64,000 nt of DNA, taken from NCBI GenBank assembly GCA_024372625.1, contig CP099605.1, positions 806,001-870,000 of the forward strand, written 5' to 3'. The notes below the pieces were generated by a model that was not told the DNA's origin, made no database searches, and saw nothing but the letters and a program-made list of their open reading frames with translations. Positions 1 to 64,000 of the stretch are shown here, piece by piece (positions within the stretch are counted from its first letter, which is position 1; the number at the start of each line of letters is the position of its first letter). The position numbers and the translations under genes are program-made. This stretch comes from Comamonadaceae bacterium OTU4NAUVB1. Its GTDB lineage: Bacteria; Pseudomonadota; Gammaproteobacteria; Burkholderiales; Burkholderiaceae_C.

Positions 1-1
1 C

Positions 2-187
2 GACGGCGTCATCGGCAACCTGCAGCCCGGCTGCGAGGCCGACTTCGTCGTCATCGACCCCGGAGCCACGCCGCTGCTCGCGCGCAAGACCGCGCTGGCG
101 CAGAACCTGGAGGAGCTGCTGTTCTCCATGATCGTGCTGGGCGACGACCGACTGATCGAGCGCACCGTGATCTCGCAGGCCGGCTGA
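2..187 (+). CDS. guaD: Guanine deaminase, C-terminal end (partial)
   Basis: This is the last 61 codons of an amidohydrolase whose start lies before the window. The tail contains the metal-dependent hydrolase closing strand (PGCEADFVVID) and then ATPLLARKTALAQNLEELLF and LGDDR, which are typical of bacterial guanine deaminase. The enzyme deaminates guanine to xanthine and ammonia in purine salvage in the cytoplasm. The active-site histidines are upstream and cannot be checked here. The reading frame runs cleanly to a TGA and the next gene, dcd, lies on the same strand after a repeat-containing gap of about 170 bp. Confidence 0.85.
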   Translation, partial: DGVIGNLQPGCEADFVVIDPGATPLLARKTALAQNLEELLFSMIVLGDDRLIERTVISQAG

Positions 188-264
188 GTCCCGATCACGG
201 GCCGGACGGCCGGGTGCTCATGTGACAATCCCCGCCCCAGCGAACGCGGTGGACTTCCTTCGTG

Positions 265-356
265 AAACACCGCGGAACCGGCTTTGCCGGGCCGCTGGTG
301 TTGCCCCTGGTGGGGGGTTGGCGAAGCGGCACGCAGTGCGCGCAGACTGGGGGCGA
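265..356 (+). repeat. Interspersed REP-like element, copy 1
   Basis: This copy shares about 90 bp with two other stretches, near 9210-9304 and 27323-27414, all in the same orientation. The shared blocks are ACCGCGGAACCGGCTTTGCC, then GGGCCGCTGGTGTTGCCCC, a short C-run/G-run hairpin, and GCGAAGCG...GCGCGAAGACTGGGGG. The element ends 1-2 bases before the dcd ATG, so its last bases (CTGGGGGCGAG) sit exactly where the Shine-Dalgarno sequence must be. No coding function is seen. Confidence 0.8.
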
Positions 357-357
357 G

Positions 358-930
358 ATGAGCATCAAGAGCGACAAGTGGATCCGGCGCATGGCCGAGC
401 AGACCGGCATGATCGAGCCCTTCGAGCCCGGCCAGGTCCGTGAGCGGGACGGCGGCAAGATCATCAGCTACGGCACGTCGAGCTACGGCTACGACATCCG
501 CTGCGCCCCGGAATTCAAGGTCTTCACGAACATCCACAGCACGGTGGTGGATCCCAAGAACTTCGACGAGAAGAGCTTCGTCGATTTCCACGGCGACAGC
601 TGCATCATCCCGCCCAACAGCTTCGCGCTGGCGCGCACCGTCGAGTACTTCCGCATCCCGCGCAACGTGCTGACCATCTGCCTGGGCAAGAGCACCTACG
701 CGCGCTGCGGCATCATCGTCAACGTGACCCCGTTCGAGCCCGAGTGGGAGGGCTACGTGACCCTGGAGTTCAGCAACACGACCCCGCTGCCGGCGAAGAT
801 CTACGCCGGCGAGGGCTGCGCCCAGGTGCTGTTCTTCGAGAGCGACAAGGACGATGTCTGCGAGGTCAGCTACAAGGACCGTGGCGGCAAGTACCAGGGT
901 CAGCGCGGCGTCACGCTGCCGCGCGCCTGA
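358..930 (+). CDS. dcd: dCTP deaminase
   Basis: This 190-residue protein has the usual length of bacterial dCTP deaminase, a homotrimeric enzyme that converts dCTP to dUTP and ammonia to supply dUMP for thymidylate synthesis. The family signatures are visible: SSYGYDIRC near residue 40, [10 protein letters not shown] with the catalytic-loop Ser and Arg, and the [14 protein letters not shown] block that carries the catalytic glutamate. The protein ends in [14 protein letters not shown], also typical. An upstream in-frame ATG at 262 would add 32 residues encoded by the repeat element. The start at 358 (MSIKSDKWI) matches the family, so it is chosen. The ribosome binding site is supplied by the 3' end of the repeat. 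Confidence 0.95.
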
Positions 931-1066
931 GCGCGGCGACGCGCGGGCGCGGCGCGCGCAGTCGCCCGTCTCCTACAAGCGTTGACGCCGGTGCAAGCCG
1001 CCGGCGCCCCCGTTCTGGCGCATCATCGTGCGCCGCGCTCCCGACGAGCGCGAAGGAGGAACGGAC

Positions 1067-1939
1067 ATGAAGTGGGAAGGCAACGAGCAGTCTGACAACG
1101 TCGAGGATCGCCGCGGCAGCGGGGGCGGCGGATTCCCGATCGGCGGGCGCAGCGTGGGCATCGGGACCGTGGCGGTGGCGCTCGTCGCCGGCTGGGTGTT
1201 CGGCATCAACCCGCTGACCGTCCTCGGGCTCTTGAGCGGCGGCGGCGAGCAGGCGCAGGTCCAGCAGCAGGGTCCGGCACAGAAACCGCCACCCGAGGAC
1301 CGCGAGGCGGCCTTCGTCTCGACCGTGCTGAAGAACACCGAAGTGGTGTGGAGCGACATCTTCCGGCAGAACGGCGGCAGCTACCAGGCGCCCCGGCTGG
1401 TGCTGTTCCGGGGCGTCACGCCCACGGCGTGCGGCACCGGCGAATCGGCGATGGGTCCGTTCTACTGTCCGGGCGACAAGAAGGTCTACATCGACCTGGG
1501 TTTCTACGACACCCTGAAGAACCAGCTCGGCGCGCCGGGCGAATTCGCGCAGGCCTACGTGATCGCGCACGAGGTCGGCCACCATGTGCAGGACGAGCTC
1601 GGCATCACCGCCAAGGTCGACGCCGCGCGTGGCCGCATGAGCCAGACCCAGAACAACGCGATGAGCGTGCGCGTCGAACTGCAGGCCGACTGCTTCGCCG
1701 GCGTGTGGGCGCACCATTCGCAGCAATCCAAGCAGTGGCTCGACCCGGGCGACATCGAGGCGGCCATGAACGCCGCGCGCAAGATCGGCGACGACGCCCT
1801 GCAGCGCTCGGCCGGCCGGGCCGTCGTGCCCGACAGCTTCACGCACGGCTCCAGCGCCCAGCGCCAGCGCTGGTTCGGCAACGGCTATCAGAGCGGCGAC
1901 ATCAAATCCTGCGACACGTTCTCCACGCAAAGTCTCTGA
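1067..1939 (+). CDS. ypfJ: Neutral zinc metallopeptidase, YpfJ/KPN_02809 family
   Basis: This 290-residue protein has a glycine-rich start (GSGGGGFPIGG), one membrane segment near residues 28-48 (VGIGTVAVALVAGWVFGI), a Gln/Pro linker and a C-terminal zinc metallopeptidase domain. The catalytic motif HEVGHH (HExxH type) is near residue 168 and is followed downstream by an E-Q-ADC block (ELQADCFAG) as in the family. It is probably anchored in the inner membrane with the peptidase outside. The substrate of the family is unknown. The start at 1067 is chosen because AAGGAGG lies 7-8 bases upstream; an earlier ATG at 1028 has no such site. Confidence 0.9.
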   Translation: MKWEGNEQSDNVEDRRGSGGGGFPIGGRSVGIGTVAVALVAGWVFGINPLTVLGLLSGGGEQAQVQQQGPAQKPPPEDREAAFVSTVLKNTEVVWSDIFRQNGGSYQAPRLVLFRGVTPTACGTGESAMGPFYCPGDKKVYIDLGFYDTLKNQLGAPGEFAQAYVIAHEVGHHVQDELGITAKVDAARGRMSQTQNNAMSVRVELQADCFAGVWAHHSQQSKQWLDPGDIEAAMNAARKIGDDALQRSAGRAVVPDSFTHGSSAQRQRWFGNGYQSGDIKSCDTFSTQSL

Positions 1940-1991
1940 AACAGCGTTGCGATGAGGGTCGGCATCGACGGATGCCACAATAGAGGGCTTC

Positions 1992-3566
<1,575 letters not shown>

Positions 3567-3622
3567 GCACGGGGCCGGCCGCGATCGGGCGCCCCGGGGG
3601 CGGGCCCGCCCGGTGCGATGCC

Positions 3623-4468
3623 TCAGGCGCCCGGCACCTGGGCCTGTTCGCAGGTCACTTCGATGTGCTCGCGCTGGTCGAGCGTGGCGCCGATGCGCGC
3701 GGCGCCGAGGCAGCCGCCCCAGACGCAGCCGGTGTCGGTGGCCATCAGGTCCGGCCGCGAGATCCAGCCCAGCGTCGACCAGTGACCGAAGGCGACGGTC
3801 GCGGCCGCCGTGCGGCGGCCCGGCACGTCGAACCAGGGCATGAAGCCGGGCGGTGGCGCGTCGGCGCTGTCCTTGGTGTCGAAATCCATGCGCCCGTCGG
3901 CCGTGCAGAAGCGCAGCCGCGTGAGGCCGTTGACGATGGCCCGCAGGCGCGCGGCGCCAGTGAGCCCATCGTGCCAGTGATCGGGCTCGTTGCCGTACAT
4001 GACGCGCACGAACTCGCCCAGGTCGGGCCCGCGCAGCACCGCCTCGACCTCCGCCGCCAGCGCCAGCGCGTGCTCGACGCTCCATTGCGGCAGCACGCCC
4101 GCGTGCACCATCAGCAGGTCGCGTCCGCCGATGGCCTGGTGCAGGGCCATGCGCTGGTGGCGCAGCCAGTCGAGCAGCGCCGCGCGGTCGGGGGCGTCGA
4201 GGATGTCGTCGATGGTGTCCTTGCGGCCGGCGCGGCGCGCGCCGTGGGCCACGCCCAGCAGGTGCAGGTCGTGGTTGCCCAGCAGGCTGCGCGCCGAGGC
4301 GCCCAGGCGCTGGACGCGGCGCAGCACCGCGGCCGAGGCCGGACCCCGGTTGACGAGGTCGCCCAGCAGCACCAGGGTGTCGCGGCTCGCGGAGAAGTCG
4401 ATGCGGTCGAGGAGGCGGCCCAGGGCGTCGTCGCAGCCCTGCACGTCGCCGATCAAGTAAAGTGCCAT
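3623..4468 (-). CDS. apaH: Symmetrical bis(5'-nucleosyl)-tetraphosphatase
   Basis: This 281-residue protein belongs to the calcineurin-like metallophosphatases. The metal-binding motifs GDVQGC (residues 7-12), GDLVNRGP and GNHD are present in order, and the later ApaH block FGHWSTLG is seen. ApaH splits Ap4A into two ADP molecules and also removes Np4A-type caps from RNA. The start is MALYLIGDVQGC, preceded on the minus strand by GGGGGAGAG at a good distance. The gene is divergent from the CorB-like gene, and their 5' ends lie within a few tens of bases, so promoters and leaders must overlap. Confidence 0.95.
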   Translation of the reverse strand: MALYLIGDVQGCDDALGRLLDRIDFSASRDTLVLLGDLVNRGPASAAVLRRVQRLGASARSLLGNHDLHLLGVAHGARRAGRKDTIDDILDAPDRAALLDWLRHQRMALHQAIGGRDLLMVHAGVLPQWSVEHALALAAEVEAVLRGPDLGEFVRVMYGNEPDHWHDGLTGAARLRAIVNGLTRLRFCTADGRMDFDTKDSADAPPPGFMPWFDVPGRRTAAATVAFGHWSTLGWISRPDLMATDTGCVWGGCLGAARIGATLDQREHIEVTCEQAQVPGA

Positions 4469-4490
4469 GTTCCCATTCTCTCCCCCGTAC

Positions 4491-5822
4491 ATGGATGTCT
4501 TTCTGCTGGCGTTGCTGACGACGCTCAACGCGTTGTTCGCCATGTCCGAAATGGCCCTGTCCACCAGCCGGCGCGCACGGCTCGCCGCCCTGGCCGAGAC
4601 CGGTGACACCGGCGCCGCCGCGGCGCTGCGGCTGATGGAGGACCCGACGCAGTTCCTCTCCACCGTGCAGATCGGCATCACGTCCATCGGCATGCTCAGC
4701 GGCATCGTGGGCGAGGCGGCGTTCGCGACGCCGCTGGCCGTGTGGATGGAACAGAGCGCCGGCCTGGGAGCCGGCACCGCCAGCGTGGCGTCCACGGCCG
4801 TGGTGGTGACCTGCATCACCTTCTTCACAATCATCTTCGGCGAGCTGGTGCCCAAGCGCATCGGCCAGCTCTACCCCGAGCCGGTGGCGCGCTTCGTCTC
4901 GCGGCCGATGCGCGGGCTGGCCACCGGCGCCAAGCCCTTCGTGCTGCTGCTCTCGGGCGCCACCGCCGCGATCCTCAAGCTGCTGCGCATCGATGCCAAC
5001 GCGGCCCGCACGGTGACCGAGGAGGAAATCTCCGCCAGCCTGGAGGAGGGCGTGGACGCCGGCGTCATCGAGATGCACGAGCACCAGATGGTGCGCAACG
5101 TGTTCCATCTCGACGACCGGCGGCTGAGCTCGCTGATGGTGCCGCGCGCCGACATCGAATGGCTCGATGCCGCCGGCACGGTGGCCCAGAGCCTGCAGAC
5201 GGTGGCCGACGCCGGCGCGCTGGACCTGGTCCATTCCTGGTATCCGGTGTGCCGCGGATCGCTCGACGACGTGGTCGGCGTGATCAGCGTCGCGCACCTG
5301 CTGCGCCTGGGGCCGCAGCACGTGGGCACCATCGAGACCGTCGCCGAGCCGGCGTTCTTCGTGCCCGAGACGCTGACCGGCATGGAACTGCTCGAGCAGT
5401 TCCGCACCCGCGCCGGTCGACTCGTCTTCGTGGTCGACGAATACGGCGTCGTGCAGGGCCTGATGGCGCCGCGCGACCTGCTCGAGGCCATCACCGGCGA
5501 ACTCCAGCCCCATGCCGTCGCCGACGCCTGGGCGCGCGAGCGCGAGGACGGCGCCTGGGAGCTCGACGGCCTGATGCCGGTGTCCGAGCTGCGCGCCCGC
5601 CTGGCCATCCGCGAACTGCCGGAAGAGGAGCGCGGGCGCTACAACACGCTGGCGGGCCTGCTGATGTCGGTCTCCGGCGAGCTGCCCGTGGTGGGCGAGC
5701 GCGTCGAATGCGCCGGCTGGACCTTCGAGGTCATGGCGCTCGACGGTCGGCGCATCGACCGGGTGCTGGCGCAGCCCGGCGCCGACCACGGACACGCCAC
5801 CCGCACGTCGACGGCGAGCTGA
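4491..5822 (+). CDS. CorB/HlyC-type hemolysin-family membrane protein (CNNM domain, CBS pair)
   Basis: The protein starts with a DUF21/CNNM transmembrane domain (LLALLTTLNALFAMSEMALS, residues 1-190, with several hydrophobic helices). A pair of CBS domains follows at about 210-345 (MVPRADIEWL..., FVVDEYGVVQGLMAPRDLL), then a C-terminal CorC_HlyC transporter-associated domain (about 360-435). Proteins of this kind are inner-membrane proteins linked to magnesium or cobalt export; the old name hemolysin is misleading. An in-frame ATG at 4467 would add eight residues (MFPFSPPY). The start at 4491 gives the family-typical N terminus, but neither start has a strong ribosome binding site. Confidence 0.85.
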   Translation: MDVFLLALLTTLNALFAMSEMALSTSRRARLAALAETGDTGAAAALRLMEDPTQFLSTVQIGITSIGMLSGIVGEAAFATPLAVWMEQSAGLGAGTASVASTAVVVTCITFFTIIFGELVPKRIGQLYPEPVARFVSRPMRGLATGAKPFVLLLSGATAAILKLLRIDANAARTVTEEEISASLEEGVDAGVIEMHEHQMVRNVFHLDDRRLSSLMVPRADIEWLDAAGTVAQSLQTVADAGALDLVHSWYPVCRGSLDDVVGVISVAHLLRLGPQHVGTIETVAEPAFFVPETLTGMELLEQFRTRAGRLVFVVDEYGVVQGLMAPRDLLEAITGELQPHAVADAWAREREDGAWELDGLMPVSELRARLAIRELPEEERGRYNTLAGLLMSVSGELPVVGERVECAGWTFEVMALDGRRIDRVLAQPGADHGHATRTSTAS

Positions 5823-5915
5823 GCCACACCGCGCCGCACCGCACAGCGCCGCGCCGCGCCACGTGCACGGTGTCCCGTCGCATCGCGGGGGAATTCCCGG
5901 ACGATCCGATAATAG

Positions 5916-5934
5916 AATGCGAATCTTTCTCATT
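5916..5934 (+). promoter_or_regulatory. Fur box upstream of the receptor remnant
   Basis: AATGCGAATCTTTCTCATT is nearly palindromic and differs at two positions from the common Fur-box form AATGAGAATCATTCTCATT. It ends 10 bases before the ATG of the siderophore receptor remnant. Ferric uptake regulator binding here would repress the remnant and the PepSY gene behind it when iron is plentiful. Confidence 0.7.
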
Positions 5935-5944
5935 AACTTGATCA

Positions 5945-6313
5945 ATGATGATTCGCACGATCCAGCGGTCACGCCGCCGTGCCGCGTTGCCGGCCGTCCT
6001 CGCCCTGCGTTCGTTCCAGGCTACGGCGCACGTCGGTGGCGCGACCCTGCCGGAGGTGCGGATCGACGCCTCGCCGGAGCGCGAGCGCGCGGTCTCGCCG
6101 ATCGTCGGCGACGGGGCGAAGCGCGCGGTCAGCGCCACCAGGGCCGACACGCCGCTGGCCGAGACGCCCCCGTCGGTGAGCGTCGTGACGCGTGACCAGA
6201 GGGTCCGCACCGAGCCCTGCACCCTGGAGCGCCTCGTGGTGCAGCACGGCCCGGCGGGCATGCTGTCCAGCGCCCGCCGCAACGTGGTGGCCAGCGCGAA
6301 CTACCGCTTCTGA
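5945..6313 (+). pseudogene. TonB-dependent siderophore receptor remnant (internally deleted)
   Basis: This 122-codon frame joins the two ends of an outer-membrane siderophore receptor. The first 85 residues look like the signal region and the start of the plug: LPEVRIDASPERERA, then a segment matching the receptor-typical TPLAETPPSVSVVTRDQ. The last residues, RRNVVASANYRF, are a typical final beta strand with the terminal phenylalanine needed for outer-membrane insertion. About 600 residues of plug and barrel are missing between them, near 6190-6250. It cannot form a barrel, so it is called a pseudogene. A Fur box lies upstream and an iron-related PepSY gene downstream, which suggests that the full locus once took up a ferric siderophore. 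Confidence 0.75.
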
Positions 6314-6346
6314 CCTTTTCCGCGACGCACACCCCACGAGAAAACC

Positions 6347-7549
6347 ATGACCCCGATGAACAGCAAGACGATCAAGACCTGGGCCTGGGTCCACAAGTGG
6401 AGCAGCCTGGTCTGCACCGTATTCATGCTGCTGCTGTGCCTGACCGGCCTGCCGCTCATCTTCCATCACGAGATCGGGCACCTGCTGGGCACCGAGGTGG
6501 AGGCGCCCGAGATGCCGGCGGACACGCCGCGCGCGAGCCTCGACCGCGTCCTCGAGGTGGCGAAGGCCAAGCATCCCGACCGCGTGGTGCAGTTCGCCTC
6601 GCACGCGGAGGACGACGACAACCTGTGGTTCGTCACCCTCACGCCGACGCCGGCGCCCACCGACGACTTCAAGTCGGTGGTGGTGGACGCGCGCACCGCC
6701 GAGGTGCTGGGCCAGCCGAAGTTCGACGAGGGCTTCATGTACGTGATGTTCAAGCTGCACGTCGACCTGTTCGCGGGGCTGCCAGGCAAGCTGTTCCTGG
6801 GCTTCATGGGCCTGCTGCTGCTGGTGGCGATCGTCTCGGGCGTGGTGCTCTACGCGCCGTTCATGCGCAAGCTCGAGTTCGGCACGGTGCGACGCGAGAA
6901 GCGCGCGCGCCTGAAGTGGCTCGACCTGCACAACCTGCTGGGCATCGTCACGCTGGTGTGGGCCTTCGTGGTGGGCGGCACCGGCATGATCAACACCTGG
7001 GCCGACCTGGTCATCAAGTACTGGCAGCACGACCAGCTGACCGCGCTGCTGGCACCCTACCAGGGGCAGGCCCCGGTGCCGGTGGCCGAGCGCGGCTCGC
7101 TGCAGCGCTCGCTCGAGGTGGCGCAGGCGCGCGCGCCGGGCACCAAGCTGTCGTTCATCGCGTTCCCGGGCACCTCCTTCTCCAGCCCGCACCACAACAC
7201 CTTCTTCCTGCGCGGCGACGAGCCGTTCACGTCGAAGCTGCTGCAGCCGGTGCTGGTCGATGCCCGCACGGCCGAGGTGACGGCGTCGCCGAAGCTGCCG
7301 TGGTACCTCACGGCGCTGCTGGTGTCCCAGCCGCTGCACTTCGGCGACTACGGCGGCCTGCCGATGCAGATCCTGTGGGCGTTGCTCGACATCGCCACGA
7401 TCGTGGTGCTGGGCAGCGGGCTGTACCTGTGGTGGAAGCGCCGCAGCGGTGTGCCGGCGGCACGGGCCGGCCATGCGTCGCGCCCGGCGGGCGACGTGTC
7501 GGCACCGCCCTCGGCGCAGCCGGCGCCGGCCCTGAAGGTGCGCGCGTGA
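6347..7549 (+). CDS. PepSY-associated membrane protein (PiuB-like)
   Basis: This 400-residue inner-membrane protein has four clear hydrophobic segments: near residues 20-40 (LVCTVFMLLLCLTGLPLIF), 145-170 (LFLGFMGLLLLVAIVSGVVLY), 195-215 (LLGIVTLVWAFVVGGTGMI) and 335-365 near the C terminus. The soluble loops are PepSY-type. His residues next to the helices (HKW, HHE) fit the family. Such proteins often sit beside TonB-dependent siderophore receptors and are thought to act in ferric-siderophore reduction or use in the periplasm. It follows the receptor remnant by 33 bp, so it was probably co-transcribed from the Fur-controlled promoter. A second ATG at 6356 is possible. Confidence 0.85.
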   Translation: MTPMNSKTIKTWAWVHKWSSLVCTVFMLLLCLTGLPLIFHHEIGHLLGTEVEAPEMPADTPRASLDRVLEVAKAKHPDRVVQFASHAEDDDNLWFVTLTPTPAPTDDFKSVVVDARTAEVLGQPKFDEGFMYVMFKLHVDLFAGLPGKLFLGFMGLLLLVAIVSGVVLYAPFMRKLEFGTVRREKRARLKWLDLHNLLGIVTLVWAFVVGGTGMINTWADLVIKYWQHDQLTALLAPYQGQAPVPVAERGSLQRSLEVAQARAPGTKLSFIAFPGTSFSSPHHNTFFLRGDEPFTSKLLQPVLVDARTAEVTASPKLPWYLTALLVSQPLHFGDYGGLPMQILWALLDIATIVVLGSGLYLWWKRRSGVPAARAGHASRPAGDVSAPPSAQPAPALKVRA

Positions 7550-7794
7550 GGCCGCCGGCATCGTCCGCGCCGACCACGCCGGCGCATCCGTTCCGGCACA
7601 CGCCGTCGTCGTTCTGGCGGCTGTGGGGCTGGCCCGTCGTGCTGGGGGTGCTGACGACCCTCGGCCTGGTCTCGGCGCTGTTCAGCGACGGTGGAGCGGG
7701 CGACGTGGTGGCCTGGGTCGCGCTGGGCGTTCCGGTCGGCGTGGGCGTCTGGTTCGGGTGGCGTCGACCGGCCCGGCGGCATTCCGGGGATTGA
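7546..7794 (+). CDS. Small membrane protein following the PepSY gene
   Basis: This 82-residue frame starts at a GTG that overlaps the TGA of the PepSY gene (GTGA), a sign of translational coupling. It has a Pro/Ala-rich start, the motif FWRLWGWPVV and two hydrophobic segments (about residues 28-45 and 55-70) separated by a short SDGGAGD loop. Small two-helix proteins of this look occur behind PepSY membrane proteins in iron-uptake loci, but no function is established. The start is set by the overlap; no ATG is available in frame within the gene. Confidence 0.65.
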   Translation: MRPPASSAPTTPAHPFRHTPSSFWRLWGWPVVLGVLTTLGLVSALFSDGGAGDVVAWVALGVPVGVGVWFGWRRPARRHSGD

Positions 7795-7813
7795 GCCTCC
7801 GGCCTCCCGCAAG

Positions 7814-7857
7814 GCACATCGCCCCGACGGCCTTCGCAGGCCATCGGGGCGATGTGC
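7814..7857. terminator. Convergent hairpin terminator
   Basis: A 19-base stem with one mismatch (GCACATCGCCCCGA...CGGCC pairing with GGCC..TCGGGGCGATGTGC) closes a short loop. It lies between the end of the PepSY operon and the end of the TRAP operon, which meet tail to tail, so it can serve both. The T tracts on both sides are short. Confidence 0.7.
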
Positions 7858-7902
7858 TTTCCGGGGTCCGTGGCGCGCCGTGCGCGCCGGGTCCGCGCGC
7901 GC

Positions 7903-9198
7903 CTACCGGACCGCCATGAACATGCTGGGCAGCCAGGTGGAGAAGGCGGGGACGAAGGTGACGAGGGCGAGGGCGAAGACGAGGGCGCCGTAGAAGGGCC
8001 AGATGGTGCGCATGACGGTGCCCACGGAGACCCCTCCGATGGCGCAGCCCACGAACTGGGTGGTGCCCACGGGGGGGGTGTTCAGCCCGAGGGCGCAGTT
8101 GATCAGCAGCACGATGCCGAACTGCACGGAGGTCATGCCGTACTGCTGGGCGATGGGCAGGAAGATCGGCGTGCACAGCAAGATGGTGGCGGCCATGTCC
8201 AGGAAGGTGCCCAGCACGAACAGGATGACGTTGATCATCAGGAAGATCAGCCACGGGGTGGTGGTGATCTGGGAGAGCATCTGCCCGGTGAGCTCGGCCA
8301 CGCCGTAGAGGCTGATGAGGTAGCCGAAGGTGCTGGAGATGCCGATGAGCAGCAGGATGACCCCGGTGGTGCGCACGGCCTTGGAGGCCGCCTTGATGAA
8401 GTGCTCCCACTTGATGCTGCGGTAGACGAGCACCGTGAGGGCGAGCGCGTAGAGCACGGCCACGGCGGCCGACTCGGTGGCCGTGAAGATGCCCGAGAGG
8501 ATGCCCCCCAGGATCAGCACGACGATGAACAGGCCGGGCAGCGCCGCGGCGAACGACCGCGCGACGATCGCCCAGCCGGGGAAGGTGCCCGCGGGGTAGC
8601 CGCGCTTGACGGCCACCAGGTAGGCCGCGGCGAGGTTGCTGATGGTGAGGATGGCCGCGGGCAGCAGCGCGGCCAGGATCAGCGCGGCGATGGAGACCTT
8701 CCCGCCGGCGGCCAGCGAGTAGATGATCAGGTTGTGGCTGGTGGGCATGAGCGCGCCCACGAGGGCGGCGTGAGTGGTCACGTTGACCGCGTAGTCGGCG
8801 TGATAGCCCTCCTTCTTCATCATCGGAATCATCACCGCGCCCATGGCCGAGACGTCGGCCACGGGGGAGCCGGAGACGCCGCCGAACAGCGTGCAGGCCA
8901 CCACGTTGGACATGCCCAGGCCGCCTCGCACGTGGCCCACGATCGAGCGCGCGAAGTCCACGATGCGGTCAGCGATGCCCCCGTAGAGCATCAGCTCGCC
9001 GGCGAAGATGAAGAACGGGATGGCCAGGAAGGAGAAGATGCCCATGCCCGAGGTCATCTGCTGGAAGCCCACGGCCAGGGGCAGGCCCTCGTAGGCGAGC
9101 GTGGCGAGCGCGGACAGCCCGATGGAGAACGCCACGGGCACGCCCAGCAGCAGGAACAGCGTGAACGACACGCACAGGATCAGGAGAGGGATGGTCAT
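7903..9198 (-). CDS. dctM: TRAP transporter large permease (DctM type)
   Basis: This 431-residue membrane protein has 11-12 hydrophobic helices and the DctM signatures PFFIFAGELM, the GGVSGSPVADVSAMGAVMIP hairpin region and the late NTPPVGTTQFVGCAI motif. It is the sodium-coupled transport subunit of a TRAP carboxylate importer. It is the last gene of an operon running udh, lactonase, dctP, dctQ, dctM, so the likely substrate is a hexuronate or related sugar acid. The ATG is preceded by GGAAG at a good distance. The gap to dctQ holds a copy of the interspersed repeat. Confidence 0.92.
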   Translation of the reverse strand: MTIPLLILCVSFTLFLLLGVPVAFSIGLSALATLAYEGLPLAVGFQQMTSGMGIFSFLAIPFFIFAGELMLYGGIADRIVDFARSIVGHVRGGLGMSNVVACTLFGGVSGSPVADVSAMGAVMIPMMKKEGYHADYAVNVTTHAALVGALMPTSHNLIIYSLAAGGKVSIAALILAALLPAAILTISNLAAAYLVAVKRGYPAGTFPGWAIVARSFAAALPGLFIVVLILGGILSGIFTATESAAVAVLYALALTVLVYRSIKWEHFIKAASKAVRTTGVILLLIGISSTFGYLISLYGVAELTGQMLSQITTTPWLIFLMINVILFVLGTFLDMAATILLCTPIFLPIAQQYGMTSVQFGIVLLINCALGLNTPPVGTTQFVGCAIGGVSVGTVMRTIWPFYGALVFALALVTFVPAFSTWLPSMFMAVR

Positions 9199-9209
9199 GG
9201 GTTACTTCC

Positions 9210-9304
9210 GGGAATACCGCGGAGCCGGCTTTGCCGGGCCGCTGGTATTGCCCCCTGCAAGGGGGTTGGCGAAGCGACACGAAGTGCGCGAAGACTGGGG
9301 GTGA
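9210..9304 (+). repeat. Interspersed REP-like element, copy 2, between dctQ and dctM
   Basis: This copy has ACCGCGGAGCCGGCTTTGCC, then GGGCCGCTGGTATTGCC, the hairpin CCCCCTGCAAGGGGG, and GCGAAGCGACACGAAGTGCG followed by AAGACTGGGGG. It is the best-preserved hairpin of the three copies. It fills almost the whole gap between two genes of a minus-strand operon, so it is transcribed as its complement within the mRNA. Confidence 0.85.
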
Positions 9305-9310
9305 GCATGT

Positions 9311-9799
9311 TCAGGCCCAGGCGGGTTCGACTTCGCGGCCCTTGGCCAGCGCGATGATGTGCTCGATGGAGAACATGACGATGAGCACGCCGGCGATCGT
9401 CGCGGGCACGTACTTCCAGCCCTCGGAGATCCACAGGGTGGGCAGCCGGTAGTCCCACACCGACTCGGCCAAGAGGGCGCAGTTCCACGCCATGACCGCG
9501 CCGAAGACCAGCACCAGCCCATGGATGAGGAACTCCATCTTCAGGCGCAGCCAGTCCGGCGCGAGCACCAGGAACGACTCCAGCCCGATGTGGCCCGCGT
9601 CGCGCACGCCCACGGCCACGCCGAACATGGTCACGTAGATCACCAGCAGCAGCGCCAGGCTCTCCGCCCAGGTGGGGGTGTTGTTCAGGACGTAGCGGCC
9701 GAACACCTGCCAGCTCACCGCGCAGATCACCGCGATGAGCCCGACGATGCCCAGCCACATGCACAGGCGCGCGAGCGCGCGGCAAAGCTTGGTGTACAT
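9311..9799 (-). CDS. dctQ: TRAP transporter small permease (DctQ type)
   Basis: This 162-residue protein has four hydrophobic helices: residues 15-35, 45-65, 85-110 and 125-150. The conserved TRAP small-subunit words WQVFGRYVLNNTPTWAESLA and VGVRDAGHIGLESF are present. DctQ pairs with DctM in the inner membrane and is needed for transport. It follows dctP by 23 bp on the same strand. Confidence 0.9.
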   Translation of the reverse strand: MYTKLCRALARLCMWLGIVGLIAVICAVSWQVFGRYVLNNTPTWAESLALLLVIYVTMFGVAVGVRDAGHIGLESFLVLAPDWLRLKMEFLIHGLVLVFGAVMAWNCALLAESVWDYRLPTLWISEGWKYVPATIAGVLIVMFSIEHIIALAKGREVEPAWA

Positions 9800-9822
9800 G
9801 ATGGGGAAGGGGGGTGCTCGTC

Positions 9823-10803
9823 TTACTTGGTGTCCTGCACGCGCTTGACCAGGTCCTTGAGCTTGTCGTCGGTGATGAACTTGTCATACACCGGCTTCAT
9901 CGCCGCCTGGAACGGCGCCTTGTCGATCTCGATGATCTCCGCGCCCCCGGCCTTCACGGTGGCGAGCGACTTCACCTCGCGCGCCTCCCACTGCTTGCGC
10001 ATGTAGGGCACCGACTCCTTGGCCGCCTGGCGGATCCAGCCCTGCTCCTCGGCGGAGAGCCGGTCCCAGGCGCGCTTGGAGAACAGGAGCATCTCCGGGG
10101 CCATCGAGTGCTCGGTCTTGGTGTAGTACTTGGCCACCTCGAAGGCGCGCGCGCTCTCGTACGTCGGGTAGTTGTTCTCCGCCGCGTCGATCAGCCCGGT
10201 CTTCAGGCCCGTGTAGACCTCCCCCATGGGCATGGGCGTGGCGTTCGCCCCCATCGCCTCGAGCATCGTCACCCACAGGTCCGACTGCTGCACCCGCACC
10301 TTCAGCCCCTTCATGTCGGCGAAGCTGCGCACCGCCCGCTTGGCCGTGAACATCGAGCGCGCGCCGCTGTCGTAGTAGGCCAGCCCCACGAAGCCCTGCT
10401 TCTCGCAGCTCTTGAGGATGTCCTCGCCGATCGGGCCGTCGAGCACCTTGTGCAGGTGGTCCACCGAGCGGAACAGGAACGGCATCGTGGGCACCTGGGT
10501 CTCCGCGCAGATGTTGTTCATCGGCGCGATGTTCACCCGCACCATCTGCAGCGCCCCGATCTTGGTCTGCTCGATCGTGTCCTTCTCGTTGCCCAGCGCG
10601 GAGTTGTTGAACACCTTGATCGAATGCTTGCCCCCGGACAGCGCCTTGAGCCGCTCACCCATGAACTTCACCGCCGTCACCGTCGGGTAGTCGTCCGGGT
10701 GGATGTCCGCCGAGCGGAACTCCGTCGCCTGGGCGGTCAGGCTGGCGAAGGCGGCGCAGGCACAGGCGGCCAGCGCGATCAGGTTGAATCGATGCGATTT
10801 CAT
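9823..10803 (-). CDS. dctP: TRAP transporter periplasmic solute-binding protein (DctP type)
   Basis: This 326-residue protein has a signal peptide (residues 1-26, hydrophobic [15 protein letters not shown], cleavage after AQA). DctP blocks follow: [32 protein letters not shown], and the ligand-contact region [20 protein letters not shown] with the conserved arginine. It captures the substrate in the periplasm for the DctQM permease. Gene context (uronate dehydrogenase and sugar-acid lactonase upstream in the same operon) points to galacturonate or glucuronate as ligand, which is inference. Confidence 0.92.
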
Positions 10804-10848
10804 TTGTCTTCCTCTGCGGGTGGTGGTTTGGGGTGGTTCTTCGAAGGG

Positions 10849-11766
10849 TCAGAAAACGCAGGCCGGCTCGGGCAGGCCGGCCACGCCGGGACGCAGCGCG
10901 AACACGCCGCCGGCGAGCGGCTGGTCCGACAGGTCGCCGCCCGGGCGGATGGAGGTGACGAACAGCGTGTCGAGCCGCGCGCCGCCGAAGGCGCACATGG
11001 CGGGCTTCTTCACCGGCACGGCCAGCGACCGGTCGAGCCGGCCGTCGGGCGTGAAGCGGTGCACCAGGCCGGCGTCGTTGCCGCAGATCCAGTAGCAGCC
11101 CTCGGCGTCCACGGCCGCGCCGTCGGGACGGCCCGGCAGCGCGCGCATGTCGACGAACAGGCGCCGCCCGTGCGGCGTGCCGGTGTCGGTGTCGTAGTCG
11201 AAGGCCCAGATCGCCTGGACGTCGGGATGCGAGTCCGACAGGTACATCGTGGCGCCGTCGGGACTGAAGGCGAGCCCGTTGGGCACGATGAGCGCGTCGA
11301 GTTCGACCCGCAGCGCGGCCTCGGCCACGACATCGCCCTGGTAGCGGTAGACGCGGCCGACGGAGCGGCCGGCGGCCATGTCCATCAGCATCGTGCCGGC
11401 GCGAAAGCGGCCCTGGCGGTCGCAGCGTCCGTCGTTGAAGCGCATGCCCGGCGCGGCATGCGCGGCGTTGGCCAGCAGGGTGCTCGCCAGGGTACCGTCC
11501 TCGCGCGGTGCGATGGCGAACAGGCCGCTTTCCATGCCGGCGATCCACTGGCCCGGCCGGCCCGCGCGCGGGGCGATGCAGGCCAGCATCTCGTCGCCGG
11601 TCCACGTGGCGTGGGCGCCGCTGGCGGGGTCGAGCCGGTGCAGCCGTCGTGCCGGGATGTCGACCCAGCAGAGCGCCTGTTCGTCGGCCAGCCAGACCGG
11701 GCTCTCACCGGTGGCGCAGCGCGCGTCCAGGACCAGTTCGGCCACGGGGCCGTTGACGCCCGTCAT
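10849..11766 (-). CDS. SMP-30/gluconolactonase-family lactonase (probable aldarolactonase)
   Basis: This 305-residue six-bladed beta-propeller protein has the metal-site words of the SMP-30 family: TGESPVW (Glu ligand) near residue 20, RFNDGRCDRQGRF, VPNGLAFSPDG (Asn) and MYLSDSH (Asp). These enzymes hydrolyse sugar lactones with a divalent metal. In this operon it lies directly behind uronate dehydrogenase (2-base gap), whose product is an aldarolactone. The most likely job is opening galactaro- or glucarolactone to the aldarate. The exact substrate is not shown by the sequence. Confidence 0.85.
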   Translation of the reverse strand: MTGVNGPVAELVLDARCATGESPVWLADEQALCWVDIPARRLHRLDPASGAHATWTGDEMLACIAPRAGRPGQWIAGMESGLFAIAPREDGTLASTLLANAAHAAPGMRFNDGRCDRQGRFRAGTMLMDMAAGRSVGRVYRYQGDVVAEAALRVELDALIVPNGLAFSPDGATMYLSDSHPDVQAIWAFDYDTDTGTPHGRRLFVDMRALPGRPDGAAVDAEGCYWICGNDAGLVHRFTPDGRLDRSLAVPVKKPAMCAFGGARLDTLFVTSIRPGGDLSDQPLAGGVFALRPGVAGLPEPACVF

Positions 11767-11768
11767 GG

Positions 11769-12641
11769 TCAGAACGGGCCCTGCGCCGTGAAGGCGCCGC
11801 CCTGGTAGATGGCGTTCGGATCGTCCGCCGCCACCGGTGGCTGGGCCTCGACCTTGGCGCGGAAGGGCTCGGAGCTGTCCTTGGCGACGAAGCCCAGGTG
11901 GGCGGCCTGCGTGTTGTCCCACCAGATGTCGCGGTTGGCCGACATGCCGTAGACCACGGTGTGCTTGACGTCGGGCGTGAACAGGGCCTTCTCGATCAGC
12001 GCCGTCAGGTCGTCGTAGCTCAGCCAAGTGCTCATCATCCGGCGGTTGAGCGGCTCCGGGAACGACGAGCCGATGCGGATGCTGACGGTCTCGATGCCGT
12101 AGCGGTCGAAGTAGAGCTGCGCCATGTCCTCGCCGAAGGACTTCGACAGGCCGTAGTAGCCGTCGGGCCGGCGCCGCGCGTTGGCGTCGATCGTCTCGTC
12201 CTGTTTGTAGAAGCCGATGGCGTGGTTGGAGCTGGCGAAGACCACGCGCCGCACGCCGTGGCGCCGCGCCGCCTCGTAGACGTTGAAGACGCCGCGGATG
12301 TTGGCTTCCAGGATCTCCTCGAACGGCCGTTCGACCGACACGCCGCCCAGGTGGACGATGGCGTCGCAGCCGTCGACCAGCGCGTCCACGGCGGCCTTGT
12401 CGGAGAGGTCGCAGGTCACCAGTTCCTCGTGCGCCTGGGCCGCCGGAGCCAGCGCCGCGATGTCCGACAGGCGCAGCGTCCGTGCGAAGGGCCGCAGCCG
12501 CTCGCGCAGCACCTTGCCCAGCCCGCCGGCGGCACCGGTCAGCAGCAGGCGCTGGAACATGGCGTCCCGGGAAGCGGGCGAGGCCCGGGACGGGTCGGAA
12601 GTCTCGGTGGGAGCGGGTGTGCCGGCGTCGGTCATCTGCAT
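11769..12641 (-). CDS. udh: Uronate dehydrogenase (NAD-dependent epimerase/dehydratase fold)
   Basis: This Rossmann-fold SDR-extended protein has the NAD-binding motif TGAAGGLG, the catalytic Ser region FASSNHAIG and the active-site YYGLSKS (Tyr-x3-Lys). These match bacterial uronate dehydrogenase, which oxidises D-galacturonate or D-glucuronate to the aldarolactone. The start is uncertain. ATG at 12641 (MQMTDAG) has a weak AAGAGA site and gives a 28-residue Pro/Ser-rich lead before MFQRLLLTGAAGG; the ATG at 12560 would give the family-typical N terminus. A start at 12668 would lie inside the operator. First gene of the catabolic operon. Confidence 0.85.
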   Translation of the reverse strand: MQMTDAGTPAPTETSDPSRASPASRDAMFQRLLLTGAAGGLGKVLRERLRPFARTLRLSDIAALAPAAQAHEELVTCDLSDKAAVDALVDGCDAIVHLGGVSVERPFEEILEANIRGVFNVYEAARRHGVRRVVFASSNHAIGFYKQDETIDANARRRPDGYYGLSKSFGEDMAQLYFDRYGIETVSIRIGSSFPEPLNRRMMSTWLSYDDLTALIEKALFTPDVKHTVVYGMSANRDIWWDNTQAAHLGFVAKDSSEPFRAKVEAQPPVAADDPNAIYQGGAFTAQGPF

Positions 12642-12660
12642 CGTCTCTTGTAAGTTATCG

Positions 12661-12673
12661 GTTGTCATACAAC
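12661..12673. promoter_or_regulatory. Candidate GntR operator between udh and gntR
   Basis: GTTGTCATACAAC is a perfect inverted repeat (GTTGT/ACAAC around CAT). It contains TTGTCATACAA, which fits the TNGTNNNACNA consensus of FadR-subfamily GntR regulators. It lies in the short gap between the divergent udh operon and the regulator gene, so one site could control both. Confidence 0.65.
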
Positions 12674-12697
12674 CCATGCGGCGATTATCATGAAGCG

Positions 12698-13558
12698 ATG
12701 GCGAGCGTGTCAACAGAACTTCCCAGCATGTCCGAGGCCCCCGCCACGGCCTTGGCGCCGGCCGCGCCGGTTTCCGCGTCGGCCCGCCAGCGGCTGCGCG
12801 GCCGCGGGCTGGCGCACAGCCTGGTCGACGATTTCAGCGTGCGCATCCGCGACGCGGTGCTGCGCCCGGGAGACAAGCTGCCCACCGAGTCGGAGATCAT
12901 GCAGGTCTTCGGTGTCAGCCGCACCGTGGTGCGCGAGGCGCTGTCCAAGCTGCAGGCCGGCGGTCTGGTGGAGACGCGCCACGGGATCGGCACCTTCGTG
13001 CTGCACCCGCGCGCGAGCGGGGTGTTCCGCCTCGACGCCGGCGACATCGCGACCTCGGTCGACGTGCTGGCGGTACTGGAGCTGCGCATCAGCCTGGAGA
13101 CCGAGGCCGCCGGCCTGGCCGCCGTGCGCCGCAGCGCCGAGCAGCTCCAGGCCATGCGCGCGGCGCTCGACGAGTTCGAGCGCAACGTCGCGCTCGAGCA
13201 CGACACGGTGGAGGCCGACTTCGATTTCCACCTGCAGATCGCCCAGTCGACCGGCAATCCGTATTTCGCCGAGATCCTGGCCCACCTGGGCCGCACGATC
13301 ATCCCGCGCACGCGCATCAAGGCCATCCGCGACCACGTGCGGGGCGGCGCCTACCTCGGCCGCGTGAACCGCGAGCACGAGGAGATCCATGCCGCCATCG
13401 CGCGCCACGACGCCGAATCGGCCCGCGCCGCGATGCGCATCCACCTGACCAACAGCCGGGAGCGCCTGCGCCTGTCGCAGCACGCGGCGCGCACCCTCGA
13501 GGCGGCCGACGGCGCCGCCGCGCCGTCCTCGGACGGCACGGCCGGCACGGCCGCCTGA
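12698..13558 (+). CDS. GntR-family (FadR/FCD subfamily) transcriptional regulator
   Basis: This 286-residue protein has an N-terminal winged helix (DKLPTESEIMQVFGVSRTVVREALSKL, about residues 65-95, then GGLVETRHGIGTFV). The C-terminal all-helical FCD ligand domain (about 120-265) carries acid/His metal-site residues (DFDFHLQIAQSTGNPYF, EHEEIHAAI). It is divergent from the uronate operon and very likely represses it, with a uronate or aldarate as inducer. The first 35 residues are a low-complexity Ala/Pro lead. The start at 12698 is the first ATG of the frame after the operator. Confidence 0.88.
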   Translation: MASVSTELPSMSEAPATALAPAAPVSASARQRLRGRGLAHSLVDDFSVRIRDAVLRPGDKLPTESEIMQVFGVSRTVVREALSKLQAGGLVETRHGIGTFVLHPRASGVFRLDAGDIATSVDVLAVLELRISLETEAAGLAAVRRSAEQLQAMRAALDEFERNVALEHDTVEADFDFHLQIAQSTGNPYFAEILAHLGRTIIPRTRIKAIRDHVRGGAYLGRVNREHEEIHAAIARHDAESARAAMRIHLTNSRERLRLSQHAARTLEAADGAAAPSSDGTAGTAA

Positions 13559-13608
13559 GCGGCCGGATGGGCGGTCAGGGAAATCCCTGTTGCGAAATCA
13601 TTTTCATC

Positions 13609-13624
13609 CAGTCATACGATGACT
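13609..13624. promoter_or_regulatory. Second candidate GntR operator, upstream of the tctC-like gene
   Basis: The stretch contains CAGTCATACGA, sharing the GTCATAC core with the operator at 12661 and matching TNGTNNNACNA at all but the first position. It also overlaps a longer inverted repeat, AGTCAT-acg-ATGACT. It lies about 55 bases before the binding-protein ATG. Confidence 0.45.
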
Positions 13625-13678
13625 GATCACTGCAAATGGGCATCGACCGGGCCCAAGACCTTTTCCAGGAGACAGACC

Positions 13679-14659
13679 ATGACGCTTTCCCGCCGCCATC
13701 TCGGTGCCAGCTGCCTCGCCGCCGCTTGCCTCGCCACGCCGTTCGCCACGCTGGCCCAGCCGGCCGCCTGGCCTTCCAAGCCGCTGCGCATCGTGGTGCC
13801 GTACCCCCCGGGCGGCTCGTCCGACATCATCGCGCGCGCCATCTCGCAACCGCTGGCCGAAGCGCTCAAGACGACCGTGCTGGTGGAGAACAAGCCCGGC
13901 GCCAACGGCAACCTCGGCGCCGATTTCGTCGCCAAGTCCGCGCCCGACGGCTATACCATCCTGCTGTGCGACGTCGGCGCGCTGGCGATCAGCCCGTCGG
14001 TCTACACCAAGCTGGCCTTCGACCCCTCCAAGGACCTGCGCGGCGTGACCATGCTGGCCTATTCGCCCCACCTGCTGGTGGTCCATCCGTCGGTCAAGGC
14101 CAACAACCTCAAGGAACTGGTGGCGCTGTCCAAGACCGGCGACCTGAACTTCGCCGTCACGGCCTCGGGCAGCGCGCCGCACCTCGCGGGCGTGGCGCTC
14201 GAACGCGCCAGCGGCGCCAAGTGGACCTACGTGCCCTACAAGGGCGGCGTGCAGGCGATCCAGGACACCGTCTCCGGCCAGACGCAGGTGCTCATGAACG
14301 GCATGCTCGCCACGCTGCCGCAGGTGCAGGCCGGCCGGCTGAAGGTGCTGGGCGTCTCCAAGGCCACCCGCATGCCCCTCATCGGCGACGTGCCCACGCT
14401 GGCCGAGCAGGGCGCGACCGGCTTCGAGTCCGGCACCTGGCAGGGCGTGGTGATGGCGCGCGGCACGCCCGACGCCATCGTCAACCGGCTCAACAAGGAA
14501 CTCGTCGCCGTCATCCGCTCGGCCGACATCCGCTCGCGCCTGGCCGGGCAGGGCGCCGAGGTGGTGACCATGACGCCGCAGGAGGAAGAGCAGTTCTTCA
14601 ACAAGGAACGCGCGCGCTGGGCGGCGGTCGTGAAGCAGGCCGACATCCGCCTGGACTGA
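13679..14659 (+). CDS. Tripartite tricarboxylate transporter-type binding protein (Bug/TctC family)
   Basis: This 326-residue periplasmic protein has an export signal with an SRRHLGA start (Tat-like) and cleavage near ATLAQ. It carries the Bug-family hallmark VPYPPGGSSDIIAR near residue 40 and the later NGNLGADFVAKSAPDGYT. Bug proteins bind carboxylates for TctAB permeases, but no tctA or tctB is nearby, which is common for these expanded orphan families in Burkholderiales. It follows the GntR gene and a candidate copy of its operator, so it may bind a sugar acid of the same pathway. The start at 13679 has AGGAGA upstream. Confidence 0.9.
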   Translation: MTLSRRHLGASCLAAACLATPFATLAQPAAWPSKPLRIVVPYPPGGSSDIIARAISQPLAEALKTTVLVENKPGANGNLGADFVAKSAPDGYTILLCDVGALAISPSVYTKLAFDPSKDLRGVTMLAYSPHLLVVHPSVKANNLKELVALSKTGDLNFAVTASGSAPHLAGVALERASGAKWTYVPYKGGVQAIQDTVSGQTQVLMNGMLATLPQVQAGRLKVLGVSKATRMPLIGDVPTLAEQGATGFESGTWQGVVMARGTPDAIVNRLNKELVAVIRSADIRSRLAGQGAEVVTMTPQEEEQFFNKERARWAAVVKQADIRLD

Positions 14660-14702
14660 GTCCCGGACGGCGAAGAATTCAACAACGACAGGAGACGAAG
14701 AC

Positions 14703-15194
14703 ATGCCGAAGAAGACCATCCTCATCGCCGCCGCCGTGCTGGCGATCGCCGCCGCGAGCGGCTGCGCCGACCTGCCGCGCCCGCACATGCCGGGACCGGC
14801 CATGGGAGCCACCGGCACGCCGGCCGCCACCCAGGCCGTGACCGCCGCCGCCGAGCGCCTGCGCCTCGCGATGATCGACCCCACGCCGGCCGCGCTCGGC
14901 GCGCTGGTGGCCGACGACCTGAGCTACGGCCATTCGGCCGGCCGCGTCGACACCAAGGCCAGCTTCATCGCCGACCTGATGGACGGGAAGTCCGATTTCG
15001 TGACCCTGGTCATCAGCGACCAGACCGTGAAGGTGGTGGGCGACGCGGCCATCGTGCGCCACACCCTCACGGCCGACACCAACGACGCCGGCAAGCCCGG
15101 CAAGGTCGCCATCAAGGTGCTCGGCGTGTGGCAGCGGCAGGCCGACGGCGCCTGGCGCCTGCTGGCGCGTCAGGCGGTGCGCCCGCCGGTCTGA
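14703..15194 (+). CDS. Lipoprotein with DUF4440/NTF2-like domain
   Basis: This 163-residue protein has a lipoprotein signal (ILIAAAVLAIAAASGC, lipid-modified Cys near residue 21), a Pro-rich linker and an NTF2-like DUF4440 domain (about residues 45-160). The conserved words are LVADDLSYGHSAGRVDTKASFIADL and WQRQADGAWRLLARQ. NTF2-like folds bind small ligands or act as simple enzymes; no specific role can be assigned. It follows the TctC-like gene by 43 bp with GGAGA upstream. Its last 25 bases overlap the end of the convergent osmoprotectant gene. Confidence 0.8.
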   Translation: MPKKTILIAAAVLAIAAASGCADLPRPHMPGPAMGATGTPAATQAVTAAAERLRLAMIDPTPAALGALVADDLSYGHSAGRVDTKASFIADLMDGKSDFVTLVISDQTVKVVGDAAIVRHTLTADTNDAGKPGKVAIKVLGVWQRQADGAWRLLARQAVRPPV

Positions 15195-16795
15195 CGCCGG
15201 CGCCGGGCGGCGAGCCACGCACCGGCCTCGAACAGCAGTTCGCTCGCGATCGCCAGCGCGGCGGCCGGCAGCGCGCCGGCCAACAGCAGCTGGCGGTCGT
15301 TGAGCGCCAGCCCCGTGACGATGCGCTCGCCGAAGCCGCCCGCGCCGATGAAAGCCGCGATGGTCGCCGTGCCGATGGCGATCGCCGTGGCCGTGCGCAC
15401 GCCCGCCACCAAGGTCGGCAGCGCGATGGGCAGCAGCACGAAGCGCAGGTTCTGCGCGCGCGTCAGGCCCAGCGCGATGCCGGCCTGGCGCACGCCCTGG
15501 GGCACCTCGCCCAGCCCGGTGACGGTGTTGCGCATGATGGGCAGCAGCGCGTAGAGCGTGAGCGCGATCAGCGCGGGCAGGGTGCCGATGGCGCCCAGCG
15601 CGGAGATCAGCACCGCCAGCAGCGCCAGCGACGGCACCGTCTGCAGCAGGCTCGCGACGCCCAGCGCCAGCGCCCGCCAGCGCGCGTGCGCGAACACCGC
15701 CACCGCCACCGGCACGCCGATCAGGACCGCCAGCCCGACCGCGACGGCCACCAGCAGCAGGTGCTCGCGCGCGAGCCGGCCGAGGTCGGCGCCGAACAGC
15801 TTGGCCGCGAAGCCGCGCGGGGCCTGCGACGCCGCGCCACCGGCGAGGAAGTCGCGCGCGATGGTGTCAAAGGCCGCGCCCTGCAGTTCGGCGCGCGCGT
15901 TCATGGCGATCATGGCGCGCTCGTCGATGCGGCCTTCCAGCGTGCGCAGCGCGGCCCAGGCGGCCGGGTGGCGCGCGGGCAGGTCGAGCCGGTGCAGCAG
16001 CACGGCGTCGTAGCGCGGGAAGTAGGCCCGGTCGTCGCGCAGCACGCGCAGGCCGAGGTGGTCGATTCGCGCGTCGGTGGTGTAGATGTCGATGACGTCG
16101 ATGCGGCCGGCGCCGATGGCGTTGTAGGCCAGGCCATGGTCGATGCCCACGGGCTGTTGCGCGAGACCGTAGCGCGCGGCCAGCCCGCGCCAGCCGTCGG
16201 CGCGGCCGATGAACTCGTTGGACAGGCCCAGGCGCAGCGCCGGGTGCGCCGCGAGGTCGGACAGCGTGCGCACGCCCAGGCGGTCGGCGTCGGCCGCGCG
16301 CATCGCCAGGGCATAGCCGTCGTTGAAGCCCAGCGGCACCGCCACGCCCAGGCCGAGCGGCGCGAGCGCGGCGTTGAGCGCCTCCGGCGCGAGGGCGGCC
16401 GCGTCCGTCGCGCCGCCCTTGAGGATCTCCAGCGCGATGGTGCCGGTGTACTCGGCATAGACGTCGATGGCGCCGGAGCGCAGCGCCTCGTGGACGATGG
16501 CCGTGTTGCCCAGGCCCTGGCGCAGCACCGGCGGCGCCGTCGTCCGCGCGGCCGCGGTCTGGGCCATGACCTCGGCCAGGATGTACGACTCGGTGAAGCG
16601 CTTGGAGCCGATGCGCAGGGGTCCGGCGTCCGGGGCGGATGGGGTCTGCGCGAGGCACGACAGGCCGCACATCGCCAGCAGGACGATCGCGAGCCGGCGC
16701 GCGAACCCGCCCGCCCCCGTGCGCCACCGGGCGGGACGCACGCCGGGCACCGGCGGGGACGGGGCGGGTGACGAGGCGGGTGACGGGGCGGGCAT
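15170..16795 (-). CDS. Osmoprotectant (glycine betaine/choline-type) ABC transporter: fused binding protein and permease
   Basis: This 541-residue chain starts with a basic leader and signal-like helix (RRLAIVLLAMCGLSCLAQ, about residues 33-50). An OpuAC/ProX-type binding domain follows at about 58-300 (IGSKRFTESYILAEV, EYTGTIALEILKG, GLSNEFIGRADGW, DIYTTDARI). A permease domain is at about 320-530 with five or six helices and the inner-membrane loop IALGLTRAQNLRFVLLPIALP. The binding domain comes before the permease. No ATPase gene of this system is seen in the window, so it must be encoded elsewhere. The order of domains differs from the permease-first OpuFB layout. Confidence 0.85.
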   Translation of the reverse strand: MPAPSPASSPAPSPPVPGVRPARWRTGAGGFARRLAIVLLAMCGLSCLAQTPSAPDAGPLRIGSKRFTESYILAEVMAQTAAARTTAPPVLRQGLGNTAIVHEALRSGAIDVYAEYTGTIALEILKGGATDAAALAPEALNAALAPLGLGVAVPLGFNDGYALAMRAADADRLGVRTLSDLAAHPALRLGLSNEFIGRADGWRGLAARYGLAQQPVGIDHGLAYNAIGAGRIDVIDIYTTDARIDHLGLRVLRDDRAYFPRYDAVLLHRLDLPARHPAAWAALRTLEGRIDERAMIAMNARAELQGAAFDTIARDFLAGGAASQAPRGFAAKLFGADLGRLAREHLLLVAVAVGLAVLIGVPVAVAVFAHARWRALALGVASLLQTVPSLALLAVLISALGAIGTLPALIALTLYALLPIMRNTVTGLGEVPQGVRQAGIALGLTRAQNLRFVLLPIALPTLVAGVRTATAIAIGTATIAAFIGAGGFGERIVTGLALNDRQLLLAGALPAAALAIASELLFEAGAWLAARRRRQTGGRTA

Positions 16796-16983
16796 CGCGG
16801 CAGTGTAGGGGCCCGTCCGCGACGGCCGGCCGGTTCACGTCGGCTTCCTACAGACGGTCGTGCGCGAGGCCGATGCGTCGTGGCGGGCGCCGCCGCGACA
16901 GTCGCAGCGCCGCTGCGCGGCGGCCACGGACGGCGCCCGACGTCCGCGGGCTTCGAATCACCCTCACGAAGGACATCTCCCCC

Positions 16984-18246
16984 ATGGCTTCCAACCCTCC
17001 CGAACACGCCACCCTCGTCGACATCCACGGCGCGCGCGAACTTCCCCTGGTGACGGTCGAGGGCTACAGCCTGCAGTTGCGCGACAAGGACGGCTTCATC
17101 GGCGACGGCGCCAGCCAGACCGCGTTCCGCGAACTGCTGCAGCAGGCGCGCAAGGACCGGCCGAAGGAAGGACCGGACCCGTTCGGCCGCCGGCATTCGC
17201 GCAGCTTCGCGAAAAAGGAACTCGACGCCATCCTCGCCGACGAGAGCCCCGGCGAGGCCGCCCGCATCCTGCGGGGCGTGATCGACGACTTCGCCATCGA
17301 GCTCGCGCACGTCACGCGGCGGTTCCTGCGCGAGCCGTCGTGGAAAGGCGTCGAGCGGGTGGTGATCGGCGGCGGCTTCCCGGAGAGCGACGTGGGCGAG
17401 CGTGCCATCCTGCAGGCGTCGGTGATCCTGGACTCGCAGCGCGTCCACGTGCCGCTCGGACGGCTGTCGCACGAGGTCGACGACGGTGGGCTGATCGGCT
17501 GGGTGCACCTGGTGCCGCCGGCGATGCTGCGCCACCACGACGCCATCCTCGCGGTCGACATCGGCGGCACCAACCTGCGTTGCGGCATCGTCAAGCTGCG
17601 CCGGAAGCGCGCCGCGGACCTGTCCAAGGCCAAGGTGCTCGAGCGGCAGAAATGGCGCCACGCGGACGACAAGCCCACCCGCAGCGCGCTGGTCGACCGG
17701 CTCGCCGCGATGCTCCAGGAACTCATCGACCATTGCGACGAGGAAGGCCTGAGCCTCGCGCCCTTCATCGGCATCGCCTGCCCGGGGCAGATCCGGCGGG
17801 ACGGCTCCATCGCGCGCGGCACGCAGAACCTGCCGGGCAACTGGGAGAGCGACACCTTCCACCTGCCCAGCGAGCTGCAGAAGCGGCTGCCCACCGTCGG
17901 CGGCATCCCGGCCATGGTGCGCATGCACAACGACGCCGTGGTGCAGGGCCTGAGCGAGCTGCCCTTCATGCGCGACGTCAAGCGCTGGGCCATCCTGACC
18001 ATCGGCACCGGCCTGGGCAACGTCAGCTACACGAACAAGCCCGAGCCGGACGAGGCGGCCGACGAGAAGGCCCGGCGCAAGGCCCGCAGGAAGCACCGCG
18101 AGGAAAAGGCCGAGGCCGAGCGGCGGGAGAAGGACAAGAAGCGCGAGGTCCGGAAGCGGGCCGAGGCCGCGCGCGAGGCGCTGGAGAAGTTCGAGAAGCC
18201 GGAGAAGCAGGAGCCATCCGGAAAGGGCAAGGCCACCGGCGCCTAG
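16984..18246 (+). CDS. ROK-family protein (sugar kinase-like) with charged C-terminal tail
   Basis: This 420-residue protein has the ROK phosphate-binding start AVDIGGTNLRCGIV at about residue 187 and the later GIACPGQIRRDGSI and TIGTGLGN glycine motifs. The N-terminal 180 residues are not typical of short ROK kinases. The zinc-binding CxCGxxGC motif of many ROK proteins is not seen. The last 65 residues are a Lys/Arg/Glu-rich coiled-coil-like tail (EKARRKARRKHREEKAEAER and more). It could be a glucokinase-like enzyme; the substrate is not clear. The stop codon overlaps that of the convergent cardiolipin synthase gene. Confidence 0.75.
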   Translation: MASNPPEHATLVDIHGARELPLVTVEGYSLQLRDKDGFIGDGASQTAFRELLQQARKDRPKEGPDPFGRRHSRSFAKKELDAILADESPGEAARILRGVIDDFAIELAHVTRRFLREPSWKGVERVVIGGGFPESDVGERAILQASVILDSQRVHVPLGRLSHEVDDGGLIGWVHLVPPAMLRHHDAILAVDIGGTNLRCGIVKLRRKRAADLSKAKVLERQKWRHADDKPTRSALVDRLAAMLQELIDHCDEEGLSLAPFIGIACPGQIRRDGSIARGTQNLPGNWESDTFHLPSELQKRLPTVGGIPAMVRMHNDAVVQGLSELPFMRDVKRWAILTIGTGLGNVSYTNKPEPDEAADEKARRKARRKHREEKAEAERREKDKKREVRKRAEAAREALEKFEKPEKQEPSGKGKATGA

Positions 18247-19631
18247 AGCTGGAACGCGATCGTCAGCAGCAGGCCCTCGGCCAGGTCGCGCACCACGCCC
18301 GGGCGGCGCGCGCGGAAGGTCTCCCCGGCCGAGGCGGTGGTCTCGATCCACTGGGCGAGCCAGTCGATGTCGTGGGCGCCGTAGAAGACGACGGCGGCCT
18401 CGTGGTTGAGCAGCAGGCTGCGCAGGTCGAGGTTGATCGAGCCGCACAGCGCCAGCGTCTCGTCCACCACCACCGCCTTGGCGTGCGCCATGAACGGCAG
18501 CATCCGGAAGATCACGCCGGCGGCGGCGAGGTCGCGCATGGCGCGCGTGCGCACGAAATCCGCCAGCCGGTGGTTGGACCGCCGCGGCATCGCGATGGTC
18601 ACCTGCACGCCGCGCCGCGCCGCCAGCCGCAGGGCGTTGCGCAGGCCGTCGTCGGGCACGAAGTAGGGCGTGATGGCGAGCACGCGGTGCTCGGCGCGGA
18701 AGCACGCGTCGATCAGCAGCGAATTGGCGGTGTCCTCGGTCTGGTCGGGGCCGCTGGGCAGGAACTGCGCGGGCGGCAGCGCGGTCTCGCCGTCCTGCGG
18801 CGCGGCGGGCGGCACCGGGATGTCGCGCGCCGCGTCCTGGCGCACCGAGCGCCAGTCGTGGTCGAACTGCTGCGCCGCCGCGTGCGCGACGCCGCCGTCG
18901 AGGTCGAAGGACAGGTCGCGCCAGGCCTGGGGGTGGGCGTCGTTGCCGGTGAAGTACTCGCCGGCCAGGTTGCGCCCGCCGGCCCACAGCCGGGCGTCGT
19001 CGGCGACGACCAGCTTGCGGTGGTTGCGCAGGTTGCGCGGTCCGCTGCGCCGCAGGCTCAGCAGGGGACGGAAGACGGCCACCTCGGCGCCGGCCGCGCG
19101 CAGGGCGTCGAGCCGCCGGCGCGGCAGCGTGAGCGCGCCGAAGCCGTCGAGCAGCAGGCGCACGCGCACGCCCTCGCGGGCGCGCCGGGCCAGGCGTTCG
19201 ACGGCCTCGGCGCCCAGCGCGTCGTCGCCGATGATGAAGGTGCACACGTCGATGCGATGGCGCGCGCCGTCGATCACGCGCCACAGCGCCTCGCGCGCGG
19301 CGGCGCCGTCGGCATGGAAGCGCGTGCGGCAGGGCGAGGGCGCGGGCAGCCCGAAGCTCTCGATCAGCTCGGCCGCCCAGTGGAGCGGGACCCGGGTGCG
19401 CGCCGGCCTCGGCAGGCCGACCGGGCGCAGCTTGCGCTGGCCGAACAGCAGGTAGCCCGGCAGCGCCACGTAGGGCATCAGCACCAGCCCCATGACCCAG
19501 GCGATGGCCGTGGCCGGCGGGCGCTGCTCGCGGCGCGCCCGCGTCGTCACCACATACACCAGCAGCGCGATCGCGACGACGAGGAAGTGCTGCGACGGCG
19601 ACGGCAGCCAGGCCAGGAACAGGGGGGTCAT
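18243..19631 (-). CDS. cls: Cardiolipin synthase-like phospholipase D family protein
   Basis: This 462-residue protein starts with two membrane helices (residues 10-28 and 42-62). Two phospholipase D catalytic motifs follow: HRKLVVAD with GGRN, and HAKAVVVDE with GSINLDLRS. This is the layout of bacterial cardiolipin synthases, which join two phosphatidylglycerols at the inner membrane. The start MTPLFLAWLPSP is the last ATG before the first membrane helix. The TAG stop overlaps the TAG of the ROK gene on the other strand, so the two genes end tail to tail with no room for a terminator. Confidence 0.88.
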   Translation of the reverse strand: MTPLFLAWLPSPSQHFLVVAIALLVYVVTTRARREQRPPATAIAWVMGLVLMPYVALPGYLLFGQRKLRPVGLPRPARTRVPLHWAAELIESFGLPAPSPCRTRFHADGAAAREALWRVIDGARHRIDVCTFIIGDDALGAEAVERLARRAREGVRVRLLLDGFGALTLPRRRLDALRAAGAEVAVFRPLLSLRRSGPRNLRNHRKLVVADDARLWAGGRNLAGEYFTGNDAHPQAWRDLSFDLDGGVAHAAAQQFDHDWRSVRQDAARDIPVPPAAPQDGETALPPAQFLPSGPDQTEDTANSLLIDACFRAEHRVLAITPYFVPDDGLRNALRLAARRGVQVTIAMPRRSNHRLADFVRTRAMRDLAAAGVIFRMLPFMAHAKAVVVDETLALCGSINLDLRSLLLNHEAAVVFYGAHDIDWLAQWIETTASAGETFRARRPGVVRDLAEGLLLTIAFQL

Positions 19632-19770
19632 CGGCGGCGAGGTTAACGCGCGCGCCGCAGCGCTTACGCTCGGGTGCCCCGGGCGCTCGCGCTCGCCTCC
19701 GTTGCTCGCCTGCGTCGCCCGCCCGCGCCATGTCCCGCCGTCCTCCGTCGCCTCCCATCGTCCGTCCGCC

Positions 19771-20643
19771 ATGCTGACCCTGCTGTTCGACGGCGTCGCC
19801 CACGGCATGGTGCTGTTCGTCCTGGGCCTGGGCCTGGTCGTCACGCTGGGGCTGATGAATTTCGTCCACCTCGCGCACGGCGCCTTCGCCATGGCGGGCG
19901 GCTACGTCGCGGTGTTCGCCATGCGGTCGCTGGGACTGCCGTTCCTCGCGAGCCTGCTGCTGGCCTTCGTCGGCGCGGCGGCGGCGGGCGCGCTGCTGGA
20001 GCGCACGCTCTACCGGCCGATGCACCGCCGCCCGCACCTCGATCAGGTGCTCTTCTCCATCGGCCTCGTCTTCATGGCCATGGCGCTGGCCGATCACCTC
20101 GCCGGCGCCGCGCCGCGCCACCTCGACCCCCCGGCCTGGCTGCTCGGTCGCACCGAGCTCGGCGAGGGCGCGCTGCGGCTGTCGATGGGCCACTACCGGC
20201 TCTTCGTGATCGCGGTGTGCGCGGGCCTGGCGGCGGCGCTGCAGTGGGTCTGGTCGCGCACGCGCTTCGGTGCGCGCCTGCGCGCCGCCGTGGACGATCC
20301 GCGCGTGGCCGGCGGCATGGGCATCGACGTCGGGCGGCTGTTCTCGGTCACCTTCGCCGCCGGTTCGGGCCTCGCCGGCCTGGGCGGCGCGCTGGGCGCG
20401 GAGCTCGTCGGCATCGACCCGGCTTTTCCGCTGCGTTGCCTGGTGCCGATGCTGATCGTCGTGGCGGTGGGCGGCACGGCGTCGGTCACCGGGCCGCTGC
20501 GCGCCGCGCTGCTGCTGGGCATCGCGGAGGTGGCCGGCCGGTACTTCGTGCCGGCGCTGGGCGGTGCGCTGGTCTACCTGGTGACGATCGCGCTGCTGCT
20601 GTGGCGCCCGCGCGGCCTGTTCGCGCCGGGGGGCGCACGGTGA
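19771..20643 (+). CDS. livH: Branched-chain amino acid-type ABC transporter permease (LivH family)
   Basis: This 290-residue permease has 8 hydrophobic helices and LivH words such as GLGLVVTLGLMNFVHLAHGAFAMAGGYVA at the N terminus and the cytoplasmic loop VDDPRVAGGMGIDVGRLFSVTFAAGSGLAGLGG. It forms one half of the membrane channel; the other half is the N-terminal domain of the next gene. Its TGA overlaps the GTG start of that gene. No substrate-binding protein gene lies next to the pair. No strong ribosome binding site precedes the ATG. Confidence 0.88.
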   Translation: MLTLLFDGVAHGMVLFVLGLGLVVTLGLMNFVHLAHGAFAMAGGYVAVFAMRSLGLPFLASLLLAFVGAAAAGALLERTLYRPMHRRPHLDQVLFSIGLVFMAMALADHLAGAAPRHLDPPAWLLGRTELGEGALRLSMGHYRLFVIAVCAGLAAALQWVWSRTRFGARLRAAVDDPRVAGGMGIDVGRLFSVTFAAGSGLAGLGGALGAELVGIDPAFPLRCLVPMLIVVAVGGTASVTGPLRAALLLGIAEVAGRYFVPALGGALVYLVTIALLLWRPRGLFAPGGAR

Positions 20644-23336
20644 GCGGGCTGCGGCGGACCGGGGAGATCGCCGGCTGGGCGCTGGTGCTGGCGCTGCCCG
20701 CCGTGGTGCCGTCCCAGGCGCCGCTCGTGGGCGAGATCGCCATCGTCGCGCTGTTCGCGGTGTCGCTCGACCTGGTGGTGGGCTACGCGGGCATCGTCTC
20801 GCTCGGCCACGCGGCGTTCTTCGGGCTGGGGGCGTACGCCGCCGGCCTGTTCGCCAAGCACGCGACGCCCGATCCGGTCGCCGGCCTGCTGGCGGCCACG
20901 ACGCTCGCGGCCGCCTTCGGCGCGCTCGCCAGCCCGACGGTGCGGCGCGGCAGCGACCTCACGCGCCTGATGGTCACGCTGGGCACCGCCGCGCTGCTGC
21001 ATGAACTCGCCAACGCCTTCGACGGCCTGACCGGCGGCGCCGATGGCCTGCAGGGCGTGGCGATGGGGCCGCTGCCGGGCGGCTTCACGTTCGATCTCGA
21101 CGGCCGCGCGGCGGCCGGGTACGCGCTGGCGGTGGCGCTGGCGCTGTTCGCCGTGCTGCGGCGGCTGGTGCGTTCGCCCTTCGGCGTCGCGCTGCGCGCG
21201 GTGCGCGATCACCGGCCGCGCGCCGAGGCCATCGGCATCCCGGCCGCGCGCCACCTGGGCGCGACCTACACCGTCGCCGCCGGGGTGGCCGGCGCGGCCG
21301 GCGCGCTGCTGGCGCAGACCACGGGCTTCGCCTCGCTCGACGTGCTGTCCTTCGCGCGCTCGGCCGACGGCCTGCTGATGCTGGTGGTCGGCGGCACGGG
21401 CTGGCTCTACGGCGGGGTGGCGGGCGCGGTCGTGTTCAAGCTGCTGCAGGACGCGCTGGCGTCGCTGGCGCCGCAGTGGGGCATGTTCTGGATCGGCTCG
21501 GTGCTGGTCCTGCTGGCGCTCGGCGGACGCGACCTGGTGCCGTGGACGCTCGGACGTCTGGGCGCCGGCCGCCGCGGGACCGGCGCGCCGTCCGGCGGCC
21601 GTGCGACCGAGGGCACCGGTCCCGACCGTGCCGGCGCCGCCGGCCACGCCGCCGGGAACGCCTTGGGGAACGCCTGGGGAAACGCGGCGGCCGTCGATGC
21701 CGGGTCCGACGACGTCGTGCTGGCGTGCCACGGCCTGACCGTGCGGCTGGGCGGCGTCGACGCGGTGCGCGGCGTGGACCTCGAACTGCGCCGGGGCGCG
21801 CGGCACGCGCTGATCGGTCCGAACGGCGCCGGCAAGACCACCCTGGTCAACCTGCTGGGCGGGGTGCTCGCGCCCGACGCGGGGCGCATCGTGCTCGACG
21901 GCACGGACGTCACGCGCGAGCCCCCGCACCGGCGTGCCGCCCGGGGCCTCGTGCGTTCGTTCCAGGTCGGCGCGCTGTTCGACACCCTGACGCCGCGCGA
22001 GACGCTGGCGCTCGCCATCGCGCGCCGCCACGCCGGGGGCGCGGACGGGTGGCGCCCGCTGGCGGCGTCGGCCGTGGCGGCGGAGGGCGCGACGTGGCTG
22101 CTCGAGCGCTTCCGCCTCGCCGCCGACGCCGACCGGCCCACGCGCGCGCTGGCCTACGGGCAGCGCCGGCTGTTGGAGATCGCGCTGGCGCTGGCTTGCG
22201 AGCCGCGCGTGCTGGTGCTCGACGAGCCCATGGCCGGCGTGCCGCCGGCCGAGCGCGAGGCCCTGCTCGAGACGCTCGCGGCGCTGCCCCCGGAGGTCGC
22301 GGTGCTGCTGATCGAGCACGACATGGACCTGGTGTTCCGCTTCGCGCGGCGCATCACGGTGCTGGCCGAGGGGGCCGTGCTGGCCGAGGGCGATCCGGCG
22401 GCGATCGCGGCGGACGCGCGCGTCCGCTCGGCCTACCTGGGTCCGGCCGGCGCCGGGACCGCTCCGCGTCCCGATCCGTGCGCCGATGCGCGCACCGGCG
22501 ACACCGGGTCCGTGGTGCCCGCGACCGCGCCGTCAGGCAGGACGGCGGCGCCGGCCCGCCCGACGGCCGCCGTCCCGCCCACGCGCGCACCGCTGCTGCG
22601 CGTAGAGGGCCTCGTCGCCGGCCACGGCGACGCGGTGGTGCTGCACGACATCGGCTTCGTGCTGCAGGCCGGGCGCACGCTGGCGCTGCTCGGACGCAAC
22701 GGCGCGGGCAAGACCACGTTGATCGACACGCTCGCGGGCACCGCGCGGCAGCGCGGCGGACGCATCCTGTGGCAGGGCGAGGGCGAGGGCACGCCGGTCG
22801 CGCTCCACGCGCTCGCCGCGCACCGGCGCGCGGCGCTGGGCATCGGCTGGGTGCCCCAGGAGCGCGGCGTGTTCGCGTCGCTCACCGTGCACGAGCACCT
22901 CGCGGCCTTCGCGCGGCCGGCGCGCGCCGGCCGCGGCCGCGCGCCGGCCTGGACCCCCGGACGCGTCTACGCGCTGTTCCCACGCCTGGCCGAACGCCGT
23001 GCCCACCTCGGCCGCCAGCTCTCCGGGGGCGAGCAGCAGATGCTGGCCATCGGGCGGGCGCTGATGCTGGCGCCGCGCCTGCTGCTGCTCGACGAGCCGC
23101 TCGAAGGGCTGGCGCCGGTGCTGGCGGCCGAGGTGCTCGCGGCCATCGAACGGCTCACGCGCGGGGAGGGACTGGCCGTGATCGTCGTCGAGCAGCACCC
23201 GCAGGCCGTGCTGGCCATCGCCGACGAGGCGCTGGTGCTCGACCGGGGCCGCGTCGCCCACGCCTCGGCGGCGCGCGAACTGGCGGCGCGGCCCGACCTG
23301 CTCGCGCGCTGGCTGGGCGCGGCCGGCGGCGCGTGA
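20640..23336 (+). CDS. Three-part LivM-LivG-LivF fusion: ABC permease plus two ATPases
   Basis: One uninterrupted frame of 898 residues holds a complete set of domains normally spread over three genes. Residues 1-305 are a LivM permease (VGYAGIVSLGHAAFFGLGAYAAG near 50, loop RAVRDHRPRAEAIGIPAAR). Residues 360-600 are a LivG ATPase with Walker A GPNGAGKTT, the LivG-type signature AYGQRRLLEIA and Walker B VLVLDEPMAG. Residues 650-895 are a LivF ATPase with GRNGAGKTT, LSGGEQQMLAIGRAL and LLLLDEPLEG. Ala/Gly/Pro-rich linkers of about 50 residues separate the parts. The GTG start overlaps the livH stop. All nucleotide-binding motifs look intact, so the fusion is probably functional. The substrate class (branched-chain amino acid or similar) is by family only. 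Confidence 0.88.
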   Translation: MSGLRRTGEIAGWALVLALPAVVPSQAPLVGEIAIVALFAVSLDLVVGYAGIVSLGHAAFFGLGAYAAGLFAKHATPDPVAGLLAATTLAAAFGALASPTVRRGSDLTRLMVTLGTAALLHELANAFDGLTGGADGLQGVAMGPLPGGFTFDLDGRAAAGYALAVALALFAVLRRLVRSPFGVALRAVRDHRPRAEAIGIPAARHLGATYTVAAGVAGAAGALLAQTTGFASLDVLSFARSADGLLMLVVGGTGWLYGGVAGAVVFKLLQDALASLAPQWGMFWIGSVLVLLALGGRDLVPWTLGRLGAGRRGTGAPSGGRATEGTGPDRAGAAGHAAGNALGNAWGNAAAVDAGSDDVVLACHGLTVRLGGVDAVRGVDLELRRGARHALIGPNGAGKTTLVNLLGGVLAPDAGRIVLDGTDVTREPPHRRAARGLVRSFQVGALFDTLTPRETLALAIARRHAGGADGWRPLAASAVAAEGATWLLERFRLAADADRPTRALAYGQRRLLEIALALACEPRVLVLDEPMAGVPPAEREALLETLAALPPEVAVLLIEHDMDLVFRFARRITVLAEGAVLAEGDPAAIAADARVRSAYLGPAGAGTAPRPDPCADARTGDTGSVVPATAPSGRTAAPARPTAAVPPTRAPLLRVEGLVAGHGDAVVLHDIGFVLQAGRTLALLGRNGAGKTTLIDTLAGTARQRGGRILWQGEGEGTPVALHALAAHRRAALGIGWVPQERGVFASLTVHEHLAAFARPARAGRGRAPAWTPGRVYALFPRLAERRAHLGRQLSGGEQQMLAIGRALMLAPRLLLLDEPLEGLAPVLAAEVLAAIERLTRGEGLAVIVVEQHPQAVLAIADEALVLDRGRVAHASAARELAARPDLLARWLGAAGGA

Positions 23337-23346
23337 GCCGATCCGC

Positions 23347-23829
23347 TCAGATCGGCAGCGCGGTCGTCGTCTTCACGCGGTCGAGCACGAAGCTGGTCTT
23401 GCAGTCCTGCACGCTCGGGTGCTTGAGCAGCGTGTCCATGACGAAGCGCGCGTAGTGCGCCATGTCGGCCACCACCACGCGCAGGAGGTAGTCCATCTCG
23501 CCGGTGAGCGAGGCGCACTCGACCACCTCCGGCCAGGCCTGGATGGAGGCGCGGAAGGCGTCCATCGGATTGCGCTTGTGGCGCTCGGTGTGCTTTTCCA
23601 GGCGCACGTTGATGTAGGCCATCAGCGGCAGGCCGACCCGCTCGGGCCGCAGCAGGGCGACGTAGCCTTCGATCACGCCGGCCTCCTCCAGGCGCTTGAC
23701 GCGCCGCAGCGTGGCCGAGGCCGACAGGCTGACCTGCGCGGCCAGCTCGTCGTAGGTGGCGCGGCCGTTGCTCTGGAGCGCGCGAAGCACGCGCAGATCG
23801 ATGGCATCGAGTTCGACTGAAGCGTTCAT
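23347..23829 (-). CDS. Lrp/AsnC-family transcriptional regulator
   Basis: This 160-residue protein has an N-terminal helix-turn-helix (LDAIDLRVLRALQSNGRATY, VSLSASATLRRVKRLEEAGVI, residues 7-55) and a C-terminal RAM ligand domain (about 70-155, EVVECASLTGEMDYLLRVVV). It is divergent from hpd-phhA. Lrp proteins often sense an amino acid and control the neighbouring pathway; here phenylalanine, tyrosine or a breakdown product is the likely signal. A palindrome in the shared promoter region supports this. Confidence 0.9.
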   Translation of the reverse strand: MNASVELDAIDLRVLRALQSNGRATYDELAAQVSLSASATLRRVKRLEEAGVIEGYVALLRPERVGLPLMAYINVRLEKHTERHKRNPMDAFRASIQAWPEVVECASLTGEMDYLLRVVVADMAHYARFVMDTLLKHPSVQDCKTSFVLDRVKTTTALPI

Positions 23830-23841
23830 CCGAAGTATTTT

Positions 23842-23854
23842 GCAGGAATCCTGC
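23842..23854. promoter_or_regulatory. Candidate Lrp operator upstream of hpd
   Basis: GCAGGAATCCTGC is a perfect 13-base inverted repeat. The left half with its flanks (TGCAGGAATC) recurs exactly 40 bases further at 23881. Both lie in the 132-bp gap between the divergent lrp and hpd genes. Spaced half-sites on successive helical turns are usual for Lrp-family octamers. Confidence 0.5.
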
Positions 23855-23961
23855 GTTCGTCCGCCGCGGGCATCGCAAGTTGCAGGAATCGTGTGCCGAG
23901 AGCGCCTAGCATTCGATGACACACCCCCCACCCGACGCCCACACCACTTCCGGAGACGACG

Positions 23962-25050
23962 ATGACCGATCTGTTCGACAACCCCATGGGCCTGCAAGGC
24001 TTCGAGTTCATCGAGTTCGCCTCGCCCACCCCCGGCGTGCTGGAGCCGGTGTTCGAGACGCTGGGCTTCACGCTGGTCGCCAGGCACCGCTCCAAGGACG
24101 TCGTGCTCTACCGCCAGGGCGAGATCAACTTCATCATCAACCGCGAGCCCAGGAGCCCGGCGGCCTATTTCGCGGCCGAGCACGGCCCGTCGGCCTGCGG
24201 CATGGCGTTCCGCGTGAAGGACGCCCACAAGGCCTACCACCGCGCCCTCGAACTCGGCGCCCAGCCGGTGGAGATCGCCACCGGACCGATGGAGCTGCGC
24301 CTGCCGGCCATCAAGGGCATCGGCGGCGCGCCGCTCTACCTGATCGACCGCTTCGAGGACGGCAAGTCGATCTACGACATCGACTTCGAGTTCGTCGAAG
24401 GCGTGGAGCGCCATCCGGCGGGCCACGGCCTCAAGCTCATCGACCACCTGACGCACAACGTCTATCGCGGCCGCATGGCCTTCTGGGCCGACTTCTACGA
24501 GCGCCTGTTCAACTTCCGCGAGATCCGCTACTTCGACATCTCGGGCGAATACACCGGCCTGACCTCCAAGGCGATGACGGCGCCGGACGGCATGATCCGC
24601 ATCCCGCTCAACGAGGAAGCCAAGAAGGGCGGCGGGCAGATCGAGGAGTTCCTGATGCAGTTCAACGGCGAGGGCATCCAGCACATCGCCCTGATCTGCG
24701 ACGACCTGAAGGCCACGGTCGACCGGCTGGCGCTGGCCGGCGTGCAGACCGCCACCGCGCCCAACGACTACTACTACGAGATGCTCGACACGCGCCTGCC
24801 GGGCCATGGCGAGAACGTGGCCGAACTGCAGGCGCGCGGCATCCTGATGGACGGCACGACCGAGGGCGGCCAGCCGCGCCTGCTGCTGCAGATCTTCTCC
24901 ACGGCCTCGCTCGGACCGGTGTTCTTCGAGTTCATCGAGCGCCGGGGCGACTACCGCGAAGGCTTCGGCGAGGGCAACTTCAAGGCGCTGTTCGAATCGC
25001 TCGAACGCGACCAGATCCGGCGCGGCGTCCTCGAAGCCGATCCCGCCTGA
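23962..25050 (+). CDS. hpd: 4-Hydroxyphenylpyruvate dioxygenase
   Basis: This 362-residue enzyme has two vicinal-oxygen-chelate halves. The iron ligands are visible in order: His in LIDHLTHNV (about residue 167), His in GIQHIAL (about 242) and Glu in PVFFEFIER (about 320). It converts 4-hydroxyphenylpyruvate to homogentisate with CO2 release in tyrosine breakdown. A GGAGACGACG ribosome binding site precedes the ATG. It is followed after 25 bp by phhA, so one transcript could take phenylalanine to tyrosine and onward. A transaminase for the middle step is not in the window. Confidence 0.95.
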
Positions 25051-25075
25051 CCCCCCGCGTCCCAAGGAGTTCGTC

Positions 25076-25993
25076 ATGGACACGTCGGTGATCGATCAGG
25101 GTGCAACTTCGGTGAAGCATGGCCTGGCGGCGGGCGGCGCGGCCGCGCCGCAGCGGCCGGACTGGACCATCGACCAGGGCTGGGAGCGCTACACGCCGGC
25201 CGACCATGCGGTCTGGAAGACGCTGTTCGAGCGCCAGACGAAGCTGCTGCCGGGCCGCGCCTGCGACGAATTCGTCGCCGGCATGGCGCGCCTGCCCATG
25301 GGTGCCGACCGCATCCCGAACTTCGTCGAACTCAGCGAGGTGCTCGTGGAACGCACCGGCTGGCAGGTGGTGGCGGTGCCGGGGCTGGTGCCCGACGAGG
25401 TGTTCTTCGAGCACCTGGCCAACCGGCGCTTTCCGGCGGGCAACTTCATCCGCGGCGCGCATCAGCTCGACTACCTGGAGGAGCCCGATGTCTTCCACGA
25501 CGTCTTCGGCCACGTGCCGATGCTGATGGACCCGTCGATCGCCGATTACATCCAGGCCTATGGCGTCGGCGGGCTGCGGGCGAAACGGCTCGGCGTGCTG
25601 GACAAGCTGGCGCGCGCCTACTGGTACACGGTGGAGTTCGGCCTCGTGCGGCAGGCCGGCGGCCTGCGCATCTACGGCGCGGGCATCGCGTCGTCGTACA
25701 CCGAGAGCGTCTTCGCGCTCGACGATCCGTCGCCCAACCGCATCGCGTTCGACCTCGAACGCGTCATGCGGACGAACTACCGCATCGACGATTTCCAGGA
25801 GAGCTACTTCGTCATCGACGGCCTGGCGCAACTGCTCGAACTCGCCGCCATCGACTTCGCGCCGCTGTACGAGCGCATCGCCGGCCAGACCGACCATCAG
25901 CCCGGCGACGTGTTGCCCGAGGACCGTGTGGTCACCCGGGGCACCGGCCGTCATCACGCGGCCAAGCGTCCCCCGAGCGAGGCGCGGGCCTGA
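25076..25993 (+). CDS. phhA: Phenylalanine-4-hydroxylase
   Basis: This 305-residue protein is a monomeric bacterial aromatic amino acid hydroxylase. The iron ligands are in DVFHDVFGHVP (His-x4-His), and the third ligand Glu lies further on near FGLVRQAGGLRIYGAGI. It uses tetrahydropterin and O2 to turn phenylalanine into tyrosine. AAGGAG precedes the ATG. It follows hpd in the same operon. A pterin carbinolamine dehydratase (phhB) is not adjacent. Confidence 0.95.
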   Translation: MDTSVIDQGATSVKHGLAAGGAAAPQRPDWTIDQGWERYTPADHAVWKTLFERQTKLLPGRACDEFVAGMARLPMGADRIPNFVELSEVLVERTGWQVVAVPGLVPDEVFFEHLANRRFPAGNFIRGAHQLDYLEEPDVFHDVFGHVPMLMDPSIADYIQAYGVGGLRAKRLGVLDKLARAYWYTVEFGLVRQAGGLRIYGAGIASSYTESVFALDDPSPNRIAFDLERVMRTNYRIDDFQESYFVIDGLAQLLELAAIDFAPLYERIAGQTDHQPGDVLPEDRVVTRGTGRHHAAKRPPSEARA

Positions 25994-26017
25994 CGGAAGC
26001 GGAGCCGGGACGGGCCG

Positions 26018-27235
26018 TCACCGGCCGATCGCGGGCCACCGGCGGTGCAGCCAGGACCAGGCCACCAGCCCGATCGCCAGCATCAGCCCCGACGTCAGCG
26101 CCAGGGCGATCGCCGAGTGCATCACCAGCGGCGCGATGGCGCCGGCCACCAGGCCATTGGCGGTCGAGCCGATCACCGCCTGCAGCGAAGACGCCATGCC
26201 GCGCCGCTCCGGGTGCAGGTCCAGCACCAGCAGCGTGACGGCCGGCACCATCAGCGCCCAGCCGAAGGCGAAGATCGCCACCGGCGGCAGCGACCACAGC
26301 GGATGCGCCGGAAAGACGGCGTGGATGGCGATGTTGACCAGCGACACCAGCGCCATGATGAGGAAGCCGTGCCGGATCTGGCGCTTGGGTGGCACCTTGC
26401 CGGCCATGCGGCCGCTGATCCACGCGCCGGCCATGATCCCGCCGATGGTCAGCAGGAAAAACCAGAAGAAGCGCGTGGGCGGCAGGCCCAGCAGATCGCC
26501 CAGGAAGGCCGGCGCCGACAGCACGTAGAGGAACATGCCGTTGAACGGCACCCCGCTCGCCAGCGCCAGCAGCAGGAAGCGCGGGTCCGAGCACAGCTCG
26601 CGGTAGCCGCGCATCAGCGGGCGCGGGGCGAAGGGCTGGCGCTGGTCGAGGTGCAGGGTCTCGGGCAGCAGCTTCCAGTTGGCCACGAACAGCACCACGC
26701 CGACCGCCACCAGGAACCAGAACACCGCGTGCCAGCCCGCGTGCACGAACAGGAAGCCACCGACGATCGGCGCGATCGCCGGCGCCACGCCGAAATAGAT
26801 CGTGACCTGGCTCATCACCTTCTGCGCCTCGGCCGGCGGGAACATGTCGCGGATGACCGCGCGCGAGACCACGATGCCCGCGCCGGTCGACAGGCCCTGC
26901 ATGGCGCGGAAGAAGACCAGTTGGCCGATGGTCTGCGACAGGGCGCAACCCAGGGAGGCCAAGGTGAACACCGCCAGTCCCGCGAGCACCACCGGCCGGC
27001 GCCCGAAGCTGTCGGACAGCGCGCCGTGGAACAGGTTCATGAAGGCGAAGCCGAACAGGTAGGCCGAGAGCGTCTGCTGCATCTCCACCGGCGTCGCGCC
27101 GATCGACGCGGCGATGCCCGAGAACGCCGGGATGTAGGTGTCGATGGAGAACGGCCCGAGCATGCCCAGCACGGCCAGCAGCACCGCCAGCGCCCAGCGC
27201 GGCGCCTTCCAGAGGGTGTGGGCATCCGGGTTCAT
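26018..27235 (-). CDS. Bcr/CflA-family drug efflux MFS transporter
   Basis: This 405-residue membrane protein has 12 predicted helices and the DHA1/Bcr words [14 protein letters not shown] (helix 1), [20 protein letters not shown] (motif A, loop 2-3) and [22 protein letters not shown] (motif C region). Bcr/CflA proteins export drugs and small metabolites by proton antiport. It is convergent with phhA (24-base gap). The start [12 protein letters not shown] is chosen; an upstream frame extension exists but lacks the family pattern. The real substrate is unknown. Confidence 0.9.
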
Positions 27236-27322
27236 GCGGTCGTTTTCCTGTCTTTGTCGAGTGAAGGAACAGCGTCGCCCAAAAGCAGACGAGCGCCCGT
27301 AGGCGCTCGTCTGCATGTTCGC

Positions 27323-27414
27323 GGACACCGCGGAACCGGCTCTGCCGGGCCGCAGGTGTCGCCCCCTCGAAGGGGGTGGGCACTGCTACGCGAAGCGAGC
27401 AAGCCTGGCGGTGG
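27323..27414 (+). repeat. Interspersed REP-like element, copy 3, next to the rpoD stop
   Basis: This copy has CACCGCGGAACCGGCTCTGCC, then GGGCCGCAGGTGTCGCC, the hairpin CCCCCTCGAAGGGGG and a more diverged end (GCTACGCGAAGCGAGCAAGCC). It ends at the base before the reverse-strand stop codon of rpoD, in the gap between rpoD and the Bcr/CflA gene. Same orientation as the other two copies. Confidence 0.75.
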
Positions 27415-29787
<2,373 letters not shown>

Positions 29788-30114
29788 GGAACCTCGTACG
29801 ACAAGAATGGACAAGCGGAATCAGGCGCCACGAACCCGGCGCGGGGACGGACACGGAGAGCGAGGAAGCACGGGAGAACGCGGGGCGTTGTACTCCTCGC
29901 GCCATCGACGGCCAACGGCAAGATGTCGGGCGAACATTTGGAATGCAGTCCTTGCGGTGTATTGGCCCGTTTCCCGTCTGGGGAAATGCATTGCGCGTGG
30001 GGCCGGGTCCGGAGGTGCTGCTGTCGCTCTTGCCTGGTTTCGCGATCAGCGAAGCCGCACATTATAGCGGGTTGCTCAATTTCAAGGCATCCGGCGGACG
30101 CCGGCTACGCATCG
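29788..30114. other. Gap between dnaG and rpoD (rpoD leader region)
   Basis: These 327 bases hold no convincing gene. On the minus strand they contain a consensus -10 TATAAT (plus-strand bases 30061-30066), which suggests a dedicated rpoD promoter and a 5' leader of about 260 bases. No conserved riboswitch or tRNA fold is recognised. Confidence 0.5.
30061..30066 (-). promoter_or_regulatory. Candidate -10 box of an rpoD promoter
   Basis: Read on the minus strand the bases are TATAAT, followed by GTG. A TTGAAA lies only 13 bases upstream, shorter than the usual 16-18 spacing, so the -35 element is uncertain. Position between dnaG and rpoD fits a second promoter for the sigma factor. Confidence 0.4.
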
Positions 30115-32085
30115 TTACATCCCGCCCGCGGTGGGCTTGAGGCGCTGGCGCAGTTCGAGCCGGCGTTTTTCCAGTGCCCGGTAGCGCTCGAGCGCCAGGG
30201 GGTCGGTCTCCGCCTGGGCGATGGCCTCGCTCTGGCGCGCCTTGAGCAGGTCGTCGAGCATGAAGTCGAGCACGTTGCGCAGTTCCCGCGCCGCGTCGGC
30301 GGCCGATTCGCCTGCCTGGGCGTGCCCCGGATCGCCGTCGGGATGGGTCATCAGGCGTTCCGCCAGGGCCTCGAAGGACTGGCCGCGCAGGCCTTCGCGC
30401 AGGGCCGCCCAGGCCTGCACGCCGTGCTCGTGCAACTGGCTGTCGAGCCAGCGGAACAACAGGCCGTGCTCGCCCGGCAGGCCGCACAGCAGGTCGTGGA
30501 GTTCGTGCGGCAGGACTTCCCACTCGGCCATGTTCGACAGCAGCCGGCGCGCCGCGACGTCGGGCCGGCTCGGCGGCAGCGTGCGGGCGCGCGACGGCGC
30601 CCGCGACGGTGGCGCGCCCCGTCCACCGGCACGGCGCGGCGCGGCGCGGCGTTCGCCCGGGTCGTCCCAACCGGAAGGATCGCGGCCATCGCGGTCGTCG
30701 CGGAAGTCCTGGCCTTCGAACGCCTCCGGAGCGTCGTCGCGCCGCGGGGCCGGGCGGGCCGCCGCCGAGGAGCGGCGCGACGCGGCGACGGCGCCCCACA
30801 GTTCGGTGAGTTCGGTCGTGCCGAGCTGCACTTTCTCGGCGATCTCGCCGAGCAGCTGGCGCTTGAGCGCGCCGTCGGGCAGGGCGCTCCACAGGGGGCG
30901 GGCGTTGCTCGTCATGCGGGCGCGTCCTTCGGCGCTGCCCAGGTCGCAGCCCTCGCGCGCCGCCTCCAGCATGAAGCGGCTCAGGGGCGTGGCCTCGGCG
31001 ACGAAGCCGGCGAAGGCCTCGGCGCCGAACGCGCGGATGTAGCTGTCGGGATCGTGCTCGGCGGGCAGGAACAGGAACTTGATGCTGCGCACGTCGCTGG
31101 CGTAGGGCAGGGCGCCGTCGAGCGCCTTGCGCGCGGCGCGCCGGCCGGCGGCGTCGCCGTCGAAGCTGAAGACCACCGAATCGGTGAACCGGAAGAGCTT
31201 CTGCACGTGCTCGGGCGTGCAGGCCGTCCCCAGCGTGGCGACCGTGTTCGGAAAACCCAGCTGCGCCAGCGCGACGACGTCCATGTAGCCTTCGGTGACC
31301 AGCGCGTAGCCGAGTTGGCGGAAAGCGGTTCGCGCCTCGTACAGGCCGTAGAGCTCGCGGCCCTTGCTGAAGACCGGCGTCTCGGGCGAGTTGAGGTACT
31401 TGGGCTTCTCGTCGCCCAGGACGCGCCCGCCGAAGCCGATGGTCTCGCCCTTGACGTTGCGGATCGGGAACATCACGCGGTCGCGGAAGCGGTCGTAGCG
31501 CTTGCCGTCCTCCTCCTCGCCGACGATCACCAGGCCGCTCTCGGCCAGCAACGGATCGTCGTAGCTCGGGAAGACGCTCGCCAGGCTGCGCCATCCCGCG
31601 GGCGCGTAGCCGATGCCGAACTGCTTGGCGACCTCGCCGGAGACGCCGCGACCCTTGAGGTAGTCGATGGCGCCGGGGGACTGGCGCAGGTGCTTGCGGT
31701 AGGCATCGCCCGCCTTCTCCAGCACGTCGGTGAGCGTGGCCTGCTTCTCGCGCTGGCCGGCCGCGCGGGCCCGCTCCTCGGGCGAGGCGTCGTCCTCGGG
31801 CACCTGCAGGCCGTATTCGCCCGCCAGGTCGCGCACCGCCTCGACGAAACCCATGCCGGCGTGCTCCATCAGGAAGCCGATGGCGTTGCCGTGCGCGCTG
31901 CAGCCGAAGCAGTGATAGAACTGCTTGCTCGGGCTGACCGAGAACGAGGGCGACTTCTCGCCATGGAACGGGCACAGGCCCATGAAGTTGGCGCCGGCCT
32001 TGCGCAGCTGCACATAGCGCCCGACGATCTCCACGACGTCGGCGCGGGCGATCAGTTCCTGGATGAATGCTTGAGGGATGGACAT
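30115..32085 (-). CDS. dnaG: DNA primase
   Basis: This 656-residue protein has the CHC2 zinc finger (Cys38, His41, Cys59, Cys62), a TOPRIM catalytic core at about 260-345 (VTEGYMDVVAL, FSFDGDAAGRRAA) and a C-terminal helicase-binding domain (about 515-650). It makes the RNA primers for replication at the fork. The start MSIPQAFIQELIARAD is the family start; an ATG six codons earlier is disfavoured. A region of about 60 residues rich in Arg/Ala/Pro/Asp (about 455-520) links the core and the helicase-binding domain. No rpsU precedes it here, unlike the E. coli macromolecular synthesis operon. Confidence 0.96.
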   Translation of the reverse strand: MSIPQAFIQELIARADVVEIVGRYVQLRKAGANFMGLCPFHGEKSPSFSVSPSKQFYHCFGCSAHGNAIGFLMEHAGMGFVEAVRDLAGEYGLQVPEDDASPEERARAAGQREKQATLTDVLEKAGDAYRKHLRQSPGAIDYLKGRGVSGEVAKQFGIGYAPAGWRSLASVFPSYDDPLLAESGLVIVGEEEDGKRYDRFRDRVMFPIRNVKGETIGFGGRVLGDEKPKYLNSPETPVFSKGRELYGLYEARTAFRQLGYALVTEGYMDVVALAQLGFPNTVATLGTACTPEHVQKLFRFTDSVVFSFDGDAAGRRAARKALDGALPYASDVRSIKFLFLPAEHDPDSYIRAFGAEAFAGFVAEATPLSRFMLEAAREGCDLGSAEGRARMTSNARPLWSALPDGALKRQLLGEIAEKVQLGTTELTELWGAVAASRRSSAAARPAPRRDDAPEAFEGQDFRDDRDGRDPSGWDDPGERRAAPRRAGGRGAPPSRAPSRARTLPPSRPDVAARRLLSNMAEWEVLPHELHDLLCGLPGEHGLLFRWLDSQLHEHGVQAWAALREGLRGQSFEALAERLMTHPDGDPGHAQAGESAADAARELRNVLDFMLDDLLKARQSEAIAQAETDPLALERYRALEKRRLELRQRLKPTAGGM

Positions 32086-32191
32086 GTAGGCGCGCAGCGG
32101 CAAATCATACGCAAGCGGCCTTGCCGGGTTGCCCGGACGGCATACTCGCGCGGCCCGTCACCGCCCTTCCAACCGCCCGCCGGCGCCACGC

Positions 32192-33082
32192 ATGATCCGC
32201 AGATTCCTCCGCCTCGACGACCCGTTGCTGCGTCATCCCTTGCGATTCCTGTGGGAGGCGCTCAAGGGATTCCGTGCCAACCAGGGCCTGCTGTTGGCCG
32301 GCGCGGTCGCCTACTACGCGCTGCTGTCGATGGTGCCGCTGCTCATCGTCAGCGTGATCGCGCTGTCGCATTTCATCGACCAGCGCGAGCTGCTGGTCAC
32401 CATCGGGCGCTACCTCGAATGGCTGCTGCCGGGCCAGTCGCGCGCCATCGTCGGCGAGCTTTCCAACTTCCTCGCCCACCGCGACGTGCTCGGCCCGGTG
32501 CTGCTGGTGACGATGATCTTCTTCAGCTCGCTCGCCTTCACGGTGCTGGAGAACGCGATGTCGGTGATCTTCAACCACCGCAAGGCCGACCGCTCCAGGC
32601 ACTTCCTGGTCTCGGCGGTGATGCCCTACCTCTACATCCTCAGCCTGTGCTTCGGGCTGCTGCTGGTGACGCTGGTGTCGGGCGCGCTGCAGATCATCGG
32701 CCAGGAGCGGGTGGAACTGCTGGGCTACAGCTGGTCGATGTCCGGCGTGTCGGGCCTGCTGCTCTACCTGCTGGGCCTGGGCGGCGAGATCTTCCTGTTG
32801 ACCTCGCTCTACATGGTGATGCCGGTGGGCCGCCTGTCGCTGCGCCACGCGCTGGTCGGCGGCGTGACGGCGACCCTGCTGTGGGAGGTCACGCGGCGGG
32901 TGCTGGTGTGGTATTTCTCGACGCTTTCGCAGGTCAACGTGGTCTACGGCTCGCTCACCACCGCGATCGTCGTGCTGCTGAGCCTGGAGATCGCCGCCAC
33001 GCTGGTGCTCTTCGGCGCCCAGGTCATCGCGCAATACGAGCGGCTGGACCGCCAGCAGACCGCGGCGGCGGTGGCGGCCTAG
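32192..33082 (+). CDS. YihY/UPF0761-family inner membrane protein
   Basis: This 296-residue protein has six hydrophobic segments and family words such as LLLAGAVAYYALLSMVPLLIV at the N terminus and the late YSLTT-like region (VYGSLTTAIVVLLSLEIAATLVLFGAQ). Family members were once annotated as ribonuclease BN, which is wrong; the true role is unknown, possibly membrane transport or organisation. The gene is divergent from dnaG with a 106-base gap. The ATG at 32192 (MIRRFLRLDDP) is chosen over one 63 bases upstream because it gives the family N terminus. Confidence 0.85.
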   Translation: MIRRFLRLDDPLLRHPLRFLWEALKGFRANQGLLLAGAVAYYALLSMVPLLIVSVIALSHFIDQRELLVTIGRYLEWLLPGQSRAIVGELSNFLAHRDVLGPVLLVTMIFFSSLAFTVLENAMSVIFNHRKADRSRHFLVSAVMPYLYILSLCFGLLLVTLVSGALQIIGQERVELLGYSWSMSGVSGLLLYLLGLGGEIFLLTSLYMVMPVGRLSLRHALVGGVTATLLWEVTRRVLVWYFSTLSQVNVVYGSLTTAIVVLLSLEIAATLVLFGAQVIAQYERLDRQQTAAAVAA

Positions 33083-33086
33083 CGCC

Positions 33087-33845
33087 TCAGCGCGGCGCCA
33101 TGCGGATCGCGCCGTCGAGGCGGATCACCTCGCCGTTGAGCATGTCGTTCTCGATGATGTGGCGTGCGAGCTTGGCGTAGTCCTTGGGCGTGCCCAGGCG
33201 CGACGGAAAGGGCACGCTCGCGGCCAGCGCGTCCTGCACCTCCTGCGGCATGCCGAAGAGCATCGGCGTGCCGAAGATGCCCGGCGCGATGGTCATGTTG
33301 CGGATGCCGCTGCGCGCCAGGTCGCGCGCGATGGGCAGCGTCATGCCCACGATGCCGCCCTTGGAGGCGCTGTAGGCGGCCTGGCCCATCTGGCCGTCGT
33401 AGGCCGCCACCGAGGCGGTGGAGATCAGCACGCCGCGCTCGCCGGTCGATTCGGGCTCGTTCCGCGTCATCGCCTCGGCGGCCAGACGGATCATGTTGAA
33501 GCTGCCGATCAGGTTGATCGTCACCGCCCGGCTGAACGAGGCCAGTCCGTGCGGGCCGTTCTTGCCGACCACCTTCTCGGCCGGCGCGATGCCGGCGCAG
33601 TTGACCAGGCCGACGAGCTTGCCGCGCTGCTGCGCCGCGGCCACGGCGGCCTGTCCATCGGCCTCCTGCGTCACGTCGCAGGTCACGAAGACACCGCCGA
33701 TCTCGCGCGCCACGGCCTCGCCCTTGTCGGCCTGCATGTCGGCGATCACCACCGTGGCGCCATTGGCCGCGAGCATGCGCGCCGTGCCTTCGCCGAGTCC
33801 GGAGGCGCCGCCCGTGACGAGAAATACCCTGCCGTCGATCTGCAT
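33087..33845 (-). CDS. SDR-family dehydrogenase, 3-hydroxyacyl-CoA dehydrogenase type 2-like
   Basis: This 252-residue protein has the classical SDR motifs: TGGASGLG (cofactor glycines, residues 11-18), the NCAGI strand motif, catalytic STASVAAY serine and YSASKGG (Tyr-x3-Lys). The sequence resembles type II 3-hydroxyacyl-CoA dehydrogenases (HSD10-like), with the typical [12 protein letters not shown] and [15 protein letters not shown] likely reaction is NAD-dependent oxidation of 3-hydroxyacyl-CoA in fatty acid or isoleucine breakdown. It lies convergent to yihY with a 4-base gap. Confidence 0.85.
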
Positions 33846-33935
33846 CTGTCTGTCTCCTGGTGTGTGGTTCGAACGGCGATTATCGAATCGTGTGCGTCAA
33901 TCGGCCGTGGGAAACGCCCGACCCAGAACGACGAA

Positions 33936-33957
33936 GGCCCCGACCGAGGTCGGGGCC
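33936..33957. terminator. Hairpin terminator downstream of phasin
   Basis: GGCCCCGACC-GA-GGTCGGGGCC is a perfect 10-bp stem. On the minus strand it is followed by TTCGTCGTTCT. It lies 65 bases past the phasin stop and upstream of the SDR start, so it most likely ends the phasin transcript. Confidence 0.7.
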
Positions 33958-34021
33958 CATGGCGCGTCCCGAAGGACGTGCGGCCGGCGAGTCAGCGGCG
34001 GGACCGGCCCGCCACCGCCGC

Positions 34022-34579
34022 TCAGCGCTTGCGCGAAGCGGTCTGCGTGGTCGTCTTGGCGGCGTTCACAGCCGTGTTCTGGACGGCCTGGAAGTTGGCT
34101 TCGGCGACGTCGGAAGCCTGCTTGACGGCCTTCTGCACCGATTCGAAGGCGTTGTTGGCGGCGGCCACGGCGCTCTTCATCACGGCGACGGCGGTTTCCG
34201 AACCAGCGGGCGCGTTCTTGGCGGCGCTGTCGACCAGGCCGGCAAAGTTCTGCTGGGCTTCGACGGCCTTCGACTCGAACGCTTTGCCGAATTCGGCGCC
34301 GGTGCCCTGGGCGATGTCGTACAGGTGACGGCTGTAGGCGGCGGTCTTCTCGGCCAGCGGCTGGAACAGGCTGGCTTGCAGCGTCAGCAGTTCCTGGGCG
34401 TCCTTGACGCTGAGCATGGCTTGCGTGGTGCTCGCGGCTTCGCTCAGGGCGGCCTTGGAAGCGGTGACGTTCAGCTCGACGAGCTTCTCGACGCCTTCGA
34501 AGGCCTTGGTGGTCAGGCCGAACAGCGTTTCGAGGTTGGCTTTTTGTGCGGCGAGGATTTGGTCAGCGGTCAGTGCCAT
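34022..34579 (-). CDS. phaP: Polyhydroxyalkanoate granule-associated phasin
   Basis: This 185-residue, almost wholly helical, Ala-rich protein has the phasin_2 pattern: [29 protein letters not shown] at the start, [12 protein letters not shown], then the heptad-like middle and an Ala/Thr/Lys tail. Phasins coat PHA granules and control their size and number. No synthase gene is in the window. The gene has a good promoter with two repeats just downstream of it, and a strong hairpin after the stop, which fits a highly expressed single-gene unit. Confidence 0.92.
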
Positions 34580-34613
34580 GGTGGAACTCCAGAAGTTGAT
34601 GGATTGGATCGGC

Positions 34614-34646
34614 TTGCGCTGCTTCTACATCGTTATGTTGCGCTGC
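34614..34646. promoter_or_regulatory. Paired TTGCGCTGC repeats, candidate PhaR operator
   Basis: TTGCGCTGC occurs at 34614-34622 and again at 34638-34646, exactly 24 bases apart on one face of the helix. Both lie between the candidate phasin promoter and its start codon, a position where a repressor would block transcription. PhaR-type regulators repress phasin genes from TGC-rich sites; the match here is by position and base content only. Confidence 0.45.
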
Positions 34647-34658
34647 AGCATGGATCGA

Positions 34659-34686
34659 AGTATAGGCCGCTGCGACGCCAGAGCAA
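34659..34686 (-). promoter_or_regulatory. Candidate sigma-70 promoter of the phasin gene
   Basis: On the minus strand TTGCTC (-35) and TATACT (-10) are separated by 16 bases. Transcription would start near 34652, about 70 bases before the phasin ATG. Confidence 0.55.
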
Positions 34687-34777
34687 GCGTTTTGGCCTAC
34701 GTCAGGGGTTTTTAGAAAGAGCTTACTAAAAAGCGGCTCTTGGATGGTTTCTCCGCCGACTGGGAGAATCCCGACCC

Positions 34778-35221
34778 ATGAGCACCTCCCGCATTCCCGC
34801 CAGCCAGCGCCATGAATTCCGTGCCTTCCGGCGCATCCCGACGCGCTGGGCCGACAACGATCTCTACGGTCATGTCAACAACGTCGTCTACTACACGTGG
34901 TTCGACACGGCGATCAATTCGATGCTGATCGAGGAGGGCGTGCTGGACCTCCATGGGGGTTCGATCGCCGGATTCGTCGTGGAGACGCACTGCAATTACC
35001 TGTCGCCCATCTCCTATCCGCAGGAGGTCGACATCGGCATCCGTGTCGGGCGCATCGGCACGTCGAGCGTCCGCTACGAACTGGCGGTCTTTCCCAAGGA
35101 CGAGGAGCACGCGTGCGCGCAGGGTCACTTCGTGCATGTCTACGTGGATCGCGCCACGCAGCGGCCGGTACCGATCTCGGGCGGACTGGCGCAGCTGCTG
35201 CAGCGACTCGTCTGGCCATGA
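34778..35221 (+). CDS. Acyl-CoA thioesterase, 4-hydroxybenzoyl-CoA thioesterase family
   Basis: This 147-residue hotdog-fold protein has the 4HBT active-site block TRWADNDLYGHVNNVVYYTWFDTAI (catalytic Asp in the DNDLYGHVNN motif). Such enzymes hydrolyse the thioester of acyl-CoA. The natural acyl group is not known. It stands alone between phasin (divergent) and a terminator hairpin. Confidence 0.88.
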   Translation: MSTSRIPASQRHEFRAFRRIPTRWADNDLYGHVNNVVYYTWFDTAINSMLIEEGVLDLHGGSIAGFVVETHCNYLSPISYPQEVDIGIRVGRIGTSSVRYELAVFPKDEEHACAQGHFVHVYVDRATQRPVPISGGLAQLLQRLVWP

Positions 35222-35222
35222 A

Positions 35223-35246
35223 AAACGGCGCCCGAGGCGCCGTTTC
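35223..35246. terminator. Hairpin terminator after the thioesterase gene
   Basis: AAACGGCGCC-CGA-GGCGCCGTTT is a perfect stem that begins one base after the thioesterase stop codon and ends in a short T run. Because it is symmetric with A and T flanks it can also serve the convergent gene at 35291. Confidence 0.75.
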
Positions 35247-35290
35247 GATGATCGGTCGATCGCATCGAGCGATCGAGCCATCCCGCAGAA

Positions 35291-35692
35291 TTACATCTTC
35301 ATCTTCTTGATGTCGGCCTTGCCCTTGGCTTCATCGGCCTTGGCTTGCTTCACGCACGCGTCCTTGGCGGCGCCCGACTGGTCGTCGCACTTTTCCTTGG
35401 CCACGTCGTAGGCCATGCTGACCTTCTCTTCGGCGACCTTGCGGGCGTGCGAAGCGGTCGGCTTGTACTGGTTCTCCAGGTCCGCCTTGGCGACCTTCTG
35501 GGTGCCCGACGCTTCCTTCGAACACACGTCCTTGGCGTTGTCCTTCATCGTGTCGCACTGGGCCTTGGCGACCTTGTAGTCGGCCTCGATTTTTTCCTTG
35601 GCGACGTTGTACTCGTCCTTGGTCAGCGCGCTTGCACCGCTGGCGACGAAAAAGGAGGAGACGATGGCGAGGGCGAGGAGTTGCTTCTTCAT
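35291..35692 (-). CDS. Small periplasmic helical protein, function unknown
   Basis: This 133-residue protein has a signal peptide (KKQLLALAIVSSFFVASGASA, residues 2-22). The mature chain is strongly helical and lysine-rich, with repeated A-K-A/E patterns and four cysteines (in AQCDTM, DVCSKE, EKCDDQ and DACVKQ) spaced as if forming two disulphide pairs. Similar proteins are common in Comamonadaceae and are sometimes mislabelled TolA-like. No role is known; a cell-envelope or stress function is a guess. It lies 88 bases upstream of the CsbD gene's end, in the same orientation. Confidence 0.75.
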   Translation of the reverse strand: MKKQLLALAIVSSFFVASGASALTKDEYNVAKEKIEADYKVAKAQCDTMKDNAKDVCSKEASGTQKVAKADLENQYKPTASHARKVAEEKVSMAYDVAKEKCDDQSGAAKDACVKQAKADEAKGKADIKKMKM

Positions 35693-35780
35693 GATTTTTT
35701 TCCTTGGTGCTTCTGTTATTTATTGGTTGTCGAATCGTCGATGTCTGCGGTCCGCCGCTATGTTGGCGGAGCCGGGTGCG

Positions 35781-36014
35781 TCAGATCTTTTCCATCCACA
35801 GCGCGGCCGGCGTGCGGCCGTCGCGGTTTTCCCAGGCGGCCACCTGCGTCTCCGCTTCGTCGCGGCTGACGCCATGACGCTCCTGGATGCGACCCAGGAG
35901 CTGGTCGCGCTTGCCCGCGATGACGTCGAAGTCGTCGTCGGTCAGCTTTCCCCATTGCTCCTTGACCTTTCCCTTGAACTGCTTCCAGTTGCCTTCGAGC
36001 GTGTCTTTGTTCAT
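35781..36014 (-). CDS. CsbD-family stress response protein
   Basis: This 77-residue protein has the CsbD core MNKDTLEGNWKQFKGKVKEQ followed by WGKLTDDDFDVIAGKRDQLLGRIQ. It has a longer tail than the shortest family members (HGVSRDEAETQVAAWENRDG). CsbD proteins are small, abundant, induced by general stress in several bacteria, and of unknown mechanism. AAGGAGCAAGGCA precedes the ATG. Confidence 0.9.
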   Translation of the reverse strand: MNKDTLEGNWKQFKGKVKEQWGKLTDDDFDVIAGKRDQLLGRIQERHGVSRDEAETQVAAWENRDGRTPAALWMEKI

Positions 36015-36298
36015 TGCCTTGCTCCTTTGCGGTTCATGCGTGAAATGACGTCCCGGGTCGCATGGCGAAAAAGCGGTGCGGATCGCTTCCGGCCCATCCC
36101 GATGACGTGAAAAGGAATGTAGGAGCACCGGTATTTGGAACGTGGTAGGACTCCCGCAGAGTCGCCCGTAGGCACATGCCGACGAGGGTCGTGATAATCG
36201 GAGCCACGCCCGGCGGGGCCGACCGGTATCGTCTTGCGCCGGCCTCCTTGCATCGCTCATCGAGCCGGACCCCCGCGAATCACCCACGCCTGCGCACC

Positions 36299-37555
36299 AT
36301 GATCATCCAGAGCCTGCTCGACACCGACCTCTACAAGTTCACGATGATGCAGGTCGTGCTGCATCACTTTCCCGGCGCCCGCGTCGAATACCGCTTCAAG
36401 TGCCGCAATCCCGGCATCGACCTCGCGCGATTCGCCGACGAGGTCCGCGAGGAGGTGCGTCACCTGTGCTCGCTGCAGTTCACGGAGACCGAACTCGCCT
36501 ACCTGAGCTCGATGCGCTTCATCAAGAGCGACTTCGTCGATTTCCTGGGGCTGTTCCGGCTCAACGAGAAATACATCCGCATCGTCCCGCATCCGTCGGG
36601 CGAACTGGAGATCGGCATCGAGGGGCCGTGGCTCCACACGATCCTGTTCGAGATCCCGGTGCTCGCCATCGTCAACGAGGTGTACTTCCGCAACACGCAG
36701 AAGCACCCCGACTTCGACGAGGGCCGGCGGCGGCTGGAGACCAAGATCACGCAACTCCAGAGCGCCGGCCTGGGGGACCTGAAGATCGCCGACTACGGCA
36801 CGCGCCGCCGCTTCGCGAAGGGCTGGCACGAGGAGGTGCTGCAGACCCTCACCAGCCGGCTGGGCGCGGTCGTGGCGCCGCCGCCGCCGTCCACCACGGT
36901 GCCGGTGCAGGTGCCCGTGGCCGCGCCGACGCCCGTGCCCGGTCGTCCCGCGCAGCTCGCGGGCACGAGCAACGTGCTGTTCGCCATGAAGCTCGGCCTG
37001 ATCCCGCTGGGCACCATGGCGCACGAGTACCTGCAGGCCTGCCAGGCGCTGGGCCCGCGCCTGCGCGACAGCCAGATCTTCGGCTTCGAGTCCTGGGCGC
37101 GCGAGTACCGGGGCGACCTGGGCATCGCGCTGTCGGACGTCTACGGCATGAGCGCGTTCCTGCGCGACTTCGATCTGTATTTCTGCAAGCTCTTCGACGG
37201 CGCGCGCCACGACAGCGGCGACCCGTTCCAGTGGGGCGAGCGGATGCTGGCGCACTACGTCGCCAACCGGGTCGATCCGCGCACCAAGACGCTGATCTTC
37301 AGCGACGGCCTGACGGTGCCGCGCACGATCGAGCTCTACCACCAGTTCCGGGGGCGCTGCCAGCTCGCGTTCGGCATCGGCACCAACCTCACCAACGACA
37401 TCGGCTGCGAACCGCTGCAGATCGTCATCAAGATGCTGCGCTGCAACGGCCAGCCGGTGGCCAAGCTCTCCGACACGCCGTCGAAGAACATGTGCGACGA
37501 CGAGCGCTACCTCGGCTACCTGCGCCAGGTCTTCCAGATCGAGCAGCCGGCCTGA
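36299..37555 (+). CDS. pncB: Nicotinate phosphoribosyltransferase
   Basis: This 418-residue enzyme has the family start [23 protein letters not shown] and the blocks [31 protein letters not shown] and [16 protein letters not shown]. It joins nicotinate to PRPP with ATP use in the NAD salvage (Preiss-Handler) route. Residues about 189-220 form a Pro/Val/Ala-rich insertion ([20 protein letters not shown]) just before AGTSNVLFA, which is absent from typical PncB. The stop overlaps the start of the antiporter gene (TGATG). The ATG at 36299 gives the family N terminus. Confidence 0.95.
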
Positions 37556-38958
37556 TGGCGGGCGGACACGCGGGAGTGCTCGACGGCGCCGCGCTGTCGC
37601 CGCTGTGGGGCGTGCCCTTCGCCGGGCTGCTGCTGTCGATCGCGTTGCTGCCGCTGTTCGCGCCCGCCTTCTGGCATCGCCACGATGGCAAGGTCGTGCT
37701 GGGATGGGTGCTGGCCTTCATGCTGCCTTTCACGATCGCCTTCGGCTTGCCGATGGCCCTCGGGCAGTTCGTCCATGCGGCCCTGGCCGAGTACGTGCCT
37801 TTCATCGTCCTGCTCACGGCGCTGTTCACGGTGGCCGGCGGCATCCACGTGAGCGGCAACCTGCGTGGCGCTCCGGGACTCAACGTGGCGATCCTCGCCC
37901 TGGGGGCGGTGCTGGCGAGCGTGATGGGCACCACCGGCGCTTCGATGCTGCTGATCCGCCCGCTGATCCGCGCCAACGACGACCGCGTCCGCTGCGCGCA
38001 CGTGGTGGTGTTCTTCATCTTCATCGTCTCCAACGTCGGCGGCGCCCTCACGCCGCTGGGCGATCCACCGCTGTTCCTGGGTTTCCTGAAGGGCGTCGAC
38101 TTCTTCTGGACCGTGCGGCACCTGCTGCCGCAGACCCTGTGCCTGCTGGGCGTGCTGCTGGCGCTGTTCTGGGTCGTCGACCGGCACCTGTTCAGGGTCG
38201 ATGGCGTGCGACCGGTCGACCCGACGCCCGACACGCCGGTCCCGATCACGACCACCGGGACCGCGACCGTCGGCCGCTGGCCGATCGGCATCGAGGGCGC
38301 GCGCAACTTCTGGCTGCTCGCCGGCGTGATCGGCCTGGTGCTGATGAGCGGGACCTGGAGGTCGCCGATCGCGTTCGACGTCATGGGCACGCCCGTCGGC
38401 TTGCCCGGCCTGCTGCGCGACGTGGGCCTGCTCGCGCTGACGGGGCTGTCGCTCGCGTGGACCCCGCGCCGGGTGCATGCGGCCAACCGCTTCGGTTGGG
38501 CGCCGATGGCCGAGGTGGGGACGCTCTTCGCCGGCATCTTCCTGACCATCGTGCCGGTCATCGCGATGCTCAAGGCGGGCGCGGCCGGGCCGTTCGGCGC
38601 CGTGGTGTCGGCCGTCACGCGCGCCGACGGCCAGCCCGATCCGGCGATGTACTTCTGGGCCACCGGACTGCTGAGCTCGTTCCTCGACAACGCGCCGACC
38701 TATCTGGTCTTCTTCAACACCGCCGGCGGCGACGCGGCGACGCTCATGACCACGCATGCCGCCACGCTGGCGGCGATCTCCGCCGGCGCCGTGTTCATGG
38801 GCGCCAACACCTACATCGGCAACGCGCCCAACCTCATGGTCAAGGCCATCGCCGAGGACCGGGGCGTGCGCATGCCGGGCTTCTTCGGCTTCATGGCCTG
38901 GTCGCTCGTCTGCCTGGTGCCGCTGTTCGTCCTCGTCACCGTCGTGTTCGTCCGCTGA
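37555..38958 (+). CDS. Sodium:proton antiporter-like membrane protein (NhaD/ion transporter superfamily)
   Basis: This 467-residue protein has 11-13 hydrophobic helices. The conserved hairpin regions are ISGNLRG-like (GGIHVSGNLRGAPGLNVAILALG) with TTGASMLLIRPLIRAN, then FIVSNVGGALTPLGDPPLFLGFL and a second FLDNAPTYLVFFN. The words resemble NhaD antiporters and related citrate-transporter-like carriers. It would exchange Na+ or another cation for H+ at the inner membrane; a carboxylate substrate cannot be excluded. The ATG overlaps the pncB stop by one base, so the two are translationally coupled. Confidence 0.83.
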   Translation: MAGGHAGVLDGAALSPLWGVPFAGLLLSIALLPLFAPAFWHRHDGKVVLGWVLAFMLPFTIAFGLPMALGQFVHAALAEYVPFIVLLTALFTVAGGIHVSGNLRGAPGLNVAILALGAVLASVMGTTGASMLLIRPLIRANDDRVRCAHVVVFFIFIVSNVGGALTPLGDPPLFLGFLKGVDFFWTVRHLLPQTLCLLGVLLALFWVVDRHLFRVDGVRPVDPTPDTPVPITTTGTATVGRWPIGIEGARNFWLLAGVIGLVLMSGTWRSPIAFDVMGTPVGLPGLLRDVGLLALTGLSLAWTPRRVHAANRFGWAPMAEVGTLFAGIFLTIVPVIAMLKAGAAGPFGAVVSAVTRADGQPDPAMYFWATGLLSSFLDNAPTYLVFFNTAGGDAATLMTTHAATLAAISAGAVFMGANTYIGNAPNLMVKAIAEDRGVRMPGFFGFMAWSLVCLVPLFVLVTVVFVR

Positions 38959-39004
38959 GCCGGTCGGCCGACGCCTTCCTCAACCCCATCCTTCAACCTC
39001 CGCC

Positions 39005-40024
39005 ATGTCCGACGCCGCCACCTCCCAACGTCCCCGCATCCTCGTCACGCGCGCCGTGTTCCCCGAGGTCGTCGCCAAGCTCGAACGGCACTTCGAGGTC
39101 GAGTCCAACCCCGACGACGCCGACTGGTCGCGTGACGAACTGATCGCCCGGCTTCAGGGCCGCCAGGGCGCCTTCACCACCGGCAGCGTGAAGGTCGACG
39201 AGGCGCTGCTCACGGCCTGCCCGGACCTGAGGATCTGCGCCAACATGGCCGTGGGCTACAACAACTTCGACATCGACGCCATGACGCGCCACGGCGTCGT
39301 GGCCACCAACACGCCCGACGTGCTGACCGAGACCACCGCCGACTTCGGCTTCGCGCTGCTCATGGCGACCGCGCGCCGCCTCACCGAGAGCGAGCACTAC
39401 CTGCGTCGCGGCGAGTGGAAGAAGTGGAGCTACGACATGTTCGCCGGCGCCGACATCCACGGCGCGACGCTCGGCATCCTGGGCATGGGCCGCATCGGGC
39501 AGGGCATCGCGCGGCGCGGCGCGCTCGGCTTCGGCATGAAGGTGATCTATCACAACCGCTCGCGCCTGCCGGCCGACGTCGAGGCCGAACTGGGCGCGCG
39601 CTACGTCGGCAAGGACGAGCTGCTCGCCCAGGCCAACCACCTGGTGCTGGTGCTGCCGTACTCGGCCTCGTCGCACCATGCCATCGGCGCGGCCGAGCTC
39701 GCGCGCATGAAGCCCACCGCCACGCTGGTCAATCTCGCGCGCGGCGGCATCGTCGACGACGCGGCGCTGGCCGAGGCGCTGCGCGCGCGCACCATCGCGG
39801 CCGCCGGGCTGGACGTGTTCGAAGGCGAGCCGTCGGTCCATCCGGCGCTGCTCACGGTGCCCAACGTCGTGCTCACGCCGCACATCGCCAGTGCCTCGAT
39901 CCCCACGCGCCGCGCGATGGCCGACCTGGCGGCCGACAACCTCATCTCCTTCCTCGAAGGCCGGGGTGCGCTCACGCCCGTGCAGCCCAACCCGTCGCCC
40001 GCGGACACGGGCGCGGCGCGCTGA
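39005..40024 (+). CDS. D-2-hydroxyacid dehydrogenase (glyoxylate/hydroxypyruvate reductase type)
   Basis: This 339-residue protein has the NAD(P)-binding LGILGMGRIGQGIARRG (about residues 157-173) and the catalytic Arg in NLARGGIVDD, Glu in FEGEP and His in TPHIASAS. The N-terminal half has VGYNNFDIDAMTRHGV as in GhrB-like reductases. It should reduce glyoxylate, hydroxypyruvate or 2-ketogluconate; the exact substrate is not fixed by sequence. It follows the antiporter gene by 46 bp and precedes rmuC by one base. Confidence 0.87.
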   Translation: MSDAATSQRPRILVTRAVFPEVVAKLERHFEVESNPDDADWSRDELIARLQGRQGAFTTGSVKVDEALLTACPDLRICANMAVGYNNFDIDAMTRHGVVATNTPDVLTETTADFGFALLMATARRLTESEHYLRRGEWKKWSYDMFAGADIHGATLGILGMGRIGQGIARRGALGFGMKVIYHNRSRLPADVEAELGARYVGKDELLAQANHLVLVLPYSASSHHAIGAAELARMKPTATLVNLARGGIVDDAALAEALRARTIAAAGLDVFEGEPSVHPALLTVPNVVLTPHIASASIPTRRAMADLAADNLISFLEGRGALTPVQPNPSPADTGAAR

Positions 40025-40025
40025 C

Positions 40026-41438
40026 GTGGAGGCGTCCACCGCCGCCGGCAGTGGCCTCGGTCTCTGGCTGCTCGCCGGCCTCGCGCTCCTGAACCTGGGC
40101 GTGCTGGTCGCGCTGTTCCTGCGCCGGCCGCCGGCGGCCGCGCCGCCGGACGACGCGCTGTCCGATCAGGTGGTCGACGCGCTGGCCGCTTCGAGCGAGC
40201 GCACCGAACGGGCGCTGCGCCACGAGATCGCCGAGTCGGCGCGCGGCACGCGCCAGGAGCTCGGGCACAACCTGGCGAGCTTCCAGGCCGCGCTGGTGCA
40301 GCAGGGCGCCGAGGCCACGCGCACGCAGAACGCGCAGATCGACGCGTTCGCGCAGCAGCTCGCGCTGATGCAGAAGTCGCTGGCCGACACGCTGCACACG
40401 CAACTCCAGGGTCTGTCGGAGTCGAACGCGCGGCGCCTGGCGGAGGTGCGCGCCACCATGGAGACCCAGCTCGCGCAGCTGCAGCAGACCAACTCCGCCA
40501 AGCTCGACGAGATGCGTCGCACCGTCGACGAGAAGCTCCAGAGCACCCTGGAGGCGCGCATCGGCGAGAGCTTCCGGCAGGTGGCCGACCGCCTCGACCA
40601 GGTCCACAAGGGCCTGGGCGAGATGCAGAACCTGGCCGTCGGCGTGGGCAGCCTGCAGCGCGTGCTGACCAACGTGAAGACGCGCGGCATCTTCGGCGAG
40701 GTGCAGCTGGAGGCCCTGCTCGAGCAGGTGCTCACGACCGAGCAGTACGCCCGTCAGGTCGAGACGCGCCCGCGCAGCGGCCAGCGCGTGGACTTCGCGG
40801 TGCGCTTTCCCGGCCGCAGCGCCGACGGCGCGCCGGTGTGGCTGCCCATCGACGCCAAGTTCCCGCGCGACGACTACGAGCGCCTGATCGAGGCCCACGA
40901 GCGCGCCGACGCGCCGGCGGTCGAGCTGGCCGGCAAGGCGCTGGAGGCCCGCATCCGCACGGAGGCCAAGTCGATCGCCGACAACTACCTCTGCGCCCCG
41001 CACACCACCGACTTCGCGATCCTGTTCCTGCCGGTGGAGAGCCTCTATGCCGAGGTGCTGCGCCGTCCCGGCCTGATGGACGCCGTGCAGCGCCAGCACC
41101 GGGTGACGCTGGCGGGCCCGACCACGCTGCTGGCCATGCTCAACAGCCTGCACATGGGCTTCCGCACGCTGGCGCTGGAGCAGCAGGCCTCGGAGGTCTG
41201 GAAGACGCTGGGCGCGGTCAAGACCGAGTTCGAGCGCTTCGGCGACTGGGTCGCGCGCATCAAGGAGCAGGTCGCCAAGGCCTCCGACACGCTGGACAAG
41301 GCCGACATGCGCGCGCGCCAGATGCGCCGCGTGCTCAAGGGCGTCGAGGCGCTGCCCGAACTCCAGACGCAGGCCCTGCTGCCGGTGGGCGATGCCGACA
41401 TCGAGGCCGACGAACGCGAGGGCGAACGCACGCCGTGA
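40026..41438 (+). CDS. rmuC: DNA recombination protein RmuC family
   Basis: This 470-residue protein has an N-terminal membrane helix (GLWLLAGLALLNLGVLVALFL, about residues 12-32), a long coiled coil (about 50-200, Gln/Ala-rich) and the conserved nuclease-like domain (about 210-420). That domain carries LTNVKTRGIFGEVQLEALLEQ, VDFAVRFPG, LPIDAKFPRDDYERL and ILFLPVESLYAEVLRRPGL. RmuC limits certain DNA inversions and recombination in E. coli; the enzyme activity is not well defined. The GTG start lies one base after the preceding stop, and the end overlaps the GTG of the next gene (GTGA). Confidence 0.9.
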   Translation: MEASTAAGSGLGLWLLAGLALLNLGVLVALFLRRPPAAAPPDDALSDQVVDALAASSERTERALRHEIAESARGTRQELGHNLASFQAALVQQGAEATRTQNAQIDAFAQQLALMQKSLADTLHTQLQGLSESNARRLAEVRATMETQLAQLQQTNSAKLDEMRRTVDEKLQSTLEARIGESFRQVADRLDQVHKGLGEMQNLAVGVGSLQRVLTNVKTRGIFGEVQLEALLEQVLTTEQYARQVETRPRSGQRVDFAVRFPGRSADGAPVWLPIDAKFPRDDYERLIEAHERADAPAVELAGKALEARIRTEAKSIADNYLCAPHTTDFAILFLPVESLYAEVLRRPGLMDAVQRQHRVTLAGPTTLLAMLNSLHMGFRTLALEQQASEVWKTLGAVKTEFERFGDWVARIKEQVAKASDTLDKADMRARQMRRVLKGVEALPELQTQALLPVGDADIEADEREGERTP

Positions 41439-42625
41439 CGCCCGAGCTGCTCCGGCTGATCGCCGCGCAGGTCTGCCTGCACGCCGCCATGACCGGCACA
41501 CGGCTGGCCGCGCCCTTGCTGGCGTTGCAGCAGGGGTACAGCGCGGCGGCGGTGGGCGTGCTGCTGGCGTTGTTCGCGCTGACGCAGGTGTTCCTCGCAT
41601 TGCCGGCCGGCCGCTACGCCGACCGCCACGGGCTGCGGCGGCCGCTGGCCATCGCGGTCGCGGCGGCCGTGCTGGGCGCCGCGCTGGCGGCGGCGTTCCC
41701 GGTCTTCCCGGTGCTGTGCCTGGCGGCGCTGCTGACCGGCGGGGCGACCGGCATCGCGGTGATCGCGCTGCAGCGCCACGTCGGGCGGGTGGCGCAGAAC
41801 CCGACGCAGCTGCGCCAGGTCTTCAGCTGGCTGGCGATCTCGCCGGCGGCGGCGAACTTCGTCGGACCGTTCGCCGCCGGCCTGCTGATCGACCACGCGG
41901 GCCGCGCGCCGGCCGACCTGCCGGGCTTCCGCATCGCCTTCGGCGTGCTGGCGCTGCTGCCGCTGGCGTGCTGGCTGCTGGCGCGCGGCACGCGCGAGCG
42001 TCCGAGTCCGCCGCCGCCGCCGGGCACGCCGAAGCCGCGCGCGCTCGACCTGCTGCGCCAGCCGATGTTCCGGCGCCTGCTGTTCGTCAACTGGCTGCAG
42101 TCGGCGGCCTGGGACGTGCACACCTTCGTGCTGCCGATCCTGGGGCACGAGCGCGGCCTGAGCGCCTCGGTCATCGGCGCGCTGCTGGGCGCCTTCGCCA
42201 TCGCCGCGGCCGGCATCCGGGTGGTGCTGCCGCTGGTGGCCTCGCGATTGAACGAGCGGCAGGTGATCGCGGCGTCCAACGTGGTGACGGCGGGGGTGTT
42301 CGCGGTCTACCCGCTGACGGGGTCGGCGCTCGGCATGGGGGCGTGCTCGGTGGTGCTGGGCATCGCGCTGGGCGCCGTCCAGCCGATGGTGATGAGCATG
42401 CTGCACCAGATCACGCCGCATGCGCGCCACGGCGAGGCGCTGGGATTGCGCGTGCTCACGCTCAACGCGTCGAGCGTGGCCATGCCGATGCTCTTCGGCG
42501 CGGCTGGCGCCTTCATCGGCGTGGCCGGTGTCTTCTGGGTCGTGGGCGGCGTCGTGGCGCTGGGAACGCGCGCGGTCGGCGGGCTGCGGGTGCCGCCGCC
42601 CGCCGAGGGGACTCAGAGCTTGTAG
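41435..42625 (+). CDS. Major facilitator superfamily transporter
   Basis: This 396-residue membrane protein has 12 hydrophobic helices, a loop 2-3 motif A (PAGRYADRHGLRRPL) and many Ala/Leu/Val-rich segments. The first helix carries QVCLHAAMTGTRLAAPLLAL. No motif identifies the substrate. The GTG start overlaps the rmuC stop by three bases. The last 13 bases overlap the end of the LOG gene on the other strand. Confidence 0.85.
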   Translation: MTPELLRLIAAQVCLHAAMTGTRLAAPLLALQQGYSAAAVGVLLALFALTQVFLALPAGRYADRHGLRRPLAIAVAAAVLGAALAAAFPVFPVLCLAALLTGGATGIAVIALQRHVGRVAQNPTQLRQVFSWLAISPAAANFVGPFAAGLLIDHAGRAPADLPGFRIAFGVLALLPLACWLLARGTRERPSPPPPPGTPKPRALDLLRQPMFRRLLFVNWLQSAAWDVHTFVLPILGHERGLSASVIGALLGAFAIAAAGIRVVLPLVASRLNERQVIAASNVVTAGVFAVYPLTGSALGMGACSVVLGIALGAVQPMVMSMLHQITPHARHGEALGLRVLTLNASSVAMPMLFGAAGAFIGVAGVFWVVGGVVALGTRAVGGLRVPPPAEGTQSL

Positions 42626-43479
42626 AAGCGCTTGATCGCGTCCCACGCGTCGGCCGGCGCGTCGACGTACTCGAACAGTTTCACGTCCTCGGGCGAGATC
42701 ACGCCTTCCTCGGCCAGGAAGTCGAAGTCGATCAGCCGCTTCCAGTAGTCTGAGCCGAACAGCACGATCGGCACCGGCTTGGCCTTGCGCGTCTGCACCA
42801 GCGTGACGACCTCGAACAGTTCGTCGAGCGTGCCGAAGCCGCCCGGGAACGCCACCAGCGCCTTGGCCCGCATCATGAAATGCATCTTGCGGATGGCGAA
42901 GTAGTGGAACTTGAAGCTCAGCGCCGGCGTGACGTAGGGGTTGGGTTCCTCCTCCATCGGCAGCGCGATCGCCAGGCCGATGTTCAGGCCGCCACCCTCG
43001 TGCGAACCGCGGTTGGCCGCCTGCATGATGCCGGGGCCGCCACCGGTGCAGACGAACAGCTTGTCGGCGGCTTCCTTGCCGGCGCTGTACTGCGCGACCA
43101 TCTTGCCGAAGGCGCGCGCCTCCTCGTAGTAGTGCGAGTTGTGGGCGAGCTTGCGCCAGCGCGCGGCGGCCACCGCGTTTCCGGCCGCGTCGGCCTGCGC
43201 GATCAGCGCGTCCGATTCCTCCCGGCTTCGGAAGCGCGCGCTGCCGAAGACCACCACCGTGTTCTCGATGCCGTGCTCGCGCATCTGCAGGTCGGGCTTC
43301 ATCAGCTCGAGCTGCATCCGGATGCCGCGCGTCTCGCGGCGCAGCAGGAACTCGGGGTCGGCGAAGGCCAGGCGCGCCGGATCGCTGTCCAGTGGCAGGC
43401 CTTCGTTGGAGTGGGCCTGGAGCGTTGCCCAGGCGTCGGCGAGGCGTTTGTCGTGAAGGTCGTGCGTCTTGTCGCTCAT
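42613..43479 (-). CDS. LOG-family protein (TIGR00730, cytokinin-nucleotide phosphoribohydrolase-like)
   Basis: This 288-residue protein has the nucleotide-binding VVVFGSAR, GGGPGIMQAANRGSHEGGG and the LOG motif PGGFGTLDELFE. It has an N-terminal extension of about 75 residues compared with the short LOG proteins. LOG proteins release the base from nucleoside 5'-monophosphates, with AMP the common bacterial substrate, or make cytokinins. It ends convergent with the MFS gene, which it overlaps by 13 bases. Confidence 0.87.
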   Translation of the reverse strand: MSDKTHDLHDKRLADAWATLQAHSNEGLPLDSDPARLAFADPEFLLRRETRGIRMQLELMKPDLQMREHGIENTVVVFGSARFRSREESDALIAQADAAGNAVAAARWRKLAHNSHYYEEARAFGKMVAQYSAGKEAADKLFVCTGGGPGIMQAANRGSHEGGGLNIGLAIALPMEEEPNPYVTPALSFKFHYFAIRKMHFMMRAKALVAFPGGFGTLDELFEVVTLVQTRKAKPVPIVLFGSDYWKRLIDFDFLAEEGVISPEDVKLFEYVDAPADAWDAIKRFYKL

Positions 43480-43540
43480 GCGGTGCTCCGTGTCGCCGCC
43501 GGTCGGGCGGGTGGTGGGCCCTCGGAGAAGGCCATGAAAA

Positions 43541-43560
43541 AAGGCTCCCGAAGGAGCCTT
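43541..43560 (-). terminator. Hairpin terminator after efp
   Basis: AAGGCTCC-CGAA-GGAGCCTT is a perfect 8-bp stem with a tetraloop. On the minus strand it follows the efp stop by 19 bases and is followed by TTTTTTCATGG, a classic intrinsic terminator. Confidence 0.88.
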
Positions 43561-43579
43561 GCGGATGGTACGCAGAAGT

Positions 43580-44134
43580 TCACACGCGCTTACGGTATTC
43601 GCCCGTGCGGGTGTCGATCTCGATGCGGTCGCCCTGCGCCACGAACAGCGGCACCGGCACCTCGAAGCCGGTGGCGATCTTGGCCGGCTTGAGCACCTTG
43701 CCCGACGTGTCGCCCTTGACGGCGGGTTCGGTCCAGGTGATCTCTCGCTCGACGCTGGTGGGCAGTTCGACGGAGATGGCCTTGCCTTCGTAGAACACCA
43801 CTTCGACGGTCATGCCGTCTTCCAGGTAGTTCAGGGCGTCGCCCATGTTCTCGGCCTCGACCTCGTACTGGTTGTACTCGGTGTCCATGCAGACGTAGAG
43901 CGGGTCGGCGAAGTAGGAATAGGTGCACTCCTTCTTCTCCAGCACGATCTGGTCGATCTTGTCGTCGGCCTTGAAGACCACTTCGGTGTTGAAGTTGGCC
44001 ACCAGGCTCTTCATCTTCATGCGCACGGTGGCGGAGTTGCGGCCGCCGCGGCTGTACTCGGTCTTGAGGACGACCATCGGGTCCTTGCCGTGCATGATGA
44101 CGTTGCCGGCGCGGATTTCTTGAGCGATTTTCAT
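43580..44134 (-). CDS. efp: Translation elongation factor P
   Basis: This 184-residue protein has the three-domain EF-P length. The tip loop is YSRGGRNSA with Arg at position 32, the residue modified by rhamnose in the EarP type of EF-P, rather than the Lys of E. coli. EF-P binds stalled ribosomes at the E site and restores synthesis of polyproline stretches. It lies 110 bases downstream of earP on the same strand and ends at a strong terminator. Confidence 0.96.
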
Positions 44135-44244
44135 AGGTTGTCTGGCTGGTTGGCCGCGGGGCGCGGCAGGCCGGGGGCCATCGAGGCACCTGGAAAGGCG
44201 TCCAGGTCGAACGGCGGGCGGCACATGTTGGGGAACCCGCGATT

Positions 44245-45369
44245 TTAGCGGGTTTCGCGGGGTCCGGGCCATGGGTCGCCCAGCGCGCCCGCGAACCGCG
44301 CGAGCTGCGTGACGAGGTCGTCCTGGGCCACCAGCCGCGTGCGGGCGGCCCGCGCGGCGACCGCCCAGTCGGCGCGCGTGGCCACGTCGGGCCAGTCCGC
44401 GGGGGCGTCGTCGATGCCGTTCCACCCGGCGTGGAAGCGGCGCAGCGAGGCCGGCGCGGCGACGGCGTCGAGCAGCGCCTGGAGCTTGGCGTGATGGGCG
44501 TCGTCGTCCTGCGGATAGATCTGCCAGGCGAACGGCGCGCCGGCCCAGATCGCGCGCACCAGCGAATCCTCGCCGCGCACGAAGTTGAAGTCGCCGGTCC
44601 ACAGCAGATCGTCGAACGCGATCTGGGTGAGCAGCGGCAGGAAGGTGATCGCGAGCCGGCCGGTGCCGACGACCGGGTCCGGCAGCGCGGCGCGCACCGC
44701 CCGCGCGGCGCGACCGGCGGTCACCAGCAACCGGATCGGCTCGTCGCCATCGGCCCACCGTGCCAGCAGCGCGGGCAAGGCGCGGGGTTCGTAGCAGAAC
44801 AGCGTGACGATCGTTTCGTCACGCCGTTCGATGCCGTGCGCGGCCAGCCAATCGGCACGGTCGAAAGCCGCGCGCCGCTCGGCCAGCTCCGGCTCGCGCA
44901 GCAGGCCGCCGGTCGCGGGCGTGAAGCCGGGATAGAAGAAGTGCTTGGTTAGCCCCGCGCCAGGTCCCCGGAAGACGGGCGAGGGCAACGTGTGCAGCCG
45001 CTCGACGGAGGGCTCGGCGGACAGGTATTCGAGGTTGATCCAGGGCCGCGCCCGGCCGTCCGAGGCGATGTCGGCCGCGAAGCGCGCCACCAGTTCGGGC
45101 GCCGGGTCGCAGCCGAACGCCTCGATCAGCACGTCCGGCGCAGGCGCCGCCACGGCCGCGCGCACGGCGGCCCGGTCCGACGTGTCGATCACCGCGACGC
45201 CCGGCTCGCCCCCGGGCGCCATCCAGGCGACCAGCGCCGGGTCGTCGATCCACAGCCGCACGTGCGCGCCGGTCCGCGCGAGCCCGCGGGCCAGTCGCCA
45301 GCAGACGCCGGCGTCGCCGTAGTTGTCGACGACCTTGCAGGCCAGGTCCCAGTGCGCGTGTTGATGCAT
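44245..45369 (-). CDS. earP: EF-P arginine rhamnosyltransferase EarP
   Basis: This 374-residue protein has the EarP words [17 protein letters not shown] near the N terminus (Asp15 and Asp19 match the two catalytic-site aspartates of the family). It also has [43 protein letters not shown] and [11 protein letters not shown]. It transfers L-rhamnose from dTDP-rhamnose to Arg32 of EF-P, a GT-B-type inverting enzyme. It is directly upstream of efp, as in many betaproteobacteria. The start [14 protein letters not shown] is chosen; an upstream extension exists but is not family-like. Confidence 0.95.
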
Positions 45370-45465
45370 GCCTCGATTCTGGCCGTCGCCCATGAAGTCA
45401 GGCTCCCGGCGTCCGGATCGACGGCGGGGGCCTGGGAAGGACACGTGCGTCGAGATGCCGGGACG

Positions 45466-47484
45466 TCAGGGCGTGACGGTGTCCCCCAGCACGATGCCCT
45501 CGCGGCGCGGATCGGCGCCGCCGGTCAGCACGGTGGTGCCATTGACCTGCCGGCGGATGACGGTGCTGATGCCGCTGGACTGCGCGGCGGTGGAGACCGT
45601 GTGGCCGAGCGCGCGCAGGCCGGCGACCAGCGTGTCGTTGTTGCCGTTGTTGCTGGTGTCGACGTTCGGGTGCTCGCCGCCGACGTTGGTCGTCGCGCTG
45701 TTGGCGGCGCCGAAATCAACCAGCGAGGTGGCCTGCTGCGCGTCCAGGCCCCAGTCGAGCGCGCCGACCACGGTCTTCACGACGTACTGGATGATGGTGC
45801 CGCCGCCGGGCGAGCCGGTGGCCATGAAGAAGTCGCCCGGCGCGCTGCCGTTGAAGACCATCGTCGGTGCCATCGTGCTGCGCGGGCGCTTGCCCGGCGC
45901 CACGCGGTTGGCCACCGGCAGCCCGGCGGCGTCCACCGGCGAGGCGCTGAAGTCGGTCAGCTGGTTGTTGAGCATGATGCCGCGGCTCATGTGGTAGGAC
46001 CCGAGCGTGGACTCGACCGTCGTCGTCATGGTCACGACGTCGCCGGCGCGGTCGACGATGGTCAGGTGCGTCGTGCCGCGCTCGACGGTGGTGTCGATGC
46101 CTTGCGGGACGGCGCCCAGGTTGCCCGCCTGCGCCACGCCCATGCTGCGCGTCGTGCTGACGAGGCCGGCGCGCGAGCGCATGTAGGCCTTGTTGAGCAG
46201 CGTGTCGGCGCTGCCGCCGGGCAGCGGCACGTAGTCGGTGTCGGCCACGTACTTGTCGCGGTCGGCATAGGCCAGCCGCTCGGCCTCGGCCACCAGGTGG
46301 ACGCCCTGCACGGTCGGCCTGCCGCCCTCGAGGTCGATGGCCGTGGGCGCGTTGCGCGCCATGTCGAAGTTCTCCAGGATACCCAGCGACGACAGCACGC
46401 CGATGCCGCCGGACGACGGCGGCGACATGCTGCACACGTAGTAGGCGCGGTAGGTGGTGCAGACCGGTTCGCGACGCACCGCCCGGTAGGCGCGCAGGTC
46501 GGCCAGCGTGGTCTTGCCGGGCGTGATGGCCGAGCCGTCGGCGCCGGTCGCGATCTGGATCTTGGCGACGATGTCGGCGGCGATCGGGCCGGTGTGCAGC
46601 GCGTCGGCGCCCTGGCTCGCGAGGGCGCGCAGGACGTCGGCGTAGGCCGGATTGGTCAGCGTGGCGCCCAGCGGCTTGGGATTGCCGGCGGCGTCGAGGA
46701 AGTAGGCGGCGGCCTCGGCGTCGCGCTTCAGGTTGGATGCCGACGAAGCGATGGCCGCGGCCAGGCGTCCGCCGATCCTGAAGCCGTTGGCCGCCAGGTC
46801 GGTGCCCTGGCCGAACAGGGCGTTCCAGGGCAGCGTGCCGTGGTCGCCGTGGGCCAGTTCGAGCATCCGCATCACGCCGGGCGTGCCGATGGAGCGGCCG
46901 CTCGCGCGCGCGTTGGGCACGGGCGGGTTCTGGTTGCCCGCGTCGTCGATGTAGCGCAGGTAGTTGGCGGTGGCGGCGGCCGGCGCGGTCTCGCGGCCGT
47001 CGTAGGCCTGCACCTTCTTCGTCTGCGCGTCGTAGTGCAGCATGAAGGCGCCGCCGGCCATGCTGCTCGACTGCGGCTCGACCAGGCCCAGCACGGCCTG
47101 CACGGCGACGGCCGCGTCGACCGCGCTGCCGCCGGCCTTCAGGATGTCGCAGCCCGCCTTGGTCGCCAGCGGATGGTTGGCGACGACCATGTAGCTCTTC
47201 GCGGTCACGACCTTGTGGCCGACCACGTAGCCCGAGGCCGGCTCCGGCGCGGCCGGGTCGCCGGCGAGGCCGGAGCCCACCACCACGGGCGCGCCGCCGG
47301 TGGTGGTCAGGCAGCCGTTGTCGGCGACGGGCGTGGTCGGGGTCACGGGCGTCTGGGTGACCGGTGGCGTGACGGCGGCGGGCGTGTCGTCGGAACTGCC
47401 GCCGCAGCCCGCGAGGGCCAGCGACAGCGACACGGACAGGGCGAGGGCGGCGGGCTCGCGCCAGGTCGTCGGATTCTTTTTCAT
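45466..47484 (-). CDS. ggt: Gamma-glutamyltransferase, lipoprotein form
   Basis: This 672-residue protein has a lipoprotein signal (SLSLALAGC, modified Cys27), a Thr/Pro-rich linker, then the gamma-glutamyltranspeptidase fold. The signatures include [29 protein letters not shown] and [11 protein letters not shown]. The autocleavage site is before the catalytic Thr in [11 protein letters not shown] (about residue 468), and the oxyanion block GSPGGGTII follows. It cleaves glutathione and gamma-glutamyl compounds outside the cytoplasm. The lipid anchor is unusual because most Ggt are free periplasmic proteins. The gene is divergent from uvrC, with a 138-base gap. Confidence 0.9.
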
Positions 47485-47622
47485 GGGCGGACGTCCGTGC
47501 ATCGGAAGCGATGCGAAGTTGGAAAACAGCGTAGGGGCCGGGCATGCGAATGCCCGGGGCGATGCGTGCAGGAACCGCGCCAGCCGCAGGCGGCGACCCG
47601 GCCCGGACGCCACAATACCCCC

Positions 47623-49575
47623 ATGTCCGACGTGCACTCCGATCAATTGCTCAGCGAAGTGGCCGCCCTGCCACAGCTCCCCGGCGTCTACCGCTATTTC
47701 GACGCCGCCGGCACCGTGCTCTACGTGGGCAAGGCGCGCAACCTCAAGCGGCGCGTGGCCAACTACTTCCAGAAGAACCACGGCGGCACGCGCATCGGTC
47801 ACATGATCGGCAAGATCGCGCGCATGGAGACCACCGTGGTGCGCTCCGAGGCTGAGGCGCTGCTGCTGGAGAACAACCTCATCAAGAGCCTCAAGCCGCG
47901 CTACAACATCCTGTTTCGCGACGACAAGAGCTATCCCTACCTGAAGATCGCCTCGCACGCCTTCCCGCGCCTGGCCTATTACCGGGGCGCCACCGATCGC
48001 CGGCACCGCTACTTCGGCCCCTACCCGAGCGCCTGGGCGGTCAAGGAGTCGATCCAGCTATTGCAGAAGGTCTTCAAGCTGCGCACCTGCGAGGACACCG
48101 TCTACGCCAACCGCACGCGGCCCTGCCTGCTCTATCAGATCAAGCGCTGCACCGCGCCGTGCGTGGGCCACGTCACGCCCGAGGCCTACGCGCAGGACGT
48201 CGCCAACGCCGAGGCCTTCCTGCTGGGCGACACGCAGGCCGTGCTCGGCCAGCTGGAGTCGCGCATGACGACGCACGCCGAGCGGCTGGAGTTCGAGCAG
48301 GCCGCCGAACTGCGCAACCAGATGACGGCGCTGTCGCGCGTGCTCCACCAGCAGTCCATCGAGATCGCCTCGGACAAGGACGTCGACGTCCTCGCCGTGA
48401 AGGTGCAGGGCGGCCGCGCTTGCGTGAACCTGGCGATGGTGCGCGGCGGGCGCCACCTGGGCGACCGCGCCTACTTTCCCGTGCACGTCGAGGACGCCAC
48501 GCAGATGGACCACGAGGAGCTCGACACCGAGGGTGGCGCGGCGCCGGCCTCGGTCGAGACGCGGGTGCTGGAGGCGTTCATCGCGCAGCACTACATCGAC
48601 GTGCCGGTGCCGGGCATCCTGGTGCTGAGCGAGCCGGTCGGCCGCGAACTGATCGAGGCGGTGGTGCAGCAGTCGGGCACCCGCGTCACGGCCGTCTTCC
48701 AGCCGCGCGAGCAGCGTCGGCTCTGGCTGGAGATGGCGCAGAAGAACGCCGGGCTGCAGCTCGCGCGGCTGCTGGCCGAGGAGGGCTCCCAGCAGTCGCG
48801 CACGCGCGCGCTGGTCGAAGCACTCGAACTCGCCCCCGACGACCTCGACAACTTCCGCATCGAGTGCTTCGACATCTCCCACACCGCCGGCGAAGCCACG
48901 CAGGCCTCGTGCGTGGTGTTCGAGCACCACGCGATGCAGAACCGCGACTACCGCCGCTACAACATCGAGGGCATCACGCCGGGCGACGACTACGCGGCCA
49001 TGCGCCAGGTGCTGCGCCGGCGCTATGCCAAGCTGGCCGAGGCCATCGCCGCCGAGAGCGATGCGCCGCCGGCGGGCGACGCGGCCGGCGCGGGCAGCGA
49101 CGCGCCACCCGCCACCCGCGCCGCGCGCATGCCCGACCTGGTGCTGGTGGACGGCGGCAAGGGCCAGGTCTCGATGGCGCGCGAGGTCTTCGGCGAGCTC
49201 GGCCTGCCGCTGTCCTTGATCGTCGGCGTCGAGAAGGGCGAGGGCCGCAAGGTCGGCCTGGAGGAACTCGTCTTCGCCGACGGACGCGAGAAGGTCTACC
49301 TCGGGCGCGATTCGGCGGCGCTGATGCTGGTCGCGCAGATCCGCGACGAGGCGCACCGCTTCGCCATCACCGGCATGCGCGCCAAGCGCGCCAAGGTGCG
49401 CGTGGGCGGCAGCCAGCTTGAGGACATCCCCGGCATCGGCCCGAAGCGCCGGGCCCGCTTGCTGCAGCGCTTCGGCGGCATCCGCGGCGTGGCGGCGGCC
49501 AGCGTGGAGGACATCGCCTCGGTCGAGGGCATCGCCTCGGAACTGGCCGAGGAAATCTACCGCGCACTGCATTGA
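47623..49575 (+). CDS. uvrC: Excinuclease ABC subunit C
   Basis: This 650-residue protein has the GIY-YIG nuclease domain (residues 16-95, [21 protein letters not shown]), the cysteine-containing [18 protein letters not shown] region and a UVR motif near 215-240 ([20 protein letters not shown]). The RNase H-like nuclease domain (about 390-560, [29 protein letters not shown]) and C-terminal helix-hairpin-helix pair ([17 protein letters not shown]) follow. It makes the two cuts around damaged bases with UvrAB. An Ala/Gly/Pro insert (about 480-500) sits inside the second nuclease domain. It is followed by pgsA after 45 bp. Confidence 0.96.
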
Positions 49576-49620
49576 GGCGCGGCGCCGGTCCGGCCACTGG
49601 GCTCATGCACAATCGAGCGC

Positions 49621-50187
49621 ATGTTCTGGACCCTTCCGACCATCATGACCTGGACGCGCATCGTCGCGATTCCGCTGATCGTCGGCGTCTTCTATCTGCC
49701 CATGGCCGAGCCGACGCGCAACCTGATCGCCACGGTCATGTTCGTGGTCTTCGCCGCGACCGACTGGCTCGACGGCTTCCTCGCGCGCAAGCTCAACCAG
49801 ACCTCGGCCTTCGGCGCCTTCCTCGACCCGGTCGCGGACAAGTTCCTGGTGTGCGCGTCACTGCTGGTGCTGGTGCATCTGCAGCGCACCGACGTCTTCG
49901 TCGCCCTCATCATCATCGGCCGCGAGATCGCGATCTCGGCGCTGCGCGAGTGGATGGCCCAGATCGGCGCGGGCAAGAGCGTGGCGGTGCACATGCTTGG
50001 CAAGGTCAAGACCGTGGTGCAGATGGTGGCCATTCCCTTCCTGCTGTACGAGGGCACGCTCTTCGGCACGATCGACACCGGGCTCTGGGGCCGGTGGCTG
50101 ATCTGGGTGTCGGCCGTGCTCACGGTCTGGTCGATGATCTACTACCTGCAGAAGGCGGTTCCGGAGATCCGGGCGCGCACCCGCTGA
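49621..50187 (+). CDS. pgsA: CDP-diacylglycerol--glycerol-3-phosphate 3-phosphatidyltransferase
   Basis: This 188-residue inner-membrane enzyme has the CDP-alcohol phosphatidyltransferase motif DWLDGFLARKLNQTSAFGAF followed by LDPVADK, with the conserved Asp and Gly residues. It makes phosphatidylglycerophosphate, the first step to phosphatidylglycerol and cardiolipin. It lies behind uvrC, an arrangement shared with many proteobacteria. Confidence 0.95.
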   Translation: MFWTLPTIMTWTRIVAIPLIVGVFYLPMAEPTRNLIATVMFVVFAATDWLDGFLARKLNQTSAFGAFLDPVADKFLVCASLLVLVHLQRTDVFVALIIIGREIAISALREWMAQIGAGKSVAVHMLGKVKTVVQMVAIPFLLYEGTLFGTIDTGLWGRWLIWVSAVLTVWSMIYYLQKAVPEIRARTR

Positions 50188-50315
50188 AACCGTCGAACGG
50201 CCGCCGCCACGGTGCACGCCCCGGCCGCTTCGTCGCGTGGCGAGACGCCGAACAGGGTGGGCGAAACCCCTAGAATCGCCTCCTTCGCCGCCGGGAAGAT
50301 CCGAAGCAAGCCTTG

Positions 50316-50344
50316 TTGACACCCCGCGGCCCCGTGGTTGTAAT
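50316..50344 (+). promoter_or_regulatory. Sigma-70 promoter of hupB
   Basis: TTGACA (50316-50321) and TGTAAT (50339-50344) are separated by exactly 17 bases, a near-consensus housekeeping promoter. Transcription would start near 50351, giving a leader of about 120 bases before the GTG of hupB. Confidence 0.72.
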
Positions 50345-50470
50345 CGTCGACGATCGTGTGCCGTTCGCGCATCGAACCCGTCGTCTGCATCGGCTGGACC
50401 GCCATCGCCCGCCCGCCACGGACTGCGATCCCTCGACGACCATCCGCCCACCTTTTCCTAAGAGGCCCTC

Positions 50471-50743
50471 GTGAACAAGACCGAACTGATTGAGCACATC
50501 GCAAAGAACGCCGACATCTCGAAAGCCGCCGCCACCCGCGCACTGGAATCCACCATCGGCGCCGTTCGCACCACGCTCAAGAAAGGCGGTTCTGTGTCGC
50601 TCGTCGGTTTCGGAACGTTCGCGGTCGGAAAGCGCGCTGCGCGCACCGGCCGCAATCCACGCACCGGCGAGGCGATTAAGATCAAGGCCGCCAAGATTCC
50701 GAAGTTCCGTCCGGGCAAGGCCTTGAAGGACGCGTTGAACTGA
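50471..50743 (+). CDS. hupB: DNA-binding protein HU
   Basis: This 90-residue protein is a full-length HU subunit: [21 protein letters not shown] helices, then the beta-arm region with [26 protein letters not shown] and the closing helix. It bends DNA and shapes the nucleoid as a dimer. The start is GTG, with AAGAGG five bases upstream. It is followed by tRNA-Val and ppiD. Confidence 0.96.
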
Positions 50744-50758
50744 GGCGCAGTCATTCGG

Positions 50759-50834
50759 GGGTGCTTAGCTCAGTTGGTAGAGCGGCGCCTTTACACGGCG
50801 TAGGTCGGGGGTTCGAGCCCCTCAGCACCCACCA
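50759..50834 (+). tRNA. tRNA-Val (UAC)
   Basis: A 76-base cloverleaf with the acceptor stem GGGTGCT/AGCACCC, D loop AGTTGGTA, anticodon loop TTTACAC (anticodon TAC, valine GUA codons) and T loop TTCGAGC. The CCA end is encoded. It lies 16 bases after hupB and is followed by a terminator. Confidence 0.97.
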
Positions 50835-50845
50835 CCCCGGCCAAG

Positions 50846-50872
50846 AAGGCGAACGTGACGTTCGCCTTTTTT
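50846..50872 (+). terminator. Intrinsic terminator after tRNA-Val
   Basis: AAGGCGAAC-GTGAC-GTTCGCCTT followed by TTTTG forms a strong stem with a T run. It ends the hupB/tRNA-Val unit just before ppiD. Confidence 0.9.
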
Positions 50873-50908
50873 GTTGGTCCCCGGCACCGTCACAGAGAGT
50901 GTTCAAGC

Positions 50909-52807
50909 ATGTTTGAGTTTTTCCGCAAGTACAACAAGATCGTCATGGGATTCTTGTTCTTGTTGATCATCCCGTCGTTCGTGCTGTTTGGCGTCGATCG
51001 CTACGACGGCGACCAGAAGGGCGAGAAGGTCGCGCGCGTGGACGGTCAGGACATCACGCGTCCCCAGTGGGACGCCCAGCATCGCAACGAAGTCGATCGC
51101 ATTCGCCAGCAGATGGCCAATGTCGATCCCGCGCTGCTCGATTCGGATGCCTCGCGCTACGCGACGCTCGAGCGCATGGTCCGCGACCGCGTGCTGGCCG
51201 CGGCCGCGGAGAAGGCCCACATGTCGGTGTCCGAGGAACGCCTCGCACGCCTGTTCGCCGAGGACACCGGCCTGGCCTCCTTCCGCACGGCCGACGGCAA
51301 GTTCGACCGCCAACGCTTCATGCTGGCCACCGGCAGCACGCCCGAACAATACGAGGCATCGGTGCGCGCCCAACTGGCGACCCAGCAGGTCATGCTGGGG
51401 GTCTCGGGCACCACTTTCGCGACGCCGACGCAGGAGCGCCTCGCGCTCGACGCGTTCCACGACCGCCGCGAGATCCAGACCGTGCGTTTCAATCCGGCCG
51501 ACTTCCGCGCCAAGGTCAATGTCGCCGATGCCGATCTCGAGGCCTATTACAAGTCTCACGCCGCCCAGTTTCAGGCGCCGGAGCAGGCCAGCATCGAGTA
51601 CGTCGTGCTCGACATGGACGCGGTCAAGAAAAACATCGCGATCAGTGATGCCGACCTGCGCAGCTACTACGAACAGAACAAGGCGCGCTTCGGCACGCCC
51701 GAGGAACGCCGCGCGAGTCACATCCTGATCACGGCTCCCGCCACGGCGCCGGCGGCGGAGCGCGACAAGGCGCGTGCCCGTGCGAACGAACTGCTTGCCG
51801 AAGTGCGCAAGGCTCCGGCCACCTTCGCCGCCGTGGCACGCAAGAATTCCCAGGATCCGGGGTCGGCCGAGAAGGGTGGCGACCTGGGCTTCGTGGCGCG
51901 AGGGGCCATGGTCAAGCCGTTCGAAGATGCCATGTTCGCCCTGAAGAAGGGTGACATCGGCGATGTCGTCGAAAGTGAGTTCGGTTTCCACGTCATCCAG
52001 CTCGACGACATCAAGCCGAGTGTGGTGCAGCCCTTCGAGCAGGTGCGCGCCACCATCGAGAACGACATCCGCGGTCAGCAGGCGACCCAGGAATTCGCCA
52101 AGGCCGCCGAGGCCCTGTCCGATGCGGTCTATCAGCAGCCCGACAGCCTGCAACCCGCAGCCGACCGCCTCAAGCTGCTCCTGCAGAAGTCGACCGGCGT
52201 CGCGCGCGTGCCGGTGCCCGGGGCCACTGGCGTCCTCGCCAACCGGAATTTCCTCGCGGCGCTCTTTGCACCGGAATCACTCGAACGCAAGCACAACACC
52301 GAGGCCATCGAGGTCGGTGCCAACCAGCTCGCCGTCGGCCGCATCGCCCAGTACTCGCCCGCGCGCGTCGTGCCGCTGGACGAAGTCAAGGAGCAGGTGC
52401 GCACCCAACTCGTCGCCGAGCGCGCTGCGGCCCTGGCCAAGGCGGATGGCGAAGCCAAGCTCGCCGTCTGGAAGACCAACCCCGCTGGCGCGCCGTTCGG
52501 TGCGGCCATCACGGTCTCGCGACTCGAAGCGCAATCGCAACCTCCGGAAGTGGTCGACAGCGCGCTGCGGACCGATGCTTCCAAGCTGCCGACGCTGACG
52601 GGTGTCGACCTCGGCAATCAGGGCTACGTCGTTGTTCGGACCGTGAAGTCGGTGCCACGCACCGCACCCAGTGCCGAAGTGGCCAAGCAGGAAGCCGATC
52701 AGGTGACGCAGGCGATCTCGACGGCGGAAAACGCGGCCTACTATGAGCTGCTCAAGCAGCGCTTCAAGGCTGAAATTCTGGTTCCGAAGCCCACCGATGC
52801 CATGTAA
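50909..52807 (+). CDS. ppiD: Peptidylprolyl isomerase PpiD / SurA-type periplasmic folding factor
   Basis: This 632-residue protein has an N-terminal anchor helix (VMGFLFLLIIPSFVLFGVDRY, about residues 12-33). A SurA_N-like chaperone domain follows (about 35-190). A parvulin domain at about 265-365 has the motif RRASHILITAPA, then GGDLGFVARGAMVKPFEDAM and ESEFGFHVIQL. It is an inner-membrane-anchored, periplasm-facing folding factor. The start at 50909 (MFEFFRKYNKIV) is the family start; an upstream ATG in the same frame lies in the terminator. It is followed by tRNA-His. Confidence 0.94.
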   Translation: MFEFFRKYNKIVMGFLFLLIIPSFVLFGVDRYDGDQKGEKVARVDGQDITRPQWDAQHRNEVDRIRQQMANVDPALLDSDASRYATLERMVRDRVLAAAAEKAHMSVSEERLARLFAEDTGLASFRTADGKFDRQRFMLATGSTPEQYEASVRAQLATQQVMLGVSGTTFATPTQERLALDAFHDRREIQTVRFNPADFRAKVNVADADLEAYYKSHAAQFQAPEQASIEYVVLDMDAVKKNIAISDADLRSYYEQNKARFGTPEERRASHILITAPATAPAAERDKARARANELLAEVRKAPATFAAVARKNSQDPGSAEKGGDLGFVARGAMVKPFEDAMFALKKGDIGDVVESEFGFHVIQLDDIKPSVVQPFEQVRATIENDIRGQQATQEFAKAAEALSDAVYQQPDSLQPAADRLKLLLQKSTGVARVPVPGATGVLANRNFLAALFAPESLERKHNTEAIEVGANQLAVGRIAQYSPARVVPLDEVKEQVRTQLVAERAAALAKADGEAKLAVWKTNPAGAPFGAAITVSRLEAQSQPPEVVDSALRTDASKLPTLTGVDLGNQGYVVVRTVKSVPRTAPSAEVAKQEADQVTQAISTAENAAYYELLKQRFKAEILVPKPTDAM

Positions 52808-52851
52808 GGCGCCTCGAAGCCGATTTTCGAGCTACAATCGCTGGCTCAAAT

Positions 52852-52928
52852 GGTGGCTGTAGCTCAGCTGGTAGAGTCCCAGATTGTGATTCTGGTCGTC
52901 GTGGGTTCGAGTCCCATCAGCCACCCCA
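52852..52928 (+). tRNA. tRNA-His (GUG)
   Basis: Cloverleaf with acceptor GTGGCTG/CAGCCAC and the histidine-specific extra 5' G (52852) opposite C73. The anticodon loop is TTGTGAT (anticodon GTG), the T loop TTCGAGT and CCA is encoded. A TACAAT 14 bases upstream could be its -10 box. It is followed by a strong terminator and marks the left border of the gene-decay zone. Confidence 0.97.
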
Positions 52929-52975
52929 AGAATCTGCCCGTAGCGGTTCTCTGAATCTTTTCTCAGTCTTCGACG

Positions 52976-53010
52976 AGCCCTCTGGTCAGCAATGACCAGA
53001 GGGCTTTTTT
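52976..53010 (+). terminator. Intrinsic terminator after tRNA-His
   Basis: AGCCCTCTGGTC-AGCAAT-GACCAGAGGGCT is a perfect 12-bp stem followed by a run of six T. It ends the tRNA-His transcript. Confidence 0.93.
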
Positions 53011-53699
53011 GTGTCCGTCGATGACGTTGATGGAAAAGAGGGCGTCAGCAAAAGACGTTTCGCTTCGTTCGAGTTCTGCGCGCTTTGCCGGGCACGTCTG
53101 CGATCAGGAAGGACGTCGGGCAGTTCGAAGGCATCTTCGGTCCGAGCCCGACACGCACCCGTCAAGATCGGCACGGGACGCGATGTGGTCGACACGGACA
53201 GCACTCAGAAACTCGATTGGATGCAGGCCTGGATTTCTGGTCGCCCAACCTGGGTGCCGAAGCGATCACGATCGAGGTGGAGATTCCAGCATCGAGCCAT
53301 CCAGGCTCAAGTCCTTTTGGAACCACCGCTGACGACGCCATTCAAGGTGCCCGTCAGCTTGGCGGCGGCTTCCGGAAGTATGCGTGGGCAACTTGTCTCG
53401 GCACTGCGATCCTTGCTGCGACGAACTGCGTCAACCCGAGTGCCTCCAATGCAAATTACCTGCGTGTTCCGGGTGTCGGTTGGCACTGAGACAGCCCGCA
53501 ATGGCTCCAGCGTCTTCATCAAGCTCAATGACCGAGACTGTCTGGTTGGACGGCTGAGAGGTGGCCGCAGTTCGTGTGCCGATCCGGGTGGAAGTGATGT
53601 CTAAGGCCGGCTCGACAAAGCCTACAGCGCGGTTCTGTACCAATGTCGGATGCGATCCCACCAACCACGCGCCAACCCATCTAACGGCGCCATGACAGC
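53011..53699. other. Stretch without an intact gene, probable decayed coding sequence
   Basis: Several frames are open for 100-200 codons on the plus strand, but none shows a recognisable domain, a ribosome binding site or stable codon bias. Short pieces in different plus-strand frames (for example FIKLNDRDCLVG and VRVPIRVEVMSKAG) look like one protein broken by frameshifts. Together with the DUF5648-like fragment that follows, this is best read as the 5' part of a dead gene. Confidence 0.4.
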
Positions 53700-54095
53700 A
53701 GCACCAACACGTTCTTGTACACGCCCAATGGTGAAGCGTGGGATCTGGCGGTCGAGAAGCCAAGTGTCTGCCTCTATCGGGGAATTGCCTTCTGTGTACA
53801 TGGCACCCCGGTCGTGGTGAACGACGTCGTCTATCGCTTCTGCAACACGCAAAAAGGGATCAATGTCTGTCCGCTCCATCGGAGCGAACGGGATCAAGTG
53901 ATTCGTACCATCCCCTGGTTCACTCATGAAGGTGTCATCCGGTACGCCGGAGCGGCCCCTGCATCGCAGTCACCGCCGATGTACCGCTTCCTGAATCGCT
54001 CCAATGCCGCTCATTTCCACACCATCAATGCCAATGAACGTGACCTCGTCATGGCCTCGGCGCCCAACTTCGCCTACGAAGGCATCGCTTACTAG
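53700..54095 (+). pseudogene. DUF5648-like repeat domain, 3' remnant of a broken gene
   Basis: The frame encodes about 130 residues with three copies of a repeat typical of DUF5648: FLYTPNGEAWDLAV...YRGIAFC, then VYRFCNTQKG...ERDQVIRTIPWFTHEGVIRYA, and MYRFLNRSNAAHFHTINANERDLVMASA ending EGIAY. Such domains sit at the C terminus of secreted or surface proteins. In the same frame stop codons occur directly upstream (TAA near 53682), and the preceding sequence continues only in other frames. The N-terminal part is therefore lost or scrambled. Confidence 0.6.
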
Positions 54096-54554
54096 GGCTG
54101 GCTGTCGCCTTGATCACGGACGACTTTAGTCTTGCATCAATCAGAGCGTTCACGTCTTCGATCCGACTTGCCTCGACTGGACGCGGTCGATTGCCGTTCG
54201 CTCCTGCTTCTCCGAATGATGGTTGCTGATCGCCCGACTGGGTTGACACGATTATTAAGAACAATCCGATTGCAGAGAATTCGGGACGTCATCATTGTTT
54301 TTCAATACTGATTGATTCATGGGAAAACAAATAAATTTTGAATAATTGTTGCGTCTAAGGAAGATGTGTTAGAAGTTGTGTAACCATTGGTTATTATTGA
54401 ATTAAAGAACATTTTATTTGATCCTTGAGTAACAGTTATCAATGGTCGGTCGGTTGATTCGAGGAATCTCCGTCCGGTTGTCCGAAGACTGTTTCGTTCC
54501 TCCTGGCAGGAATCAATCAGCGATCCCGGCTTACTTCGGCAACAGGAAATCCTT
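54096..54554. other. AT-rich gap without a gene, upstream of the EAL gene
   Basis: This 459-base stretch contains no plausible gene. From about 54240 to 54440 it is strikingly AT-rich (runs such as AACAAATAAATTTTGAATAA), unlike the high-GC background. It probably holds the promoter of the EAL gene. The base composition suggests DNA of foreign or non-coding origin. Confidence 0.6.
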
Positions 54555-55850
54555 GTGCAATCAGTCTTGAGCGGCTCTTCCGGCATGCATTGGCCCGTGC
54601 TGCCAATCACCGGTCCTTGTCGTGCGGACGAGGAGATATACCTTCTGGTGGAGTTGCTGAACCATGCCGAGATCGAGGCAATGCACGGTGCCGAGGTGGC
54701 GGCACAGGCGTTTCAGGTCATGCATCAGAAGATGCTGCATTGGGGGGCGCAGACAGAAGCGCTCCATGAGACATCGGTGCTTGCCCGCTGGCAGTTTAAG
54801 GCGTTGGTTCGACTCTGCGGCTATCACGGTTTTGATGCCCAGGATGACGACATCGCCTGCGGTCTGGAAATGCTTCAGGCGCAATGGTCCGTCGATTCGC
54901 TGGATGTGGGCGGGCAGCACGTGTTGCCGTTGCTCGCCATCCATGAGGTCGCGTCTCCAGGCGAGAAGATCCTGCATGCCTTGTCCGCGGCTCCCGACCT
55001 GCGTCCGCTGGCAATCTCGAGTTCGTTGAAGCGACCGCCTGTGCAGGGTCGCTCGAACGAATGGCTGGAACGCCACCGCAGCGACATGAACCTGGCGTGG
55101 CGGTGGCACATGGCCCTGGGACAGGGCCGGGCGAGCCTGGTGCTTCAACCGGTGCGCCATTCGCGCACGGGAGAGGACCTCTACCACGAGGCATTGCTGC
55201 GCGTGGCGGACGAACAAGCCGCCTCCGACGCTGAGACGCTGAGTGCGGGGATGGCCGTCATGGCGCTGGAGCGTCTCGGACTGGTGCGACCGCTGGACCG
55301 CCTGGTCGTGTCGACGGTCATCGACCGTCTGGAACTGGAGACCGACCACCGCCTGGGTTGCAACATTTCAGCCGCGAGTCTGAAGCTCGATGGCTGGTGG
55401 AACGTCCCACTGCAGCGCCTGACCGCGCGCCCCGATGTCGCTGCGCGACTCATGGTGGAGGTCACGGAGACAATGCCGGTGACCGACCTCGAGGCGGCCC
55501 TGACGTTTCTCCGGAAGCTCAAGTCGCTGGGTTGCGGCGTTGCCTTGGACGACGTGGGCAGCGGCTACAGCAGCCTGAGCCTCGCACGCGAGATTCGTCC
55601 CGACGTGATCAAGGTCGATGCATCGCTGTTGCATGCCGAGCGCGATTCGCATGCGGCGACTTCGACGTTGGAGAAGCTGGTGGGCTACTGCCAGACCCTG
55701 GCGGCTCACGTGGTGCTCGAAGGCATCGAGGAGAAAGAGGACCTCGCGTTGGCCCAGCGTGTCGGGGCTCAGTGGCTGCAGGGCTACGCGATCGCGATGC
55801 CCGCCGCCCCAGTGTTGCCGATGCCTGTCACGGGATCGTTTCGATGCTGA
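54555..55850 (+). CDS. EAL-domain protein, probable cyclic-di-GMP phosphodiesterase
   Basis: This 431-residue protein has a C-terminal EAL domain (about 195-425) with its key residues: YHEALLR (EAL motif), NISAAS, EVTET, LDDVGSGYSSL, IKVDASLL, EGIEE and QGYAI. All metal- and substrate-contact positions that can be judged are kept, so activity is likely: cleavage of c-di-GMP to pGpG. The N-terminal 190 residues show no recognised sensor, no membrane helix and no GGDEF motif. The start is a GTG with AGGAAA just upstream. It is the only intact gene in the 53-57 kb decay zone. Confidence 0.83.
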   Translation: MQSVLSGSSGMHWPVLPITGPCRADEEIYLLVELLNHAEIEAMHGAEVAAQAFQVMHQKMLHWGAQTEALHETSVLARWQFKALVRLCGYHGFDAQDDDIACGLEMLQAQWSVDSLDVGGQHVLPLLAIHEVASPGEKILHALSAAPDLRPLAISSSLKRPPVQGRSNEWLERHRSDMNLAWRWHMALGQGRASLVLQPVRHSRTGEDLYHEALLRVADEQAASDAETLSAGMAVMALERLGLVRPLDRLVVSTVIDRLELETDHRLGCNISAASLKLDGWWNVPLQRLTARPDVAARLMVEVTETMPVTDLEAALTFLRKLKSLGCGVALDDVGSGYSSLSLAREIRPDVIKVDASLLHAERDSHAATSTLEKLVGYCQTLAAHVVLEGIEEKEDLALAQRVGAQWLQGYAIAMPAAPVLPMPVTGSFRC

Positions 55851-56000
55851 AACGCCGCATCGACAGATAACAGAGAACGCGAAGAAGTAATGCCGGCAGC
55901 GATCGATGGGGCATGAGTTCGAACGCATCGATCGGCAGTTTCAGGGAGCCGGGCTCTGTTCATTCAGAGCATTTGCATCAAGTTTGAAAAGGATCATGAA

Positions 56001-56614
56001 ATGAAAACTAAATCAATTGTTCTGGCGGTCTGGCTGTCGGTCGCCGTGTCTGTCTTCGCGCAATTCGCGCCGCAGAAGGGCGCTGCGGGCGCCAAAGAAG
56101 CGGTCGTGTCGAAGCCTACCGTCGAAGTGACGCTGGTTCAGAAGAAGGTCGTGCAGTCCGACAACAGCACGGAGCGGCTGGTGGATGCGGACACGGGCAA
56201 GCCAGGCGACGTCATCGAGTACCAGGCTACCTACATCAACAAGACCGACAAGCCGGTGGCGCAGGTCATTGCCAACCTGCCTTTGCTCGAAGGCCTAGAA
56301 GTACGTGCTGAAGAGCGCCAAGCCGACCGGTGGCACGCGGATGTCCGCGCAGGACAAGCAGTTCGGCGTGGAGCCTCTGTCGCGCAGGTCGCTCGCGGGC
56401 AAGACGGAACCAGTTCCGTACAACGAATACCGTGACATCCGCTGGACGATCGGCCAGATCCCCCGTAGCCAAATCCGTCACGGTCGTCGCGCGGGCCAAG
56501 GTCGAAGCCGTCGTGCCTCAAACCAGTGCGCCGACGGCGGCAGCCGTGGGTGCGGCGGGCCTCAGAGCTCGACCCCCGCTGCAGCCATCAAGCCTTGAAC
56601 TGAGCCGTTCCTGA
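56001..56614 (+). pseudogene. DUF11-type repeat protein gene with two frameshifts
   Basis: The first frame starts with a signal peptide (SIVLAVWLSVAVSVFA) and continues VEVTLVQKKVVQSDNSTERL, then VIEYQATYINKTDKPVAQVI and NLPLLEGLE. After one extra base near 56299 the protein continues in the next frame (YVLKSAKPTGGTRMSAQDKQ, FGVEPLSR..., RWTIGQIP). A second extra base near 56469-56470 moves it to the third frame (KSVTVVARAKVEAVVPQTSA). Joined, the pieces read as one DUF11/conserved-repeat secreted protein. AAGGATC precedes the ATG. Two independent single-base insertions argue for true decay rather than one sequencing slip. Confidence 0.75.
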
Positions 56615-56789
56615 GTCGAGCGGCGCCGAGCACACCGTGGCCGGCAACATCTTCCGCTAGCAATTCCCCAGACCGAATTTCCTCGTTACAGCCACCGACC
56701 GTCCCAGGACGTCCGGCTGTGCGAGTTTGTTGCGCCGTGTCTCGACGGGACACCGAGCCCGACATAGGAAAGCTGGCACCTTGATGCCG

Positions 56790-57224
56790 ACGCCTTGTTC
56801 ACCGCCACGGTACACGCTGGTGGACAGCACCACGGTGGGCAACAGCGCGCTGTCGCTGTTCAAGGAGGTGCGCAACGTCACCACCGGTGGTCCCTGGGGC
56901 GCCGACAACCAGGCCAAGTCCGGCCAGGTGCTGGAATACCGCGTGACCTACACCAACACCGTGACCACACCGATGAAGAACGTGGTCGTCATGGATTCGG
57001 TGCCGGCCTAAACGGTCTTCCAGGCGGCCACGGCGAGTGCGCCGACGCCGCTCGGGCTGGGGAGCTGCACGAAGAACACGCCGGCCAACGCCGTCCCCGC
57101 GCCAGCGGTGGGCTGCGCCGCGCTGCAGACGCCCGGGGGCACGGGCTCGCTTCGGTGGATGTTCGACGGCGTGCTCAACCCGCAGGCCACCGGATCGGTG
57201 GGCTTCACGGTAAAGTTGGACTAG
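56790..57224 (+). pseudogene. DUF11-domain protein, C-terminal fragment with in-frame stop
   Basis: One frame reads YTLVDSTTVGNSALSLFKEV, NQAKSGQVLEYRVTYTN, then VVVMDSVPA, a TAA at 57009, and without a frame change TVFQAATASAPTPLG, then SLRWMFDGVLNPQATGSVGF and a TAG. The text on both sides of the TAA belongs to one DUF11 repeat, where a tyrosine codon is normally found (PAYTVF). The N-terminal bulk of such a protein, usually several hundred residues, is missing. It follows another broken DUF11-type gene, the usual partner order. Confidence 0.7.
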
Positions 57225-57336
57225 AACAAAAGTTTGAAAAGGCGTATCGGGTGCATGGACAAGTGGCGTTGTCCTATAGGCCTGCACGTTGTGGGGACGC
57301 ACGCTGCCGTTCTTTCAATCTTTCAAGGGGAATGCA

Positions 57337-57606
57337 ATGAACTTCATCATCTGGCTCGTGGTAGGCGGTCTCATCGGTTGGGTCGCCAGCAAGATCATGA
57401 ACACCGACGCACAACAGGGCGTGTTCCTGAACATCGTGGTCGGCATCGTGGGTTCGATGCTCGGCGGATGGCTCGTCGCCCCGCTCCTTGGATCGGCAAC
57501 GGTCAACCAGAACGACTTCAGCATCATGGGCCTGCTGTCCTCGCTGATCGGCGCGGTCATCCTGCTGGCGATCGTCAACTTCTTCCGTCGCGGCAAGGTG
57601 CGTTGA
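57337..57606 (+). CDS. GlsB/YeaQ/YmgE-family membrane protein
   Basis: This 89-residue protein has three hydrophobic helices with glycine-rich faces (IIWLVVGGLIGWVASKIM, VVGIVGSMLGGWLVAPLLG, LLSSLIGAVILLAIVNFF). These match the GlsB/YeaQ family, small inner-membrane proteins linked to general stress and of unknown mechanism. AAGGGG lies 7 bases before the ATG. The older name transglycosylase-associated protein is not supported by mechanism. Confidence 0.9.
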   Translation: MNFIIWLVVGGLIGWVASKIMNTDAQQGVFLNIVVGIVGSMLGGWLVAPLLGSATVNQNDFSIMGLLSSLIGAVILLAIVNFFRRGKVR

Positions 57607-57660
57607 TTCCCGGCTGACACGGGCCGGCCGCACCGCCCGGTGCGATCGGCCCGCCCAGCA

Positions 57661-57712
57661 AAAAGCCCCCAGGAACCGTCGCCATGCGGCGACATTTCCT
57701 GGGGGCTTTTTT
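57661..57712. terminator. Bidirectional terminator between GlsB and tRNA-Leu
   Basis: A 15-base outer stem (AAAAGCCCCCAGGAA/TTCCTGGGGGCTTTT) encloses a smaller stem (GTCGCC/GGCGAC). T runs flank both ends, so it can stop the GlsB transcript on the plus strand and the tRNA-Leu transcript on the minus strand. Confidence 0.88.
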
Positions 57713-57717
57713 CGTCT

Positions 57718-58027
57718 TGGTGCCCGAGGCCGGAATCGAACCGGCACGCCTTGCGGCGGGGGATTTTCTTACCACTTCGGCTTTCGCCGCCCCCGTGACG
57801 GGTTCGTGGTCTGGAGCACGCCTTCACCTTGGTCTTTCGACTTTAGGTGCCCGCCGTCTGCTCTCTACACCTTCCCCGGGCCTTTCGGTCCGGGGCTTGG
57901 CTCGGTATTAGCTCGGACTCGCGTCCAGGGCCTTCGCCGAGTTTGACGGGCTTCACCTCGGGAATTTCTTCCCGAGGGCTCAAATTTGGTCTGAGTCCCC
58001 TGCGTCTACCAATTTCACCACTCGGGC
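57718..58027 (-). tRNA. tRNA-Leu (CAA) interrupted by a group I intron
   Basis: The two halves of one tRNA-Leu are separated by 225 bases. The 5' exon (58027-57993) is the acceptor strand GCCCGAG, D arm TGGTGAAATTGGTAGACGCA and anticodon stem GGGGA plus loop CTC. The 3' exon (57767-57718) is AAAA, anticodon stem TCCCC, long variable arm CGCC-GCAA-GGCG, T arm GCCGG-TTCGATT-CCGGC, acceptor CTCGGGC, A and encoded CCA. GCCCGAG pairs fully with CTCGGGC, and GGGGA with TCCCC. Joining the exons gives the loop CTCAAAA, anticodon CAA, for UUG codons. The long variable arm and D loop confirm leucine. Confidence 0.9.
57768..57992 (-). other. Group I self-splicing-type intron in the tRNA-Leu anticodon loop
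   Basis: The 225-base insert ends in G (omega-G, 57768) and carries the conserved core of tRNA group I introns (IC3-like). Elements in order: internal guide TTTGAGCCC pairing with the 5' exon; P2 with a 9-bp stem CCTCGGGAA/TTCCCGAGG and GAAA loop; GTCAAACTCGGCGAAGG; CTAATACCGAGCCAAGC; AAGGTGTAGAGAGCAGACGG (P7 and guanosine-binding region); P8 CACCTAAAGTCGAAAGACCAAGGTG; the second P7 strand GTGCTCC; and P9 with GGCGAAAGCC. No endonuclease gene is inside. The position, after base 34, is the one used in cyanobacterial tRNA-Leu introns. Confidence 0.88.
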
Positions 58028-58168
58028 TGGAACGCAATTCTCCTGTTTCACCACGCTTCCGGAAGGCCCGATACGGATATCCGGCCGAAGAAGCGCAGCC
58101 GAAAATTATGGCACAGTGCTCCGGCGCCAAGTTGAGTTTCCACAACGCTTTTTCGAACGGACGACGAG

Positions 58169-59071
58169 ATGAGCTACCCCACGATCGAAGACGCCATCGG
58201 CAGGACGCCGCTGGCGGCGCTGCAACGCATCGACGCCGAAGAGAGCGCTCGGCGCGGCAACGTCATCCTCGGCAAGCTGGAGGGCAACAATCCGGCCGGT
58301 TCGGTGAAGGACCGCCCCGCGCTGTCGATGATCCGACGTGCGGAGGAGCGCGGCGAGATCAAGCCGGGCGACACCCTCATCGAAGCGACGTCGGGCAACA
58401 CCGGCATCGCGCTGGCGATGGCCGCGGCGATCAAGGGCTACCGGATGGTGCTGATCATGCCGGAGGACCTGTCGATCGAGCGAGCCCAGACGATGAAGGC
58501 GTTCGGCGCGGAACTGATGCTCACCCCCAAGAGCGGCGGCATGGAATACGCCCGCGACCTGGCCGACCAGATGGTGCGCCAGGGCAAGGGCCGGGTGCTC
58601 GACCAGTTCGCCAACCCCGACAACCCGCGCATCCACTACGAGACCACCGGCCCCGAGATCTGGGACGACACGCAGGGCCGCGTCACCCATTTCGTCAGTG
58701 CCATGGGCACCACCGGCACCATCACCGGCGTGTCGCGCTACCTGAAGGAGAAGAACCCGGCGGTGCGCATCGTGGGCGCGCAGCCCGAGGACGGCTCGCG
58801 CATCCCGGGCATCCGCAAGTGGCCGCAGGCGTACATGCCGCGCATCTACGACCCGAGCCATGTCGACCAGCTGATTAACGTGAGCCAGGACGATGCCGAG
58901 GAGATGTGCCGCCGGCTGGCGCGCGAGGAAGGCATCTTCGGCGGCATCTCGGCGGCCGGCGCACTGTGGGCGGCGCTCCAGGTCTCGCGCACGACGGAGA
59001 ACGCGACCATCGTCTTCATCGTCTGCGACCGTGGCGACCGCTACCTCTCCACCGGCGTGTTCCCCGCCTGA
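58169..59071 (+). CDS. cysM: Cysteine synthase B
   Basis: This 300-residue PLP enzyme has the Lys motif NNPAGSVKDRPA (Schiff-base lysine near residue 48), the substrate loop EATSGNTGIALAM, GAELMLTPKSGGMEYARDL and the cofactor-phosphate loop AMGTTGTITG. These fit CysM, which makes cysteine from O-acetylserine and sulfide or thiosulfate. The gene is divergent from tRNA-Leu. It is followed by a Nudix gene after 8 bases and by tusA. Confidence 0.93.
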   Translation: MSYPTIEDAIGRTPLAALQRIDAEESARRGNVILGKLEGNNPAGSVKDRPALSMIRRAEERGEIKPGDTLIEATSGNTGIALAMAAAIKGYRMVLIMPEDLSIERAQTMKAFGAELMLTPKSGGMEYARDLADQMVRQGKGRVLDQFANPDNPRIHYETTGPEIWDDTQGRVTHFVSAMGTTGTITGVSRYLKEKNPAVRIVGAQPEDGSRIPGIRKWPQAYMPRIYDPSHVDQLINVSQDDAEEMCRRLAREEGIFGGISAAGALWAALQVSRTTENATIVFIVCDRGDRYLSTGVFPA

Positions 59072-59079
59072 GCCGCGCC

Positions 59080-59658
59080 ATGCAAGCTCCCAAGTTCTGC
59101 CCGGCCTGCGCCACGCCGCTCGAATGGATCGAGTCGACGGAGGACGGCGGCCCCAAGGCCCGCCTGCGCTGCCCGGCCTGCGACTACACCCACTGGAACA
59201 ATCCGACGCCGGTGCTCGCCGCCATCGTCGAATACAGGGGCCAGGTGCTGCTGGCGCGCAACGCGGCCTGGCCGCCGAAGATGTTCGCGCTGATCACCGG
59301 CTTCATGGAAGCCGGCGAGACGCCGCAGGAGGGCATCGCGCGCGAGGTCAAGGAGGAAACCAACCTCGACGCGAGCGAGGTGCATCTGGTGGGCGTCTAC
59401 GATTTCCAGCGCATGAACCAGGTGATCATCGCCTACCACGTGGTGGCCGACGGCGAGGTGCGCCTGTCGCCCGAACTGCTGGACTGGCGGCTGCACGACC
59501 TGGACGACCTGAAATGCTGGCCGGCGGGCACCGGTCACGCGCTGGCCGACTGGCTGCGTTCGCGAGGCCACGAGCCGGTGTACTTCACCGCCGAGGAGAA
59601 CGAGGAACGCCGTCGCGGCCTGGACCCGCAGCCCGGCGAAGGAGACCGACCGAAATGA
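59080..59658 (+). CDS. Nudix hydrolase with N-terminal zinc ribbon
   Basis: This 192-residue protein begins with a four-cysteine zinc ribbon (FCPACATPLEW and RCPACDYTHWNNP, residues 6-45). A Nudix domain follows with the box GFMEAGETPQEGIAREVKEE. The layout recalls the zinc-ribbon plus Nudix core of NudC, but the protein is shorter than NudC. It likely hydrolyses a nucleoside diphosphate derivative; the substrate is not fixed. Its stop overlaps the tusA start (ATGA). Confidence 0.87.
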   Translation: MQAPKFCPACATPLEWIESTEDGGPKARLRCPACDYTHWNNPTPVLAAIVEYRGQVLLARNAAWPPKMFALITGFMEAGETPQEGIAREVKEETNLDASEVHLVGVYDFQRMNQVIIAYHVVADGEVRLSPELLDWRLHDLDDLKCWPAGTGHALADWLRSRGHEPVYFTAEENEERRRGLDPQPGEGDRPK

Positions 59659-59903
59659 ATCCCACGTCCACGTCCATCGTCGTCGACCGCGAGATCGACA
59701 CGCGCGGCCTGCGTTGCCCGCTCCCCATCCTCAAGGCCAAGCGCGCGTTGAACGAGATGACGAGCGGCCAGCAGCTGCGGGTGACATCGACCGATCCCGG
59801 ATCGCTGCGCGACTTCGAGGCCTTCGCGCGCCAGACGGGCAACGAGCTGGTCGAACAGCAGACGCGGGACGACGAATTCATCCACGTCCTGCGTCGGCGC
59901 TGA
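59655..59903 (+). CDS. tusA: TusA-family sulfurtransferase
   Basis: This 82-residue protein has the TusA signature RGLRCPLPILKAKRALNEM, with the sulfur-carrying Cys in the CPxP motif near residue 22. It passes persulfide sulfur to acceptor proteins, for example in tRNA thiolation or molybdenum cofactor work. It overlaps the Nudix gene by four bases and shares a transcription unit with cysM. Confidence 0.88.
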   Translation: MNPTSTSIVVDREIDTRGLRCPLPILKAKRALNEMTSGQQLRVTSTDPGSLRDFEAFARQTGNELVEQQTRDDEFIHVLRRR

Positions 59904-59916
59904 CGTCTGCGGTCCG

Positions 59917-61092
59917 GTGATGCGCGACGGCTCGACCACCGACGGCGCGTCGCGCCGGACCGCGCTCGGGCGTCGTCCCGGCACGATCGTCCTGGCCGTG
60001 GTGTCCGTCGGGCTGGTGGTCGCGGCGGTGGCTGGCGTCCTGGCCATGGCGAGGGGCAGGCAACCCGCCGCACCATCGGCCGCCACTTCCGTGGCCGCCA
60101 TCCCGTTCGCGGTGCTGGGCGATTCCAACAGCCATGCCTACCAGGACGGGCTCGCGTTTCCCGCCGGGTCGGGCGCACGCGGCGGCGCTTTCCACGCGAC
60201 GACCCTGCAGTGGACGGAGGTGCTCGCGCGGCTGAGGGGCGGCGAGGTCGATCCGGGGCCCTGGGTCGAATGGGGCCATTCGGGTGCCTGGTCGAAGGCC
60301 GCCTCGGTCCTCGGGATGGAGATGGGACGCGTGCCGCGCAAGCAGGACCATCGCCACAACTTCGCCGTCTCCGGGGCCGTGTGCAGCAACCTGACCGAGG
60401 GTTCGCAGCGCCAGGCGCAGCACCTGGCCGTGCTCATGGCCGAGGACCCCGGACGCTGGCGGCGCGGGGTGGTGGTGATCCGCATCGGCCTGAACGACTG
60501 GGTCGGCCTGATGGACGCGCAGGCGGCGGCGCCCGATGCGGCCGGCCTGCCGGCGACGCGCGACACCATCGCGCGCTGCATCGGCCACATGACCGAGGCG
60601 ATCCGCCGGGTGCGCGCGGTGCAGCCCGACGTGCGCCTCGTGCTCGTCGGCGTGGCCGACGAATCGGCCGATCCCGACACCTTCGCCCGGTGGAACAGCC
60701 GGGTCGAGACCGAGCGCATCGGCGCGGCGCTCAAGCACTTCAACGACGCGATCTCGGCCCTGGCGCGCGCCACGCCGCGCACCGTCTTCTTCGACGACGA
60801 CGCGTGGGTGCGCAGGACCTGGGGAACGCGCGACGACGAAGGCCGCCCGGCGTACCGGAGCGTCTCGATCGGTTCCGGGCTGCGCGTGACCAACAGCACG
60901 GGCGATGCACCCGAGCACGCCGTCCTCGCCGACCACCACGCGGGCCTGGTCTACAACACGCTGTGGACGCAAGCGTTCGTCGAATGCCTGCGGGAGGGCT
61001 TCGGCCTGTCCCTGACGCCGATCGGCGACGAGGAGGTCGCGCGCTTCGTCGAGGCGCTGGTGGCGAAGTCGCCCACGGCGTCGAAGCCGTGA
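59917..61092 (+). CDS. SGNH/GDSL-type hydrolase with N-terminal membrane anchor
   Basis: This protein of about 390 residues has a basic N terminus and one membrane helix (TIVLAVVSVGLVVAAVAGVLAMA, about residues 23-45). An SGNH hydrolase domain follows: FAVLGDSNSHAYQD (block I, nucleophile Ser near residue 70), an NFAVSGAVCS block (Gly), RIGLNDW (Asn block) and LADHHAGL near the end (Asp/His block). It is probably an extracytoplasmic esterase; the substrate is unknown. Start at GTG 59917 or the adjacent ATG 59920; neither has a clear ribosome binding site. Confidence 0.72.
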   Translation: MMRDGSTTDGASRRTALGRRPGTIVLAVVSVGLVVAAVAGVLAMARGRQPAAPSAATSVAAIPFAVLGDSNSHAYQDGLAFPAGSGARGGAFHATTLQWTEVLARLRGGEVDPGPWVEWGHSGAWSKAASVLGMEMGRVPRKQDHRHNFAVSGAVCSNLTEGSQRQAQHLAVLMAEDPGRWRRGVVVIRIGLNDWVGLMDAQAAAPDAAGLPATRDTIARCIGHMTEAIRRVRAVQPDVRLVLVGVADESADPDTFARWNSRVETERIGAALKHFNDAISALARATPRTVFFDDDAWVRRTWGTRDDEGRPAYRSVSIGSGLRVTNSTGDAPEHAVLADHHAGLVYNTLWTQAFVECLREGFGLSLTPIGDEEVARFVEALVAKSPTASKP

Positions 61093-61108
61093 GCCTTGCC
61101 GTGCAACG

Positions 61109-61996
61109 TCAGAGCGGGAGGCCCTTGAGGTATTCGCGGAACTGGGCGCCGACTTCCGGGTGCGCGAGCGCCAGTTCGACGCTGGCCTGCAGGAAGCCTT
61201 CCTTGCTGCCGCAGTCGTAGCGCGTGCCCTTGTAGGCATAGGCGTAGACGGCTTCCTTCTTCATCAGCGAGGCGATGCCGTCGGTCAGCTGGATCTCGCC
61301 ACCGGCGCCCTTGGGCTGGTTGCGGATCTCGGCGAACACGCCGGGCGTCAGCACGTAGCGGCCGGCCACGCCCAGGCGCGAAGGCGCCGACTCGGGCGAC
61401 GGCTTCTCGACCATGCGGTTGACCTTGACCAGGCCGTCCTCGATCTGGTCGCCGGCCACGATGCCGTAGCGCTTGACCTGGTCGAGCGGCACTTCCTGCA
61501 CCGCCAGCAGCGAGCGGCCGAGCTGGGCGAAGGCCGCCGTCATCTGCGCCATGACCGGCTGGCCGTCGACCGGGCCGACCATCAGGTCGTCGGCCAGCAG
61601 CACGGCGAAGGGCTCGTTGCCCACCAGATGCTCGGCGCACAGCACGGCATGGCCCAGGCCCAGCATGCGCGGTTGGCGCACGTAGGAGACCGTCATGTCG
61701 TCGGGCATCACCGAGCGGGCGATGTTCAGGAGCGCCGTCTTGCCGCTGGCCTCGAGCTGGCTTTCCAGTTCATAGGCGGTGTCGTAGTGGTCCTCGATGG
61801 CGCGCTTGTTGCGGCCGGTGACGAAGATCATGTCGCGGATGCCGGCCGCGTAGGCCTCCTCGACGGCGTATTGGATGAGCGGCTTGTCGACGACCGGCAG
61901 CATCTCCTTGGGTTGCGCCTTGGTGGCCGGCAGGAAACGGGTGCCGAAACCGGCCACGGGAAAGACGGCCTTGCGGATGCGCGTGGTATTGGACAT
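61109..61996 (-). CDS. galU: UTP--glucose-1-phosphate uridylyltransferase
   Basis: This 295-residue enzyme has the nucleotidyltransferase start [20 protein letters not shown] followed by [17 protein letters not shown], the ADDLMVG block and the [11 protein letters not shown] region. It makes UDP-glucose, used for surface polysaccharides and trehalose. It lies convergent with the SGNH gene and 88 bases downstream of valS. Confidence 0.96.
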
Positions 61997-62084
61997 TGAT
62001 CTCTGTAAGGGGAAGCTACGAATGCTTTTGATGTTAACGGGCGATTAATACATTCGTCTGTCAGTTAACGTGCAAAAAGTCCGT

Positions 62085-64000
62085 TTAGTCCAGGCGCGAC
62101 AGCTGATCCCGCAGCCGAACGACCGCGGCACCGAAGTCGGACAGGCGCTTACGCTCCTGTTCGATGACGGCGGGCGGCGCCTTGGCGACGAAGGCCTCGT
62201 TGCCGAGCTTGCCATTCACCCGGGCGATCTCGCCCTCGACACGCGCGAGTTCCTTGCCGATGCGCAGCCGCTCCGCCGCCTTGTCGACCTCCATGTGCAG
62301 GCACAGGCGCACCGCGCCGACCAGCGCGACCGGCGCTGCGCCGGCCTCGGCCGCCCAGGCCGCGGCATCGTCGAACACGCGCACCTCCTTGAGCTTGGCG
62401 AGCGCCTGCAGCACCGGTGCGGCGGCGCGCAGGAAGACCGCGTCGTCGGCGTCGTCCGCCACGGCCAGCAGCGGCAGCCGCGTGGCCGGCGAGACGTTCA
62501 TCTCGCCACGCAGGGTGCGGCAGGCGTCGACCAGCGACTTCAGGCGCGCGACGTGGGCCTCGGCCGCCTCGTCGATGCGCTCGGGCTGGCTCTGGGGGTA
62601 GGCGGCGATCATGATCGACGCGCCCGCGCGGCCGGCCACCGGGGCCACCTTCTGCCACAGTTCCTCGGTGATGAACGGGATCACCGGATGGGCCAGGCGC
62701 AGGAGCGTCTCCAGCGTGCGGATCAACGTGCGCCGGGTGGCACGCTGCTGCGCCGCGTCGCCGGTCTGGATCTGCACCTTGGCGATCTCCAGGTACCAGT
62801 CGCAGAACTCGTCCCAGGCGAACTGATAGACCGCCGTGGCGACGTTGTCCAGCCGGTAGTCCTCGAAACCCCGGGCCACGTCGGCCTCGACGCGCTGCAG
62901 GCGCGAGACGATCCAGCGGTCGGCCTGGCTGAATGCCAGGTGGCCGTGCGCCGGACCGCCGGGGGCGCAATCGGCCTTCGTGTGCTCGCGCAGGCCGCAG
63001 TCCTGGCCCTCGCAGTTCATCAGCACGAAGCGCGTCGCGTTCCAGAGCTTGTTGCAGAAATTGCGGTAGCCCTCGCAGCGCTTGCTGTCGAAATTGATGC
63101 TGCGCCCGAGCGAGGCGAGGGACGCGAAGGTGAAGCGCAGCGCGTCGGCGCCGAAGGCCGGGATGCCGTCCGGGAATTCCTTCTGCGTGTTCTTGCGCAC
63201 CTGCGGCGCCGTCTCCGGCCTGCGCAGGCCCTGCGTGCGCTTGTCGAGCAGTTCGGGCAGCGCGATGCCGTCGATCAGGTCGACCGGGTCGAGCACGTTG
63301 CCTTCGGACTTGCTCATCTTCTTGCCCTGCGCGTCGCGCACCAGGCCGTGGATGTAGACGTCCCTGAAGGGCACCTCGCCGGTGAAGTGCTTGGTCAGCA
63401 TGATCATCCGGGCGACCCAGAAGAAGATGATGTCGTAGCCCGTGACCAGCACGGAGGAGGGCAGGTAGCGCGCCAGGTCGTCCGTCTTCTCCGGCCAGCC
63501 GAGCGAGGAGAAGGGCACCAGCGCCGACGAGTACCAGGTGTCGAGCACGTCCTCGTCGCGGCGCAGGACCTTGCCCGGCGCCTGCGCCTGCGCCGCGGCC
63601 TCGTCGCGCGCCACGTACACCTTGCCGTCCTCGTCGTACCACGCCGGGATCTGGTGGCCCCACCAGAGCTGGCGCGAGATGGTCCAGTCCTGGATGTTCT
63701 CCATCCAGTGGTCGTAGGTGTTGACCCAGCTCTCGGGCACGAAGCGCACCTCGCCGGACTTGACCACGTCGATCGCCTTCTGCGCGATCGACTGGCCGTC
63801 GGCGCCGGGCTTCCTCATGGCCACGTACCACTGGTCGGTGAGCATGGGCTCGACGACGGCGCCGGAGCGCGCGCAGCGCGGCACCATCAGCTTGTGCTTG
63901 CGGGTCTCCACCAGCAGGCCCAGCGCCTCGAGGTCGGCCACGATGGCCTTGCGCGCGACGAAGCGGTCCAGGCCGCGGTATGGCTCGGGGGCCTCGGCGT
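62085..64000 (-). CDS. valS: Valyl-tRNA synthetase, C-terminal part (partial)
   Basis: The frame runs off the end of the window, so only the last 638 codons are present. They include part of the catalytic core ([34 protein letters not shown]), the KMSKS loop ([14 protein letters not shown]), the anticodon-binding helical domain and the C-terminal coiled-coil arm that contacts the tRNA ([20 protein letters not shown]). The HIGH motif lies outside. The protein charges tRNA-Val. Confidence 0.95.

Follow-up and report, generated by a model that had tools for sequence, protein, structure and literature searches.

The stretch of 64,000 nucleotides analyzed here (the window) harbors a tRNA-Leu(CAA) gene that is interrupted by a group I intron and located on the minus strand at positions 57718..58027. 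The explanation that best accounts for the data as a whole, and which we consider very likely, is that this gene gives rise to a working tRNA-Leu(CAA) by self-splicing, that introns of its kind had one origin from a tRNA-Leu(UAA) intron, and that they have spread in part on integrative elements that use the anticodon loop as their target.

The tRNA-Leu(CAA) gene was missing from the standard ARAGORN run on the window. When introns were allowed, ARAGORN called a tRNA-Leu with the anticodon CAA and an intron of 225 nt. The 5' exon of 35 nt (57993..58027, minus strand) has C34 as its last base, the intron occupies 57768..57992 (minus strand) with a terminal G at 57768, and the 3' exon of 50 nt including CCA (AAAATCCCC...ACCA) lies at 57718..57767 (minus strand). 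The joined exons form an 85-nt tRNA with the anticodon loop CTCAAAA, and they match, with 100% identity, the uninterrupted gene for this tRNA at the same cysM-side locus of the congener G028. The exons are contiguous at exactly this junction in 34 of the 36 congeners compared, and all 21 of these uninterrupted loci that were run through ARAGORN were called as uninterrupted tRNA-Leu(CAA); in the two remaining congeners, G001 and G032, an element breaks the native gene at the junction. The insertion lies between bases 34 and 35 of the tRNA, which we take to be the cyanobacterial-type tRNA-Leu intron site. Because group I introns require a terminal G, the boundary after C34 is settled despite a one-base A ambiguity. 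At 225 nt, the intron is too short to contain an endonuclease gene. A promoter-like stretch, GCACTGTGCCATAATTTT (58102..58119, minus strand), which is mostly kept among the aligned congeners, is located upstream of the gene. A GC-rich hairpin followed by a T run (57660..57707, minus strand), terminator-like by eye, is found directly downstream, and a cysM-like gene with PF00291 (58169..59071, plus strand) serves as a marker of the native tRNA-Leu(CAA) locus. The initial annotation, which gave no strand, had proposed a tRNA-Leu gene with anticodon CAA, split after base 34 by a group I intron with a final G, whose exons would join into a tRNA. These proposals were confirmed by ARAGORN, the congener alignment, and the core model and structure described below; the annotation had missed the interrupted UAA gene, the clade of CAA introns, the island setting and the C-G pair at the splice site. 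Elsewhere in the window, ARAGORN called a 94-nt tRNA-Ala(GGC) at 15118-15211, which is unsupported by the Rfam tRNA model and probably false.

A match to the Rfam model Intron_gpI (RF00028) had been set beforehand as a test of the intron assignment, and the outcome was negative: no match was obtained in the window at the gathering cut-off or in the genome at E ≤ 0.001, and RF00028 was not one of the 14 models listed when a 551-base stretch was searched at E ≤ 10. This Rfam model is insensitive to the lineage of the window intron. Because it gave no match, we built a model of the core, R1, from 15 tRNA-Leu(UAA) introns of other genomes, with CAA introns and the window genome (G000) excluded. 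Searched over the 64 kb at E ≤ 10, R1 gave a single match, to the catalytic core in the P3-P8 region (57802..57950, minus strand), with 144.4 bits and an E-value of 1.4e-35, which excludes a chance match.

The structure drawn by hand from P1 to P9 contains standard pairs only in the window intron, with one A-C mismatch in P1 left unpaired. P1 (57977..57997, minus strand) is formed by the exon bases GACTC (57997-57993) and the guide GAGCC (57981-57977), with the A-C mismatch at its second position, and its splice-site pair as drawn joins C34 (57993) with the G at 57981 on the minus strand. P3 (57849..57951, minus strand) pairs 57951-57945 with 57855-57849 and is pseudoknotted with P7 (57814..57863, minus strand), which pairs 57863-57859 with 57818-57814 and which we take to be the guanosine-binding helix. 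Both helices were assigned from structure and covariation. In the 15 UAA introns (alignment A1, 15 of the 17 UAA rows of other genomes), every P3 and P7 cell is paired, four P3 pairs carry changes on both sides, and six rows show a switch in two P7 pairs (GC to CG, and CG to UA). In an alignment of 35 introns (A2, 35 of the 57 available rows), 94.7% of 1887 cells are paired and double changes are seen in 24 of 54 pairs; none of 500 shuffles was as high on any measure. Sliding the partners reduced pairing to 30-46%, a control that loses force because the window sequence itself had served for drawing the structure. The window intron combines a P3-P7 pseudoknot core supported by covariation with a terminal G and guide pairing across the 5' splice site, as found in group I introns, and it is presumably IC3-like.

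The usual U.G pair at the 5' splice site is absent from the window intron and from the other 27 CAA rows: over the 35 aligned rows, the pair is C-G in 28 (the CAA rows, window included) and U-G in 7 (the UAA rows). The C is explained by the CAA anticodon, which forces a C at the splice site, and the guide base remains G. The large genome scan required the guide TTGAGC, so that the G partner was forced in those rows; searches free of the guide found CAA introns in G000, G001, G032, G243 and G342 only, all with G. Barfod and Cech, as well as Doudna, reportedly worked on the U.G splice-site pair, and introns with a C.G pair at this position are said to have been treated by Hur and Waring in 1995. 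The C-G introns described here provide natural material for testing why U.G is conserved. In a tmRNA intron survey (PMC11915505), the usual rule is U with G, and 15 of 883 introns have C at position -1, paired to A.

A CAA-intron pattern applied to the species genomes matched at least 119 stretches. Of the 119 listed, all of which were scanned, 88 proved to be tRNA-Leu(CAA) genes whose introns measure 220-252 nt, so that a CAA host is not the oddity for which the initial annotation had taken it. The other 31 of the 119 listed comprise 20 uninterrupted tRNA-Leu(CAA) genes, many from Spirochaetes, nine chance matches, and two (L090 and L110) that look intron-bearing and are cut by the stretch end. 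All searches together yielded at least 88 distinct CAA introns, nearly all proteobacterial, with Burkholderia, Bordetella, Cupriavidus, Comamonas, Rhodanobacter, Polaromonas and Candidatus Vallotia among the hosts of the matches listed; one of the 88 comes from a 4.8-kb contig in a bin labelled Mycobacterium, possibly misbinned. The 88 listed distinct introns all end in G, and their joined genes regain an intact CTCAAAA loop. In a quick maximum-likelihood tree of 118 introns, the 88 CAA introns fall on one side of a branch with an SH-aLRT value of 84 and are nested among UAA introns. The tree included 118 of 121 distinct introns (L220, L221 and L234 were omitted for doubtful boundaries); 27 of 168 ARAGORN intron calls were left out as lacking TAGAGA, and L207, L208 and L225 were given hand-corrected boundaries. 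Judged from this sequence tree, the CAA introns appear as a moderately supported clade among the UAA introns, and a single origin from a tRNA-Leu(UAA) intron, followed by spread across families, is most likely.

Other tRNA genes were encountered in these surveys. G016, of the same genus, carries a tRNA-Thr(UGU) gene interrupted by a group I intron of 229 nt (L082, 9915-10219), which groups with UAA introns on the tree, and a tRNA-Thr-like piece adjoins this gene. A Burkholderiales bin (L128) holds a tandem of tRNA-Leu(UAA) and tRNA-Leu(CAA) at 827-1153 and 1415-1734, both with introns, which come from different tree branches. About 20 tRNA genes, including an intronless tRNA-Leu(CAA), are packed into about 4 kb in G015 (L080, 1844-5969).

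The context of the CAA intron is most complete in the congeners G001 and G032. In both genomes a break in the anticodon loop separates the halves of the native tRNA-Leu(CAA), leaving the 5' half on its own. A complete intron-bearing tRNA-Leu(CAA) follows 191 nt after the broken half, and the native 3' half is found ~67 kb farther, beside a tyrosine integrase. Pfam analysis of the G032 element identified VirB8, CagX/VirB9, TrbL/VirB6, VirB4-like and VirD4-like proteins and an integrase with PF00589, to which the G001 integrase is 100% identical. Because VirB/VirD4-type proteins are encoded, the G032 element looks conjugative. Both loci thus display a broken half, an intron-bearing gene, conjugation genes, an integrase and a displaced half, as in a tRNA-Leu integrative element. 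G001 and G032 are identical over the 226 bases that precede the intron-bearing gene and contain the broken half, whereas their host flanks farther out are alike at 936 of 1274 positions (ungapped), which indicates that the intron-bearing gene belongs to the element. Over 1500 bases upstream, L186 (Variovorax sp. UMC13) is the same as G001, so that G000 presumably falls in the database genus of this Variovorax. A tRNA-Leu(UAA) with the same element left end is present in G032 and G015.

Parts of this layout recur across other genomes. Among the 88 listed distinct CAA genes with 300 nt or more of upstream sequence, 29 have a broken host tRNA-Leu 5' half there, with scores of 31-70 against a best score of 26 in 295 mononucleotide shuffles; the other 59 of the 88 listed upstreams contain no broken half. 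The distance is 212-292 nt in 26 of the 29 and 41-102 nt in L127, L129 and L189. Three more CAA upstreams were too short (<300 nt), L174 among them also having a broken half. Among UAA upstreams, the broken half was seen in 2 of 20. The left junction reads CTC/AAAA in 27 of 30 CAA rows, and the broken half is followed on the element side by AAAAATAGG or AAAAACAGG in 21 of the 30; this element side is common across rows, and the host halves differ by host. We used the G032 integrase to search 27 genomes with broken halves, representing 26 of the 30 CAA rows and L186, which is identical to L077 over the 1500 bases upstream (L073, L127 and L129 were left out). A relative at E<1e-150 was found in 21, and the other six, all bins or uncultured organisms, gave weak integrase matches only. 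In 17 of the 27, the integrase has a displaced tRNA-Leu 3' half next to it, with the right junction CTCAAAA in 17 of 17; the ten fetched stretches with no displaced 3' half are those of the six weak-integrase genomes and of G870, G874, G877 and G881, which have a strong match. Once joined, the host halves were called as tRNA-Leu(CAA) in all 17 cases, with the acceptor stem paired at 7 of 7 positions in 16. The control made from halves of different hosts is a weak one, with 115 of 272 wrong pairs also reaching 7 of 7 in the acceptor stem, because many hosts share this stem.

Elements were also sought without demanding an intron. The integrase search of 399 Burkholderiales genomes at E ≤ 1e-100 gave 12 matches in 9 genomes, four of them beside a displaced tRNA-Leu 3' half (the CAA and UAA elements of G032, the UAA element of G816, and G303). 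An intron-bearing replacement gene is present in the first three. In G303, where the match is close to the edge of a contig, an intact gene without an intron and a displaced half were seen, but no replacement. The remaining eight matches (59-64% identical) have no tRNA-Leu half. Two tRNA-Leu 5' halves located ~200-250 nt apart were found in two of the 101 genomes searched in the genus (G001 and G032) and in two of the 399 searched in the order (G032 and G229), and the second copy is always intron-bearing in these three genomes. Five of the six elements recovered in this way carry the intron, the CAA elements of G001 and G032 being near-identical and the sixth being that of G303; an uninterrupted replacement gene was seen in none of the six, a small sample.

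A phage origin was considered and rejected. Scans of viral contigs gave 0 matches for the element left junction, 6 viral matches to the CAA-intron pattern included none that is intron-bearing by ARAGORN, and none of 8 matching phage records matched over 80% of the query. About half of the query is matched by the intron-like stretches at 409169-409322 of an uncultured 595-kb phage (LR756511.1) and at 41865-42005 of Gordonia phage Daredevil (NC_048021.1). Acidovorax phage AP1 (OM049504.1, 49099-49148) carries a 98% copy of the 3' half only of tRNA-Leu(CAA), which is what ordinary attP restoration would need. Among plasmids, 1286 records matched the query, 1279 of them at 60-80% identity; of the 40 listed, the four records examined are UAA introns, two of them after correction of the ARAGORN boundary. 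The element left end, searched against plasmids at 'near' sensitivity, matched 3 records over 6% of the query only. Two of these four are resistance plasmids in which an intron-bearing tRNA-Leu(UAA), missing from the annotation, lies close to aac(3)-IId (L207, 3995-4293 of NC_004464.2; L208, 3995-4295 of NZ_CP139688.1).

The window gene itself now resides at the native locus, with cysM as its neighbor and the promoter-like stretch common to congeners, and the alignment places ~55 extra bases before it. Neither hallmark of the tRNA-Leu integrative elements is seen at this locus: the 330 nt searched contain no broken half (the score of 18 falls within the null), and G000 has no integrase relative at E ≤ 1e-100. 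Two candidate remnants were rejected, namely GTGGTGAAA, ~27 nt upstream of the gene, as a broken-half relic (it is the candidate with the score of 18) and the extra upstream bases as an element end (best 27 vs a shuffled maximum of 23, unconvincing). The window copy may come from an integrative element, and the gene may be the scar of an element since lost; exon-repeat recombination would leave just such a gene. That the intron instead reached the native gene with no island involved, through reverse splicing, gene conversion or descent, falls only slightly short of an even prospect. The native cysM locus with its retained promoter-like stretch, the exons identical to those of G028 and the absence of a broken half agree with such a route. 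However, the uninterrupted site in 34 of 36 congeners argues against simple inheritance within the genus, the introns closest in sequence among the congeners searched are element-borne (G001 and G032, 90% identical over the gene), and the intron leaves no room for an endonuclease gene.

In the predicted splicing of the window intron, the guide GAG would pair with the exon CUC, a P7-bound guanosine would attack after C34, and the freed C34 would attack after the terminal G, so that CUC would be joined to AAAA and the 7-base anticodon loop restored. The same loop is the core common to both element ends, CTCAAAA. The intron lies inside it (CTC^AAAA), and as a result the replacement gene lacks the core in its DNA: CTCAAAA is absent from the DNA of 86 of the 88 listed distinct CAA genes and restored in 88 of 88 when the exons are joined. 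The integrase would recombine within CTCAAAA and thereby break the host tRNA-Leu gene, and the element would supply its intron-bearing copy as the replacement tRNA. Replacement DNA without CTCAAAA would escape the integrase, and this would be the benefit of the intron to the element. We propose tentatively, and with somewhat less than even confidence, that the intron acts as DNA-level camouflage against the integrase, the tRNA being remade in RNA, and that doubly interrupted hosts, G000 among them, would be immune to such elements. An explanation that is as likely within error, and to which we give the same qualified credence, treats the intron as a neutral passenger: elements would have taken any tRNA-Leu at hand, with integrases and tRNA introns both favoring the anticodon loop. 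Introns in this loop do occur at loci with no visible element (59 of the 88 listed upstreams, the window included), and the CAA introns are one clade, so that one pick-up could explain the CAA cases. Against a passenger, the UAA elements of G032, G015, G229 and G816 carry a UAA intron, which extends the association to both isoacceptors, and five of the six elements found blind to the intron bear one (two being near-identical), with no replacement seen in G303, although this sample is small.

Both tRNAs for the UUR leucine codons are affected in G000. Its tRNA-Leu(UAA) gene (G000:C3:1292816-1293175; L002, 1501-1860) is interrupted by a 273-nt intron. The two intron-bearing genes are 73% identical, and their introns stand apart on the intron tree. 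The tRNA-Leu(UAA) gene is located 1.45 kb from a tRNA-Cys, with a J-domain-like gene, recognized by eye, between them. No further tRNA-Leu(CAA) or tRNA-Leu(UAA) was found in this genome (98.78% complete; one of the searches covered 40 tRNAs, perhaps not all). Because both genes are interrupted, both UUR-Leu tRNAs are splicing-dependent, provided that the 98.78% complete genome hides no copy. The initial annotation had suggested that splicing would be needed for UUG decoding if the gene were the sole CAA isoacceptor. The absence of a second CAA gene in our searches agrees with the first part of this suggestion, but UUG could also be read by tRNA-Leu(UAA). UUA therefore needs splicing of the UAA intron, and UUG needs splicing of at least one of the two introns. 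It is highly improbable that the window gene has decayed, with a C-G intron that no longer splices and UUG read by tRNA-Leu(UAA): the C-G pair in place of U.G and the missing RF00028 match would fit, but every drawn pair of the window intron is standard, the 88 listed distinct introns, those of Candidatus Vallotia symbionts included, have a terminal G and an intact CTCAAAA, and the UAA gene of G000 is interrupted too.

These results reveal a large family of tRNA introns overlooked by the standard ARAGORN run and by Rfam. Carrier genomes may be scored as tRNA-deficient, and the islands may escape tools that seek an intact tRNA plus a fragment. Protection of the integrase target would be a concrete selective advantage of tRNA introns in bacteria, and the intron-bearing replacement tRNAs on integrative elements are a wider setting worth following. 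Neither a group I intron in tRNA-Leu(CAA) nor a replacement tRNA with an intron came up in a brief literature search.

Earlier related work reportedly includes that of Reinhold-Hurek and Shub in 1992, and a gammaproteobacterial tRNA-Leu(UAA) intron is said to have been described by Vepritskiy in 2002. The cyanobacterial-type tRNA-Leu(UAA) intron shares with the window intron the tRNA family and the general helix plan. Its host is the UAA isoacceptor, whereas the window intron is proteobacterial, interrupts a CAA gene and has C-G for U.G; unlike the cyanobacterial-type introns, its relatives are carried by integrative elements. Introns in tRNA-Arg(CCU) occur in Azoarcus and Agrobacterium. Proteobacterial tRNA-Ile2(CAU) introns are reported from Acidovorax and Burkholderia (PMC8450103). 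The tRNA-Arg(CCU) and tRNA-Ile2(CAU) introns are likewise small group I introns of proteobacterial anticodon loops, but they reside in other tRNAs and belong to other tree branches than the CAA introns. The tmRNA introns of the survey (PMC11915505) resemble those described here in being small and in occupying a tRNA-like gene targeted by islands; they differ in their T-loop site and in pairing C with A, where the CAA introns pair C with G. The tRNA islands of the Islander collection (PMC4383910) likewise have a tyrosine integrase, a class with anticodon-loop crossover and a displaced tRNA fragment. In the Islander islands, the tRNA fragment at attP restores the host gene (PMC4383910), whereas the elements described here bring a whole second gene with an intron and leave both host halves broken.
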